From contig JADGBE010000003.1 of assembly GCA_015231615.1 (NCBI GenBank), positions 1 through 64,000 of the forward strand: DNA of 64,000 nucleotides, given 5' to 3'. Source of the DNA: Desulfamplus sp. Lineage in GTDB: Bacteria > Desulfobacterota > Desulfobacteria > Desulfobacterales > Desulfobacteraceae. Position 1 is the stretch's first letter. Each line of letters begins with the position of its first letter. The translations under genes and the position numbers were made by a program. Shown here in pieces: positions 1 to 64,000 of the stretch. Below the pieces are notes generated by a model. The model saw nothing but the letters and a program-made list of their open reading frames with translations, was not told the DNA's origin and did not search any database.

Positions 1-1620
1 GTTGCCCCTGATGGTTATGTGTTTGATAAGTGGTCAGGACAGATCGCTAATTTGGAAGATATTAACAGCAAATGCACTTCTCTCTATATGCCTCCAAATG
101 AGGTAGAGATTCTTGCGACCTATTCATTGTCTGAAATAGTTACTCCTGATCCAGAACCTCAGCCTGATCCAACACCAACTCCAACGCCTGATCCAACACC
201 TACCCCAGAGCCACCTCCAACGCCTGAACCTACACCTGAGCCTGAGCCAGAACCTACACCAGAACCTGTAATATCAACATTTTCTGCACCATTGATACTT
301 GGTGGTGAGTGGGAAACACGGCTTAACATGGTCAATATTAGTGATAAAACATTAAATTTTGACTTGATGACCTTTGCTACTAATGGGAATAGTATAGAGC
401 ATTGCGATATGCAGATTCCAGCAGGAGCTGTCAAATTTGGTAAATCTAACACTCTATGCTCATATTCTGGTAAAGAAGAGTTAGATTTAAGCTCTATGAT
501 TCTTTCTGCTGAAATTATGAATCTACCAGGATACATGGAGTTTGTATTGCCGGGTCAATATAGAATCAGCTTACCATTGCAGCGAAGTGGTGTGTCAGTT
601 CAACAGAACACTATCGCTTCGTCAGATGATAATAATAATGATGGAATAAGCTATCTTCCTATGGTTATAAATAAAGATGGCTGGTGGACTATTGTCGTGA
701 TGTCTAACACCACGGACAAGACAAAAAAGATTACTATTTCACTTACTAATGGTCAAAAAATAGTTCGCAATATAGCCGCATACGGTCAAGATATATTTTC
801 TATAGGTGATTTACTAAACAGCTCTTCCAATTCAAACAGCTCTTCAAATGGGTTGGAAGAGAATAATGTAAATATAGGTATCTCTGGAGTTATAGAAAAC
901 AGTGATGGAGTTACTGGTGCTGTGTTCATAGGAAACAACAATGGAGCATTAACAGGATACTCTCTTGAAAATACACTATCAAAGACCCTTTATATGCCGT
1001 TAGTGGTGCAAGATAGCAGTTGGTGGACGGCTATCAATCTGTTTAATCCGAATGACCAAATTGCATCTATTAGCATAATATCTTATGCTGAATCAGGCAC
1101 TATGCTTGATATTCAATCTCGTAAAATAGAGTCAAATCAAACTATAATTGAGTCTTATCAATCCTTGGGATTGCCTGATAAAACAGCATGGGTCAAAATA
1201 GTCTCTGACAAACCTTTAGCTGGCAGTGGATTTTTTGGCATGGAAGATGGAAGTCAACTCTCAGGAGTGGGACTATCTAATAATTTAGCTGCAAATGGTG
1301 TAGTAATGCTCTCTGACGATGGCGATTGCGGAGTTGTATTTGCTAATCCTTCGTCTGAATCTGGTAAAATTTTGCTTAAAGTTATGGATTCAAAAGGCAG
1401 TCAAATTGCCCAAAAGAGCGTGGATATAAATAAAAATGGTATGATAGCTGGATTGATAAGCCAATTGTTTAATGGAAAGGATATAGCTAAAGCCCGTTAT
1501 ATTATATATTCATTCGTTCCAAACAAAAGTTCAACTGAATCTAATGGTATTGTTGGTTTGCGTATCAATATCCCTTCAGATGGAGCCAAAATAGATACTG
1601 CAGAATTGCTTGAATTTTAG
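1..1620 (+). CDS. Partial (5' truncated by window) surface/secreted protein: InlB-like repeat tail, Pro/Thr/Glu-rich linker, then a large C-terminal region
   Basis: Frame is open from base 1 (VAPDGYVFDKWSGQI...), so the ATG at 19 is probably internal; PDPEPQPDPTPTPTPDPTPTPEP... linker at about 139-270; stop at 1618-1620. Confidence 0.7.
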   Translation, partial: VAPDGYVFDKWSGQIANLEDINSKCTSLYMPPNEVEILATYSLSEIVTPDPEPQPDPTPTPTPDPTPTPEPPPTPEPTPEPEPEPTPEPVISTFSAPLILGGEWETRLNMVNISDKTLNFDLMTFATNGNSIEHCDMQIPAGAVKFGKSNTLCSYSGKEELDLSSMILSAEIMNLPGYMEFVLPGQYRISLPLQRSGVSVQQNTIASSDDNNNDGISYLPMVINKDGWWTIVVMSNTTDKTKKITISLTNGQKIVRNIAAYGQDIFSIGDLLNSSSNSNSSSNGLEENNVNIGISGVIENSDGVTGAVFIGNNNGALTGYSLENTLSKTLYMPLVVQDSSWWTAINLFNPNDQIASISIISYAESGTMLDIQSRKIESNQTIIESYQSLGLPDKTAWVKIVSDKPLAGSGFFGMEDGSQLSGVGLSNNLAANGVVMLSDDGDCGVVFANPSSESGKILLKVMDSKGSQIAQKSVDINKNGMIAGLISQLFNGKDIAKARYIIYSFVPNKSSTESNGIVGLRINIPSDGAKIDTAELLEF

Positions 1621-1638
1621 TCAAATTTAATAAAAACT

Positions 1639-1666
1639 GTAGAGACGCACAGCCGTGCGTCTCTAC
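1639..1666. repeat. Perfect 12-bp inverted repeat GTAGAGACGCAC-AGCC-GTGCGTCTCTAC, REP-like palindrome
   Basis: Read directly; related palindromes at 11140-11165 and 44816-44840. Confidence 0.6.
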
Positions 1667-1984
1667 CTATATCTTCCCATTTTTCCTATCACATTCCCCA
1701 AACAGTTATGATTTTATCTTTATAACTCTCTTCCCTGCAAAAAATCTTCTCTTCCCAGGTTTTAGATTTTTCTCTATCAAAAATAATCAGATACTCATCA
1801 CTTATCATAACGGATTTAGAGGAGGTCTTTGACTAATTAGCAGATATGTAAAAATGCAATAATGAATTTTCCTTGACAAAAATGAAATAATCTTTGTAAA
1901 CATCGTTAATCTTTTTTCATACAGAGCCACATATCTATGTTGTCTTTGTATAAACAACTTTTTTATTTATTAAGGATAAAAACA

Positions 1985-3643
1985 ATGGGCATGAGATTTA
2001 CAAAAAGTAACGATGTACTTGGAACAGTAAACCGCGGTGATGCCGCAGAATCAAGCCTTTGCACACTCTGTCGTGCAGATTGTAAAGGAAAATGTGAAAC
2101 ATGGCTATCAAGCATGGTAGGCAGAAAGCTACTCTATCCAAGAAGTTTTGGATTTGTAACTGCTGGTGCAAATAACACCACACATGTTGGAGTATCTTAT
2201 AATTCTCTTAGAATTCAAGGATATGCTTACGGGGCACAGGGAATGGCACCGGGTCTTACTAACAGCCAAGATGATTGCATATTCCCAAATGTAAGCCTTG
2301 AGACATCATTTGGTAAAAAGGTTAAGACAAAAGTTCGTATGCCACTTATGACTGGTGCGATGGGTTCAACATTTATTGCTGAAAAATATTGGGACGCATT
2401 TGCTATTGGTGGTGCTATTGTTGGTATTCCAGTTGTTATTGGTGAAAATGTTGTTGGTGTTGACCGCAAATCTGAGATAGCTTCGGGTCCAGAGAGAAAA
2501 GGAAAGATCAAATCAGCCCCAGAACTTGATCGCAGAATTGACACATATCTAAGATACCACGATGGCTATGGAGCAATAATTGTTCAGCTTAATGTTGAAG
2601 ATACACGTAACGGTGTAGCTGAGTATGTTGTTGATAAGTATGGCGACAAGTGCATTATTGAGCTTAAATGGGGACAAGGTGCTAAAAACATTGGTGGCGA
2701 AATTCAGGTAAGAAGCATTGAATATGCAAAGTTCCTTAAAGAGCGTGGTTATGTAGTTGATCCAGACCCAACTTTGCCTGAAGTTCAAAAAGGTTTTGAG
2801 CAGGGTGCAATTAAATCTTTTGCCCGTCATAGCCGTTTAGGAGCTACAAGCCTTACCTCTGTGGAAAAAGTAAGAGAAGATTTTATGAACAGCGTTGAGT
2901 ATCTTCGCGGTATTGGTTTCAATAGAGTAACTCTTAAAACTGGTTCTTATGGAATGGAAGAGCTTGCAATGGCAATTAAATTCTCAACAGATGCACAGCT
3001 TGATCTTCTTACAATTGATGGTTCTGGCGGTGGCACAGGAATGAGCCCTTGGAACATGATGCAAAGCTGGGGCGTTCCTTCAATTATCCTACACGCTAAG
3101 GCTTATGAGTATGCCAATATGCTTGCTGCAAAGGGTAAACAGGTTGTTGATCTATCTTTTGCTGGTGGTTTTGCCTTAGAAGATCATATTTTCAAATCTC
3201 TTGCACTTGGTGCCCCTTACAGCAAACTTGTCTGCATGGGAAGAGCTGTTATGATTCCGGGCTTTCTTGGAGCAAATATTGAAGGGTCAATCTATCCAGA
3301 GAGAAGAGAGAGAGTAAATGGTAACTGGAACGAACTGCCAAAAACTGTTCTTGAAGTTGGAAAGACTGCTGATGAGATTTTTGCAGGATACCACGATATG
3401 GAGAAAAAACTTGGCAAAGATGAGATGAAGAAAATCCCTTATGGGGCTATTGGATTCTATACACTTGCCGATAAACTTGCCTGCGGTGTTCAGCAGCTTA
3501 TGGCTGGGGCAAGAAAATTCTCTTTAAATCAGATCACACGAAATGACATCTTTTCTGGTAACCGCGAAACTGCAAAAGAGACAGGTATTCCTCATGTTTC
3601 TGATGTAAATGATGAATCTGCACGTAAAATTCTAAATTCATAA
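1985..3643 (+). CDS. FMN-binding glutamate synthase family protein (GltB-type central/FMN domain)
   Basis: LDLLTIDGSGGGTGMSPWNMMQSWGVPS and VDLSFAGGFALEDHIFKSLALGAPYSKLVCMGRA are GltS FMN-domain-like; ATG at 1985 preceded by AAGGA is preferred over the ORF-track start at 1937. Confidence 0.85.
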   Translation: MGMRFTKSNDVLGTVNRGDAAESSLCTLCRADCKGKCETWLSSMVGRKLLYPRSFGFVTAGANNTTHVGVSYNSLRIQGYAYGAQGMAPGLTNSQDDCIFPNVSLETSFGKKVKTKVRMPLMTGAMGSTFIAEKYWDAFAIGGAIVGIPVVIGENVVGVDRKSEIASGPERKGKIKSAPELDRRIDTYLRYHDGYGAIIVQLNVEDTRNGVAEYVVDKYGDKCIIELKWGQGAKNIGGEIQVRSIEYAKFLKERGYVVDPDPTLPEVQKGFEQGAIKSFARHSRLGATSLTSVEKVREDFMNSVEYLRGIGFNRVTLKTGSYGMEELAMAIKFSTDAQLDLLTIDGSGGGTGMSPWNMMQSWGVPSIILHAKAYEYANMLAAKGKQVVDLSFAGGFALEDHIFKSLALGAPYSKLVCMGRAVMIPGFLGANIEGSIYPERRERVNGNWNELPKTVLEVGKTADEIFAGYHDMEKKLGKDEMKKIPYGAIGFYTLADKLACGVQQLMAGARKFSLNQITRNDIFSGNRETAKETGIPHVSDVNDESARKILNS

Positions 3644-3756
3644 AAACTACACTAAGTTTAGTATTCCAGATAAATAAATTGGCAATGTCTTTTGCCCACC
3701 CTGCCCCCCTCCTCAATGGAGAGGGGCAAAATAATTATCTGAAAAGCTATAGTAGA

Positions 3757-5064
3757 TTAGAACCAATATTGACAAGTTTTTCCTTGATAGTTCTCTACAA
3801 CTGCCCTACTTCCATCTATATGCTTCATATAATTAGGCAACAGTGGCACTTTTCCATACCCACCCGGAAGATCAATCATATAATGAGGGATTGCAATACC
3901 TGTAAGATTTCCTCTCATTGCCTTCATTATGCTAATACCAGTCTCAAAGGAAGGTCTAAAGTGATAAGTTCCAGCAATTAGATCAGGATGATGGAGATAA
4001 TAAGGTTTAACTCTAATTTTGATAAGTTTTCTCATCAGTTCAACCATAATTTCTGGAGTATCATTTACCCCTTTTAGAAGAACAGTCTGACAACCTAATG
4101 GAATACCAGCACGGATAAGAGTTAAACATGCTGATGCTGCATCATCTGTAATTTCATCAGGGTGGTTAAAATGGGTATTGATATAAAGTGGATGATATTT
4201 CTCAAGAATTGACGCTAAGTTCTCAGTAATACGATATGGTAAAGTGCATAACACTCTTGTATGAATCCTGATAGTCTCTACATGGTCAATCTCCCTTATT
4301 GCAAAGAGAATTCTATCAAGTTTCTCTGTTGTCAGAAGCAATGGATCGCCGCCTGAGAGTATGACATCACGTATCATCTTATTATTTCTAATATAATGAA
4401 CACCTTCGTCAATTCCTTGATCAATGTTGCTTAATCCATTCGATTTAGGTTCAGAGTAATCCCTATCTCCTAAACTCAATTTAGATTCAACGCAATTCCC
4501 TGAACTCAATTTAGATTCGGTATCGGTATAATCACCTGATGCGGTGCAATCACCCAAACCCACCTTTCTCTTTCTCATACAGTAACGGCAATACATAGCA
4601 CATTGGTTTGAGACAAGGAAAATAACCCTGTCAGGGTATCTGTGAATAATTGATGGAACTGGAGATTGAGAATCTTCATGCAAAGGGTCGTAAGGATTTA
4701 CGGGATAAAAGGGCTTTAACAAAGGATCGTTGCTATTTATGAGATCAAAGTGTTCTGGCGAGGTGTTAGAGAGTTCATTAATATCAGGCACTGCTTGTTT
4801 CCAGATCGGGTCTCCTATATTCTTAATCAAAGAGAGGTAATATGGAGTTATACGCATTGGGTATTTTTCAGTAACTTTCTCTAAAGGACTCTGTGATACC
4901 GAATTTTCAACACTATCTATATTAGTATTAAACAAATTGGCGATGGAATTAATATCGACCTTTAATTTGTTTCCCAAATATTGTTCAAGTTGGGAGGCTG
5001 TAACAATGCTATTTTTTAACTGCGTCTGCCATCTTGCAGAACTTATATTAATAATTTCCATCAC
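3757..5064 (-). CDS. KamA-family radical SAM protein (lysine 2,3-aminomutase-like)
   Basis: CAMYCRYCMRKRKVG (CxxxCxxC radical SAM motif), DVILSGGDPLLL, HTRVLCTLPYRIT; N-terminal W..QLKN segment typical of the family. Confidence 0.88.
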   Translation of the reverse strand: MMEIINISSARWQTQLKNSIVTASQLEQYLGNKLKVDINSIANLFNTNIDSVENSVSQSPLEKVTEKYPMRITPYYLSLIKNIGDPIWKQAVPDINELSNTSPEHFDLINSNDPLLKPFYPVNPYDPLHEDSQSPVPSIIHRYPDRVIFLVSNQCAMYCRYCMRKRKVGLGDCTASGDYTDTESKLSSGNCVESKLSLGDRDYSEPKSNGLSNIDQGIDEGVHYIRNNKMIRDVILSGGDPLLLTTEKLDRILFAIREIDHVETIRIHTRVLCTLPYRITENLASILEKYHPLYINTHFNHPDEITDDAASACLTLIRAGIPLGCQTVLLKGVNDTPEIMVELMRKLIKIRVKPYYLHHPDLIAGTYHFRPSFETGISIMKAMRGNLTGIAIPHYMIDLPGGYGKVPLLPNYMKHIDGSRAVVENYQGKTCQYWF

Positions 5065-5081
5065 ACCGTGTTTGTTTTAGG

Positions 5082-5984
5082 CTATCCATGAATATTAAAG
5101 AGAATATCGTTTTCTACATAGAGCTGCTCAAGTTTATGATGGTGTTTTTTTAAATCGTCTCCAAGCCTACTTGCAAGCTCCTGAACGATATACTTTATAA
5201 TACAGAACATATTTGATGTATTGCCAATAAATGGGATAGAGTTCATTGGGACAACGAGAAAAAAGTTAGCAAATTGAATAATAGGAGACATTGTGTTGTC
5301 TGTGATAAGAAGCAATGTATGACCTTCTCTGCGAATAAATTTTCCAAGTTTTATAAGCTCATTTGGATAGCGTGTTGTAGCAACCATTATAATAAGGCTA
5401 TTTTCAGGTGCATTAGAAATTTGATCAATAGTTGTAGTATCACTGCCTTTAACAATCGTTATACCTTTTCTAATACGGCTTAATGACCAACCCATAAAAT
5501 ATGCAAATGTGTAAGATAACCTTGAGCCAGCAACATATACATTTGGGTTTTTGAGTAGATAGTCAACTATCTCATTTAGCTTTTCTATATCAACAGATTC
5601 GTAAAGATATTGAAGATTACTCATCTCTTCGAGCACAACGTGGTTGAGGCGATTTATGTCAGGTTTTTGAATCCCTTTTAGATCAGCCCGATCAAGAAGT
5701 GTTAAACCTGTATCAAGAAAGCTCTTTAGACCTTGCTGAAATTCACTATAACCTTTATATCCGCAACTATCTATAAATCTAATAACCGTTGCCTCGCTTG
5801 TTTTACAGGTCTCTGCAAGCTCTTTTATGGTCATAAATACTGCTTTTGTAGGATTTTGCATAATGTAATTACCAAGAATTTTCCCTTTTGGAGTTAATGA
5901 ATCCAAACGGCTTATTATATTGGTCATCACAGAGTTTACATTTAACGGTATATTGTGTATGGAGCCTTGAGTTGAATTGGTCAT
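5082..5984 (-). CDS. MurR/RpiR family transcriptional regulator (HTH + SIS domain)
   Basis: MTIKELAETCKTSEATVIRFIDSCGYKGYSEFQQGLK HTH, followed by a SIS-like domain (VYVAGSRLSYTFA...). Confidence 0.88.
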   Translation of the reverse strand: MTNSTQGSIHNIPLNVNSVMTNIISRLDSLTPKGKILGNYIMQNPTKAVFMTIKELAETCKTSEATVIRFIDSCGYKGYSEFQQGLKSFLDTGLTLLDRADLKGIQKPDINRLNHVVLEEMSNLQYLYESVDIEKLNEIVDYLLKNPNVYVAGSRLSYTFAYFMGWSLSRIRKGITIVKGSDTTTIDQISNAPENSLIIMVATTRYPNELIKLGKFIRREGHTLLLITDNTMSPIIQFANFFLVVPMNSIPFIGNTSNMFCIIKYIVQELASRLGDDLKKHHHKLEQLYVENDILFNIHG

Positions 5985-6100
5985 TTTGTATTTATTTCAA
6001 ATTAATATATTGGGGTGTTAGTATAAATTTAATACTCTATTTGACATATAGCACTACATTAATTTTTTATATATCAAAACTATTAAAATACAGCAATAAC

Positions 6101-6136
6101 AATACCCCCCTTCTTTAATTAGTAAAGAGGGGTATT
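6101..6136 (-). terminator. Putative intrinsic terminator downstream of ppdK
   Basis: Inverted repeat AATACCCC..TTCTTTA-ATTAG-TAAAGAGGGGTATT just 3' of the ppdK stop. Confidence 0.5.
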
Positions 6137-6145
6137 AAAAATAAA

Positions 6146-8881
6146 TTATCGAAGTGCTGCCTGAGCTGCTGCAAGTCTTGCTACTGGCACTCTATATGGT
6201 GAGCAACTTACATAATTAAGACCTATCTTGTGACAAAATGCAATTGATTCTGGGTCTCCACCATGCTCTCCGCAGATTCCAAGTTTTATATTGGGTCTTG
6301 TCTCTCTACCTTTTTTAACGGATATTTCAACAAGAGAGCCAACAGCCTCTATATCTAAGGTTGCAAATGGGTCTGCATCTAAAATCGCGTTATCAATGTA
6401 ATCATTCATAAATGAGCCAATGTCATCACGGCTGAATCCAAAGGTCATCTGGGTGAGATCATTTGTGCCAAAAGAGAAAAATTCAGCATATTCAGCCATT
6501 TTATCAGAGACTAAAGCTGCCCTTGGAACTTCAATCATGGTGCCAAATTGATAATAAATAGAGCTAATTTGATGAGTTTTTATGACTTCATCATAAACTG
6601 AAACACAAAGGCGTTTGGCAAAACTAAGCTCTTTCTCATTGCATGTTACAGGTACCATTATTTCAGGAAGAGGATTTTTACCCTCTTTTATAAGCTCTGC
6701 TGATGACTCAAAAATCGCTTTGAACTGCATCTTTGTAATCTCTGGAAATGTTATCCCAAGCCTTACACCTCTATGCCCCATCATTGGATTTACCTCTTCA
6801 AGAGATTTACTCCTCTTTTCAATCTCTTCAATATCAATACCAAGCTCTCTTGATAACTCTTCTTGATTCTCTCTTGTGTGTGGCACAAACTCATGGAGTG
6901 GTGGGTCAAGAAGACGGAATGTTACTGGTTTACTATCCATTATCTCAAGAGTTGATTTCATCTCTTTTTTGATAAATGGATATAATTCATCTAACGCTAT
7001 CTGACGCTCATGCGAAGTTTTACTCAAGATTACTTTACGAAGCAAAAATAGAGGTTTTTCAGAGTTTGCCCCATAAAACATGTGTTCAGTTCTAAAAAGT
7101 CCAATTCCTTCAGCTCCAAATTCAAGAGCTTGGGCCGCATCTTTTGGGGTTTCTGCATTAGTTCTAACCTTTAGTGTGCGATATTTATCAGCAATTACCA
7201 TAAACTGTTTAAATTTAGGATTTGCTGTAGCATCTTTCATATTAAGTTTACCGTCATAGACAATACCAGTTGAGCCGTTGAGCGTTAAAAAATCCCCCTC
7301 TTTATATACTTTACCGCTTACACTACCTCCAGCACCATAAGCACCAACTACATGAATCTCTTTTAAATCATATCTGATTTTAAGAGAGCCAGCCCCCACA
7401 ATACAGCATTTTCCCCAACCTCTTGCAACAAGAGCTGCGTGGCTTGTCATACCACCACGAGCTGTTAGAATTCCCTTAGCTGCCCTCATTCCTTCAATAT
7501 CTTCGGGATTTGTCTCTTCTCTTACCAAGATCACAGATTTGCCTTTTTTCTCCCAATAAACTGCATCTTCAGAGGTAAAGACAATCTCACCACAAGCTCC
7601 GCCAGGACCTGCTGGCAAACCCTGAACAACAATTTTTGCATATTTTTCAGCATCAGGATCGACAATTGGGTGGAGCATCTCATCTAACTGCTTAGGGTCA
7701 AGACGGTTTATCATTGTTGGTTCATCAATTAGCCTCTCTTCAAGCATATCCATTGCCATATTTAAAGCAGCAGTGCCTGTTCGTTTACCAACTCTACATT
7801 GAAGCATATAGAGTTTTCCCTGCTCAATTGTAAATTCAATGTCTTGCATATCTTTATAATGTTTTTCAAGAATTGTTCTAATTTGGGCAAGCTCTTTATA
7901 AATTTCAGGCATAGACTCTTCAAGTGAAGGCAGATGTGCATTGTGGTCAGACTTTGTATCATTGTTTAAAGGGTTTGGAGTTCTGATTCCAGCTACCACA
8001 TCTTCACCTTGAGCATTTGGGAGCCACTCACCATAAAAGGTATTTGCTCCAGTTGCTGGATTTCTCGTAAAAGCAACGCCAGTTGCAGATGTGCTGCCCA
8101 TATTACCAAAAACCATACTCTGAACATTAACCGCTGTTCCCCAAGTATCAGGGATATGCTCAATTCTTCTATAAGATACAGCCCGTTTTCCATTCCAACT
8201 TTTAAATACAGCACCAATTGAACCAAGTAGTTGCTCATAAGGATCGTCAGGAAATTCAACACCAAGATGGTAAACAATTTTCCGTTTAAACTTATTGCAA
8301 AGCTCTCTCATCTCATCTGCTGTTATCTCTGTATCTGTATCATAGTTTCTGTCATTTTTTAGATCATTTAGCATCATCTCAAGGTGAAGGCGTATTCCCA
8401 TTCCATCTTTTGGCTCTACCCCTTCTGCTTTTTCCATTACAACATCTGAATACATCATAATCAATCTTCGATAAGCATCATAGACAAACCACGGGTTACC
8501 TGTTTGCTCAATTAGACCCGGAATTGTTCCAGGAGACAACCCAACATTAAGAACTGTCTCCATCATTCCCGGCATTGAGCGTCTTGCACCAGATCGGCTT
8601 GAAACCAAAAGCGGATTTTTGGGGTCACCAAATTTTTTACCCATAAACTTTTCAATGTTTGACATTTCTCTATTTAACTCTTCATATAAACGGTCAGGAA
8701 GTTTTCCACCTGCTTTAAAATAGTCGTTGCAACACTCTGTTGAGATAGTAAAGCCTGCTGGAACAGGAAGTCCTAAAATTGCCATTTCAGCTAAATTTGC
8801 ACCTTTGCCTCCAAGAAGGTTCTTCTCAGAGGCATTTCCATCTGCTTTGCCACCTCCAAAGCTATAGATATATTGTGTCAT
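6146..8881 (-). CDS. ppdK: Pyruvate, phosphate dikinase
   Basis: Full-length 911 aa; GGKGANLAEM N-terminus, GGMTSHAALVARGWGKCCIVG phospho-His domain, GLFRTEHMF, GICGEHGGDP C-terminus. Confidence 0.97.
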   Translation of the reverse strand: MTQYIYSFGGGKADGNASEKNLLGGKGANLAEMAILGLPVPAGFTISTECCNDYFKAGGKLPDRLYEELNREMSNIEKFMGKKFGDPKNPLLVSSRSGARRSMPGMMETVLNVGLSPGTIPGLIEQTGNPWFVYDAYRRLIMMYSDVVMEKAEGVEPKDGMGIRLHLEMMLNDLKNDRNYDTDTEITADEMRELCNKFKRKIVYHLGVEFPDDPYEQLLGSIGAVFKSWNGKRAVSYRRIEHIPDTWGTAVNVQSMVFGNMGSTSATGVAFTRNPATGANTFYGEWLPNAQGEDVVAGIRTPNPLNNDTKSDHNAHLPSLEESMPEIYKELAQIRTILEKHYKDMQDIEFTIEQGKLYMLQCRVGKRTGTAALNMAMDMLEERLIDEPTMINRLDPKQLDEMLHPIVDPDAEKYAKIVVQGLPAGPGGACGEIVFTSEDAVYWEKKGKSVILVREETNPEDIEGMRAAKGILTARGGMTSHAALVARGWGKCCIVGAGSLKIRYDLKEIHVVGAYGAGGSVSGKVYKEGDFLTLNGSTGIVYDGKLNMKDATANPKFKQFMVIADKYRTLKVRTNAETPKDAAQALEFGAEGIGLFRTEHMFYGANSEKPLFLLRKVILSKTSHERQIALDELYPFIKKEMKSTLEIMDSKPVTFRLLDPPLHEFVPHTRENQEELSRELGIDIEEIEKRSKSLEEVNPMMGHRGVRLGITFPEITKMQFKAIFESSAELIKEGKNPLPEIMVPVTCNEKELSFAKRLCVSVYDEVIKTHQISSIYYQFGTMIEVPRAALVSDKMAEYAEFFSFGTNDLTQMTFGFSRDDIGSFMNDYIDNAILDADPFATLDIEAVGSLVEISVKKGRETRPNIKLGICGEHGGDPESIAFCHKIGLNYVSCSPYRVPVARLAAAQAALR

Positions 8882-9083
8882 TTGTGAGTTTTTCCTTATA
8901 TTGAAAGTTATTTATAAGTTGATTTAAAAATTAAGATTGGCTATATCATAATAAAAACTGATTAATAGCTATATCGTGAACTATGTCAAGAATTCTAAGA
9001 TAAAAGATTTGATAACTTTTGAAAAATTGTCAAATCTAAAAAATATAGTTAGCCGAAAATTTTTATACAATAAAGAATATTTT

Positions 9084-11108
9084 ATGATAAATATTGATTC
9101 TATATCAAAGAGTTATGGTAAGCAGGTTTTATTAAATAACGCCTCTCTTCAAATTAATCCGGGTGAAAAAATAGGACTTGTAGGAAGAAACGGTCATGGC
9201 AAGACTACGCTTCTTAGAATGGTAACGGGACAAGAAGAGCCAGATGGTGGTCAAATACAGATTCCAAGTAACTATAGAGTTGGTTATCTTACCCAGCATA
9301 TATCATTTTCAAAAGATAGTGTGCTTGACGAATGTATGGTTGGATTGCCAGAACATGAAAAAGATCACTACTGGAAAGCTGAAAAGATTCTTGCTGGTCT
9401 TGGATTTTCTGACAATGATATGAATAGACCCCCTTCAGATTTTTCAGGTGGTTATCAAGTTCGCCTTACCCTTGCAAAGGTTCTTGTATCTGATCCTGAT
9501 CTTTTGATACTTGACGAGCCAACAAACTATCTTGATATTGTCTCTATTCGCTGGATTTCCTCATTCCTACGATCATGGTCCCGTGAAATTTTGCTTGTAA
9601 CCCATGATAGAGGCTTTATGGACGGCATTGTTACCCATATTGCTGGAATCCACCGTTGTGTAGTCCGCAAAATTTTAGGCACAACCTCAAAATATTACGA
9701 GCAGATCGCCCAAGATGAAGAGATATATGAAAAGACAAGAGTAAATGAAGAGAAACGAATAAAAGAGATGGAGCTTTTTATCACAAGGTTTCGTGCAAAG
9801 GCGAGACTTGCGGGTTTAGTCCAATCCAGAGTAAAAGCTCTTGCAAAAATGGAGAAAAAAGATGCGTTGCAGAGAATAGAATCTCTTGAGTTTTCATTTA
9901 GAGATAAAGATTTTGCGGGTAAAAAGGTTATGGAGTGTGAGAACATTACCTTTTCCTATGACGCATCTGAATCTCCCTCATTTGCTGGAGCATCTTCTAT
10001 GGAGAACTCACCCTCCAATGATAAGGGTATGGCTGAGGAGGTGTCTCCCTTAATTGATAATTTCAGTATTACCGTCTCACCTGATGACAGGATTGCCATT
10101 ATTGGAAAAAATGGCAAAGGCAAGACAACATTGCTTAAAATTCTTTGTGGCAAACTCTCTCCAAATTCAGGCAAAGTCAGCTACAACCCTGGGGTCGCAA
10201 TGGGATATTTTGAGCAGACCAATATTGCATCTTTGAACATGAATGCCACTATTGAAGAGGAAATTTTATATTCACACCCTGACATGGATCGCCAGAAGGC
10301 AAGAAATATCTGCGGTGCGGTTATGTTTGAAGGAGATAGTGCCTTAAAAAAGATTTCTGTTCTTTCAGGCGGTGAAAAGAGCCGTGTAATGCTTGCAAAA
10401 CTTTTAGCACAACCTTTAAATATTTTGATGCTTGATGAGCCAACCAACCATCTTGATATGGAGTCTTGCGATTCGCTTGTTCTTGCCCTTGATAATTTTA
10501 AAGGTGCTGTCCTTTTAGTTACCCATAATGAGATGTTTCTCCACTCATTGGCAAACCGTCTAATCATTTTTAAAAATGATATGGTGCGTATTTTTGAAGG
10601 CTCGTATCAAGAATTTCTTGATAAAGAGGGGTGGGAAGGTGAAGTAAGTAAGAGCAAAAACAGTAATGGTCAAAAAATAAATACTTCAAACAATAATACT
10701 GCCAATAATGAACCAGCCAATAATATATCTACAAAAAACTTTACCTCTTCATCTCTATTGAATCCTGAAAATGACTCTAAAAAAATTTCTAAAAAAGAGC
10801 TAAGAAAGTTTCGTTCAGACATTATACAAGAGCGTTCAAAAGCAGTTGGTCATATAGAAAAGGCTATAGCAAAAGATGAAAAGCTAATAGAAACTTATGA
10901 AGAGCGACTAAAAGAGCTTCATTTAGCTATGCAGAAAGCATCAGAAAAGATGAATGGTAAAGAGATTGCAGCCATTGCTATAGATATTGCCAAGTGTCAA
11001 GGTGAGATTGATCTGCTCTTTGAGACTCTTGAAAACAAAATAGACGAGCTTGACTCCAAAAAAATTTTTTTTGACTCAAAACTTGCAGAGCTTCATGATT
11101 TTGAATAG
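9084..11108 (+). CDS. ABC-F family ATP-binding cassette protein (duplicated ATPase)
   Basis: Two Walker A motifs (GRNGHGKTTLL, GKNGKGKTTLL) and two signature/Walker B regions (LDEPTNYLD, LDEPTNHLD); ATG at 9084 is the likely start (MINIDSISKSYG). Confidence 0.93.
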   Translation: MINIDSISKSYGKQVLLNNASLQINPGEKIGLVGRNGHGKTTLLRMVTGQEEPDGGQIQIPSNYRVGYLTQHISFSKDSVLDECMVGLPEHEKDHYWKAEKILAGLGFSDNDMNRPPSDFSGGYQVRLTLAKVLVSDPDLLILDEPTNYLDIVSIRWISSFLRSWSREILLVTHDRGFMDGIVTHIAGIHRCVVRKILGTTSKYYEQIAQDEEIYEKTRVNEEKRIKEMELFITRFRAKARLAGLVQSRVKALAKMEKKDALQRIESLEFSFRDKDFAGKKVMECENITFSYDASESPSFAGASSMENSPSNDKGMAEEVSPLIDNFSITVSPDDRIAIIGKNGKGKTTLLKILCGKLSPNSGKVSYNPGVAMGYFEQTNIASLNMNATIEEEILYSHPDMDRQKARNICGAVMFEGDSALKKISVLSGGEKSRVMLAKLLAQPLNILMLDEPTNHLDMESCDSLVLALDNFKGAVLLVTHNEMFLHSLANRLIIFKNDMVRIFEGSYQEFLDKEGWEGEVSKSKNSNGQKINTSNNNTANNEPANNISTKNFTSSSLLNPENDSKKISKKELRKFRSDIIQERSKAVGHIEKAIAKDEKLIETYEERLKELHLAMQKASEKMNGKEIAAIAIDIAKCQGEIDLLFETLENKIDELDSKKIFFDSKLAELHDFE

Positions 11109-11139
11109 AGTTAGTATGTTAGAGACAACAAAAACATAA

Positions 11140-11165
11140 GTAGAGATACCGGCCGGCGTCTCTAC
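11140..11165. repeat. Palindrome GTAGAGATACCGGCCGGCGTCTCTAC, REP-like
   Basis: 7-bp outer stem plus CCGGCCGG core; same GTAGAGA...TCTCTAC ends as 1639-1666. Confidence 0.5.
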
Positions 11166-11239
11166 AATTTAAGATTGTATTAAAATTCCTGAGTAATAAA
11201 ATAGCCGCATCTAAACGATATTAAATTGTTAGGATAATT

Positions 11240-11446
11240 ATGGATAAAAAGAAAATACAGATTATATGGGGCACACTCCTTGTCATGGCGGGTCTTGGGG
11301 TTTTTTACAGAATACCGCAGGTTATGCCTAAAATAGTGTCAATAGAGGCATTTAGCAATGCAACAGGTCTTATCCAGTTCTGTTTCTATCTGCTTGGTGT
11401 ACTTTTAATATATGGTGGTGGGAAGAAGATTTATGACCATTTTTGA
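11240..11446 (+). CDS. Small hypothetical membrane protein, 68 aa, two predicted TM segments
   Basis: Hydrophobic stretches IIWGTLLVMAGLGVFY and LIQFCFYLLGVLLIYGG; no overlapping larger ORF. Confidence 0.55.
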   Translation: MDKKKIQIIWGTLLVMAGLGVFYRIPQVMPKIVSIEAFSNATGLIQFCFYLLGVLLIYGGGKKIYDHF

Positions 11447-11558
11447 ATAATTTGGATAAATATTAGGTTTAAATTGAAATATATTATTTATAATAAAAAT
11501 GGTATCCATCGAGTAAGGATAACCATATAAAAACAGCTAATCTCTTCTGGAGGAATAT

Positions 11559-13790
11559 ATGAACGTACCCGTAAGAAAAAAGGGAACAGCCTTAAAAAAC
11601 ACTATTAAAGATCAAACTGGGGCGGGTAAGGCACGTATCGGCGAGCTTCTTTCCAAGGGAGGATATATCACAAATGTCCAATTGCAGAACGCCCAGGCGC
11701 AACAAAAGAAAACAGGGTTTAGACTGAGTAAGATTCTTCTTTCCATGGGGATTATTGATCCCGAGACCATTATTAATGTTCTGGGCAGACTTCACGGCTA
11801 TACGGTAGTCAAACTATCAGAAATGAAGCCCTCTGCAAGTATTCTGAGCCTTCTTCCAATTGAAAAAGCTAAAGAGCACATGGCTGTTCCGCTGAGTATA
11901 AAAGATGATCAGTTTATCATAGCAATGACAGAACCAACAGACACAGATGCAATTGAAGATATTAAGAACTTAGTTGGTGGAAAGGAGATCAAGGCATGTG
12001 TCTCCACAGAACACGATGTAATACAGGCTTTCAGAGATTTTTATAAGATAAGCGATGATGAGTATAAAGAGCTTATCCATTTTGAGGAGGAGAGTGAAGA
12101 GGAACAGCAAGTTTCCTCTGTAGATGACTTTGGTTCTTTGGTTTCTGAGGCTGCTGACGAAGTTGAAGTAGCTGATGATGACTCTAAAAATTATGATGAG
12201 TTCATGGCATCAGATGCCCCAATTATTAAGCTTGTTAATGGTATTTTAACAAAAGCTATTAATGACGGTATCAGTGATATTCATATTGAACCTTTTGAAA
12301 AATCTCTTCAGGTAAGATACAGGCTTGATGGTGGATTGTTTAAGGCTATGAACCTTCCTTTGAGCATTAAAAATGCTGTTATTTCAAGGTTTAAAATTCT
12401 TGCTGAATTAAATATTGCAGAACGAAGAATCCCACAAGATGGAAGAATAAAGCTGCGTCTTGGAAAGAAAAAGACAGTTGATTTCCGTGTATCAACTCTT
12501 CCTACACTTTGGGGGGAGGGTATTGTTCTTCGTATCTTAGATCAAAGTGCATTAAATGTTGACCTTACAAAAATGGGGTTTGAAGATTCAACATTCAAAT
12601 CTATAAAAAGATGTATAAACAGACCTTATGGACTTCTGCTTGTTACAGGTCCTACTGGGAGCGGCAAAACCACCACCCTTTATTCTCTTCTTAACCGTCT
12701 CAATACTGAAGACACAAAGATATTGACAGCAGAAGACCCAATTGAGTTTAACTTTAGAGGTATTAACCAAGTTCCAGTAAAAGATAGTGTAGGTATGACG
12801 TTTGCTGCTGCCCTTAAAGCATTCTTACGTCAAGACCCTGACATTATAATGGTTGGTGAGATTCGTGATATTACAACAGCAGAGATTGCAGTAAAAGCAG
12901 CTATGACAGGACATCTTGTTTTTAGTACTCTCCATACAAATGACTGCCCTTCAACAATAGGAAGGCTCATTGATATTGGTATCCCTTCTTATATGCTTGC
13001 ATCTGCTGTTACAATGGTTTTATCTCAGCGTCTTGCAAAACGACTTTGCCCCCAATGTAAACAAGTTGTAACAGGGCATGATCCAAAAGAGTTGGAGTTA
13101 CATGGTTTTACCAAAGAGATTATTTTGGGTAATCCAGCAAAAAATATCCCACCAATTACGATTATGGGACCAAAGGGGTGTAATCATTGCAACGGAACTG
13201 GTTACAAAGGCAGGGTTGGTCTCTACGAACTCATGGAGGTTACAGATGAGGTTGGAAAGGCAATTAACGCCAAACTTCCCGAAGATCAGTTGAGAAAGAT
13301 TGCTGTTCAAGAGGGTATGACAACATTGAGAGACGCTGGTCTTGAAAAGGTGCGTCAAGGTGTAACTTCACTTGAGGAGGTCTTAAAAAAGACTACTATT
13401 ACAAAAGAGGCTCTTCCATCATATCTTATCAATCCTGACATTGAAAAATACGAAGATATGGATGTCATCATACGCGAGGGAAATAATGATATTGACTTCT
13501 TTAAATTAGTTCGTGGTTCTCTCTATGTTGTTAAAGCTGGCAAAAAAATTGCTGAAATACACGAACCCGGTGAATATTTTGGTGAAATGGCAGCAATCAC
13601 AGGAGAACCAAGATCAGCATCAATAATGTCCAAGGGAAGATCTGAGATTAAACGTTTCCCGGGAGATAAACTTCTTGAGCTCATTGAGAAATATCCTGAA
13701 GTTGCCAGACATCTTTTTGGAATTATGGCAAGCCGTTTAAGTCAGGCAAACAAGCTGCTTTTAAGTAAATTAAAGCCAGCGGGACAGTAG
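11559..13790 (+). CDS. GspE/PilB-type secretion/pilus ATPase with MshEN-like N-terminus and C-terminal cyclic-nucleotide-binding domain
   Basis: Walker A GPTGSGKTTTLYSLL, DPDIIMVGEIRD, CxxC pairs (CPQCKQ..., CNHCNGTGYKGR), GELLSKGGYIT...LQNAQAQQKKTGFRLSKILLSMG N-terminus, C-terminal GEYFGEMAAITGEPRSASI cNMP-type motif. GGAGG RBS before ATG. Confidence 0.9.
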   Translation: MNVPVRKKGTALKNTIKDQTGAGKARIGELLSKGGYITNVQLQNAQAQQKKTGFRLSKILLSMGIIDPETIINVLGRLHGYTVVKLSEMKPSASILSLLPIEKAKEHMAVPLSIKDDQFIIAMTEPTDTDAIEDIKNLVGGKEIKACVSTEHDVIQAFRDFYKISDDEYKELIHFEEESEEEQQVSSVDDFGSLVSEAADEVEVADDDSKNYDEFMASDAPIIKLVNGILTKAINDGISDIHIEPFEKSLQVRYRLDGGLFKAMNLPLSIKNAVISRFKILAELNIAERRIPQDGRIKLRLGKKKTVDFRVSTLPTLWGEGIVLRILDQSALNVDLTKMGFEDSTFKSIKRCINRPYGLLLVTGPTGSGKTTTLYSLLNRLNTEDTKILTAEDPIEFNFRGINQVPVKDSVGMTFAAALKAFLRQDPDIIMVGEIRDITTAEIAVKAAMTGHLVFSTLHTNDCPSTIGRLIDIGIPSYMLASAVTMVLSQRLAKRLCPQCKQVVTGHDPKELELHGFTKEIILGNPAKNIPPITIMGPKGCNHCNGTGYKGRVGLYELMEVTDEVGKAINAKLPEDQLRKIAVQEGMTTLRDAGLEKVRQGVTSLEEVLKKTTITKEALPSYLINPDIEKYEDMDVIIREGNNDIDFFKLVRGSLYVVKAGKKIAEIHEPGEYFGEMAAITGEPRSASIMSKGRSEIKRFPGDKLLELIEKYPEVARHLFGIMASRLSQANKLLLSKLKPAGQ

Positions 13791-13857
13791 TATCTATTTA
13801 TTTACAAAAAGTATTTGAGCTATTAAACAAGTGTTATGGTAAAAAATAAGGGAATAT

Positions 13858-15555
13858 ATGGAAGACGATAATATAAAAGAAGATGCTAACAGAAAAAATA
13901 ATTTTATCAAAAATATAATTACAGAAGACCTTACGAATGGAAAAAATAACGGAAAGGTTATCACTCGATTCCCGCCAGAACCTAATGGTTTTCTCCACAT
14001 TGGACATGCAAAATCGATCTGCTTAAATTTTGGTATTGCAGAAGAGTTTAAAGGTAAGTGCAATCTTAGATTTGATGATACAAACCCAGCTAAAGAGGAT
14101 CAAAAATATATCGACTCCATAATTTCAGATGTTAAGTGGCTCGGATTTAATTGGGGTGAAACTATTTACTATGCTTCAGACTATTTTGATAAGCTATATG
14201 AGTTTGCAGTTGAGCTAATTAAACAAGGTAAGGCTTTCGTTTGTAGCCTTACAGGTGAACAGATGCGAGAATATAGAGGAACTCTAACTGAACCTGGAAA
14301 GGAGAGTCCAGATAGAAATCGACCTATATCTGAAAATCTTGATCTGTTTGAGAGAATGAAAAACGGTGAATTTGAAGATGGAACCTATGTGCTGCGGGCA
14401 AAGATTGACATGGGATCTCCAAATATAAATATGCGTGATCCCGTTATCTACAGAATAAAAAAGATGTCCCATCCAAGAACTGCGGATAAATGGTGTATCT
14501 ACCCAATGTATGACTTTACTCATGGTATTTCTGATGCATTAGAGGGAGTTACCCACTCTCTTTGCACATTAGAATTTCAAGATCATCGTCCTTTGTATGA
14601 CTGGCTTCTTGATGAGGTAACTTCTCCATGCCACCCTCAGCAAATTGAATTTGCAAGAATGAATCTTAACTATACTGTAATGAGCAAAAGAAAGTTGCAA
14701 AAACTTGTTGAGAACAATTACGTTGATGGCTGGGACGACCCAAGACTTCCAACTATTGCTGGAATAAGACGTAGAGGTTACACAGCAGAAGCTATTAGAA
14801 ATTTTTGTAATATAATTGGGGTTAGCAAAAAAGAGAGTCGTATTGATGTAGGTCTTCTTGAAAACTGCCTGCGTGATGACCTAAACGATAATGCACCAAG
14901 GGTTATGGCTGTATTACGACCTTTGAAGGTAACTATTGAAAACTGGGAACAAAATAGAATTGAAGAGCTTGAAGCTCAAAATCATCCGCAAAAACCAGAG
15001 ATGGGAATAAGAAAGATAATTTTTTCAAAAACTCTCTACATTGAACAAGATGACTTTATGGAAAATGCTCCAAAAAAATTTTTTAGACTTGCCCCAGGAC
15101 GCGAGGTTAGACTTAGATATGGATATTTCATAACTTGCAAAGAGGTTTTAAAGGATAAAGATGGTAATATTCTTGAGCTTATATGCACCTATGATCCAGC
15201 TACTCGAGGTGGTGATGCTCCTGATGGCAGAAAAGTAAAAGGGACGCTTCATTGGGTATCTTCCGAAGGTTCTATTCCAGCAAAAGTTAATCTCTATGAC
15301 AGGCTATTTATGGCTGAAGACCCAGAAGCTGAGAGTGATGATTTTACAAAAAATATCAATCCTGAATCACTTGTAAAACTTCAAAATTGCAGAGTTGAAA
15401 AATCACTTAAAGATGCGGAACAAGAAAGAGTGTATCAATTTGAGAGGCTCGGATATTTTTGTTCAGACTTAAAAGAGTCATCAAAAGGAGATTTAGTTTT
15501 TAATAGAACAGTAACGCTTAAAGATACATGGGCAAAGGTGAACCAAACCAAATAA
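13858..15555 (+). CDS. glnS: Glutaminyl-tRNA synthetase
   Basis: [30 protein letters not shown] (KMSKS-like), [16 protein letters not shown], full-length class I GlnRS. Confidence 0.96.
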
Positions 15556-15572
15556 AATTGGTAAAAATAAAA

Positions 15573-15597
15573 AAAGGGGATTTATAAAATCCCCTTT
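15573..15597. terminator. Bidirectional intrinsic terminator between convergent glnS and rpsI
   Basis: AAAGGGGATTT-ATAA-AATCCCCTTT flanked by A- and T-runs. Confidence 0.6.
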
Positions 15598-15634
15598 ACG
15601 CAATAACAAATTTATTAACACAAGTTGATGAATA

Positions 15635-16030
15635 TTATCTCTTTGAAAACTGATAATTGGCTCTTGCACCTTTTTGACCATATTTATCACGTTCTTTAGT
15701 TCTTGCATCTCTTGTAAGAAAACCTGCTTTTTTAAGCACTCCCCTCAATTCAGGATTTACAAGCACAAGAGCTTTGGTAATTCCATGTCTAACTGCACCA
15801 GCTTGCCCCATTATTCCACCACCGAGAACGGTAATTTTAACATCAAATTTATCTATATTTTCAGTCAAAACTAACGGAGAAGTTAGTAATTCTCTTGCCG
15901 TAGTAAGTGTAAAATAGTCGTTTAGTGATCTGTTATTCACTGTAATGTTTCCGCTTCCTGGTTTTAGCCATGTTTTTGAAACAGAACTTTTACGTTTTCC
16001 AGTTGCGTAGTATATATTCTCATTTTCCAT
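15635..16030 (-). CDS. rpsI: Small ribosomal subunit protein uS9
   Basis: [22 protein letters not shown]-terminus [25 protein letters not shown]. Confidence 0.97.
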
Positions 16031-16060
16031 AAGTAATCAAAATGTCCTTATATGTTTATA

Positions 16061-16495
16061 CTATATTTCAACAATCTCTGGTTGTTGAGCAGCATGAGGA
16101 TGCTCACTCCCTGCATAGACACGCAATTTGGTATTAAGTTTTCTTCCAAGTGGATTTTTAGGAAGCATACCCCTAACAGCTTTTTTTAATAACTCTTCAG
16201 GTTTTTTTGCAAGAAGTTCGCCTGCTGTTACAAATTTAATTCCGCCCATATAACCTGTATGTCGATAATATCTCTTTTGATCCCATTTATTGCCAGTAAG
16301 GCGTACCTTATCGGCATTTACAACTATTACCCAATCACCTGTATCAGCATGTGGTGTAAAAAGAGGATTGTGTTTACCTCTAATCCTCATAGCCACTTCA
16401 GTAGCAACTCTGCCTAATACTTTATCTTTGGCATCAATAATACACCATTTCTCTTTATTATCTGAGCGTCTTGCACTGTATGTATATTTTTTCAA
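16061..16495 (-). CDS. rplM: Large ribosomal subunit protein uL13
   Basis: WCIIDAKDKVLGRVATEVAMRIRGKHNP; VRGMLPKNPLGRKLNTKLRVYAGSEHPHAAQQPE. Confidence 0.97.
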   Translation of the reverse strand: MKKYTYSARRSDNKEKWCIIDAKDKVLGRVATEVAMRIRGKHNPLFTPHADTGDWVIVVNADKVRLTGNKWDQKRYYRHTGYMGGIKFVTAGELLAKKPEELLKKAVRGMLPKNPLGRKLNTKLRVYAGSEHPHAAQQPEIVEI

Positions 16496-16563
16496 TTCAC
16501 CTTTCTCCTGTTCATAAAAAATAATTTGGTTTCATTACCCCATTAAGCACAATATGTCAAGTT

Positions 16564-17676
16564 CTATTTTCTTTGGTATTCCCCATATTGTAGGTCGAGT
16601 TGTGAAGCAGCAGCTATAAAATAACTACTCTTTATATCTTTTTTCTTTATTGAAATAGTTTGAAAAGTATCTCCAATAATCTTGTAGGAATTATCATTAT
16701 AAGAAGATAAATTATTATTATTGTTATCTATAAATAGCTTACGTTTTCCTACGGATATTGTGCGATAACGAGATGTAACTTGAAAATCTAACAAAACCAC
16801 AAAATAGTTTTTATGCTTATAGATACCAACATAATCAAACTGTGCTTTAACAGGATTTGATGCTAATGCAGTTCGAGATCGAATATCAACCCACTCTGCC
16901 CACCATTTCATATCTGGTATATAATTTGACCGATAGTAAAAAAGATACTCTAAATATGACCCTTTGTTAAGTGCTTCAATCCACTTAGATATAAAATTAA
17001 TAATATCAATCCGTTGTGATATATTTGTCTCTACAGGGACGTAGTCCAGACGATCTACTATAATAACTGGCGTCTCATCAATGACTACATAAGGGTCAAG
17101 TTTAACTACATCTTCGTTATTCATTGCTACACAGCCATTTGAATCCATTGGTTTAAGTTCTCTATTTGTGCCATGAAGCCATATAGCACTGCCAGTTTTA
17201 CCAACTATTTTATCAAACAAATTTGGATAATCTGTAGTAAATGCCCTTGGTCCGTAAATTGGGGTCAAGAATCGATCTTCATAAGTCTGCTTGACAAAAT
17301 AGATACCTTCTGGTGTTTTTTTATCCCCCTCAACCATTTTAGGACCATAAACTTCACCAGTTGAACATGGTATTTCAAAAATCTTTATAAACTCACCGTC
17401 TCTTGATGTATATATCCAAAGTCTCTGAGAATCTTTTTCAACAAGAATGGCAGATGCACCCTCTCTTGGTGTTTTAATTAAAGAAGATGGTATAAGATTT
17501 ATTGCATATTTTTTTATCTCATTTTGCCTATTTAGTTCTATCTCTTCTGAATTCCCAATTTTGATAGAAAACAATATAATTAAAAATATTATAACAACAT
17601 ATAAAAAAAGAGATGGGCAAAATTTATAAAAACAACGTTTTTTATAATAAAAATTAGAGTTTGCAACATAAAACAT
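16564..17676 (-). CDS. L,D-transpeptidase (YkuD/ErfK family), membrane-anchored
   Basis: N-terminal TM; IWLHGTNRELKPMDSNGCVAMNNEDVVKL matches HGxx...SxGC active-site motif. Confidence 0.88.
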   Translation of the reverse strand: MFYVANSNFYYKKRCFYKFCPSLFLYVVIIFLIILFSIKIGNSEEIELNRQNEIKKYAINLIPSSLIKTPREGASAILVEKDSQRLWIYTSRDGEFIKIFEIPCSTGEVYGPKMVEGDKKTPEGIYFVKQTYEDRFLTPIYGPRAFTTDYPNLFDKIVGKTGSAIWLHGTNRELKPMDSNGCVAMNNEDVVKLDPYVVIDETPVIIVDRLDYVPVETNISQRIDIINFISKWIEALNKGSYLEYLFYYRSNYIPDMKWWAEWVDIRSRTALASNPVKAQFDYVGIYKHKNYFVVLLDFQVTSRYRTISVGKRKLFIDNNNNNLSSYNDNSYKIIGDTFQTISIKKKDIKSSYFIAAASQLDLQYGEYQRK

Positions 17677-17681
17677 ATAAT

Positions 17682-18755
17682 TTATAGTGTCTCCTTATTA
17701 TATGAAAATCCAAGATGTTGATATGCTTTTACTGATGCTTTCCGTCCAGACGATGTACGCAACACAAGCCCACATTTTAGAAGATATGGCTCTACAACAT
17801 CTACAAGTGTGTCAGGCTCTTCTTGAAGAGTTGCAGCAACAGCTTCAATACCAACAGGTCCACCGTTATAAAAGCTAATTATTGTATTGAGATAGTTTCT
17901 ATCTAACGGTGTCAATCCAATCTCATCAATACCCTCAAGAGATAAGGCTTCTTTAACACTTTTAATGCTAACTTCCCCACCTAATACTACCTGTGAGTAG
18001 TCTCGTACCCTCTTGAGTAATCTATTGGCTATTCTTGGCGTTCCTCTTGATCTCATTGCAAGCTCTAAAGCACTTTTGTTATCCATAGGAGTATTTAAAA
18101 GTAAAGACGATCTCTTAATTATTGTTATTAGTTCTTCAATTGTATAAAAATCAAGATTTCTAAAAAGACCAAAACGATCTCTAAGTGGTGAAGATAATAA
18201 TCCTACTCTTGTTGTAGCACCTATAAGAGTGAAATGTTTTAGCCTATACCGATGGCTTCTTGCGTGGATACCTTTATCAAAGACAAAATCTATAGCATAA
18301 TCTTCCATTGCAGGATAGAGAAACTCTTCAACTGTTTTAGGGATTCTATGTATCTCATCAATGAAAAGAAAATCACCATCTGCGAGATTCGTGAGCATTC
18401 CAATAAGGTCTCCCCCTTTCTCTAAAGCAGGTCCTGATGTAACAGTCAGATTCCCACCCATTTCATTCGCAATAATGTGGGATATTGTAGTTTTTCCAAG
18501 TCCTGGAGGACCGTGAAGAAGAATATGCTCAAGAGACTCATTCCTCATTTTTGCAGCTTTAATAGCAATTTTTAATGTTTTAACTGTTTCTGATTGTCCA
18601 ACATAATCGTCAAACTTCTCTGGTCTTAATGAATAACCAGAGTCTATATCTCTATCGGTCTTAGACTCTTTAGGAGAAGATAGTTCAAGTAAAGAGGAGG
18701 CTGAAGGTGATACTGAAGAGAATGAAATAATTGAGTCGCCCATGTTAGCCACCAA
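17682..18755 (-). CDS. ruvB: Holliday junction branch migration helicase RuvB
   Basis: [42 protein letters not shown]. Confidence 0.97.
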
Positions 18756-18769
18756 ATATTATTATACTT

Positions 18770-19546
18770 TTAAAGTTTTCCATGCAAAACTGCTTCAAAA
18801 AGCTCTTCTGGTGTTGATATAGAAGGTTTTTTTTGAATTGCCATAGTAACCATTTTTTTTGCAATTGCACTTGTATAGCCAAGTTGTTCGATAAGAACAT
18901 CGACAACTTGTTGGGAAATTTGTTGCATGGAAAGTGAATTCTCACCACTTAATGTTAATGATTCAAATTGATTATCGGCATAATTTAAATTTACAGGTAT
19001 TGTTGAATTATCGCTATGCAATTTTGAACTATTATTAGATTCATATATAAAACGTGATAATTTACCATGAAGATCAGCAACAATTTTTTGAGCTGTCCTC
19101 TTACCTATACCCTTTAGGTTAGAAAGAAAATCAATGTCTTGATCTTCAATAGCTTTAGCAATTTCTGATATTGGTTTTTCCATAGCTTTTACAGCCTTAA
19201 GAGGACCTATTGCGTCAACAGAAATAAAAGCCTGAAAGAAATCTTTTTCCTCTTCTGAATTAAAGCCGATAAGAATAGGCTTTGGCTGCCTATCAGTTTG
19301 ATGATAGTAGATAAATAGAGCAATTTGATTAGAATTAGAAGTCTCTGTAGCAGAAAAGGCAACCTTTTCAATATCGTCTGATTTATTGTCAATTGATGGA
19401 TATACAACTGATAAACTAAGTGTTTTTTTGCCGATCTTTTCCATTACAAATACTGGAAGAAGAATCTCATATCCTACATGACCGGCAAGCAGTAAAATTC
19501 CATCTTGCGTTATCTTTAATATTTTTCCTTCAATATATCCAATCAT
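18770..19546 (-). CDS. ruvA: Holliday junction branch migration protein RuvA
   Basis: MIGYIEGKI N-terminus, LKGIGKRTAQKIVADLHGKL HhH motif; start overlaps ruvC stop (ATGA). Confidence 0.93.
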   Translation of the reverse strand: MIGYIEGKILKITQDGILLLAGHVGYEILLPVFVMEKIGKKTLSLSVVYPSIDNKSDDIEKVAFSATETSNSNQIALFIYYHQTDRQPKPILIGFNSEEEKDFFQAFISVDAIGPLKAVKAMEKPISEIAKAIEDQDIDFLSNLKGIGKRTAQKIVADLHGKLSRFIYESNNSSKLHSDNSTIPVNLNYADNQFESLTLSGENSLSMQQISQQVVDVLIEQLGYTSAIAKKMVTMAIQKKPSISTPEELFEAVLHGKL

Positions 19547-20055
19547 GTAGAACTATCCTTTTGATAACAATATAGTTGTGAGCTATATCTAAAAAGACCT
19601 GCAATAGCCAAAGCAAGAGCATCAGAAGAGTGAAAAGGTCTTATCTCTTGAGGATGTTTTAGAATATGCCTTACAGACTCCTCAACCTGATATTTATCTG
19701 CATTGCCACTCCCTGAAATGAGTTTTTTAGCCTCTTTAACGGGTATTTCATAAATTGTTGCACCAGATTTATAGGCAGCAAGCATCAATACACCAGTAAC
19801 TTTTCCAAGTGTGATGGCTGAATTGGGATATTGCTTAAGAGAAAATATATCTTCAAAAATGACTATATCAGGGGATTGCTCATGGAGAAAATCAATTGTT
19901 TGGGTATAAATGAGGTTAAGACGTAAATGAAGAGAATCTTTTTTATCAGTGTTGATACTACCAAAAGAGTAGGCTGAGATTTTTCGACTTTCACCCTGAA
20001 CAACACCTATTCCTGTTCCAGCAAGTCCAGGATCTATGCCTATTACTTTGATCAT
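19543..20055 (-). CDS. ruvC: Crossover junction endodeoxyribonuclease RuvC
   Basis: IGIDPGLAGTGIGVV, VIFEDIF, HSSDALALAIAG. Confidence 0.95.
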   Translation of the reverse strand: MIKVIGIDPGLAGTGIGVVQGESRKISAYSFGSINTDKKDSLHLRLNLIYTQTIDFLHEQSPDIVIFEDIFSLKQYPNSAITLGKVTGVLMLAAYKSGATIYEIPVKEAKKLISGSGNADKYQVEESVRHILKHPQEIRPFHSSDALALAIAGLFRYSSQLYCYQKDSST

Positions 20056-20943
20056 TTAATTTAATGTTTTAAGTTTCTCTTTTGCACTTTCAGCTTCTTG
20101 TGTTTGTGGATACTTTTTAATTAGATCATTTAAAATTAGACGGGCATTACTTTTTTCACCAAGATTTGCAAAAGAGTATGCCTGTTTTAAAAGAGCAGAA
20201 GGAACTTTATTGCCCTTTGAATATTCCTCTATAACTCTTTGATATTCAAGGATTGCCTTTTCATACCATTTTTCTCTATAGTAACTATCTGCTACCCAAA
20301 ATCTTGCATTATCAGCATTCTCTGAGGTTGGATAACGCTTTATAAAGGCTTCAAATTGATTTCTTGCCTGTTCGTTTTTTCCAGCATCTAAAAGTGCTTT
20401 AGCCGCATTATATAGACCTTCTTCACTTGAATTTTGTGTAGGCGTGCCAGATTGAACCGTTCCGCCAGATGCACTTGATGTTGTTGCAGTTCCATCAGAT
20501 GGCTGTGTCTGCGGAGGAACAAGACCCCCATCTACTGGCTCAGATGATTCAAGTCCTAAATGTTGCTCAATTCTAAGTATCCGCCTGTAATTCATAGAGA
20601 TTGCATTATCAAGGCGACCTAACTCAGATGCACCAGCTGCCTCACTCGCCTCCTTTAAACGATGCTCAGACTCTTCAAGATTACCCCTAACTATTTGTAT
20701 ATCATTCTTAAGGCTCTCCATCATGTCTTTGACTTCAGCATATTTCTCACGCTGCTCTTTTTCAAGAGTTATAAAATCTTCATTAATCATGCTATCATAC
20801 TGTTTTTTTAGTCTGATATTATCCTCTTCAAGTGTAGCTACTTTGCTTTCAAGTAGTTGAAATTCACTACCACCCACACATCCTGAACATAAAAGTAATA
20901 GAAAAAACAGATTTAGTTGTAAAAAATTAATATTCTTTATCAT
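20056..20943 (-). CDS. cpoB: CpoB/YbgF-like Tol-Pal system protein (coiled coil + TPR), lipoprotein signal
   Basis: Lipobox-like LLCSGC, coiled coil, TPR region FIKRYPTSENADNARFWVADSYYREKWYEKAILEYQRVIEEY; MIKNINF at 20943 is the likely start. Confidence 0.85.
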   Translation of the reverse strand: MIKNINFLQLNLFFLLLLCSGCVGGSEFQLLESKVATLEEDNIRLKKQYDSMINEDFITLEKEQREKYAEVKDMMESLKNDIQIVRGNLEESEHRLKEASEAAGASELGRLDNAISMNYRRILRIEQHLGLESSEPVDGGLVPPQTQPSDGTATTSSASGGTVQSGTPTQNSSEEGLYNAAKALLDAGKNEQARNQFEAFIKRYPTSENADNARFWVADSYYREKWYEKAILEYQRVIEEYSKGNKVPSALLKQAYSFANLGEKSNARLILNDLIKKYPQTQEAESAKEKLKTLN

Positions 20944-21059
20944 AACAGCATTCCAAAAATTTATTGTTGCCAAAAAAACCTCCCTTGCTGACATTCAAAA
21001 GGATCAATTCATTTAAGAAAAATCTATTTGAAAGGGAGGTAGCTTTTTAATTTATTATC

Positions 21060-21617
21060 TTACCGAATCACAAAATGAGCACGTCTGTTTTTTGACCATG
21101 CAGATTCGTCATTCCCTTGAATAGCGGGTCTCTCTTCTCCATAGCTAATTGTATTTAGACGAAACTCAGCAATACCTAAGTCTTGTAAGTATCTCTTTGC
21201 TGCCATAGCACGTCTCTCACCAAGAGCAAGGTTGTATTCAGTAGTTCCTCTTTCATCACAATGTCCTTCTATTGTAACGGTCAATCCACTGTTTCTGGTA
21301 AGGAAATCTGCTTTTTCTTTAAGAAGAGTACGAGCATCAGGAACAAGCTCTGAACTATCAAAGTCAAAATAAATATCTTCCATCTCAAATTTCTCTTTTT
21401 CAGCGGCAATGGCGTTTCTTAATGCTTCTTCTCTTAGACGCTCTTCTTCAAGAGCTTTTTGTCTTGCAATCTCTTCTGCAGAGAGTCCATCTTGTGAGCC
21501 TTGCTGAATACCAGCTGAAGGATCTGTTTCAACACTCTTCTTAGCACAAGAAACAGTAAGCATCATTGCTGACAGAAAGAGCATAACCATAATTTTAACA
21601 ACAACTTTTTTTCCCAT
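21060..21617 (-). CDS. pal: Peptidoglycan-associated lipoprotein Pal (OmpA-like)
   Basis: Lipobox LTVSC; IYFDFDSSELVPDA and VTIEGHCDERGTTEYNLALGERRA. Confidence 0.96.
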   Translation of the reverse strand: MGKKVVVKIMVMLFLSAMMLTVSCAKKSVETDPSAGIQQGSQDGLSAEEIARQKALEEERLREEALRNAIAAEKEKFEMEDIYFDFDSSELVPDARTLLKEKADFLTRNSGLTVTIEGHCDERGTTEYNLALGERRAMAAKRYLQDLGIAEFRLNTISYGEERPAIQGNDESAWSKNRRAHFVIR

Positions 21618-21654
21618 TTTTTCCTCCTAAGGTTTTGGATCATTTAATTATTTA

Positions 21655-23022
21655 TTATTTATTTCCAAACGCAGACGACCACGTTGGATCAGTTTGAGAA
21701 CCTCCAAAAGTAAAAAGAGGTCTTTGATCAGATCCAGTTGAAGTCATCACAAATATTCTTGATGCCCCCTGGCGTGTTGAGCTAAATGCAATGAGGTTTC
21801 CATCAGGAGACCATGATGGGTCCTCGTTATCTCCTTGACCGCTCGTCAGCTGAGTCGGTCCACCACCGTTGACACCAATAACATAAATGTTAATACTATT
21901 TTTAACAATACCTACATAAGCAATTTTATCACCATCAGGAGACCATGCTGGTGAGGTATTGTAATTTCCTTGAAATGTTAATCTTCTTGCAGAACCTGAT
22001 CCCGTATCTCCTATATAAATCTGAGGATTTCCTGATCTCTTAGAAACAAAAGCAAATTGTGTTCCATCTGGTGAAAAAGCAGGAGATAGATCAATTCCCA
22101 TTGATTTAGTCAATTGGCTTTTAACCGCCCCGCTCCCAGAGATTATATAAATATCTTGATCTCCTGAAAAACTTAAAGTTGCTGCTAAAGCAAATTGTCC
22201 CGGAATCCATGCTGGAGTTATATTTAAGCCTTTTTTAGAGAGAACAGTGTCACGATTGGTTCGCAAATCACGTATATATAGGTCAGGATTTCCTTTTGCA
22301 TAAGAGGTAAATGCAATATAGTTTCCATCAGAAGACCATGCAGGAGACATTGTTATATTGTTAAAATTTGTTAATCGTGAGACATTACCACCGTCAAAAT
22401 CACATGTAAAAATCTCTTTATTACCTTTAACGGTTGAGACAAATGCAATTTTACTGCCAAAAACTCCCATCTTACCGGTTAGCAATAATGATATTTCTGC
22501 ACAGAAACGATATACCATACTTTTAATATCTTCTTTATGACCAGTATAAACCTTACCTATAAGAAGAGACTCTTTAAAAGAGTCAAAAAGCCTAAGCTCT
22601 AACCTAACAGCCCCATTTTGTTCTACAATACCACCAGTAATAAGAAGATCAGCACCTATTACTGTCCAATTTTTATAATTGATATCAGCACCTGTAATAC
22701 CTTTTATTGAAGGATTTTCAATAAATGATGCTTTGTCCAATACAGAGAGGTAACCTGTAAAATCAAGGGCACTTGACATTATATCAACCGCATTTTTACC
22801 AAGAGAAACTTCCTGTTCATGCCCTGTAGAGGCTTTGAAGAAAGGTATAGCCACAGGAATCTTACGCATTAAAGGATCGTTAATATTAATATAAGCATAC
22901 TGTGCTATAACAGTAGATGGAAATAATGCCAGAACGCACAATAATCCACACAAAATAAAAAATCCACATGAATTTAATGCAGCCATCAATTTTGTATTTA
23001 TATTTTGAACCATAATCCCCAT
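21655..23022 (-). CDS. tolB: Tol-Pal system beta-propeller protein TolB
   Basis: Repeated SPAWSPDGxxIAF-type blades; adjacent to pal. Confidence 0.95.
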   Translation of the reverse strand: MGIMVQNINTKLMAALNSCGFFILCGLLCVLALFPSTVIAQYAYININDPLMRKIPVAIPFFKASTGHEQEVSLGKNAVDIMSSALDFTGYLSVLDKASFIENPSIKGITGADINYKNWTVIGADLLITGGIVEQNGAVRLELRLFDSFKESLLIGKVYTGHKEDIKSMVYRFCAEISLLLTGKMGVFGSKIAFVSTVKGNKEIFTCDFDGGNVSRLTNFNNITMSPAWSSDGNYIAFTSYAKGNPDLYIRDLRTNRDTVLSKKGLNITPAWIPGQFALAATLSFSGDQDIYIISGSGAVKSQLTKSMGIDLSPAFSPDGTQFAFVSKRSGNPQIYIGDTGSGSARRLTFQGNYNTSPAWSPDGDKIAYVGIVKNSINIYVIGVNGGGPTQLTSGQGDNEDPSWSPDGNLIAFSSTRQGASRIFVMTSTGSDQRPLFTFGGSQTDPTWSSAFGNK

Positions 23023-23102
23023 TTTTAGAAACTATTTAAAATCATTAAAGAATAAAAAATCATATAAACAGAAAATTTGAATAAAAACAAATTATTTCCA
23101 AA

Positions 23103-24482
23103 TTACTTTAAACCAGATGGTGTGAATATTAGCCCTATATCATAAGAGGTATATCCAGAGGGCAACGGTGATAGAGGATTAGATCTTTTAACAGCCTTTA
23201 ATGCAGAATCATCAAGATGAGCATTTCCTGAGCGTGTTTCAAACCATATATCTCTTATTTCTCCGTTTTGTAAGATTTTAATTAGAATTCTAACCTCAAT
23301 TTTATTCTCTGCACCAGCAAGTTTTTCATTAAATGACCAATTTTGTCTTATTTTATACATCAACTCAAGGTTATATAGACCAATAGCGTCAGATGTAGTA
23401 CCAGCCCCTTGTCCTCCAGATGAAGCTATACCAACTCCACTTCCAACTCCGCTACCAGTTCCAGCTCCATTAACTCTTTTAGAAGATTGACTCGCAACTT
23501 TGCTTTTCATTCGACTTAAGGCAGATGCTAAATCACTCTTTCCTTGTTCATCTCCATCTGATCCACTTGAATCAGTTGAATTATTCTTACTTTTATTTCC
23601 AGAGTTGCTGCCTACAGATTGTTTTTCTTTTTCAACTGCACGGCCATCTTCAGAACCTTCATTTTTATCAGATGTTCCCTGTTCTTGATTTTTATTTTTT
23701 GTCGTATTTGTTTTTGCTGTATTGGGTTGAGAAGATTTGGCTATTTTTTCTTCAACAGCTTTTTCTTTAGATGTCTCTTTTTCAACTACTGCTTCTTTTT
23801 CACTTTTCTCAACCTTTTTAGAGTCATAAGTTTTCTTTTTTAAGGACTCTTTTTTTTTCTCAATAAAGGGTTCTTGTATCTCTGCTTTTTCAACAACTTC
23901 TGGCTCTGGTTTGGCTTCAGTCTTTGGTTCGGGCTTTACCTTGGGTTCGATTTTTGGCTCGGGTTTAGTTTTAACTTTTGGCTCTTCAGGCTTTGGTTTG
24001 GGTTCAGGTTTTTGCTCAACTTTTGGAGGCTCTTCTTGGGCTTCTGTCTCTGTTTTAACTTCATTCTCAGGCTTTGCACTCTTCTTTTTCAAAGATTTAA
24101 TTGGGACATCTGACTCTTTTTGACTATCAGACTCAACAACACTCTTTGCTTTTGGCCCGCTTTTAGGTTGCTTAATAATCGACTTCGTATCTCCATTTGC
24201 TGATTTTTTAGTAGCCGAAGATTGAGTAGATTCATTTATATTATCTTCAGATTCAGAGCTACTACTTTCAGGTGGGCCAGGAGAAAATGAAACCAAATCA
24301 ACCTGAACAGCAAAAGGTACAACAGGAACTGGATTCAAATGTTGAGTAAAAATTACAATGAGAACAAGCAAAGCATGAAGGGCAATTGAAAGTCCATACA
24401 TCATTGTTAGTGATGGAATGGATTCAATTCGTTTATCTCTTGAACCCGAACTTATTGATTGTAAAAAGTCTAATGAACTCAT
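23103..24482 (-). CDS. tolA: TolA/TonB-type energy transducer with long K/E/P-rich linker
   Basis: N-terminal TM, E/K/P repeats, C-terminal TonB-like domain NGEIRDIWFETRSGNAHLDDSALKAVKRSNPLSPLP; in tol operon. Confidence 0.85.
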   Translation of the reverse strand: MSSLDFLQSISSGSRDKRIESIPSLTMMYGLSIALHALLVLIVIFTQHLNPVPVVPFAVQVDLVSFSPGPPESSSSESEDNINESTQSSATKKSANGDTKSIIKQPKSGPKAKSVVESDSQKESDVPIKSLKKKSAKPENEVKTETEAQEEPPKVEQKPEPKPKPEEPKVKTKPEPKIEPKVKPEPKTEAKPEPEVVEKAEIQEPFIEKKKESLKKKTYDSKKVEKSEKEAVVEKETSKEKAVEEKIAKSSQPNTAKTNTTKNKNQEQGTSDKNEGSEDGRAVEKEKQSVGSNSGNKSKNNSTDSSGSDGDEQGKSDLASALSRMKSKVASQSSKRVNGAGTGSGVGSGVGIASSGGQGAGTTSDAIGLYNLELMYKIRQNWSFNEKLAGAENKIEVRILIKILQNGEIRDIWFETRSGNAHLDDSALKAVKRSNPLSPLPSGYTSYDIGLIFTPSGLK

Positions 24483-24497
24483 TTTTTGATTTTATTA

Positions 24498-24905
24498 CTA
24501 ATCTTCTTCTGGAAGTGTAATCATTCCAAGAGAGTTTACTCCAGCTGATTTCACCTTTGACATGACATCAACAACAGTTCCATAAGGAACGTCTTTATCT
24601 GCTTTTAGATATACATCTCTTTTTTCAACATTTTCTAATATTTTCTGTAATTTTTCAGTCAAAAACTGAATATCAATTACCTGATCATTCATATAGACCT
24701 GATTATCTTTCTGAATTGATATAACAAGGTTCTCCTCGTCTGTTTTTAGCGGTGCTGCTGCTGCCTTTGGAAGGTTAACATCTACACCTTCAACCATCAT
24801 AGGGGCAGAAACCATAAATATTATCAATAACACCAACATTACATCAACAAATGGAGTTACATTAATCTCTGACATTAATTGATCATTACCGCCACCAATC
24901 TGCAT
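24498..24905 (-). CDS. tolR: Biopolymer transport protein TolR/ExbD
   Basis: SEINVTPFVDVMLVLLIIFMVSAPMM. Confidence 0.95.
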   Translation of the reverse strand: MQIGGGNDQLMSEINVTPFVDVMLVLLIIFMVSAPMMVEGVDVNLPKAAAAPLKTDEENLVISIQKDNQVYMNDQVIDIQFLTEKLQKILENVEKRDVYLKADKDVPYGTVVDVMSKVKSAGVNSLGMITLPEED

Positions 24906-25660
24906 TATGCCCCCTGATTTTTCTGAAGATCACGTTCTATAATATTTAAAAGGTCAGCAACAAAACTTTGTAGTTCAGAATCAAGAACTCTAATTCTGTC
25001 TGTAAAATAGTTGTAAGCAATAACTGCTGGAATAGCAACGCCAAGACCAGCAGCCGTTGCAACTAAGGCCTCTGCAATACCAGGTGCGACCACAGCAAGG
25101 CTTGCGGATTTAGTCATACCAATACTTTGAAATGTATTTAAAATACCCCATACTGTACCAAACAGCCCGATAAATGGAGCTGTGTTGCCAGCGGTTGCAA
25201 GAAAAGTAACAAGCTGTGAAAGACGTCTGATTTCAGAGCTTATAGCTCTTTTTAACGCTCTTTGGACACTTGACATGACATTATATGAAGGTAAGGTTCT
25301 TATCGATTCTTGTGTAGATTTTGTGTGAATAGAGGTGCTTGATGTTTTTGATGATGTATTGCTATCCGTAGTTACAGCATCAAACTTTTTAACTTCCATA
25401 TAGCCTGTTATAAAAACTCTGGCAACAGGGCTTGTTTTTAAAACTTTTGCTTTTGTAAATGCATCAGCAAGATTTCTGCATTGCCAAAATATATCAGTAA
25501 AATCTACAGAATCTTTGTATGCTTTTCTGATATATCTGTATTTGATAAAAATAATTGCCCATGAAGTAATTGAAAAGAACAGAAGAAGCAACATGACAGC
25601 TTTTACTACAGGTCCTGCACTTATCATCATGTGAAAAATATCAGTTGTCTCAGGATTCAT
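24905..25660 (-). CDS. tolQ: MotA/TolQ/ExbB proton channel family protein TolQ
   Basis: TAGNTAPFIGLFGTVWGILNTFQSIG, PGIAEALVATAAGLGVAIPAVIAYN. Confidence 0.94.
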   Translation of the reverse strand: MNPETTDIFHMMISAGPVVKAVMLLLLFFSITSWAIIFIKYRYIRKAYKDSVDFTDIFWQCRNLADAFTKAKVLKTSPVARVFITGYMEVKKFDAVTTDSNTSSKTSSTSIHTKSTQESIRTLPSYNVMSSVQRALKRAISSEIRRLSQLVTFLATAGNTAPFIGLFGTVWGILNTFQSIGMTKSASLAVVAPGIAEALVATAAGLGVAIPAVIAYNYFTDRIRVLDSELQSFVADLLNIIERDLQKNQGA

Positions 25661-25933
25661 AAAAAACTCCAGATTAAATATGCAATAGCACTTTTTCTAA
25701 GCAATTAAGGGCTATTCATCTTATGTTACACCCATATTAAAACAAGATATCGACAGTATAGAATACTAATTTTTAAATTCATAAATGGTTATTTTTTATA
25801 CCATCTTAATTTAAAGATGGTAATGCTATATTAGCATTGCAATGATGTCAAGTCTCACGTGCATCAAGATCAATTTTTTAAAATTTTTCTAATAGTAATT
25901 TTGCCAAAACATTCATTTTTAAGATAAAATGCA

Positions 25934-25968
25934 AAAGCTCCTGCACAATAAAATTGTACAGGAGCTTT
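25934..25968 (-). terminator. Intrinsic terminator downstream of groL
   Basis: AAAGCTCCTG(C)ACAAT...ATTGTACAGGAGCTTT inverted repeat 3' of the groL stop. Confidence 0.6.
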
Positions 25969-26051
25969 ACTCTTTAAATATAGTTAGGTAACAAGATTGT
26001 AGAAAAATACCATATTAATAGAGAAATATAAAATGATGTTAAATCATTGAC

Positions 26052-27740
<1,689 letters not shown>

Positions 27741-27791
27741 TTATTAAATATTTTATACTTCAACTAATTATAACTAAAAATATTTAGTTAG

Positions 27792-28079
27792 TTAGTCAAC
27801 AACACCAAGAACATCATCTTGACGCATAATAAGATAGTCAACACCATCAATCTTTACATCAGTTCCGCCGTATTTGCTGAAAAGAATGCGATCGCCAACT
27901 TTTAATTCCATAGGGATAAGCTTGCCGTCTTCTCCAACACGTCCTTTGCCTACAGCAACCACTTTACCTTCAACAGGTTTCTCTTTTGCAGTGTCAGGAA
28001 TAATAATTCCACCTTTTGTTTTTGCAACCTCTTCAACACGCTCAACCAAAATTCTATCTTGTAACGGTCTTAAACTCAT
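27792..28079 (-). CDS. groS: Co-chaperonin GroES
   Basis: [44 protein letters not shown]. Confidence 0.98.
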
Positions 28080-28367
28080 GTTCTACTTCTCCTTTTTTTT
28101 ATAAAAATAGTTTTTATTTTATAGAAATATTATAACCACTCTCAAAATCCTCTATTTATTTATTTCATAAATCATAAATAGATTCAGAATATATTACTAA
28201 ATTAACTATTTAATCTTTATATAAGCATTAAATTTTATAAACCATATTAATAAATAAAAACAGATATAATGCAACGTCTATTAACAACGCTTTATGAACT
28301 ATAAACTTCTTTATTTATTATGATTTATTATATTCAGGCTATATATTCAAATAGAGGTTTTTAAGAA

Positions 28368-28664
28368 TTATTCGACTTTATTATTGGAACTCGAGCACGA
28401 TTGGGAAGAGCTGCCACTCAAGCATTTAGGTTCATTACTCTTAACATTAGACTTATCACTTGAAACTTTATCGGTTTTAGAAGTTGAACCGCCATAATCA
28501 GTTACATACCACCCAGAACCTTTCAAGTGAAATGAAGTATGAGAAACTATCTTTGAAAGCTCACCCTGACATCTATTACATTTCTCTAAGGGGGCATCTG
28601 ATATTTTCTGGAACGCTTCTTCAACATTTCCACAACCACTACATTCATACTCATAGATAGGCAT
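28368..28664 (-). CDS. FmdB-family zinc ribbon protein
   Basis: MPIYEYECSGCGNVEEAFQKISDAPLEKCNRC; C-terminal Ser-rich tail. Confidence 0.9.
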   Translation of the reverse strand: MPIYEYECSGCGNVEEAFQKISDAPLEKCNRCQGELSKIVSHTSFHLKGSGWYVTDYGGSTSKTDKVSSDKSNVKSNEPKCLSGSSSQSCSSSNNKVE

Positions 28665-28713
28665 TTACTTTGTTCTCCGATATTAGATTTTATAAAATAT
28701 TTACTGGTGAAAA

Positions 28714-28733
28714 CCCCTGAACTTGTTCAGGGG
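28714..28733. repeat. Perfect palindrome CCCCTGAAC-TT-GTTCAGGGG
   Basis: 9-bp perfect arms, 2-nt loop. Confidence 0.6.
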
Positions 28734-28980
28734 CTGAAACCAGAATGAATACATAATTGCTGTTAAAGCCCTCTGTATTCTGAGGTAGATTCACATCGGG
28801 GTTGTTATCAAAGGTTTTTAAATTCTGCACACTAAGAGTGTCCTCTTTGTTTAATACAGAATCACAGTTGCATTGAACTTGTGAAGCATTCAATGGTGTG
28901 TATGTATCTCTCTCTAATAACTTCTGCATAGTTTCCTAAGCCCCCTAATCAACTCTTACGTTGAGCCTCACGACTCAAGC

Positions 28981-29000
28981 CCCTTGACTTGTCAAGGGGT
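28981..29000. repeat. Perfect palindrome CCCCTTGAC-TT-GTCAAGGGG
   Basis: 9-bp perfect arms, same architecture as 28714-28733. Confidence 0.6.
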
Positions 29001-29336
29001 AGTTGACTTTTAGTCATTAAAAACTAATAGTGATAAATTAGTCAGTCTTTTTACTTTGTCAAGTCTTGTTCATCAAAGTAGCTACAAGTTATAAAAGTTT
29101 TCTTTCTAAAAATTGCATCTTTTCATTAAACAATAATAACAAGTAATTATTAATACTTAATAACCTTTGTTCAAGCACGCCAAAAAACAATGATAAAATA
29201 GACAGAGTTTATTTCTTGTCAAGTATTGGTTAATGAAAATTTTTAATTTCTTTTGTTAAATTGTTTCAGAGCTATATTGAGTCTCATAGCTTTTGATTTT
29301 GATTATTTTTAATAACTTTATCCCAAATACCTTATT

Positions 29337-29864
29337 TCATCTGACACTTGATCCATTTTGGTAATATAACAAGACTATATCCATGCCTACTATATTTAAA
29401 CCTTTAAGTATTTCTAATGTTATAGCGTGAACTTTACGCTCTTCTTGATTAGCACACTCTGATTCAGAAGATGCTGAATATATCTGTTGAAACTTTGAGA
29501 ACCTAACAATATGAACTAACTCATGGACTGCTATATAAATAAGAAAAGGTAATAATAGAATTTCCTCACATTGAGCTATCTTATCTAAAATAGCTCCATC
29601 TTGAAAACATATAGTATAATAATTCATTGAACTTGAACCAAGTTCGGCATATTTTTTTTTAACTTCATAACCAAGAACTTGAGCAAATGGACCATCCACT
29701 ATTTCATCTTCCTTAAGCTCCTTAAATGTCTTAATGTCATATCTACTACGAAGCCATTGAGTTGATGACATCTTATAATAATTACTAACCATCTCCTCTG
29801 CAATTAGAATCGCCTCATCAAGAACGTTTAACTGTAATGAATTAAAAGCCTTTTTTCTATCCAT
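29337..29864 (-). CDS. Hypothetical protein with HExxH zincin-type motif (putative metallopeptidase-like)
   Basis: LIYIAVHELVHIVRFSKF; clean 175-aa ORF, no competing ORF. Confidence 0.65.
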   Translation of the reverse strand: MDRKKAFNSLQLNVLDEAILIAEEMVSNYYKMSSTQWLRSRYDIKTFKELKEDEIVDGPFAQVLGYEVKKKYAELGSSSMNYYTICFQDGAILDKIAQCEEILLLPFLIYIAVHELVHIVRFSKFQQIYSASSESECANQEERKVHAITLEILKGLNIVGMDIVLLYYQNGSSVR

Positions 29865-30032
29865 AAATTACTCCTTGTCTATTATTACAAAACCTCTTTA
29901 TGCTTAATTCATACAAGAAAAAAGAATGGACATACTGCAAAATTTTATGATATAGATTTATGATTAATTATTAATATAAATTTGGTATTAATATATACAA
30001 TTTGAGAACTTATTTTAAAAGGAGGTGGTCTT

Positions 30033-30125
30033 TTGGGCAGTGTTATTAAAAAGAGAAGAAAAAAGATGAGAAAACATAAACATAAAAAACTCCTTGCAAG
30101 AACAAGACATCAGAGACGCAAATAG
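30033..30125 (+). CDS. 30-aa very basic AURKAIP1/COX24-like small protein (TTG start); not in the ORF track
   Basis: Translation (M)GSVIKKRRKKMRKHKHKKLLARTRHQRRK*; strong RBS GGAGGTGG at 30021-30028; hairpin terminator at 30175-30213. Confidence 0.8.
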   Translation: MGSVIKKRRKKMRKHKHKKLLARTRHQRRK

Positions 30126-30174
30126 CTAATAGTATTTCTATAACGTCCACCAGAAGAGGCCAATAAAATATTTA

Positions 30175-30213
30175 CCGCAACAGAATATTTATATTCTGTT
30201 GCGGTGTTTTTTT
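30175..30213 (+). terminator. Intrinsic terminator of the COX24-like small gene
   Basis: CCGCAACAGAATA-TTTA-TATTCTGTTGCGG followed by TGTTTTTTT. Confidence 0.85.
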
Positions 30214-30278
30214 GTAATTACAATCAGTTTTAATTAAATTTAATTTTGTACAATTATGAAATAACCAGTACTTTAAAT

Positions 30279-31292
30279 TTACTCACTGCCAATTCTTTTA
30301 AAATATTTCATAAAATCTGACTCAGTTGAAATTACAAGCGTGCTACTTTGATCAAGTGCAGTTTTATATATATCTAACGTTTTCATAAGTGAGTAAAATT
30401 GAGGGTCAACCCCATAAGCAGCTGCGTAAATCTCTGTTGCTTTTGCATCTGCTGCCCCCTTAATCTCCTGTGCTGCTTTGTAGGCTTGAGATTTTACAAG
30501 TTGCAGCTCTTTTTCTTTATCTCCCCTTATATTACTTGCCTCTCCTCTACCTTCAGCACGAAATTTTTCGGCAATCTGTTTTCTTTCTGCTATCATTCTG
30601 CCATACACAGCATCGCGAACCTTCTCAACGTAATTAATACGCTTTATCTTAACATCTACAAGCTCAATACCAAATGCCTCTAATTTAGGTTGTGCCTGAG
30701 CTATTATCTTTTTATTTATCTCACTTCTTCCAACTTCGATTTTATATTGTGATTTCTGCTTTTGATTTGACTCTTTAGTATCAGTATCTTGGTTGCCATC
30801 AGTAGTGTTATTGATGTTTTGACTATCTGTATTATTTGACATATCAAAAGACTCAAAAGTGTCCATTGGTCTATCACTATTTCTGACACTCTCAACAAGC
30901 CTATATGAGGTAATAAAATTTCTTACAGCAGGATCAATAATATCATCAAGCCTTCCCTGTGCAGTTGTCATGTTATTAACTGTCTGAAAATATTTTATAG
31001 GATCAACTATTTTCCAACGAGCAAAAGCATTTACCCAAATAAAAGTTTTATCTTTTGTAGGTATCTGTCCCGGGTCTCCATCCCACTCTTGAAGATTTTT
31101 AGGAAAATAACTTGCTTTTTGAATAAAAGGAACTTTGAAATTGAGACCCGGAGTTGTTATAGCTTCGCCTACAACCTTTCCCCACTGAGTAATAACCACT
31201 TGTTCAGTTTCATCGACCACATAAGCTGAAGTAAACAATATGAATGTTATGAAAAATAGTGCTGCGTATATTAAACCTTTATATTTCATCAT
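30279..31292 (-). CDS. hflC: Protease modulator HflC
   Basis: SPFH protein; VDETEQVVITQWGKVVGEAITTPGLNFKVPFIQ; FRAEGRGEASNIRGDKEKELQ. Confidence 0.93.
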   Translation of the reverse strand: MMKYKGLIYAALFFITFILFTSAYVVDETEQVVITQWGKVVGEAITTPGLNFKVPFIQKASYFPKNLQEWDGDPGQIPTKDKTFIWVNAFARWKIVDPIKYFQTVNNMTTAQGRLDDIIDPAVRNFITSYRLVESVRNSDRPMDTFESFDMSNNTDSQNINNTTDGNQDTDTKESNQKQKSQYKIEVGRSEINKKIIAQAQPKLEAFGIELVDVKIKRINYVEKVRDAVYGRMIAERKQIAEKFRAEGRGEASNIRGDKEKELQLVKSQAYKAAQEIKGAADAKATEIYAAAYGVDPQFYSLMKTLDIYKTALDQSSTLVISTESDFMKYFKRIGSE

Positions 31293-32410
31293 TTAGATAA
31301 CTCCTTATCTCTCAATAAATCTTTTATTGCAGGCACTGTTGTTGATGATTGTCCTGTAGCCTCTCCCATATTTAAAATAGGTAAAAGATTTGCTTGACCT
31401 GAATCCACAATATATTTTTTCCCAAGTCTTGGTAAAACCTCTGACATTGCCTCTAAATAGAGTCGTTTTTCAGTAACATCTTTTGCTTTAATGTACTCTT
31501 GATAGACAGAAGAGAATCTTGCAGCATCACCCATTGCACTATTAACTCGGTCAATTGCATAACCTTCAGCATCTTTTATAATGCGTTGGGCTTCACCTTT
31601 GGCAGCAGGAATCGCTTTATTATACTCCTCTTTTGCCTTGTAAATAAGCTGCTCTTTCTCTTGGACAGCCTCATTCACTTCGTTAAATGAAGCCTGCACA
31701 GGCTCTGGAACGTTAGTCCTCTTCATCTCGATAGTTACTATTTGTATTCCTGTTTCAGCCTCAATCATTTCTGTTTGGAGAAGCTCCCTTGCAGCAACAG
31801 CTATCTCTTCACGCTTGGAGATAACCTCGTTAATACTGCGATCTCCTACAACAGTACGCATAGTGGCTTCTGCCATATCTCTTAATATTGCATTAACATT
31901 GTTAACCCTAAACAGATAATTATATGGATCAGATATTCTATACTGCACAATCCAAGGGACAACAGCAACATTCAAATCACCTGTAAGCATAGCAGCAACG
32001 ATGTCTGTATTATCATTAGAGCGTAACGCAGCACCAGCAGCCACCTCTTCTTGACCGCTTATAAAGCCAAACTCTTCCTTATAAACTCTTTTTATTTTAA
32101 CCTTAGTAACCTTTTCAATACCTGAAGGAAATTTGAAGTTAAGTCCTGGTTGAGAGATTCTGCTATATTTCCCAAAACGCTGTATAACTCCAACCTCGTC
32201 AATCTCTACAGTGAAAAACATTGAGCTTCCAAAGAAGAGAAAAAATAGGACAAGAATCATCAATATTCCACCAGGGAATTTAAAATTTCTAAATTTTGAT
32301 ACTATATCATCAATTTGAGGCGGTGTTGGTATTCCCATGCCTCCGTCATTTCCATGCTTCTTTTCATACTGTTCTTGCTTTTCTCTGAGCTTATCCCAAT
32401 CCCAGTTCAT
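31289..32410 (-). CDS. hflK: FtsH protease activity modulator HflK
   Basis: FFTVEIDEVGVIQRFGKYSRISQPGLNFKFPSGIEKV; Pro/Gly-rich N-terminus; overlaps hflC by 4 bp. Confidence 0.93.
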   Translation of the reverse strand: MNWDWDKLREKQEQYEKKHGNDGGMGIPTPPQIDDIVSKFRNFKFPGGILMILVLFFLFFGSSMFFTVEIDEVGVIQRFGKYSRISQPGLNFKFPSGIEKVTKVKIKRVYKEEFGFISGQEEVAAGAALRSNDNTDIVAAMLTGDLNVAVVPWIVQYRISDPYNYLFRVNNVNAILRDMAEATMRTVVGDRSINEVISKREEIAVAARELLQTEMIEAETGIQIVTIEMKRTNVPEPVQASFNEVNEAVQEKEQLIYKAKEEYNKAIPAAKGEAQRIIKDAEGYAIDRVNSAMGDAARFSSVYQEYIKAKDVTEKRLYLEAMSEVLPRLGKKYIVDSGQANLLPILNMGEATGQSSTTVPAIKDLLRDKELSK

Positions 32411-32671
32411 AAAAATGTTTCCTGTAAAGCCATTATTAATAAGTTATTAAAATATCGGAGATATTCTCATAAAATACTCCACTGCCGAAACTTGATACTA
32501 TTACAATCTAATAATCTAAATTATTATAGATATTATTTAGCACATTATATCTAAGAGTAGATAGATTACATCAATTGATTTATTTTTCAAGGAAAAATGG
32601 CTTGGCAATCTTTAAAATCAAGGAGACAATCTGTTTTGAAGAGATTAAAATCTATTTTCAAAACAGATTTT

Positions 32672-35600
32672 TCAACCATTATTTACCCGCAACCCTATCT
32701 CTTTGAGTATCTTTTTTGTCTCAACAAGCGAGCGTGAAATTTTTTTATTTCTTGAACCAAGATTTACCTTCAGGGCATTTTCCGAGATATATTCATATTC
32801 AAAGCCATTAATAGGCAAGTGGCGAAAAGGTCGTTTTTGGTGAAGCTCTGAAAATACAAGGATAATTGAATTTAGGGTAACGTCCATCTTTTTTACTCCA
32901 GCCTTTATAGCAAGAATTCTTAACATTATTTTTAAGAGCATATTTAACCCCTCTTCAGGCAATTTACCAAATCGATCGATAAGCTCTTTTTGCATTGCTG
33001 TTATCTCTGAAACCTCTGTCATCTGTGATAATCTTCTATAGATTGTTAGCCTCTGCTCTATTGATTGGACATAATCTTCTGGAATATGGGCAGACATGGT
33101 TATATTTATTTCAGGCTCAAGTGCTGGTATTACAGGTTTTCCTTTAAGTTCACATACAGCTTCGTCAAGAAGTTTTAGAAACATATCATAACCAACTGCT
33201 GCAATATGACCAGATTGGGACGCACCAAGTGCAGAGCCAGCCCCCCTTATTTGAAGGTCCTTCATGGCAATCTGAAATCCAGCACCAAGGTCGCGGTGTT
33301 CCATTAAAGCCGAAAGTCTTTTTTTTGCATCACGAGATAGATTTTCCTCATTTTGAACAAACAGATAAGCATAAGCCTGTTCTTCGCCTCTGCCAATTCT
33401 TCCGCGCAATTGATAAATCTGGGCAAGTCCAAACCGCTCTGCTTTGTTTATTATCATGGTGTTGGCAGAAGGAATATCAAGACCTGATTCCACAATTGTG
33501 GTGCAGACCAGCATATCAATATCACGGTTGATAAAATCAACCATCACCTTTTCTAATGCTGACTCTTGCAATCTTCCATGTGCAATACCTATTTTCACCT
33601 GAGGAACGAGATTTTGGAGTTTTTCTGCCATTTTGAATATGGTTTCAATCTCATTGTGGATAAAAAATATCTGACCACCCCTTGCAAGCTCTTTTTTGAT
33701 AGCATCAGCAACAACAGCATCAGAATATTCGGAAATATAGGAGACAATAGCCTGTCTATCTTCTGGAGGGGTTGAAATTACGCTAATATCTCTCATGCCA
33801 GTTAAAGATAGATGCAAAGTTCTTGGAATTGGTGTAGCGGTAAGTGCCAATACATCAACTGTGGTCCTTTTTGCTTTAAGAGCCTCTTTATGTTTAACTC
33901 CAAAACGCTGCTCCTCATCAATAACCAGAAGCCCTAACGCTTTGAATACAACATCTTTTTGAAAAAGACGGTGGGTGCCAATTACAATATCAATTTTACC
34001 AGACTGCAGCCCGCTTAAAATTTGTCTCTGCTCTTTTGTTGTCCTAAATCTTGAAAGAGCTTCAACTGTTACTGCCCAGCCTTTGAAACGCTCTTTAAAT
34101 GTATGAAGATGCTGTTCAGCAAGAATAGTTGTTGGAACAACAATTGCCACCTGTTTGCCATCATTAACAGCTTTAAAGGCAGCTCGTATTGCAACTTCTG
34201 TCTTTCCATAACCCACATCTCCGCATACCAACCTATCCATTGGGGTCTCATTTTCCATATCTGATAGAACATCATCAATTGCCTTTAATTGATCTGGGGT
34301 CTCATCATAGGGAAAAGATGCTTGAAATTCATCATAAAAACTATCACTTGGGCTAAAGGCATGACCATTTTCAACTCTTCGTTTAGCATAGAGATTCAAA
34401 AGCTCGCCAGCCATCTTTTCAACCTCTTTTTTTGCCTTTTCAGTTGCCTTACCCCATGTTTTTCCGCCAATTTTATCAAGAATTGGGGTATATCCATCAA
34501 CTCCAATGTATTTTTCAACCATCTCCATTCTGTCAACTGGGAGATAGAGTCTGTCATCGTCTTTATAGGCAATCTGGATAAAATCGCCCGAAAGTCCGTC
34601 AATGGTGATTGTTTTTAGCCCCTCATACCTTCCAAGACCATGTTCTAAATGGACAACAATATCACCCTCTTTTAACTCTTCTGGTGTAATAAATCTGGTT
34701 TTTGCACGTTTGGTGCTTCTATTGATAACTCTTTTTTTTGCACCAAATATCTCTTGGTCTGTAATTATGGCAATAGAGCTTTCATGGTGAACAAAACCTG
34801 ATGAGAGATTACCTATTGTGTAATATGGCGGTAAACCTTTAATCTTAAAGGATAATTTATTGAAGTTATCAAAATTTATACTATCAAAAGATTGAAGTTC
34901 AACACCATAGGGTTTTAAAAGAGAGATAAGTCGCCCAACCTGAGCTTCGCTTGTGCATACAGCAACTGAAATAAGCCCCGATTCTCTATTTGCAAAAAAC
35001 CAATCCGCAAGTGGCTGCAAAATATGTTCATCATTGGAACTATTGCTATCTCTTTTTAACTTAGAAGAGATGGCAGCATTATCTTTAAAATTTAGATTAA
35101 TTGACGATGGTATAGACAGCAGCCCCTCCCCACCTATATTTGCAAGAAGGTAAGGATTTATATTGCTGGTATTTTCTGTTTGTAGATTATTGCTGATATT
35201 ATTTGTTTGTAGAATTTTGCTGATATTGTCTGTTTGCAGAATTTTGCTGATATTGTCTGTTTGCAGAATTTTGCTGATATTGTCTGTTTGCAGAATTTTG
35301 CTAATATTGTCTATTTGCAGAATGTTATTGTCTAAGATTAAATCCTTAAAAAGAATCTGCTTTTTATTGTGCAAATCTAAATAATATATAATTTCACTGA
35401 ACTTTATATAAATTGATTCTGGCGGAACACAGAGCCTCTGTTCACGCTTTGCATTTTCATAATTTTCTACAGCTTTAGCATAAAAAGAGTCAGCAATTGA
35501 GTTTATCTCATCTGGTCTATCTATAAAAAATAGTGTATCATCAGAAATATAGTTTAACAGCGAGTCAGTCTCTCCATAAACAATTGAAAGAAGGCTCTCT

Positions 35601-36535
35601 ATCTCTGGAAATCTTCCAAACTCCTTAATTTTGTCTAAATACTCCTTAATTTTTGTATTTGATAATCCACAATCACTTCCAGCTTGACGTAATCTTGCAA
35701 TAACTTGTGGAGTAGCCGATTTTTCAATAATCACCTCATTTGGTGGGATAATTATTGCTTCTGCTATCTCATCAACTCCACGCTGAGTTACAGGTGAGAA
35801 AAAACGCAAAGACTCAACATGATCAGAGGAAAAGTCGGTCTCATTATAGAGATCAATCCTTATTGGATTTTCGTAATTTGGAGAAAAAACATCTAAAATT
35901 TCACCTCTTACAGCATAATCTCCCGGCTCTTCTACAAGTGATGTCCGAACATAGCCGTTGGCATTTAGTCGGGCAATAAGAAGGTCTCTGTCAAGAGTCT
36001 CACCATTTACAACAAGATCAACTGCTTTGGATAGAATATTTTTAGGGACAATTTTTTGAAGTAATGTATCTATGCTTGTAATAATAAAGTAGTTGGAAGT
36101 AGGATCAATAAGTTTATAAAGTGCTGATACTCTTAAAGATGCTGTCTTTGAATGGTAGGATAGAGATTTAAAAGGTTGAAGATGGTATCCCGGAAAGTAA
36201 ATAATAGAAGAGTGCATCTCTGGCATGAAAAATAAAAGATCATCCATAAAACGGATAGCATCTCTATTTGTTGGAAATATTGCAGCAATATTGGAATAAA
36301 TATTATTAATGGCATTATTAGTAATAGTATCTGCTGTTTTAGAATAACTCCTATTATTAATCGTTTTATTGCTATTAGTTATGATTTCATTAAATAGTTT
36401 TGCTGCAGTATATGCTTTTGCAGCCCCATGACACCCTGTTACTTCAATATTATTATCTCTGTTATTAGCATTATTAGAACTTATTTTGGTAAAATTAGGG
36501 CTTATTTTAGTAATATTTAAAAGGTTTTTGAACAT
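32672..36535 (-). CDS. mfd: Transcription-repair coupling factor Mfd
   Basis: DRLVCGDVGYGKTEVAIRAAFKAV, LLVIDEEQRFGVKHKEALK, LALTATPIPRTLHLSLTGMRD, C-terminal TRCF domain; 1287 aa. Confidence 0.96.
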   Translation of the reverse strand: MFKNLLNITKISPNFTKISSNNANNRDNNIEVTGCHGAAKAYTAAKLFNEIITNSNKTINNRSYSKTADTITNNAINNIYSNIAAIFPTNRDAIRFMDDLLFFMPEMHSSIIYFPGYHLQPFKSLSYHSKTASLRVSALYKLIDPTSNYFIITSIDTLLQKIVPKNILSKAVDLVVNGETLDRDLLIARLNANGYVRTSLVEEPGDYAVRGEILDVFSPNYENPIRIDLYNETDFSSDHVESLRFFSPVTQRGVDEIAEAIIIPPNEVIIEKSATPQVIARLRQAGSDCGLSNTKIKEYLDKIKEFGRFPEIESLLSIVYGETDSLLNYISDDTLFFIDRPDEINSIADSFYAKAVENYENAKREQRLCVPPESIYIKFSEIIYYLDLHNKKQILFKDLILDNNILQIDNISKILQTDNISKILQTDNISKILQTDNISKILQTNNISNNLQTENTSNINPYLLANIGGEGLLSIPSSINLNFKDNAAISSKLKRDSNSSNDEHILQPLADWFFANRESGLISVAVCTSEAQVGRLISLLKPYGVELQSFDSINFDNFNKLSFKIKGLPPYYTIGNLSSGFVHHESSIAIITDQEIFGAKKRVINRSTKRAKTRFITPEELKEGDIVVHLEHGLGRYEGLKTITIDGLSGDFIQIAYKDDDRLYLPVDRMEMVEKYIGVDGYTPILDKIGGKTWGKATEKAKKEVEKMAGELLNLYAKRRVENGHAFSPSDSFYDEFQASFPYDETPDQLKAIDDVLSDMENETPMDRLVCGDVGYGKTEVAIRAAFKAVNDGKQVAIVVPTTILAEQHLHTFKERFKGWAVTVEALSRFRTTKEQRQILSGLQSGKIDIVIGTHRLFQKDVVFKALGLLVIDEEQRFGVKHKEALKAKRTTVDVLALTATPIPRTLHLSLTGMRDISVISTPPEDRQAIVSYISEYSDAVVADAIKKELARGGQIFFIHNEIETIFKMAEKLQNLVPQVKIGIAHGRLQESALEKVMVDFINRDIDMLVCTTIVESGLDIPSANTMIINKAERFGLAQIYQLRGRIGRGEEQAYAYLFVQNEENLSRDAKKRLSALMEHRDLGAGFQIAMKDLQIRGAGSALGASQSGHIAAVGYDMFLKLLDEAVCELKGKPVIPALEPEINITMSAHIPEDYVQSIEQRLTIYRRLSQMTEVSEITAMQKELIDRFGKLPEEGLNMLLKIMLRILAIKAGVKKMDVTLNSIILVFSELHQKRPFRHLPINGFEYEYISENALKVNLGSRNKKISRSLVETKKILKEIGLRVNNG
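35177..35338. repeat. In-frame 27-bp tandem repeat, 6 units, inside mfd (encodes LQTDNISKI units)
   Basis: TGTTTGCAGAATTTTGCTGATATTGTC units beginning at 35177, 35204, 35231, 35258, 35285, 35312. Confidence 0.95.
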
Positions 36536-36586
36536 TTTTTTCTTGATTTTCTCTTATATAAGAATTAATGGTAAAGCCATTTTTAA

Positions 36587-36662
36587 GCCGGCGTAACTCA
36601 GTTGGTAGAGTAGCTGATTCGTAATCAGCAAGCCAGCGGTTCGACTCCGCTCGTCGGCTCCA
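36587..36662 (+). tRNA. tRNA-Thr (anticodon CGT), CCA encoded
   Basis: Acceptor GCCGGCG/CGTCGGC, anticodon loop TTCGTAA in CTGAT-TTCGTAA-ATCAG-type stem, T-loop GGTTCGACTCC, 3' CCA. Confidence 0.95.
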
Positions 36663-36669
36663 TGATTAT

Positions 36670-36705
36670 AAAGCCTTTCAAGGGCTTGCTCTTGAAAGGC
36701 TTTTT
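36670..36705 (+). terminator. Intrinsic terminator downstream of tRNA-Thr
   Basis: AAAGCCTTTCAAG...CTTGAAAGGCTTTTT. Confidence 0.85.
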
Positions 36706-36780
36706 GTTTTCTATCCAAAAACTAATTTTTAGCCCGTTTTGTATGCACTTTGCAGCGGCTAATGTCAAGGAGGAAGTCTA

Positions 36781-37587
36781 ATGTCTTCATATTTTAGAAA
36801 TGCTATGGAGGTTTTCAAACTCCTAAATAAATCTAATTGCAAAGAGTGTTTTAAGCCAACATGCCTTGCATTTGCAGGCTCAGTATTCAAAGGTGAAAAA
36901 AGACTTCAGGAGTGTCCATATCTGCCCGCTGATGTTATTGCACAGTTCAAAGATGCACAGCAAAAGAGTCCTGCAATTGATCAGGGTGCTTCGGATATGA
37001 TGGAGAATTATAGGAAGTCGGTTGCACAAATTGACCTTGAATCAAAAGCAGCGGCTCTTGGAGGAATCTTTGCAGATGGCAGATTAACAATAAGGGTAAT
37101 GGGTAAAAGTGTAAGTATTGATCAACAGGGTAAAATATTTACAGATATTCATGCAAATCAGTGGGTTATAATGCCACTTCTTAACTATATTGTTCAATGT
37201 AAAGATTCTCCTATCTCTGGTATCTGGGTACCTTTTAGAGAGCTACCAAGCGGAAGAGCATGGCAAGGACTTTTTGAAAAGCAGTGTGAGGAGCTAATAA
37301 AGAAGGTAGCAGATACCTACCCTGGATTTTTTCAACAGATTCTTGAGCTATTTAATGGAAAAGAGGTAGAAAAACACTATAAATCAGATATTGCACTTGT
37401 AGTTTATCCGCTCCCTAAAATACCTCTTCTTATATGTTATTGGTTACCTGAAGATGGGATAGATTCTGATTTGAACCTTTTTTTTGATGCTAAAACTGAG
37501 GATTACCTCCATATTAACTCTATCTATGCCATTGGTGCTGGTTTAGCAAGAATGTTTGAAAAAATTGCTATAAATCATGGATTTTAA
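36781..37587 (+). CDS. DUF3786-type protein with N-terminal 4Fe-4S-binding-like Cys motif
   Basis: LNKSNCKECFKPTCLAFAGSVFKGEKRLQECPYL (CxxCx4C...C). Confidence 0.75.
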   Translation: MSSYFRNAMEVFKLLNKSNCKECFKPTCLAFAGSVFKGEKRLQECPYLPADVIAQFKDAQQKSPAIDQGASDMMENYRKSVAQIDLESKAAALGGIFADGRLTIRVMGKSVSIDQQGKIFTDIHANQWVIMPLLNYIVQCKDSPISGIWVPFRELPSGRAWQGLFEKQCEELIKKVADTYPGFFQQILELFNGKEVEKHYKSDIALVVYPLPKIPLLICYWLPEDGIDSDLNLFFDAKTEDYLHINSIYAIGAGLARMFEKIAINHGF

Positions 37588-37680
37588 TTTGCACGAGAGG
37601 CAAATTACTCGTATAGCACTACCAAAATATAATATACTTTGAGAGTTTAATGTTTATACCACAAATTTAGAGAGATATTT

Positions 37681-38553
37681 ATGGAAAAAATCGTTAATCA
37701 TATCAGCTCATGGCTAAAAGACTATTGTTTAAAATCAGGTTTAAATGGTTTTGTAGTCGGGGTGTCTGGTGGTATTGATTCTGCTGTAACTTCAACTTTG
37801 TGTGGTAAGACTGACTTGCAAGTTATCGCCTTAAATATGCCAATTTATCAATCTCCAAGCCAGTTAAATCTTGCAAATATCCATATTAATTGGCTTGAGA
37901 ACCATTTTAAGAATGTTAAAGGAATAATAATTGATTTGACTCCATCTTTTAAGGCAATTCAAGATAGCCTGCCCAAAGAGATTCAAGATGGTTTAACTAT
38001 GGCAAACACAAGGTCTCGCCTTCGTATGCTAACTCTTTACGCATTTGCAAGTCATCATAAGTTGCTTGTAGCTGGAACTGGCAACAAAGTTGAAGACTTT
38101 GGCGTTGGTTTTTATACTAAATATGGTGATGGCGGAGTTGATATTTCTCCAATTGCTGATCTATTTAAAACAGAAATTTTTGCCATTGGAAAATATTTGG
38201 GGATAAATGAAGATATAATCAATGCGCAGCCTACTGATGGTCTTTGGGAAGATGGCAGAACTGATGAATCACAGATTGGAGCAACCTATCCAGAGCTTGA
38301 GTGGGCAATGAGGTATGAACAGAATAAAAGCTATGTGAATGGATCTGAATATGACGAGAAATTTGAAACTCATAATCAAATCATTGGACAAGATAGGTTT
38401 AGGATTTTATCTGATAAAGAGTGTGATGAAAATTTGTTATCGCCAAGAGAGAAAGATGTGCTATCAATTTACAGAAGATTTAACAATATGAATCGTCATA
38501 AAATGGAGCCTATTCCAGTATGTAAGATACCTTATGGTTTAAATTCTTTATAA
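37681..38553 (+). CDS. nadE: NAD+ synthetase (NH3-dependent type)
   Basis: VVGVSGGIDSAVTS PP-loop; NTRSRLRMLTLYAFA; GTGNKVEDFGVGFYTKYGDGGVDISPIADLFKTE. Confidence 0.95.
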   Translation: MEKIVNHISSWLKDYCLKSGLNGFVVGVSGGIDSAVTSTLCGKTDLQVIALNMPIYQSPSQLNLANIHINWLENHFKNVKGIIIDLTPSFKAIQDSLPKEIQDGLTMANTRSRLRMLTLYAFASHHKLLVAGTGNKVEDFGVGFYTKYGDGGVDISPIADLFKTEIFAIGKYLGINEDIINAQPTDGLWEDGRTDESQIGATYPELEWAMRYEQNKSYVNGSEYDEKFETHNQIIGQDRFRILSDKECDENLLSPREKDVLSIYRRFNNMNRHKMEPIPVCKIPYGLNSL

Positions 38554-38580
38554 TGGTAGTGTAATAAATTTTATTCAATT

Positions 38581-38700
38581 GCAGATAATTATATAAATTG
38601 GCAGATAATTATATAAATTGGCAGATAATTATATAAATTGGCAGATAATTATATAAATTGGCAGATAATTATATAAATTGGCAGATAGTTATATGAATTG
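38581..38700. repeat. Intergenic 20-bp tandem repeat, 6 units (GCAGATAATTATATAAATTG)
   Basis: Five perfect copies at 38581-38680, sixth copy with 2 substitutions at 38681-38700. Confidence 0.98.
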
Positions 38701-38761
38701 AATGATAGGATTAGATAGATCATTTTTTCAATCATACAAATTTTTACTGGGGGATTTTAGT

Positions 38762-40273
38762 ATGGAGAATTTAAACGAAAGAGCTTTCTTAACTGATACA
38801 ACTCTTGATAAAAATAAATTTCAGAAGATTCATAAAGCATCTTTGGAGATTTTGAAGGAAAGGGGGCTTTGGGTAGGCTCTGAAGCACTTGTAGCTACAG
38901 CAAAATCTCATGGACTTAAAACTGACGGAGAAAAGGTATTTTTTACTGAATATGATGTTGAAAAGGCAATTTTAAATGCCTCTTCATCAAATAGATTTAC
39001 TCTGCTTGCCCGTAATCCAAAATATAACATTGATTTTAATATTGATTACAGTGCAACAGGGATAGGAAGATCAGCCCCATTTATATTTGATCCATCAGGA
39101 AAAAGACGTCAGGCAGATGGCAATGATTATATATCAGCTATTAAACTTGGTCAGATGCTTGATGCTGTTCAAATACAGGGCAATCTTGTCTATCCCGGGA
39201 ATGTTTCTAATGATAAACTGTTCCCATTTATGATGGCAAATCAGATACTTTACTCTGACAAACCATACAATATCTCATCAATTTCAGACCTTGAGATGCT
39301 TTGCATGGCATTTGATATTACACCAGAAACATTGAAAAAAAGAGATACTCTCTCTTTTGCTTCTACCTCTTCTAATAGCCATAATCTATCAGAAGATGAT
39401 AAAAACGAACAAATAAACACCAAAAAAAATGTTATCTCTTATGCTCAAAGCACTGTAAATTGCATATCTCCGTTGATTCTTGCAGGAGATCAAGGAGATT
39501 TTCTAATAGCTATGGCAGAACATGGAATTGCGATAAGCATCTCGCCATGCCCGTCTGCTGGAATGACTGGACCATGTTCAGTTCTTGGCAATGTGATTCT
39601 CAATAACTGTGAAGTGCTAAGTATTCTTGTTTTAACGCAGCTTATAAAGCCCGGACTACCTATATTTTACGGTGCTTTTCCATGCTCATGCGATATGAAA
39701 TCTATGAGCATAACCTATGGTGGTCCTGAAAGCCGAATGATGGAGTCTGGTGCTGCCTTGATGGGCAAAGCTTATGGCTTGCTTACACGTGGCAATGTTG
39801 GAATGAACGATGCACAAGCGTGCGATTTTCATGCTGGTGCTGAGTCAATGTTTTGCTTTATTAATGCCTTACAAAATAAGATAAATTTTCTTCCCGGATG
39901 TGGAATCATGTCAAGTTTTGCAGCAGCTTCATTGGAAAAATTGATTATGGACGCTGACCTTGCTGCTTATACTAAAAGATTTCTTGAACCAATTACTACT
40001 GATGATATTGATGAGCTTGTGGAGTTGATAAAAACAGTTGACCCCAAAATCAACTTTGTAACATCACCTCATACATTTACAAATTTCAGAAAGGCTTTGC
40101 ATCACCCTACACTCTTTTGGAGAACTAATTACGATAAATGGGAAGCAAAGGGAAAAACTCTCATTGATCAGGCAGCAGAGCGGGTCTCCATACTTTTAAA
40201 AACTTACTCTCAACCACCAATTGATCTAAATCTTGCATCACGTCTTAAAGATTACACTTATTCGGGAGAATAG
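38762..40273 (+). CDS. Trimethylamine methyltransferase (MttB) family protein, non-pyrrolysine type
   Basis: MttB-like sequence (FTLLARNPKYNIDF, PCPSAGMTGPCSVLGNVILNNCEVLSILVLTQLIKPGLPIFYG); continuous with no internal TAG; GGGGGA RBS before ATG 38762. Confidence 0.85.
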   Translation: MENLNERAFLTDTTLDKNKFQKIHKASLEILKERGLWVGSEALVATAKSHGLKTDGEKVFFTEYDVEKAILNASSSNRFTLLARNPKYNIDFNIDYSATGIGRSAPFIFDPSGKRRQADGNDYISAIKLGQMLDAVQIQGNLVYPGNVSNDKLFPFMMANQILYSDKPYNISSISDLEMLCMAFDITPETLKKRDTLSFASTSSNSHNLSEDDKNEQINTKKNVISYAQSTVNCISPLILAGDQGDFLIAMAEHGIAISISPCPSAGMTGPCSVLGNVILNNCEVLSILVLTQLIKPGLPIFYGAFPCSCDMKSMSITYGGPESRMMESGAALMGKAYGLLTRGNVGMNDAQACDFHAGAESMFCFINALQNKINFLPGCGIMSSFAAASLEKLIMDADLAAYTKRFLEPITTDDIDELVELIKTVDPKINFVTSPHTFTNFRKALHHPTLFWRTNYDKWEAKGKTLIDQAAERVSILLKTYSQPPIDLNLASRLKDYTYSGE

Positions 40274-40277
40274 CAGC

Positions 40278-40574
40278 ATGATTCTTAACGAACCATTGAT
40301 AATGGACTTTTTAGAAAATCAAAATTTACAACAAGAGAGCCACAATTTTATACATGAGTATAAAGGGTTAGGTGCTTTTGGCATGGACAGAGAAACTGAC
40401 GAGGAGACAATCATGTTTTATCTCCAAAAATTTTCTGAAGATAGATTTATGAAAGCATTTATCCCAAGGTTAAAAGATGAAGAGCTTGAAGCTCTTTACA
40501 ACATGATTAACACTCTTTTAAAAAAACATTTTTCAGAAGATGAATACCACTCACTTTTCCTTAAAGATAGATGA
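40278..40574 (+). CDS. Hypothetical small cytoplasmic protein
   Basis: ATG at 40278, 4 nt after the preceding stop; acidic, predicted helical; conserved-looking ORF. Track start at 40233 overlaps the upstream gene. Confidence 0.6.
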   Translation: MILNEPLIMDFLENQNLQQESHNFIHEYKGLGAFGMDRETDEETIMFYLQKFSEDRFMKAFIPRLKDEELEALYNMINTLLKKHFSEDEYHSLFLKDR

Positions 40575-40666
40575 TTAAAAAGAGATTTACTACCTGTTTC
40601 TATTGCAGGATATGGTGATTTATGCAAATATAATTAGCAGGTAACCTTATAGAAAAAGAGAATTTA

Positions 40667-41224
40667 ATGAAACTTGTTGTAACTGCTGATGTGCATGGAA
40701 GCTACTCCACATGGTTGACAATTAAAAGTATGCTTAAGCCAGAAGATGCTTTAGCTGTGGCGGGCGATCTATTTGGCACTTGTTATCCACGTTTACGGGA
40801 TAATGATTATCAACCCGAACGTATTCTTCAAGAGATTTCAGAATTTAATAATCCACTCTATTTCGTCTATGGTAACTGTGATAGCAAACTATTTTCTCCT
40901 GGCTACAAGGATAACTTAATATTTGATTTTATGAAGTTCAGAGTTTTTCTTCATCACGGAGACAAATATTTTAGTCAGATTCCACCAGAAATACTCTCTG
41001 AAGATGTTAATTTAGTAATACAGGGACACACTCATGTTTTTTCTATTGAGAAAAAAGTTTATACAAGAAACCAAGATAGTCATCACGAGCTAATATTTCT
41101 TAATCCAGGTTCTCTTGCAGCCCCACGAACATCTTTTTATACCTATGCAGTAGTTGACAGTAATGGAATAAAGATAATTGACATTAAAACAGCTACTTGT
41201 TTGAAATCTGTATCAACTATATAA
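40667..41224 (+). CDS. yfcE: YfcE-type metallophosphoesterase
   Basis: VTADVHGSYSTW, VAGDLFG, VYGNCDS, LHHGDKY, QGHTHV, LNPGSLAAPR metallophosphoesterase motifs. Confidence 0.88.
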   Translation: MKLVVTADVHGSYSTWLTIKSMLKPEDALAVAGDLFGTCYPRLRDNDYQPERILQEISEFNNPLYFVYGNCDSKLFSPGYKDNLIFDFMKFRVFLHHGDKYFSQIPPEILSEDVNLVIQGHTHVFSIEKKVYTRNQDSHHELIFLNPGSLAAPRTSFYTYAVVDSNGIKIIDIKTATCLKSVSTI

Positions 41225-41249
41225 AATTTAAAAAAAATTGGAGGGCATT

Positions 41250-43130
41250 ATGAAAAAAACTATTATCGCACTTTTTACTATTTTGTTGTTTAACCCATTT
41301 TATGTTGGTTTAAGTTTTTCTTCTACTGATATTGGAGAAGCAATTAAAATTTTACCAGAATCAACTGACTTTGTTATCAAATTTTCTTCAACAAAAAATT
41401 TCTACGAATACCTTTCTGTTACTGACAAATCATTTATGGGCGAAACCATAGATGATATTGACGAGATAAAGAGTAATTTGGGATTTAACCCCTTTGATTT
41501 AAAAGAGTTAGAGAGTAATGGGCTTGATATTTCTAAACCTTTTGGTGTTGCCGTATCTGATTTCAAAATTATCAATAGTACTTCTAATAAAACAGATGAG
41601 GCACCAAGCATGAATTTAATGTTTTTTTTACCTGTAAAAGATGTTGAGAAGGCGGTTGGGAAAATCAAGCAGATTGTTGAAGAGGATAACCCTGAGGCAC
41701 AATTTACCAAAAAAGGTGATGTATGGAGCTGGTATATTGATATGGAGGACTCATCTGAACCCGATGACCTTGAAGATGGTGAAGAATCTGAAGAAGGTGA
41801 ACAAGAGGCAACTCAAGAGGTAAAAGAAGAATCTCAAAATCAAGATGCAACAAAAGAAGATAATAACGCAAAGATTGATGAATTAAAGTCTGACGAAGAT
41901 AATACCAAACTAATGCCAACTTATATGGTAAATAAAAATGGATACCTGTTTATAGGTGCAAATCCTGAAGCAGATGCAAGAAGTTTTTTTGAAACTTTAG
42001 GAAAGCAGGAGAAAAAACTTGTAGATTCACCCGTATTTGTAAATGTAATTAAAAAGGCAGATATATCAAATGACATTTTTTTATATGCAAACTTAGGAAG
42101 GCTATTTAGCTCTAACCCAGAGATTGTAAAATACCTATCTAATGATATAGCTCAAAATTATAAAGCTAATTTCAATTATCTAAAAGATTACCAAGGGTGT
42201 GGAGTTTCTGCTGATTTTAAAAATCCAGACCTAAAAGCTGATTTTATCCTAAATGTTGTTGAAAACTCACCACTACTAAATATATTTAAAGAGGTAACTC
42301 CTAAAAGAGATTTAATTTTAGGTCTTAAAGATAACCCTCTTTTGTTAATTGGTATTGTAGAGAATATTCAGGCCTACTGGAAGATGATTAAAGAGACATT
42401 AGATAAAAATAGCATTGATACAATGAAAAAGGAGTTTGCAACTATAAAAACAGACTACGATATTGATGTAGAAAAAGATATAATTGAGAATATGGGCAAT
42501 AACTTGACTCTTGGAACCTATGATGGAATGAGTATTAACATGACAAACATTAATACTTTAGCCTCAATAGAGTTTAAAGACCCTTTAAAAATGAAAGCTG
42601 TTATTGATAAGCTAATTGCAAAACTTCCACCAGATAATCAATCTATGATAAACAGGGTCGATATAAATGGAAGCCAGATTTATATGATTATAGCAGGTCC
42701 TTTTCAATTATATGCAGGTTTTATTGGAAACAATCTTGTTATTACACTTGGAAAACCGATGTTTGAGAAAGCTATGTCTGCTGAAGTAGAGAATGGTTTT
42801 ATTAAAAATTTTAAAGATACTAAACTTTCAACATCTCTAAAACAAGATATATCTATATTTTTCCTTGATTTTAAAGAGGCTATATCTGCTGTAAAAAATT
42901 TTGTACCAATGTTTATTGCTCAAGAGCCTGAGATTGGAATTATAATGATGCCAGAATTTCAGAAGATAGTTGAACCCTTTAAATATATATCTGCTTTTTC
43001 TCGAATTGATGGAAATGCTATTGTTGGAGAATTCCTATTTAAAACTAACTTTAACAAACCGTTTTTTCAAGGTGTTAAAGAGGCAAATAGTGAAATTGAG
43101 GCTCTTAAGAAAAAAGTTGTGAAACAATAA
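41250..43130 (+). CDS. Secreted/periplasmic hypothetical protein (DUF3352-like appearance) with acidic insertion
   Basis: Signal peptide MKKTIIALFTILLFNPFYVGLSFSS; GGAGGG RBS before ATG 41250; acidic stretch EPDDLEDGEESEEGEQEATQEVKEESQ. Confidence 0.7.
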   Translation: MKKTIIALFTILLFNPFYVGLSFSSTDIGEAIKILPESTDFVIKFSSTKNFYEYLSVTDKSFMGETIDDIDEIKSNLGFNPFDLKELESNGLDISKPFGVAVSDFKIINSTSNKTDEAPSMNLMFFLPVKDVEKAVGKIKQIVEEDNPEAQFTKKGDVWSWYIDMEDSSEPDDLEDGEESEEGEQEATQEVKEESQNQDATKEDNNAKIDELKSDEDNTKLMPTYMVNKNGYLFIGANPEADARSFFETLGKQEKKLVDSPVFVNVIKKADISNDIFLYANLGRLFSSNPEIVKYLSNDIAQNYKANFNYLKDYQGCGVSADFKNPDLKADFILNVVENSPLLNIFKEVTPKRDLILGLKDNPLLLIGIVENIQAYWKMIKETLDKNSIDTMKKEFATIKTDYDIDVEKDIIENMGNNLTLGTYDGMSINMTNINTLASIEFKDPLKMKAVIDKLIAKLPPDNQSMINRVDINGSQIYMIIAGPFQLYAGFIGNNLVITLGKPMFEKAMSAEVENGFIKNFKDTKLSTSLKQDISIFFLDFKEAISAVKNFVPMFIAQEPEIGIIMMPEFQKIVEPFKYISAFSRIDGNAIVGEFLFKTNFNKPFFQGVKEANSEIEALKKKVVKQ

Positions 43131-43194
43131 TAAATGAAGACCCCCGCCTCAGCCGCAAGGGGCGGGGTATTAACCAGAGCTTTGCAATAAATAT

Positions 43195-43221
43195 AACCCC
43201 GTAGCAAGAAGCTACGGGGTT
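43195..43221. terminator. Hairpin AACCCCGTAGC-AAGAA-GCTACGGGGTT between convergent genes
   Basis: 11-bp perfect stem overlapping the end of motB. Confidence 0.65.
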
Positions 43222-43951
43222 ATTGATAGACATCTTTTTCTAATACAAATTCGACTCTTCTATTTTTCTCACGATTTTCTTGGGAACTATTTGAAACTAA
43301 TGGCAATGTAGAACCATATCCTGTTGCTGTAAGCCTTTCTGGCTCAACCCCGTTTCTGATTAAATATTTTAGCACTTCCATAGCCCTTGCTGATGATAAC
43401 TCCCAATTTGATTCATATTTTTCTGAAGATATGGGGGTATCATCAGTATGTCCTTTTATGTTTAAAATATAGTCAGGATAGTCATACATTATATCAAGAA
43501 GCCTCTGCAACAAAGGAATAAACCCCTTGTTAATCTCTGCTGTCCCCTGCTCAAATACGTAGTTACCATCAAGCCTTATTACAATTTTGCCCATACGGAC
43601 AAAGGTAGTTAAATCATTGCTATCATTGTTTTGAGCAATAAATTTGTTCACATCTCTTATTAGTGAATCCTGCCTTGAGGATAAGCCAATCCTCTCATCA
43701 AGTGAGATCTGCTGATTTCCATAATCTGGGAAATCAAACATATCAACATATTCTGAAAAGAATGAGTTCGCTTCCATCTGGCTTTTTATAGTTTTAAGAG
43801 CAGAAATAGCTTTTGCCTGTTCGTTTGATGAAATTGAGTAGAGCAGAACAAAAAAAACCAAAAGTAATGTAACCAGATCGGCGTATGTTACTAACCAACC
43901 AGCGTCATCATCATTTGATATAAGAGAGTCAGATATTCTTGTCTCTTTCAT
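43220..43951 (-). CDS. motB: Flagellar motor stator protein MotB (OmpA/MotB)
   Basis: DDAGWLVTYADLVTLLLVFFVLLYSIS; LNIKGHTDDTPISSEKYESNWELSSARAMEVLKYL. Confidence 0.92.
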   Translation of the reverse strand: MKETRISDSLISNDDDAGWLVTYADLVTLLLVFFVLLYSISSNEQAKAISALKTIKSQMEANSFFSEYVDMFDFPDYGNQQISLDERIGLSSRQDSLIRDVNKFIAQNNDSNDLTTFVRMGKIVIRLDGNYVFEQGTAEINKGFIPLLQRLLDIMYDYPDYILNIKGHTDDTPISSEKYESNWELSSARAMEVLKYLIRNGVEPERLTATGYGSTLPLVSNSSQENREKNRRVEFVLEKDVYQ

Positions 43952-43996
43952 GGGTGTTTTTTATAAAAGCGGGTATATTCACTTGTTGCAAGATAT

Positions 43997-44785
43997 TTAT
44001 ACATTATCTAATTTATCTCGTAAATTCATTTTAGCCATTGGTTTCCTCGATCTTTCAGGGATAAAAGATGAGAGTTTTTCATAGACAATAACAGGATTGT
44101 TGTTATCAAGTATTGAGATAGCCCCCTCCATCATAATCTCAAGATTAATAACTTCCATAATAGTTCTTGCCTTTAATTTACCAGCAACGGGTAGAAAGAA
44201 CATTGTTGATAGTAGAGAGCCGTAGAATGTAGTAAGGAGAGCAATTGCCATTGATGGACCTATGCTTGCAGGGTCTTGTAATTTACTTAACATCTGAACA
44301 AGCCCAATTAATGTTCCAAGCATACCAAACGCGGGCGAGTAGAGTCCCATCTTTCTAAATACATCTTGAACAATATAATGCCTCATTTTAAGAGATTCAA
44401 TTTCAGTAAGCAATGCGGCTCTTATGACATGTTCTGGCGATCCATCAGCAATAAGCCCGCATGCTTTTTTAAGAAAACCTGATTTTGTCTGAATTTTTCC
44501 AAGCTCAAGCAAACCCTGTTTTCGACTAATATAACAAAGACTTATCATATTTGCTACAGCATCGTTTGGCTCTTCTTTATCTTTTGAAAAGACAAAATAT
44601 GCGGCCCTAAAAGCTGCGTAAACATCTTTAAATTGAAATGTAAGAAATGTGGTTGCAACTGTTCCTCCACCTACAATCATCATACTTGGAATATTTATGA
44701 AGTTCTGTATGTCGCCACCAATAAAGATTGCACTTATAATAAGCGAAAATCCAGAAATAATGCCAAGAAAAGATGCAATATCCAT
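43997..44785 (-). CDS. motA: Flagellar motor stator protein MotA
   Basis: Four TM; VFRKMGLYSPAFGMLGTLIGLVQMLSKLQDPASIGPSMAIALLTTFYGSL. Confidence 0.92.
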   Translation of the reverse strand: MDIASFLGIISGFSLIISAIFIGGDIQNFINIPSMMIVGGGTVATTFLTFQFKDVYAAFRAAYFVFSKDKEEPNDAVANMISLCYISRKQGLLELGKIQTKSGFLKKACGLIADGSPEHVIRAALLTEIESLKMRHYIVQDVFRKMGLYSPAFGMLGTLIGLVQMLSKLQDPASIGPSMAIALLTTFYGSLLSTMFFLPVAGKLKARTIMEVINLEIMMEGAISILDNNNPVIVYEKLSSFIPERSRKPMAKMNLRDKLDNV

Positions 44786-44815
44786 AAGAAAATTTATTCA
44801 CTTTGATAACATAAA

Positions 44816-44840
44816 TAGGGGCGACGGTCGGTCGCCCCTA
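44816..44840. repeat. Palindrome TAGGGGCGAC-GGTCG-GTCGCCCCTA
   Basis: 10-bp perfect arms; located 5' of motA. Confidence 0.6.
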
Positions 44841-44891
44841 CAATTCTTGTTTGATTGAAATTTTTGAGTAAGAAAATATTTAATGTATTAT

Positions 44892-45260
44892 CTATTTTTT
44901 AATTCTAATACTAATAATTTTACCTGATTTATCAAGATACGCTGTTCCCATAGATATTGTTTTGCCAGAAGACGCACTTACAATCCTAACCTCTTCTTCA
45001 AAAGTCATTGCCTGAGGCTTTGCTTTTTCTGTTTGGCTATTACTATTTGAGGTATCCTCAGGTAGCGAACTCTCATTGTCAGTAATTTTTTTTGAGGAAG
45101 AATCCTGGGCAGCTCTGTTTATTCTGGCTTTATTCCTCTCTGCTATCATGTTGCTTACAGTAGAATAAGCATCTTTTTCTTCATCTTGACCGCATCCAGC
45201 AACAAGAGTGAGAGCAAAGATAAAAAATACAATTTGCAATATTGTCTTTCTGACCTTCAT
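44892..45260 (-). CDS. Hypothetical lipoprotein
   Basis: Signal peptide with lipobox LVAGC; Asn/Ser-rich middle. Confidence 0.65.
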   Translation of the reverse strand: MKVRKTILQIVFFIFALTLVAGCGQDEEKDAYSTVSNMIAERNKARINRAAQDSSSKKITDNESSLPEDTSNSNSQTEKAKPQAMTFEEEVRIVSASSGKTISMGTAYLDKSGKIISIRIKK

Positions 45261-45396
45261 TCTTCCGCTCCTTTGATTTAAACATTTTTATCTTAGATAA
45301 ATTTTGCAAATGATATTTTTATTAATCGAATGGAAATATTGTTGATTTTGATTAATAGTTGTATTTTATCAGTTAAACAGTAGAAATTATTTTGTT

Positions 45397-45705
45397 TTAA
45401 GATGCTTTTTCAATTTTAAAACGTCTATTAAGTCGCATAGTGCTAAAGAGTCCGTAGATGTCGTTAGAGACATTGATAATCTCAAGCGTGCTTCCTTTTT
45501 GAGTCAATGTATTGTGAGCAGCAATAATAACGCCAAGTCCCACTGAATCAACCATATCAACTCCTGCAAGATCAATCACCAATTTTCCATCATTCTTGTG
45601 GATTGCTGACAAAAGCTCCTTTTTAAAATCCTCAGCCATTGATGCCACGATGCTCATACCCGGTATTATAATTGTATTATCACCTTCTCTTATCACTTGA
45701 CTCAT
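45397..45705 (-). CDS. STAS-domain anti-sigma factor antagonist
   Basis: KLVIDLAGVDMVDSVGLGVIIAAHNTLTQKGSTLEIINVS. Confidence 0.88.
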   Translation of the reverse strand: MSQVIREGDNTIIIPGMSIVASMAEDFKKELLSAIHKNDGKLVIDLAGVDMVDSVGLGVIIAAHNTLTQKGSTLEIINVSNDIYGLFSTMRLNRRFKIEKAS

Positions 45706-45856
45706 TATTGTATCTCCCTATAGTAAAAATGTTATAATTATTTTTGACAAAATATGATTGCCATTTAATACTTTATGATATTGATGAATTGAGATTACCA
45801 TTATCAGAAACAGTTATCAAGAATCAGCTAATTATTTTTCTGCAATACTCTACCAT

Positions 45857-47356
45857 CTAATGCAAATACGCCTCAATATCTGACGCTTCTGGAAATCTAT
45901 CTAAAAATCTATAAAGTGTTGCCCGTCCCACACGAAGATATCGAGCAGCTTTTGCCTTGTTACCTCCCGTGATTTCAAGTGCCTTCTTAACCGAATCTTT
46001 ATTAAGTTTTCCTAAATACTTATCTTCATTTTTATTATCTTCATTTTTAGTTGAGACAATATCTTTATCTGATATTATCTCAACTTCTTTTGGTCTTGAT
46101 TGCCCTATATTCCTAAGCTCCATTGGAAGATCAGATGGCATAACCTGATTTTGTTTACATCGAACAATAGCAAACTGCACAGCATTCTGAAGCTCTCTTA
46201 CATTTCCGGGCCAAGAATAATCCATCATCAAACGGATAGCATCTTTTGAAAAACGAGGGATTACCGAACCATTATTGATTTTATTGTCATTTTTTGCCAT
46301 TTCAAGAAAATGGTCAATTAAAAGAGGAATATCGTTACGCCTTTTTCTTAAGGGGGGCAATTCAATGGGAATGACGTTTAACCTATAATATAGGTCTTTT
46401 CTAAAATTTCCCTCTTCAACCTCTTTACCAAGCTCTTTATTTGTTGCACTAATTATTCTAACATCAACTTGTATGCTCTTTTCTCCACCTACTCTCTCAA
46501 GAACACCCTCTTGAAGAAATCTTAAGAGCTTTACCTGAATCTGTTTAGGAAGTTCTGCCACTTCATCAAGAAAAAGTGTCCCTTTGTGGGCAAGCTCAAA
46601 TCTACCCTTTCTATCCTTGACAGCACCTGAAAAAGCACCTTTCACATGACCAAAAAGTTCACTCTCCACAAGCCCTTCAGGAATTGCACCGCAGTTGACA
46701 GGAACAAACAATGCCCCAGCTCTTCTGCTTTCATTATGAAGAGCATAAGCTACTCGCTCTTTTCCAGTACCTGTTTCACCGTGAATATGGACAGGATAGT
46801 CATAAGATGCAACATCGCGTATTTGATCAAAAAGATTAATCATCTCTTTGTCCTTACCCACAATACCTGAAAAAGAGGTGAGTTCTTGAGCCTTTAGAGC
46901 CAAAGCCTCGTGGTATGTAATATCTCGAAATGAGGCTATTACCCCTTTTAAATTATTTTTATCAATAATGGCTGTAATACACATCTCCACCTTACGCAGT
47001 TCACCATCTTTTGTAATTATGGTGATTGGATATTCAAGACATTTATTCAATTTTGTTTTATAGATTTCTGTTTTATTAGATTTAGAATATTTTGTTGCTT
47101 TAAAGGTTTGGGAATCATTAAACTCTTTATTATCTATTATTGTATTGCAAAATGAGCAATGTTCTCCACAAAAAGGGGAGCCAAAAATATCATGGCAATC
47201 ATGTCCAATAACTTCATCTTTTGAATATCCAGTTATATGTTCTGCCGCTCTATTAAAGAACATAATTTTGCGGTTGATGTCATGGGCGATAATTCCATCT
47301 CTTAGATTATCAAGCACAAGCTCAAGATTCTTTTGATCAAGTATAAATTCGGCCAT
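45857..47356 (-). CDS. PAS domain-containing sigma54-dependent transcriptional regulator (AAA+ and Fis-type HTH)
   Basis: PAS N-terminus; GETGTGKERVAYALH, ESELFGHVKGAFSGAVKD, GTLFLDEVAELP; C-terminal HTH KAARYLRVGRATLYRFLDRF. Confidence 0.95.
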   Translation of the reverse strand: MAEFILDQKNLELVLDNLRDGIIAHDINRKIMFFNRAAEHITGYSKDEVIGHDCHDIFGSPFCGEHCSFCNTIIDNKEFNDSQTFKATKYSKSNKTEIYKTKLNKCLEYPITIITKDGELRKVEMCITAIIDKNNLKGVIASFRDITYHEALALKAQELTSFSGIVGKDKEMINLFDQIRDVASYDYPVHIHGETGTGKERVAYALHNESRRAGALFVPVNCGAIPEGLVESELFGHVKGAFSGAVKDRKGRFELAHKGTLFLDEVAELPKQIQVKLLRFLQEGVLERVGGEKSIQVDVRIISATNKELGKEVEEGNFRKDLYYRLNVIPIELPPLRKRRNDIPLLIDHFLEMAKNDNKINNGSVIPRFSKDAIRLMMDYSWPGNVRELQNAVQFAIVRCKQNQVMPSDLPMELRNIGQSRPKEVEIISDKDIVSTKNEDNKNEDKYLGKLNKDSVKKALEITGGNKAKAARYLRVGRATLYRFLDRFPEASDIEAYLH

Positions 47357-47384
47357 TATATTTTCATACCTTTATACATTTCTA

Positions 47385-48398
47385 CTATTTTACCTCTTCA
47401 AACTCTTTAGGAGGATTAAATTCGCCTGTCGAGGTCTCCATATTTTTAGATTGGCTTCTAAATATTTTGATGTGAATTACAACCATATAAAATGCTAAGG
47501 GATAGATAATCATTTTTCTTAAAGATTCACTCATAGGTAATGTCTGTTGAGTCCAGAGTGCTACAAAAAAATCAATACTCAAAAATATAGTAAAAAGAAG
47601 AAGAATATTTCTTGATCCTATCTTAACAGCTATATACGCAGCAAGAAAAAGCCCTCCAATAGTTACCCCCGGAATTGCACTATACCATAAATCTAAAGGT
47701 ACATCGTGAAATATAGAGTTTAATATTGTGCCAGATATAGACATAGCTGCCATAAGTGAAATACTGGTTACTATAGATGCGGCTGGATTTATACGAAATA
47801 TCATTGTCATAATAAAATAAAATATGGTATCAATACCAAAACCTATCCATCCGCAAAGCAACCCACCTATGAATGCGAAAATGAACAGAACAGAACAGTT
47901 AAAAAAAGTTAAACTTACAGAGATATTTGGGTATTTGGAGTTTTTAAGAAGAGAAAAAAATATAATTTGTGTAAAAAGAAATGCAATAAAATTAAAAATT
48001 AGAGTTAAAAGTTCTGGATTATTTATTGGAAACAAGACGATACTTACAATTTCTCCGATAAGACCTCCTGCAATACTTAGAGGAATTACATTCAAGATAA
48101 AAAGTTTTTTGTTAAATAAGAACCACCTAAATGTTCCAAGCCCCATTCCATAAGCCTGAATTATTAGGTTAAATTGCGATATTGTAATTGGAGATACACT
48201 TAAGTGGGTCAAAATTGGGAAATATACAATCCCAGCCGCAGCAGGTGTTATGTTAGCAACTATTGCGGCAATAGCTCCAACAAAAGGCATATAAAATAAC
48301 TTTGAAAGGAATATGTTATGGAAAATAGGAAAAAATAGTAGCCATAAAGTAGTAACTACAACCAGAATAACTAAAGGACTCCTGTATCTTTTTTTCAT
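47385..48398 (-). CDS. TSUP family transporter (TauE/SafE)
   Basis: Multiple TM; GGLLCGWIGFGIDTIFYFIMTMIFRINPAASIVTSISLMA. Confidence 0.82.
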   Translation of the reverse strand: MKKRYRSPLVILVVVTTLWLLFFPIFHNIFLSKLFYMPFVGAIAAIVANITPAAAGIVYFPILTHLSVSPITISQFNLIIQAYGMGLGTFRWFLFNKKLFILNVIPLSIAGGLIGEIVSIVLFPINNPELLTLIFNFIAFLFTQIIFFSLLKNSKYPNISVSLTFFNCSVLFIFAFIGGLLCGWIGFGIDTIFYFIMTMIFRINPAASIVTSISLMAAMSISGTILNSIFHDVPLDLWYSAIPGVTIGGLFLAAYIAVKIGSRNILLLFTIFLSIDFFVALWTQQTLPMSESLRKMIIYPLAFYMVVIHIKIFRSQSKNMETSTGEFNPPKEFEEVK

Positions 48399-48442
48399 CT
48401 TAAAACCATAAATATCATATTAAAATTTTTATTCAATCTTTC

Positions 48443-48494
48443 AGTCGGTGGTTAAAACCATCGGCTAAGTTTAAAAAAAGTCCTCTTAAGAGGA
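48443..48494. repeat. Two adjacent palindromes (AGTCGGTGGTTAAAACCATCGGCT and TCCTCTTAAGAGGA)
   Basis: First at 48443-48466 (with G-T wobbles), second perfect at 48481-48494. Confidence 0.5.
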
Positions 48495-48564
48495 GTTGGA
48501 CAATCTATCCCTGATGAGCTTTAGCTATGGGCTGTAAAACAAATTAAGACCTTGTTCAGTATAA

Positions 48565-49947
48565 TCATATATCGCAATTAACAGAAATTCCTTCTTCTTT
48601 GTAAGTTTGGACTCTTTTTATCGCAGATGCTTTTAGAACTCCTATATTAACATCAATATAGTCATAAATTACAGCCATTGATTTGTCTTGGGCGGGACGA
48701 AGGATTCTACCAATATATTGAATAAGTCTGCCTTTAAACTTTATTGGTGTTACTAAGAAAAGTGTAGAAAGTTCAGGAAGATCAAACCCCTCTCCAATCA
48801 ATTGTCCTGTTGCAATCAAAGTAGTGATCTGCCCATTATTAAGCTCGTGGAGAATTGAATCTCGTTCGTTTTTTGGTGTAAGTCCTGTCAAAATTCTTGA
48901 TCGCATTTTATATTTAAGCTCAAGAATGGTTTGAATAAGATGTGCGTGTTCACGACGATCTGTAAGCACTAACTTTATACCACTACTATCTTCTGATGCA
49001 ATATCACCGCATATAAGCAGGTTTCTTTGCTGATCAATAGAGATTGCCTTTATAACTTTTGTGTAGTCGGCACTTGCATCAAGCAAAGTGTTAAACTCTG
49101 TAAACCTACAAATGACCTCTGCTTTACTTATATCGCCAGTTTTAACAAGAGGTGCTTTTTCAATGTTATACCTCTGTTCCCCAAGAGTTAGACAGATTAA
49201 TTTACTAAGACCATCTCTTCTGTATGCTGTAGCCGTAAGCCCAAGTCTATACTTTGCTTTAAATCCAGAAACTGCCTCTGTAAAAGTTTTTGATGGGCAT
49301 TTATGGCACTCATCAACCACTATATGCCCAAATAGAGAATCTAATTTAGCAAGATGTTTTCTAACACTTTGATATAAACCAACTGTAATTTTATCCCCTA
49401 TGTTATATTTACCAGCACCAATAACACCTATATCTTTTTCTTCAATATTTAAAAACTCATTAATTCTATCTAACCATTGCTTCATAAGCTCGATACTATG
49501 CACAACAACTAATGAGGGTTGTTTTCGTTGAGCTATTACAAAAAGTGCAACCACAGTCTTTCCACTACCAGTTACAGCTAAAAGCACACCATGAGAATGT
49601 TTGATAATGGCATCAGCTGCACTCGTTTGAAATTTTTTAAGTTGTCCATTAAAAGCAATATTAACAGGTGGTAATTCAAGTCTATTATCAATAACATTAA
49701 TATCTAACTTGTCATGGAATTTTTTGCAGATTCCGTATGCTTCATCTGCAAATCCCCTTGGGCATACCAATGAGTCGTAGTTCTCTTCATAGAATAGCAA
49801 CTCTTTAGGAGTCTTGCCTGTCCACTTGCCAAGTTTTGATAATGTGTAATATTCTGGATTTTGGCATCTGAGTATCAATTTAATCTCATTTGCACATTTT
49901 TCATCTAAATATTTCAAAATCAAATTGTTACTTAAAATAAACTCCAC
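48565..49947 (-). CDS. DEAD/DEAH-box superfamily 2 helicase (XPB/SSL2-like)
   Basis: LLAVTGSGKTVVALFVI (motif I), VVDECHKCPS (DECH), LGLTATAYRRDG, YIGRILRPAQDKSMAVIYDYID. Confidence 0.9.
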   Translation of the reverse strand: MEFILSNNLILKYLDEKCANEIKLILRCQNPEYYTLSKLGKWTGKTPKELLFYEENYDSLVCPRGFADEAYGICKKFHDKLDINVIDNRLELPPVNIAFNGQLKKFQTSAADAIIKHSHGVLLAVTGSGKTVVALFVIAQRKQPSLVVVHSIELMKQWLDRINEFLNIEEKDIGVIGAGKYNIGDKITVGLYQSVRKHLAKLDSLFGHIVVDECHKCPSKTFTEAVSGFKAKYRLGLTATAYRRDGLSKLICLTLGEQRYNIEKAPLVKTGDISKAEVICRFTEFNTLLDASADYTKVIKAISIDQQRNLLICGDIASEDSSGIKLVLTDRREHAHLIQTILELKYKMRSRILTGLTPKNERDSILHELNNGQITTLIATGQLIGEGFDLPELSTLFLVTPIKFKGRLIQYIGRILRPAQDKSMAVIYDYIDVNIGVLKASAIKRVQTYKEEGISVNCDI

Positions 49948-50181
49948 AAATATCCTTTATCTATCTATTGCAACATATTACCACTGATATTATTGCCACT
50001 ACTTGATGTTTTTTGATTTTATCAGCATTGTGCCATATTGCAACATAAAAGGTTGCGATTTTTTCAAGTTGATAACCACACATTGTCATGGTAGATTTAA
50101 AGAATACGTAGATTAAATTATTTGCCATAATGCAATTAATTTTAAATTAGAATTCTTCAACACATAAAAAGGAGATTTTTT

Positions 50182-52086
50182 ATGCAAAAAAGATTTTTTG
50201 CCATAGTTTTGTTCTGGCTGATTACCTCTTTGGCTTATGTATATGTTTTTCCAATAATATCTCTATTGCCTATTCAAGGTTTACAATATGAGGTAGAAGC
50301 ATCGTCTTTGTACTATATCCTTGATGGTTCAGGTTCAATGTGGGGAAGAGTAGATGGGCAGATGAAAATTCAAGCTGCACGAGATACTATGAAAAATCTT
50401 ATCTCTAAAATGCCTGACGAAATTCTATACAGCCTTACCGTATATGGTAACCTAAAAAAAGGAGACTGTTCTGACATTACAGAAATTATTCCTTTTGGAA
50501 AAATTGACCACGCCAAAGCAATAGAGCTAATTAGAACGATAAATCCCAAAGGCAAAACACCCATAGCCGCAACAATTGAAAAAACAATTAAAAACCTTAA
50601 AGCTCAAAATAGCCATGATAAAACGGAAGTAGAAACAACAACAATTATTCTTATTAGCGATGGTATTGAAACCTGCGGGGGTTCTCCTTGCGAAATTACA
50701 ACCCAACTCAAATCATCAGGTATAAACTTCGTTATACATGTAGTTGGATTTGATGTTGATAAAGAGGCATCAGAACAGCTTGCCTGCATTGCAAATGCTG
50801 GAGGAGGAAGATATTTTTCTACAAAAAACGCTGATGAGCTACTATCAATATTATCAACAGTGCAGAGAAGCGTTATTGATAAAAAATCAATTAGTATCAC
50901 AGAAAAAGTTGAACAGAATCCCATAAATAACAAAGAAGCAATACTAAGCTCTAAAACCCCTAAAGTTGAAAACATAGTAACAACTCCTGTTGAACAAAAA
51001 ATTATAGAGAGATCAAAATCTGTAAGAATAAAAGCAAAAGGACCGGGTAAAATAACATTCAAACACGATTCTTGGCTTAAAAAGCCATATTCATGGAAAC
51101 TTATTGATCCAGAAACTGGAGAGGAGAAAGCAAAGTTTTCCACACTTGAAACAACCATAATTGCTCCAGGCAGCTATCAGGTTGTTTGGGATCAATATGA
51201 ACACGAAAGTTCTGATGTTCCTCTTACCGAAGTTATTAGGGTAGATTCTGGCAAAACCGTTGAAATACCACTTATGACCGCTATACAATTAAATATTCCA
51301 TCATGGGTAGATAAACCACAATATTGGGGACTTCGAGATCCTCAGACACTTGAGAATATTGTAATGTTTACAAAATTTGAGCCACTCTTAGTTCCAGCAG
51401 GCGAGTATGACATTATTTGGAGACAAGGAGAGCATTCTTCAAAGGAGGTGGCAATCCAAAGAGTCAATATTGTGCCAGACATAATTAATAATATTACTAT
51501 ATCAACTTCAATAAATACTATACCAGCAGAGTGGGTTGATAAAAAAATTCACTATTGGGGTCTTAAGCGTTCTGAAATAAAAGATTCAACAAATTTGGGG
51601 TTTATTCCAACTAATTCTAATAATGAAGATTTTGTTGCATGGTTCAGTGATAAATTTGCTCCACAACTTGTTCCTTCTGGAAAATATCATTTGATATACG
51701 ATCTTTCTGAACATGGAAGCTCTGACTCTATTCTTGGTGAAATTGAAGTAGTAGAAGGAAAAATGAATGAATTTAAAGTTAATACGGGAGTAAAACTTAT
51801 TCCACCCCAAGGTATGAAACCTCCTTATCTTGTTGAATTTATTCAACTCAATAGAGATAAGATAGATGATAATAAAGAGGGGAAAACGATAGAGGAAGAT
51901 AACCTTAATAACATAGATGAGGATAAATTAAGTAAAGTTATAATTAGTGGAAGTTTTGGACCTATAGCTCTAAAGCCCGGAATATATAAAATAAACTATC
52001 GCCAAGAAGAGCATGGAGCATCAACGATGACTATTGTAGATGAGTTAGAACTTGAGGCTGGAAATCTTATAGAAATTGAACTTTAA
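50182..52086 (+). CDS. Secreted von Willebrand factor A domain protein with four C-terminal repeat domains
   Basis: N-terminal signal/TM; YYILDGSGSMWGRVDG (MIDAS DxSxS); repeated ...LxPGxYxxxYxQxEHxS... units. Confidence 0.88.
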   Translation: MQKRFFAIVLFWLITSLAYVYVFPIISLLPIQGLQYEVEASSLYYILDGSGSMWGRVDGQMKIQAARDTMKNLISKMPDEILYSLTVYGNLKKGDCSDITEIIPFGKIDHAKAIELIRTINPKGKTPIAATIEKTIKNLKAQNSHDKTEVETTTIILISDGIETCGGSPCEITTQLKSSGINFVIHVVGFDVDKEASEQLACIANAGGGRYFSTKNADELLSILSTVQRSVIDKKSISITEKVEQNPINNKEAILSSKTPKVENIVTTPVEQKIIERSKSVRIKAKGPGKITFKHDSWLKKPYSWKLIDPETGEEKAKFSTLETTIIAPGSYQVVWDQYEHESSDVPLTEVIRVDSGKTVEIPLMTAIQLNIPSWVDKPQYWGLRDPQTLENIVMFTKFEPLLVPAGEYDIIWRQGEHSSKEVAIQRVNIVPDIINNITISTSINTIPAEWVDKKIHYWGLKRSEIKDSTNLGFIPTNSNNEDFVAWFSDKFAPQLVPSGKYHLIYDLSEHGSSDSILGEIEVVEGKMNEFKVNTGVKLIPPQGMKPPYLVEFIQLNRDKIDDNKEGKTIEEDNLNNIDEDKLSKVIISGSFGPIALKPGIYKINYRQEEHGASTMTIVDELELEAGNLIEIEL

Positions 52087-52113
52087 CATTTATATAGTCA
52101 AAAAAGCATCATT

Positions 52114-53715
52114 ATGAGATTAAAACTTGGCATTGCAAAAAAAATGTCGTTCTTCTGTCTTTTTTTTATCTTGATTCTTTACGGAACTGTCTTGGATCTG
52201 CTTATAAATATCCAAAATATGTCTGGAATGTCTGAACAGATTGTGAGCATTAACAATGAAATAGGCTCTCTATCAAAAGTTATGCTCGACAGCATAATCA
52301 GCATGGATGTTAATGATAAAAAATATAGACTTCTTAAAAAAGATATATACCTTACATATTTTGATACAGCCAGAAACGATTATCTCAATGCTCTTGACAA
52401 GATATTTAGATTGAATTCTCCTGAATATAGCCTTCCAGAGTCATGGCATAGGATACAAAAAAAATTTGAACCTAATCTTTTGCCATATATTCAACCCCGC
52501 TCAACTAAAACTCAAGATGTTGTCAAAGTCTCCTCTGATAATAATAACTCTTCTGAAAATGAACCTAAAATATCTTCTGTTAGTAGCAACTCCTCTGAGA
52601 GCAAACTTAAAGTCTCTTCTGATAATAACAACGCTTCTGATAAGAGTGATAAAACGCCCTCATGGATTTCTGAGCCACTACTTGAGGAGTGGATAAAAGA
52701 GATTTCAAATGGAAGGCAGGAGAATGAAAGACAAATTGAACAGCTATTAATAAATATTAATGAAAGAAGTCGCCAGAGTGTAAAAAAAGGGTTAATTGGT
52801 TTTGGGGTATCCATTGTTGTTGGTATTCTTGGAGTGTGGTTTATCTCTCAATCCATGTTAAAACCTCTAAATAAACTCAAAAATGGATTAAAAGGGATTG
52901 CACTTGATAACTATGATCATGTGATAGAGATAAAATCTAATGATGAATTTGGCGAGCTTGCATCTGTATTTAATGATATGAGCAGGCAACTTAAAGAGAG
53001 TGAAAGCATAAGATCAGATTTTATTGCAATATTAAGCCATGAGATAAGAACTCCGCTTGCATCAATACGAGAATCTGTCAACATGATTATTGAAGATGTA
53101 TTTGGTCCAATCAATGACAAGCAGAGAAAATTTCTTGAGATTGCAAGCTCTGAGATAAGTAGAATCACAACTCTTCTAAATCACCTATTAAATGTCTCAA
53201 TGCTTAAATCTGATTCAGAAAAGATAAAGCCAGAGCCTCTTGATCCAAATCAATTGATAAGTGATGCTGCAATGGGACTAATTGGAACTGCTAACTCTAA
53301 CAATGTGGAGTTAAGAGTGCATGAACTTCAAGAGATACCAATACCTTTGGTTATGGGAATCAGGAATGAGATTTTGCAGGTTTTGCTGAATATTATTGGC
53401 AATGCCATTAAATTTTCGTATAAAAATAGTTTTGTCGATATTTCTCTGATTAAAGGGACAAATGGGAGTGAGTTGATATTTAAGGTATCTGATCAAGGTC
53501 CTGGAATTCCTGAAGAGGAACACTCTCTTGTTTTCAAAAAATATTATAGAAGTAAAGAGGTAAGAACACACATGGACGGTGTAGGGCTTGGATTGAATAT
53601 ATCTAAAAAGATAATACAAGCTCACGGTGGAACAATTTACATGGAAAATAACAGTGATAAAGGATGTTCTTTCTTTTTCACTCTTCCAACAGAAACAGGA
53701 AATAAGAAAAGTTAA
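52114..53715 (+). CDS. Membrane sensor histidine kinase, GlrK/QseE-like
   Basis: TM-periplasmic-TM, HAMP, DFIAILSHEIRTPLASIRESVNMI H-box, NIIGNAIKFS N-box, GPGIPEEE, GVGLGLNISKKI. Confidence 0.93.
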   Translation: MRLKLGIAKKMSFFCLFFILILYGTVLDLLINIQNMSGMSEQIVSINNEIGSLSKVMLDSIISMDVNDKKYRLLKKDIYLTYFDTARNDYLNALDKIFRLNSPEYSLPESWHRIQKKFEPNLLPYIQPRSTKTQDVVKVSSDNNNSSENEPKISSVSSNSSESKLKVSSDNNNASDKSDKTPSWISEPLLEEWIKEISNGRQENERQIEQLLININERSRQSVKKGLIGFGVSIVVGILGVWFISQSMLKPLNKLKNGLKGIALDNYDHVIEIKSNDEFGELASVFNDMSRQLKESESIRSDFIAILSHEIRTPLASIRESVNMIIEDVFGPINDKQRKFLEIASSEISRITTLLNHLLNVSMLKSDSEKIKPEPLDPNQLISDAAMGLIGTANSNNVELRVHELQEIPIPLVMGIRNEILQVLLNIIGNAIKFSYKNSFVDISLIKGTNGSELIFKVSDQGPGIPEEEHSLVFKKYYRSKEVRTHMDGVGLGLNISKKIIQAHGGTIYMENNSDKGCSFFFTLPTETGNKKS

Positions 53716-53719
53716 ATTG

Positions 53720-54496
53720 ATGGAACCTAAATTAAACAACTATTGTATGTTAAACAAGTATTCTACTTTATATCAAATTTTTGTGCTTTTATCCGTAATC
53801 ATATCCTTAGCAGTTACTTTACAAAGTTGTACTGTGCTAAAATCAATTGATAGAAAATTTCATTCTGTTAAACAGACGCTTGAATCAGGTGAAAGGGCTT
53901 TTATAAACGGCAATTATCAATTGGCAGGGTCGATTTTTCGTCAGGCAATAAGTGAGAGCAAAAATCCATGGGATAAAAATAGAGCTATTTATAATCTTGC
54001 CTGTGTAAAGTTTATAGTAGCAGAAAACGATTCTCAAATTATTGATGCAATGAAAATCTTTATGCAATGGAAACCATCTAAAGATATACCAATGTATTAT
54101 GAAAATCCTCACCTTATTATACAGGCATTGCTTCAACAGCATGATCTTTTAAAAGATAAAGAGTCTGAGGAGTTTAAAGAGTTCAACATAATCAATGATA
54201 TGCACGATATTCAGGAGATTGATTCTATCGTTAAAGAGACAAATCTTATGAATACACGGCTTGATAGGCTCTTAAGAGAACAAGATGGAAAGATAAAGAC
54301 ATTGAACGCTATCGTTAAAAAACAGAATGAAAAGATTAAACTCTTAAATGCTATTTTCAAAAAAGAGTCTAAAGCTAAAGAAGATATGGCAACCAAAAAA
54401 AGAGAGATGGAAAAGACAATAAAGACCCTTAAACATCAAATAGCCGAGCTTGAGCGAATTGACCAAAAACTTCAGAACAAAAGGCAAACTGAATGA
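53720..54496 (+). CDS. Predicted lipoprotein with TPR-like/helical region and C-terminal coiled coil, QseG-like position
   Basis: Hydrophobic signal ending LAVTLQSC; coiled-coil TLKHQIAELERIDQKLQNKRQTE; ATG 53720 just after the kinase stop (track start 53627 is inside the kinase). Confidence 0.75.
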   Translation: MEPKLNNYCMLNKYSTLYQIFVLLSVIISLAVTLQSCTVLKSIDRKFHSVKQTLESGERAFINGNYQLAGSIFRQAISESKNPWDKNRAIYNLACVKFIVAENDSQIIDAMKIFMQWKPSKDIPMYYENPHLIIQALLQQHDLLKDKESEEFKEFNIINDMHDIQEIDSIVKETNLMNTRLDRLLREQDGKIKTLNAIVKKQNEKIKLLNAIFKKESKAKEDMATKKREMEKTIKTLKHQIAELERIDQKLQNKRQTE

Positions 54497-54571
54497 GCAG
54501 AAAACAATTCTGTGAAGAGAATGAACACCTAATGAACATAATAAAAGCCAATTGAACATAAGGAAAATCGA

Positions 54572-56116
54572 ATGAAAGATGCTACTTGCATATTAATCGT
54601 AGATGATGATTCAAATATCCTTGAAGTTCTTGACGCAAGGCTTACTGCATCAGGTTTCAATGTATTTAAGGCAGCAGATGCCCAGACAGCAATGCAAATA
54701 TTAAAAAGAGAGTCTGTTGATCTTCTTATTTCAGATATGAAGATGCCAGTTACAAGTGGACTTGATCTTTTTTTAGAGATACAAAAAACTCTACCCGAGC
54801 TTCCTGTCATATTTTTAACTGCTTATGGAACAATACCTGATGCTGTTAATGCTATCAAACATGGTGCTGTTGATTATATTTCAAAACCATTTGACGGCAG
54901 AGATTTGATAAAAAAAATCCGACAAATACTTGAAATTCGACAACAATCTAAACAACCCAATATAAACATTGAATCCAATCAACTTAACGAAAGGGTTTTA
55001 AGTAAAACAGCTTCAATAAAGACAGATTCAGCCAAATCAACCATAAGTTCAAACTCAGGCAAAGATAATTTAAGCTCTAATGCAAGTAAAGGTATAGAGC
55101 CAAATCACCATATTATATTTGAAGATGAGTTCTACTGGGGAAAAACCCCTGCCATGCAGGAACTCTACAGTATGATAAAAAAAGTTGCAGCCACAAATGT
55201 CAATGTGATGATTCTTGGGGAGAGCGGGGTTGGTAAAGAGTGGATAGCAAGATCAATTTATCGTAATAGCTCAAGAAGAGATCAACCTTATGTGGTTGTT
55301 GATTGCGGTTCAACCCCTGATGGTATTTTAGAGAGCGAGCTTTTTGGTCATCTTAAAGGCTCTTTTACAAGTGCTGTAAAGGATAAAAAAGGGCTTATAG
55401 AGACGGCTGACAAAGGAACTCTTTTTCTTGATGAGATTGGGAATATATCACATGAGATGCAGTGCAGGTTATTGAGATTTTTGGAAGATAAAACTATACG
55501 TCAAGTTGGCTCTGTGCATGAAAAGATAGTTGATTGTAGAATCATATCAGCAACTAATTCAGATTTAGCCGCAGATATTGAAAGTGGCACATTCCGTCAA
55601 GACCTCTATTATCGCTTAAAGGTTGTAACTCTTAATGTTCCACCCCTTAGAGATAGAAAGGCAGAAATTTCAGATTTTGCAAAGTTTTTTGTAGATAGAT
55701 ACACCAAAGAGCATAACCTTCCTAAAGTAACTTTTTCCAAAGAGACAATTGAGTTAATGGAGTCCCACGATTGGCCCGGAAATATAAGAGAGTTAAGAAA
55801 TGCTCTTGAGGCTGGTATTGTTCTTTGTAAAAATGATATTATGCAGCCTTGGGATCTTCAATTGGGCAATAACCAGAAATTAATAAAAAACTCTAAACCT
55901 GATATTAAACCTTTTGATCCAAACAGTGAAAACCGCTCTTTTAATGATGGTGAGGCGGGATTTTCTATTGAAGAGAGCGAAAAACAGACCATAATCAGAG
56001 CATTGAAGGAGTCTAAGGGTGTTCAAAAAAGAGCCGCTGAACTTCTTGATATTAGCAGACGGGCAATTAATTATAAAATAAAGAAATATGATATTCAGCC
56101 AAGGGATTATAAATAG
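54572..56116 (+). CDS. Response regulator, receiver + sigma54-type AAA+ + Fis HTH (GlrR/QseF-like)
   Basis: ILIVDDDSNILEVL receiver; DLLISDMKMP; GESGVGKEWIARSIY; GTLFLDEIGNI; C-terminal KRAAELLDISRRAINYKIKKYDI. Confidence 0.94.
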   Translation: MKDATCILIVDDDSNILEVLDARLTASGFNVFKAADAQTAMQILKRESVDLLISDMKMPVTSGLDLFLEIQKTLPELPVIFLTAYGTIPDAVNAIKHGAVDYISKPFDGRDLIKKIRQILEIRQQSKQPNINIESNQLNERVLSKTASIKTDSAKSTISSNSGKDNLSSNASKGIEPNHHIIFEDEFYWGKTPAMQELYSMIKKVAATNVNVMILGESGVGKEWIARSIYRNSSRRDQPYVVVDCGSTPDGILESELFGHLKGSFTSAVKDKKGLIETADKGTLFLDEIGNISHEMQCRLLRFLEDKTIRQVGSVHEKIVDCRIISATNSDLAADIESGTFRQDLYYRLKVVTLNVPPLRDRKAEISDFAKFFVDRYTKEHNLPKVTFSKETIELMESHDWPGNIRELRNALEAGIVLCKNDIMQPWDLQLGNNQKLIKNSKPDIKPFDPNSENRSFNDGEAGFSIEESEKQTIIRALKESKGVQKRAAELLDISRRAINYKIKKYDIQPRDYK

Positions 56117-56148
56117 AGCTGTTAATAACATTTTATGGAGAGCGTAAG

Positions 56149-57156
56149 TTGAAAAATAAAATTATTTTAGGAGATTGTTTATCTATACTTAAAACTATAG
56201 AAAATAATACGTTTGATTTAGTAATTACGTCTCCTCCATACTTTCAACAGCGAGACTATGGAAACGGTAATTTAGGCATAGGTAATGAAAAAACAGAAGA
56301 AGAATATTTGGAAAATCTTATTAGTGTATTTAGAGAGTGTGTTCGCGTTACTAATAGTGATGGAGTGATTGTTTTCAATATAGGAGATAAGTATATTAAT
56401 GGCAGACTTTCTCTTATTCCTTATAAATTTGCTATTCGTGCTATAGAAGATAAAAAGTCTTTTTTGGTAAACCAGCTAACATGGTCAAAACTTAACCCAA
56501 CTCCTCGTCAAGACCAACGTAAACTTATTCAATCTACAGAGCCATTTTTCATATTTGCCAAATCAAAAGATTACTATTTTGATTTGAATAATTATTTAAA
56601 ACATTTAGACCATATTAATAAAAATATCAGAAATAGCCCTTCTGAAAAGTTAGGAAAAAAATACTTTGAGCTTATAAACACTTCTGATTTATCTGAAGAA
56701 CAAAAGATCAATGCTCGTAAATCTTTAAATGAAGCTATTTTGTCTGTACATAAGGGAGAAATTGAAAGTTTTAGAATGAAAATAAATGGGATACATAAAT
56801 TGGCATACGGTGGACAAGATGGAGGCAGAAATAATCAAATTAAAAACAATGGCTTTACTGTTATAAAAATTTCAGGGAATAAAATGAAAAAAGATATTAT
56901 TGAAAGCCCTGTTGAAATTACAAGAGACAATAATCACCCTGCTGTTTATCCCATCTATATTATTCAAGAGCTTATTAAGCTGTTAAGCAAGGAAGATTAT
57001 TTTATCCTTGATCCTTTTTGTGGAAGCGGAACAACCTGTATAGCGGCTAATAATTTAAAAAGAAACTATTCAGGAATTGAAATTAACCCTGAATATGTAG
57101 AATTAGCTAATGAAAGAATCAAAAAAAGCTCTTGTAATCAGGAATTTTTTATATGA
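56149..57156 (+). CDS. DNA methyltransferase, amino-MTase with N-terminal TSPPY and C-terminal FxGxG motif (N4-cytosine or N6-adenine)
   Basis: LVITSPPYFQQRDYG; ILDPFCGSGTTCIAANNLKRNYSGIEINPEYVELA; TTG start. Confidence 0.93.
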   Translation: MKNKIILGDCLSILKTIENNTFDLVITSPPYFQQRDYGNGNLGIGNEKTEEEYLENLISVFRECVRVTNSDGVIVFNIGDKYINGRLSLIPYKFAIRAIEDKKSFLVNQLTWSKLNPTPRQDQRKLIQSTEPFFIFAKSKDYYFDLNNYLKHLDHINKNIRNSPSEKLGKKYFELINTSDLSEEQKINARKSLNEAILSVHKGEIESFRMKINGIHKLAYGGQDGGRNNQIKNNGFTVIKISGNKMKKDIIESPVEITRDNNHPAVYPIYIIQELIKLLSKEDYFILDPFCGSGTTCIAANNLKRNYSGIEINPEYVELANERIKKSSCNQEFFI

Positions 57157-58295
57157 AAGAACCATTTGAAATATTAGAAGAACACTATCAAAAAGCAATT
57201 AAGATAGCTTGCAATAAAAATTTTGATATAATTCCTGATGAAGTAAAAGAGATTATCAACCCATTAATTCTAAAGATTGAAAGTGATAAATCTTTAGTTC
57301 AGGTTATTGTAACAAGTCTGTTAAAAAAAATAATATCTCCTGAACAAGATATTCGTTTTCACATGGCAAAATTTTCAAACGGCTATTCAGCCAGAGGTCT
57401 TGATACTAAAGTAACTACGCCATTTTTTAAAAAATATTTTCCTAAATATGCAAATAAAGAGACAGCTTTTTTGACTAAAGCAACAAGAGCAGAAGTTATT
57501 TGGACTTTAGATGAAGGAGAAAAACTACCTTTAAGAAGCAGGCAATTAGTAAAACCTTTTTTAGAATTAATTGATAAAATTCAAAATAATACAGTTAATC
57601 TTAAAAACTGCCTAATTTATACCTTAGCAAAATTATATTTTCTTTCACAATCTGATCAAATAATTTTTGATAACACTATTGAACTTGCTGATTTTTCAGA
57701 TGTTATCAACATAAATACTGTAATACAAATGTTGAGTAAACATTTTGATAGCCGCCTTAGCTCAAGACTTCCTGTTATTGCAATTTTTTCAGTTTATAAA
57801 CAACTCTTCAAAACTGTAAAACGGTTTGACAATAAAGTTTTACGCCCTTTAAATGTTCACACTTCTTCTGATAAGCATGGCTACGGTGATGTGGAAATAT
57901 GGAATATAAATGAGACTCCTTTTGAAATGGTTGAAGTAAAACATAAAATTCCTATTGATAGAAATATGATTTTTGATCTTATCAAAAAGTCTGAAAACAC
58001 TACAATTCAAAGATATTATATTCTAACTACCTATGAAAATTGTTTTATGAACTCTGATGAGGAAGAATATATAAACAAGTTTATATTAAAAATAAAGAAA
58101 GAGAGAAACTTAGAAATTATTGCTAACGGTATAATTTACAGTTTAAAATATTATCTACGTTTTATAGAAGATTATCATGAGTTTTTAAAAACATATACTG
58201 ACGAATTGATAGCAGATGCTAAAAAATCAACTGAAGTCAAAGAGTTTCACCTAAAGAATTGGCAGAAAATTTTGAAAAAGCATAGTAACTTATAG
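57153..58295 (+). CDS. Putative type II restriction endonuclease, PD-(D/E)XK type (possibly SacI-like family)
   Basis: 4-bp overlap with methyltransferase (ATGA); YGDVEIWNINETPFEMVEVKHK fits D-x(n)-E-x-K; SARGLDTKVTTPFFKKYFPK. Confidence 0.72.
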   Translation: MKEPFEILEEHYQKAIKIACNKNFDIIPDEVKEIINPLILKIESDKSLVQVIVTSLLKKIISPEQDIRFHMAKFSNGYSARGLDTKVTTPFFKKYFPKYANKETAFLTKATRAEVIWTLDEGEKLPLRSRQLVKPFLELIDKIQNNTVNLKNCLIYTLAKLYFLSQSDQIIFDNTIELADFSDVININTVIQMLSKHFDSRLSSRLPVIAIFSVYKQLFKTVKRFDNKVLRPLNVHTSSDKHGYGDVEIWNINETPFEMVEVKHKIPIDRNMIFDLIKKSENTTIQRYYILTTYENCFMNSDEEEYINKFILKIKKERNLEIIANGIIYSLKYYLRFIEDYHEFLKTYTDELIADAKKSTEVKEFHLKNWQKILKKHSNL

Positions 58296-58332
58296 CTTAA
58301 ACAGAATAACCTACAAAGGAGTTAAGGAAAAA

Positions 58333-58896
58333 ATGAAAATCTTAGCATTAACAGGAAGTCCGCGAAAAGGTGGCAACACAGAGACAGTTGTAAAAGCGAT
58401 TGTTGCTGGAGCAGAAGGCAAAGGTGCAACAGTAAACTATTATGATTTAAGCAAACTAAATATTTCAGGGTGTAAGGCGTGCATGTATTGCAAGACCAAT
58501 GATGGGTGTGCTGTAAAAGATGATATGCTACCGCTTCTTGAAGAGGTTTTAACTGCTGATGCGGTTATTCTCGGTTCACCTGTTTATATGTGGCAGATGA
58601 CAGCACAGACTAAGCTCTTTGTTGATCGCCTGTTTGCACTTTTAAATCCAGACTACACAATGAAATTTAAAGAAGGGTTGCCATTAGTTCTTGTTTATAC
58701 TCAAGGACAGCCAAATATTAACGCATTTTCAGGGTATTTTGATATGACTGAAAAGATGTTTGAGTTTTTGCAATTTAAGGTTGTCAATACTCTTGTGTGC
58801 GGCAACTGTAGAGATAAAAAAGATGCTGAGAAAAATGAAGCTGTAATAGCAAAAGCAAAAGAGATTGGAGAGTATCTAACAACAATTAAGCGTTAA
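58333..58896 (+). CDS. Flavodoxin-fold NAD(P)H-dependent oxidoreductase
   Basis: LALTGSPRKGGNTETVVKAIVAGAEGKG; GCKACMYCKTNDGCAVKDDM; LGSPVYMWQMTAQTKLFVDR. Confidence 0.92.
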   Translation: MKILALTGSPRKGGNTETVVKAIVAGAEGKGATVNYYDLSKLNISGCKACMYCKTNDGCAVKDDMLPLLEEVLTADAVILGSPVYMWQMTAQTKLFVDRLFALLNPDYTMKFKEGLPLVLVYTQGQPNINAFSGYFDMTEKMFEFLQFKVVNTLVCGNCRDKKDAEKNEAVIAKAKEIGEYLTTIKR

Positions 58897-59052
58897 TCTT
58901 GGATAATTCTTAACGTGTAGTGTGTAGTGTATAAAAATCTAAAACTCAATTACTTGACCTCCTGCAGAACCCATTTTTTATAGAATAAACTAAAAGGATC
59001 AATTCAAGTTTTGCAGGAACTCTACTAATAAAAAGCCAGATGGTATTATATT

Positions 59053-61803
59053 GTGAAAAGTAATAATTATAATCTAAGCAACGACATATTAACCATAAAA
59101 ACTAATTTTGGACACTATTCATTTAAGATAGAAGATATCGATCTGCTTGAAAATGCGGAACGTATTGTCAAACTTATGATTAGTGAGATGGATAAAGTTG
59201 ATACTAAACTTCATTCACGCAAGGAGAAATCAGGGCAGTATGCAAGGCTTCTCCTTGCCAATCTTAATATTTGTGAAAAATATATACGGCTTGAAGATAA
59301 ATACATAGCTTTGACCAAAGAGCTTAAAAGTATAAAAAATGAAGTGGTAGAAGCTCCTGTCTTATCTGAGCCTATAATTTTGAACCAATTAGAACCAACA
59401 CAATTACTACCAAAAGAACCTGAACTTACTGCTCAATCTTTAGCGTTAAAACCAAAACCAGAGTTAGCCATCCCGCCTGTTTTACATGACTCTACAGTTG
59501 TAGAAGTTAAGCCAATGTTAGCCACACCACTTGTTTTACATGACTCTACAGTTGTAGAAGTTAAGCCAATAGAATTAACACCAAAATCTGAAGATGTAAT
59601 TTTGCAACCAAAATCTGAAGATGTAATTTTACGATCAGAGTCCGAAGATGTAATTTTGCAATCAAAATCCGAAGGTGTGATTTTACGACCAGAATCTGAA
59701 GATGTAATTTTGCAACCAAAATCTGAAGGTGTTATTCTGCAACCAGAATCGGAAGATGTAATTTTGCAATCAGAATCAGATGAAATGGAAACTGAAGATG
59801 CAGTGCAACATCTCCCTTTAAACTCTGATACTACAAGATATGCATATAAGGCTAATAAGTCTGCTATAGCTAATTGGAAACTAAAGCACTCGTATCTTTC
59901 TTTAAAAAGAAAAGCTATGGAAAGAATTATGCAGGCAAGAATTCAATCACAATCAAGTGATGAAAATTTAGATAGAGTTGAGACTTTACAAGCAATTGAA
60001 TCATCTCAAGTATTCCAGCAACCCGCCTTAGTTGAAAAGATTGAACCAGTAATTAAGCACGAGCCAACATACACAATTAAACAGCCTGAAATTAATGACT
60101 ATCAATATACTAAAATAGTCGAGCAACCTCCTTTAGTTGAAAAGATTGAACCAGTAATTAAACACGAACCAATACACACGGTTAAACAGCCTGAAATTGA
60201 TGACTATCAATATACGAAAATAATCCAATCACCCCCTTTAGTTGAAAAGATTGAACCAGTAATTAAGCACGAACCAACATACACAATTAAACAGCCTGAA
60301 ATTACTGACTATCAATGTATGAATAAACTCAATATTGCTAAACCCAAGATATACCGTAAAGGGGAATTTCAACTTCCTAACCTTTCATTTCTCAAAAATA
60401 TAAGCAGAAAAACAGAAGTAGATCACCACAGTATAAGAAGAGATGCGGAGCTTCTTGAGAAAAAACTTGGCTATTTCGGCATAAAAGGCGAGGTTATGGG
60501 GGTTTCACCAGGACCTGTTATCACCACATTTGAATACAGACCTGAACCCGGCATCAAAATTAGCAAAATCGTAAACCTTGCTGATGATCTTGCCCTTGCT
60601 CTAAGTGCTTTTAGTATCAGAATTGTTGCCCCGATCCCGGGAAAAGATGTTATGGGCATTGAGATTCCAAATATCAAAAAGAGTTTGGTGCCATTTATTG
60701 ATATTGTTAGTTCAGAAGATTTTATGAATAGCAAATCAAAACTGCCCATTTGTCTTGGAAAAGATATTATTGGTAATCCTGTAGTTGTTGAGCTTGATAA
60801 GATGCCACATCTGCTCATTGCTGGGGCAACTGGGACTGGAAAGAGTGTTGGGTTAAATGCCATGATTACAAGTATTTTGTACAAATCAACACCTGAAGAG
60901 GTAAGATTTCTCATGGTTGATCCAAAAAGGATAGAGCTTTCATTTTACAATGATATTCCTCATCTTCTAACGCCAGTCATAACTGACATGAAAAAAGCTA
61001 CAATTGCACTTCAGTGGTTAGTAAGAGAGATGGATCGCAGATACACCTTGCTTGCCAAATCTCAGGTTAGGCACATTGAGCAATATAACCAAAAAATAAA
61101 AAAGAATTTAATTGGTTCGGGTGATAATCCGTTAGATACTGAAGAGCCTGAACAGCTTCCATATATTGTAGTAATAATTGATGAGCTTGCAGACCTTATG
61201 ATGACTGCATCACGAGATATTGAATTTTCTTTGACTCGGCTTGCCCAGATGGCAAGAGCTGCTGGCATTCATCTAATCCTTGCTACACAAAGACCATCAG
61301 TAGATGTTTTGACAGGAATCATCAAAGCAAATTTCCCAACAAGAATTTCATTTCAGGTCTCTTCAAAGACAGACTCCAGAACAATTATTGATGCCAACGG
61401 TGCTGAGACCCTTCTTGGCAATGGAGATATGTTATTTGTGCCTCCTGGTACAGCAAGACTCACACGAGTTCACGGCACATATTTATCAGAAGAAGAACTT
61501 ATGGAGATAACCACGTTTTTAAAATCTCAAGGTAAACCAGAGTATGTTCTTGATGTTATCACAGAGACAGACGAAGAGCCAACGCAAGAGACTATGGATG
61601 ATGATTATGACGATAAGTATAACGAAGCTCTTGAGTTTGTAGTAGCTACAAAACAGGCATCTATTTCGGGGATTCAGAGGGCACTTAGGGTAGGATACAA
61701 TAGAGCTGCAAGAATCATTGACATTATGGAAAAAAGAGGAATTGTTGGACCTTCAGATGGAGTAAAACCCAGAAGGGTTATTGTAGAAAATATTGAGTAT
61801 TAA
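59053..61803 (+). CDS. FtsK/SpoIIIE-type DNA translocase lacking N-terminal TM helices; ZapA-like N-terminal domain; C-terminal FtsK gamma winged helix
   Basis: GATGTGKSVGLNAMITSIL, RFLMVDPKRIELSFYNDIPHLLTPVITD, ATQRPSVDVLTGIIKANFPTRISFQVSSKTDSRTI, gamma domain RALRVGYNRAARIIDIMEKRGIVGP; GTG start with an in-frame TAA at 59029-59031. Confidence 0.92.
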   Translation: MKSNNYNLSNDILTIKTNFGHYSFKIEDIDLLENAERIVKLMISEMDKVDTKLHSRKEKSGQYARLLLANLNICEKYIRLEDKYIALTKELKSIKNEVVEAPVLSEPIILNQLEPTQLLPKEPELTAQSLALKPKPELAIPPVLHDSTVVEVKPMLATPLVLHDSTVVEVKPIELTPKSEDVILQPKSEDVILRSESEDVILQSKSEGVILRPESEDVILQPKSEGVILQPESEDVILQSESDEMETEDAVQHLPLNSDTTRYAYKANKSAIANWKLKHSYLSLKRKAMERIMQARIQSQSSDENLDRVETLQAIESSQVFQQPALVEKIEPVIKHEPTYTIKQPEINDYQYTKIVEQPPLVEKIEPVIKHEPIHTVKQPEIDDYQYTKIIQSPPLVEKIEPVIKHEPTYTIKQPEITDYQCMNKLNIAKPKIYRKGEFQLPNLSFLKNISRKTEVDHHSIRRDAELLEKKLGYFGIKGEVMGVSPGPVITTFEYRPEPGIKISKIVNLADDLALALSAFSIRIVAPIPGKDVMGIEIPNIKKSLVPFIDIVSSEDFMNSKSKLPICLGKDIIGNPVVVELDKMPHLLIAGATGTGKSVGLNAMITSILYKSTPEEVRFLMVDPKRIELSFYNDIPHLLTPVITDMKKATIALQWLVREMDRRYTLLAKSQVRHIEQYNQKIKKNLIGSGDNPLDTEEPEQLPYIVVIIDELADLMMTASRDIEFSLTRLAQMARAAGIHLILATQRPSVDVLTGIIKANFPTRISFQVSSKTDSRTIIDANGAETLLGNGDMLFVPPGTARLTRVHGTYLSEEELMEITTFLKSQGKPEYVLDVITETDEEPTQETMDDDYDDKYNEALEFVVATKQASISGIQRALRVGYNRAARIIDIMEKRGIVGPSDGVKPRRVIVENIEY
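59587..59775. repeat. 27-bp in-frame tandem repeat, 7 units (SEDVILQPK) in the FtsK-type gene
   Basis: SEDVILQPK/SEDVILRSE/SEDVILQSK/SEGVILRPE/SEDVILQPK/SEGVILQPE/SEDVILQSE. Confidence 0.92.
60022..60336. repeat. 105-bp in-frame tandem repeat, 3 units (PPLVEKIEPVIKHEPTYTIKQPEINDYQYTKIVEQ)
   Basis: Copies begin at 60022, 60127 and 60232. Confidence 0.9.
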
Positions 61804-61866
61804 CAAAAAATGGTTGGATTTTCGTTGTCCCTAAATCCAACCATTTGTAAGCGGAAACAGATAGTA

Positions 61867-63480
61867 TTATTTTTTTTCAGTCTCTTTAATAGCGTCTTCT
61901 TCTTTGATATTTTTCCCTTTTTCAACCTCATCAATCACATCATCTTTAACAACTTCATCTTTTGGGGAATCTAAATTGTTAAGCAGCTCAGAGTGATCTA
62001 ACAGATCAGATTTTTGCTCTTCTATTGGTATTTCCTCTTCACTATCAAGTGTTCTGGAAGGAATTGCGATAGTTGCGTCTTTTATGATTCCTTGAGCAGC
62101 ATTAACATTTTGAATATATTGAGAAATTATATCTTTATCAGCAGGTTTTGATATAAATTCAGATGCTTTGTTAATATAAAGGTTAATCATATTAAAGTTA
62201 AATGGAGAACCTTCCTTTATAAAGGCGTCTGCCTTATCAAGATAGTAATTAAAAGGTATTGGAAATATCTCCTCTTGATTGTATGAAGATTTAATAGCAT
62301 CAGAAATATCAAGCCCTTCGAGAAAGGCAAGTTTGCTTCTGCTCGTTGGGGTAAAATCTCCCTGCCAGATTTCCAAACCTTGTCTTGTGTCGCATAGATA
62401 ATATTTTTTATTATTATCAAAACTTGATTTGACAATAATGGCTGCAAAGATAATAAAGCATATTATGGCGGCTTTTATTGGAGATGGAATTTTATTATTA
62501 TAGTCATCGCAACAGCAATTATTGCTTATATTTTGCCTATTTTTTAAATCTTTGAGTTCGGCTTTTACAGATTCAGCAGCCTCTTTTGCGGCGATTGCTC
62601 TTATTTTATTATGAATCTCTTTAGTTCGCTGTTCAGCTAATCGTTTCTCTTCTGCAATGCGTTTTTCCTCAGCAACTCTTGCCTCTTCAGCTAACCTTTT
62701 TTCCTCTGCAATACGCTTTTCTTCAGCAATTCTTGCCTCTTCTTCTAACCTTTTTTCTTCTGCAATACGTTTTTCTTCTGCAATTCTTGCCTCTTCGGCT
62801 AACCTTTTTTCTTCTGCAATACGTTTCTCTTCAGCAATGCGTTTTTCCTCAGCGATTCTTGCCTCTTCGGCTAAACGTTTCTCTTCTGCAATTCTTGCCT
62901 CTTCAGCTAACCTTTTTTCTTCTGCAATACGTTTTTCTTCAGCAATTTTTGCCTCTTCAGCTAATTTTTTTTCTTCTGCAATACGCTTTTCCTCTGCAAT
63001 TCTTGCCTCTTCGGCTAATCGTTTTTCCTCAGCAATTCTTGCCTCTTCAGCTAACCGTTTCTCTTCAGCAATACGCTTTTCCTCAGCGATTATTCTTGCC
63101 TCTTCGGCTAATCGTTTTTCTTCAGCAATTCTTGCCTCTTCGGCTAACCTCTTCTCTTCTGCAATGCGGTTTTCTTCAGCAATTCTTGCCTCTTCAGCTA
63201 ACCGTTTCTCTTCTGCAATACGCTTTTCCTCAGCGATTATTCTTGCCTCTTCGGCTAAACGTTTCTCTTCTGCAATGCGTTTTTCCTCAGCGATTTTTGC
63301 TGCATCATCTTCATGAACTAAAGAAGGGGCGGGTTCTGCTACAAAAAGTATTTCTGACGTTTTTTCAATATGTTGTCCACCTTTAGATTTAGATTGTGGT
63401 GTTTTGTTTGTATTTGTTTTTTGGTCATCTTGCCCAGTTGTATTTTTTTTCTTGGTATTCTTTCTCTTTGTTGTTGCCAT
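61867..63480 (-). CDS. Single-TM protein with long charged (AEEKRI/AEEARL)n helical repeat at the N-side and a C-side domain
   Basis: About 240 aa of 6-residue AEE(K/A)R(I/L) repeats, then TM AAIICFIIFAAIIV, then a non-repetitive C-terminus with an acidic tail. Confidence 0.8.
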   Translation of the reverse strand: MATTKRKNTKKKNTTGQDDQKTNTNKTPQSKSKGGQHIEKTSEILFVAEPAPSLVHEDDAAKIAEEKRIAEEKRLAEEARIIAEEKRIAEEKRLAEEARIAEENRIAEEKRLAEEARIAEEKRLAEEARIIAEEKRIAEEKRLAEEARIAEEKRLAEEARIAEEKRIAEEKKLAEEAKIAEEKRIAEEKRLAEEARIAEEKRLAEEARIAEEKRIAEEKRIAEEKRLAEEARIAEEKRIAEEKRLEEEARIAEEKRIAEEKRLAEEARVAEEKRIAEEKRLAEQRTKEIHNKIRAIAAKEAAESVKAELKDLKNRQNISNNCCCDDYNNKIPSPIKAAIICFIIFAAIIVKSSFDNNKKYYLCDTRQGLEIWQGDFTPTSRSKLAFLEGLDISDAIKSSYNQEEIFPIPFNYYLDKADAFIKEGSPFNFNMINLYINKASEFISKPADKDIISQYIQNVNAAQGIIKDATIAIPSRTLDSEEEIPIEEQKSDLLDHSELLNNLDSPKDEVVKDDVIDEVEKGKNIKEEDAIKETEKK

Positions 63481-63621
63481 ATTTCCTCTTTATATGTAGA
63501 GTTTGATAGTTTATTTTACATAAATCATTATTCATATATTTAAAATTCGCAAAACATATATACAATAATTGTTTTCTTGTAAAACACTTTGTTAATTCAG
63601 CTTTTAAGGGAATTTCTAATT

Positions 63622-64000
63622 GTGCAAAGATTAAGCGAAATAATCAGAAAACGTAAGGAATTTGCCATTGCATTTTCAGGTGGAGTGGACAGCACATTTC
63701 TTGCTGCATTAGCCAAAAATGTGTGTAACGATGAGGTAGTTGCTATAACTGCAGATTCAAATTTTTATCCACGAGAAGAGCTAAAGAGTGCTATTAAAAT
63801 TGCGGAGCTTATTGGTATTAAACATTTTATAGTTAAAGTAGATTTGATGGCGGACTCAAACATTATTATCAACTCTAAAGATAGATGCTATTTTTGCAAA
63901 AAAAGGGTTTTTAATGCTATAAAACACAAAGCAATGGAGCTTGGATTTGAAACACTTGCCCATGGTGCCAATATAGATGATTTTCAAGATTATCGACCGG
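63622..64000 (+). CDS. larE: Partial (3' truncated by window) LarE-type ATP-dependent sulfur transferase
   Basis: GTG start; FAIAFSGGVDSTFLAALAK PP-loop; DRCYFCKKRVFNAIKHKAMELGFETLAHGANIDDFQDYRP; not in the ORF track because it runs off the end. Confidence 0.88.
   Translation, partial: MQRLSEIIRKRKEFAIAFSGGVDSTFLAALAKNVCNDEVVAITADSNFYPREELKSAIKIAELIGIKHFIVKVDLMADSNIIINSKDRCYFCKKRVFNAIKHKAMELGFETLAHGANIDDFQDYRP

What the first reader, a model, noticed from the sequence alone, without database searches (positions are those of the whole stretch)
50182..56116. VWA protein joined to a QseE-QseG-QseF-like signalling operon
Seen: VWA protein, then 27 bp, histidine kinase, then 4 bp, lipoprotein with C-terminal coiled coil (LKHQIAELERIDQKLQNKRQ), then sigma54-type response regulator, all same strand and tight. 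Known: enterobacterial qseE-qseG-qseF (glrK-yfhG-glrR) encodes kinase, periplasmic-facing lipoprotein and regulator for envelope status. Inference: the secreted VWA protein with four extra domains may be an input module of the same pathway, a combination not part of the classical system.
Basis: partly seen in the sequence, partly recalled or inferred. Interest (0 to 1): 0.6.

Follow-up and report, generated by a model that had tools for sequence, protein, structure and literature searches.

The report
VWA gene joined to QseEGF-like operon
In one small branch of the sulfate-reducing genus Desulfamplus, a gene for an exported von Willebrand A (VWA) protein was added to the front of an older three-gene envelope-signalling cassette, and one close relative has already lost it again, so it looks like an optional lineage-specific add-on rather than a core sensor part.

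Summary
In detail: VWA gene (50182-52086), QseE-like kinase, lipoprotein and sigma54-type regulator lie on one strand, with gaps of 27, 4 and 75 bp and no terminator between VWA and kinase. The kinase-lipoprotein(-regulator) core is old: it recurs across this Desulfobacterota family without VWA. VWA precedes it in only 4 of 7 Desulfamplus-group genomes that show the junction, all in one well-supported clade. A fifth member of that clade carries a deletion scar: both flanks and the last 13 nt of the VWA ORF remain. VWA is under purifying selection (dN/dS 0.12-0.21), and in one species the left neighbour differs while VWA and kinase stay joined. Near-full-length VWA relatives elsewhere in the order (3 genomes) are not beside the cassette. 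So: conserved, probably co-transcribed, dispensable; 'input module' is possible but unproven. QseEGF membership is partial: the kinase sensor is distantly homologous to E. coli QseE, and the lipoprotein C-terminus resembles QseG's QseE-binding segment, but the QseG family, QseG fold, GlrR best-hit and GlmY tests fail. The regulator family replaces the second Gly of GAFTGA in 13/13 members. New variant of a known kind, moderate interest.

The parts
50182..52086 (+). Exported VWA protein, 634 aa: N-terminal hydrophobic helix (4-32), VWA domain (43-223), low-confidence linker (about 238-284), four beta-rich repeats with EH motif
52114..53715 (+). QseE-like sensor histidine kinase, 533 aa; two TM segments (about 3-34, 223-250), helical periplasmic sensor with Ser/Asn-rich insertion, HAMP-HisKA-HATPase
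53720..54496 (+). QseG-like (by position and layout) lipoprotein, 258 aa: lipobox Cys37, TPR-like helical N-domain, about 108-residue C-terminal helix ending in QIxxLExIDxxxQxKR
54572..56116 (+). Sigma54-type (NtrC class) response regulator, 514 aa; GAFTGA motif is GSFTSA
52074..52086 (+). Last 13 nt of the VWA ORF, the part kept in the deletion scar of relative G005 together with the VWA-HK junction
   Evidence: 70 bp, 94% identity across the junction
50017..50050 (.). Conserved intergenic block TTTTATCARCATTGTGCCATATTGCAAC; travels with the divergent helicase gene, not with the VWA/HK operon (next to the helicase in G002 and G009, where the operon is not found or lies on another contig)
48565..49947 (-). 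Divergent ResIII/DEAD-type helicase; left neighbour of the locus in most relatives

Best explanation
A Desulfobacterota version of the kinase / lipoprotein / sigma54-type regulator three-component envelope sensor: the lipoprotein's long C-terminal helix reaches the kinase sensor and stimulates it (as QseG does to QseE), and the kinase phosphorylates the NtrC-class regulator. In the ancestor of one Desulfamplus clade a gene for an exported MIDAS-type VWA protein was added directly upstream and is probably co-transcribed. It most likely acts in the periplasm as an accessory, dispensable partner or modulator of the cassette, for example as a metal-dependent binding module for the lipoprotein's TPR-like domain or for an envelope ligand. 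Shown: gene order, conservation, gain/loss pattern, purifying selection, distant sensor homology, protein layout. Inferred: co-transcription, lipoprotein-kinase contact, VWA function.
For: The HK-lipoprotein pair recurs in G003, G005, G008, G016, G017, G018, G022 and G023 without VWA, followed by the RR in all but G016. VWA precedes HK in G000, G007, G004 and G009 with short junctions. The HK+RR tree places these four plus G005 in one clade (99/97) and needs two changes, read as one gain and one loss because all outgroups lack VWA. The G005 deletion scar joins the former VWA upstream region to HK. In G009 VWA and HK stay joined although the upstream neighbour differs. VWA dN/dS 0.12-0.21, HK 0.09-0.14. 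Sensor versus E. coli GlrK sensor: hhalign score 28.8, 100 shuffles max 18.95. E. coli GlrK's top hit among 72 matches in this genome is this HK. A PSSM of the lipoprotein C-terminus ranks QseG residues 194-209, within its known QseE-binding end, first of all QseG windows (interface from PMC12691602).
Against: Operon membership is positional only; there are no transcript data. Loss of VWA in G005 with a constrained cassette shows that it is not required. The C-terminal motif match is not significant against heptad-preserving shuffles (p = 0.105). GlrK's best hit leads the next by only 2 bits. No QseG sequence or fold match. QseE Arg70, essential for QseG binding in Salmonella, aligns with Val here.
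Confidence: 0.45

Rival explanations
1. The VWA protein is an output or bystander: an envelope protein that shares a transcript with the sensor cassette without sending a signal to the kinase.
For: Gain and loss happen without visible change in kinase or lipoprotein: the sensor insertion and the long coiled coil also occur in VWA-less Desulfamplus. Near-full-length VWA relatives in G010, G011 and G389 sit away from the cassette; G010's lies beside alpha-2-macroglobulin and penicillin-binding-protein genes.
Against: The VWA-HK junction is kept in four species, including one with a changed upstream neighbour.
Confidence: 0.4
2. The core is not a QseEGF relative but an independent kinase/lipoprotein/NtrC-class system that resembles it by convergence.
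For: No PF13942 match over cut-off in 39 genomes; hhalign QseG probability 0.6%; Foldseek's top 50 are mostly TPR folds and hold no QseG; E. coli GlrR's 14 matches at E<=1e-60 in this genome do not include this RR; NCBIfam GlrR model 333 bits against a cut-off of 763.
Against: Sensor homology to GlrK beyond shuffles, same gene order, lipobox plus long C-terminal helix with a conserved end.
Confidence: 0.3
3. The VWA-HK adjacency is a chance neighbourhood in a few near-identical genomes.
For: Only one clade has it.
Against: The VWA proteins of G004 and G009 are only 67-68% identical to that of the window, so the adjacency has outlived much sequence change.
Confidence: 0.1

Closest known systems
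QseE-QseG-QseF (GlrK-QseG-GlrR) of Enterobacteriaceae
   Same: Gene order kinase-lipoprotein-NtrC-class regulator; lipoprotein with helical N-domain and long C-terminal helix; helical sensor with detectable homology to E. coli GlrK
   Different: Extra upstream VWA gene; lipoprotein is not PF13942 and has a TPR-like N-domain; RR is not GlrR by best hit and carries GSFTSA instead of GAFTGA; no GlmY match and no glnB/purL synteny; phylum Desulfobacterota, whereas PMC12691602 describes the cluster across Pseudomonadota
Exported VWA-domain proteins (PF00092) with C-terminal beta domains
   Same: Export segment, MIDAS-type VWA domain, beta-rich C-terminal repeats
   Different: Four EH-motif repeats without a Pfam match; encoded directly upstream of a sensor kinase in one clade

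Membership tests
QseEGF | Gene order kinase - lipoprotein - sigma54-type regulator, same strand | tested here: met
QseEGF | Middle gene encodes a lipoprotein (lipobox Cys) | tested here: met
   LQSC; Cys37 invariant in all 13 aligned sequences
QseEGF | Lipoprotein belongs to QseG family PF13942 / has the QseG fold | tested here: not met
QseEGF | Kinase sensor homologous to QseE | tested here: met
   hhalign 28.8 versus shuffled max 18.95; distant homology only
QseEGF | QseG-QseE interface residues conserved (QseG L209, R219; QseE R70, R73) | tested here: inconclusive
   L209 and the acidic and basic positions are matched in kind (motif p = 0.105); QseE R73 aligns with Lys, R70 with Val
QseEGF | Regulator is GlrR/QseF (equivalog score or best hit) | tested here: not met
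QseEGF | GlmY sRNA upstream | tested here: not met
   no GlmY match in the Rfam scan of the window
QseEGF | Lipoprotein activates kinase by direct contact | not testable with these tools
   needs a complex structure or experiment
sigma54 activator (bEBP) | Canonical GAFTGA sigma54-contact motif | tested here: not met
   GSFTSA/GSFTNA/GAFTHA/GSFTHA in 13/13; Ser or Asn at this position in NorR still activates (PMC2941729), so sigma54 use remains likely; the genome has RpoN

The most novel reading that the evidence does not exclude
A four-component envelope sensor in which a metal-dependent VWA protein in the periplasm binds the TPR-like lipoprotein (or the kinase sensor) and gates its activation of the kinase.
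Probability: 0.25. Interest if true: 0.55.

Novelty: new variant of a known kind. Interest (0 to 1): 0.35.

Why it matters
It indicates that the lipoprotein-driven three-component design extends, at least in layout and distantly in the kinase sensor, to Desulfobacterota. It also offers a natural experiment (close relatives with and without the VWA gene, one with a deletion scar) for asking how accessory parts are added to and lost from two-component systems.

Tried and rejected
The conserved intergenic block upstream of VWA was first taken as a possible operon promoter; rejected because it travels with the divergent helicase. A sigma54 promoter near the operon: no TGGCAY-N5-TTGCW match within one mismatch there. 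A terminator-like stem at 50037-50059 lies before VWA, and its stem is not kept in G004, G003 or G008. A link between VWA presence and the kinase's Ser/Asn-rich insertion or the lipoprotein's long coiled coil: rejected, both also occur in VWA-less Desulfamplus. The first Pfam call failed from a wrong lipoprotein start.

Full report
What is there. The four ORFs are as described. The VWA protein (634 aa) has an N-terminal hydrophobic helix, a VWA domain with a MIDAS-type DGSGS, and four C-terminal repeats marked by P(x)G-x-Y-(3)-[WY]-(3)-EH; residues beyond the VWA domain match no Pfam family. AlphaFold2 gives a moderate model (mean pLDDT 71), and Foldseek matches are mostly to VWA domains, with a pilus adhesin first. 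Kinase, lipoprotein and regulator follow with gaps of 27, 4 and 75 bp. No terminator-like site separates VWA from the kinase, and promoter-like matches are at chance level.

Where it comes from. The VWA protein is 94% identical to one in a Desulfamplus sp. assembly; ten genomes of the genus, the window's own included, could be searched. I called ORFs in 20 related regions and compared them with the window. The kinase-lipoprotein pair is present in Desulfamplus and in G016, G017, G018, G022 and G023 of the same family, with the regulator next to it in all but G016; the more distant G038 has kinase and regulator only. The VWA gene is upstream of the kinase in G000, G007, G004 and G009, and absent there in G003, G005 and G008, whose contigs span the junction.

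How it got there. A tree of kinase plus regulator groups G009, G004, G005, G000 and G007 (99/97) and needs two changes of VWA state; since all outgroups lack VWA, one gain and one loss is the simplest reading. The loss is visible: in G005 the former VWA upstream region (to window position 50151) is joined to the last 13 nt of the VWA ORF and the VWA-kinase junction. Kinase and regulator stay constrained between the window and G005 (dN/dS 0.13 and 0.09), and VWA is constrained where present (0.12-0.21). In G009 the locus has a different left neighbour, but VWA and kinase are still joined. In 390 genomes of the order only seven have a VWA match at E<=1e-100, and the three outside Desulfamplus are not next to the cassette; the contig of G389 is only 6.9 kb long.

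Is the core QseEGF? The kinase sensor aligns with the E. coli GlrK sensor at a score (28.8) above all of 100 shuffles (max 18.95), and E. coli GlrK's best match among 72 in this genome is this kinase, though by only 2 bits. The lipoprotein has an invariant lipidation Cys and a conserved C-terminal motif, and a model with a helical N-domain and a 108-residue helix, the general layout described for QseG (PMC12691602). A PSSM of the motif picks QseG's QseE-binding segment as its best window, but heptad-preserving shuffles reach that score in 10.5% of trials. Against membership: no PF13942 match, no profile match, no QseG among the top 50 fold matches, regulator not GlrR, no GlmY. I therefore call it QseEGF-like, not QseEGF.

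The regulator. All 13 cassette regulators examined have Ser, Asn or His at the second Gly of GAFTGA. In NorR, Ser and Asn there still allow activation, with altered control (PMC2941729), and the genome has RpoN, so sigma54 use remains likely but is not shown.

Conclusion. Conserved adjacency and constraint support a real, probably co-transcribed unit in one clade. Whether VWA signals to the kinase, is an output, or is a passenger cannot be decided from sequence.

Noticed in passing
window 28785-29007 (-): HEARO RNA (Rfam RF02033, 120.4 bits, E 2.5e-24); no ORF of 120 aa or more was listed between 27695 and 29337, so its usual partner ORF is not obvious.
   Followed up: no
window 56149-58295: DNA methylase (N6_N4_Mtase, 4.6e-49) plus a 380-aa ORF of unknown family sit between the regulator and the next conserved gene in G000 and G007 but not in G005 or G009; looks like an inserted restriction-modification pair.
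   Followed up: partly
window 54572-56116 and 12 relatives: The second Gly of GAFTGA is replaced (S, N or H) in all 13 cassette regulators; most other activators of this genome that could be read keep Gly there.
   Followed up: partly
L075:2205-10291 (G002): A shorter VWA relative lies 107 bp downstream of a TonB receptor / YfiR-like / CHASE8 hybrid kinase / second kinase-receiver gene set: another VWA gene beside a signalling locus.
   Followed up: partly
window 52114-53715, 53720-54496: Desulfamplus kinases carry a Ser/Asn-rich sensor insertion and their lipoproteins a longer coiled coil than family relatives, irrespective of VWA.
   Followed up: partly
L063:6315-8395 (G016): Kinase and lipoprotein without an adjacent regulator.
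   Followed up: no
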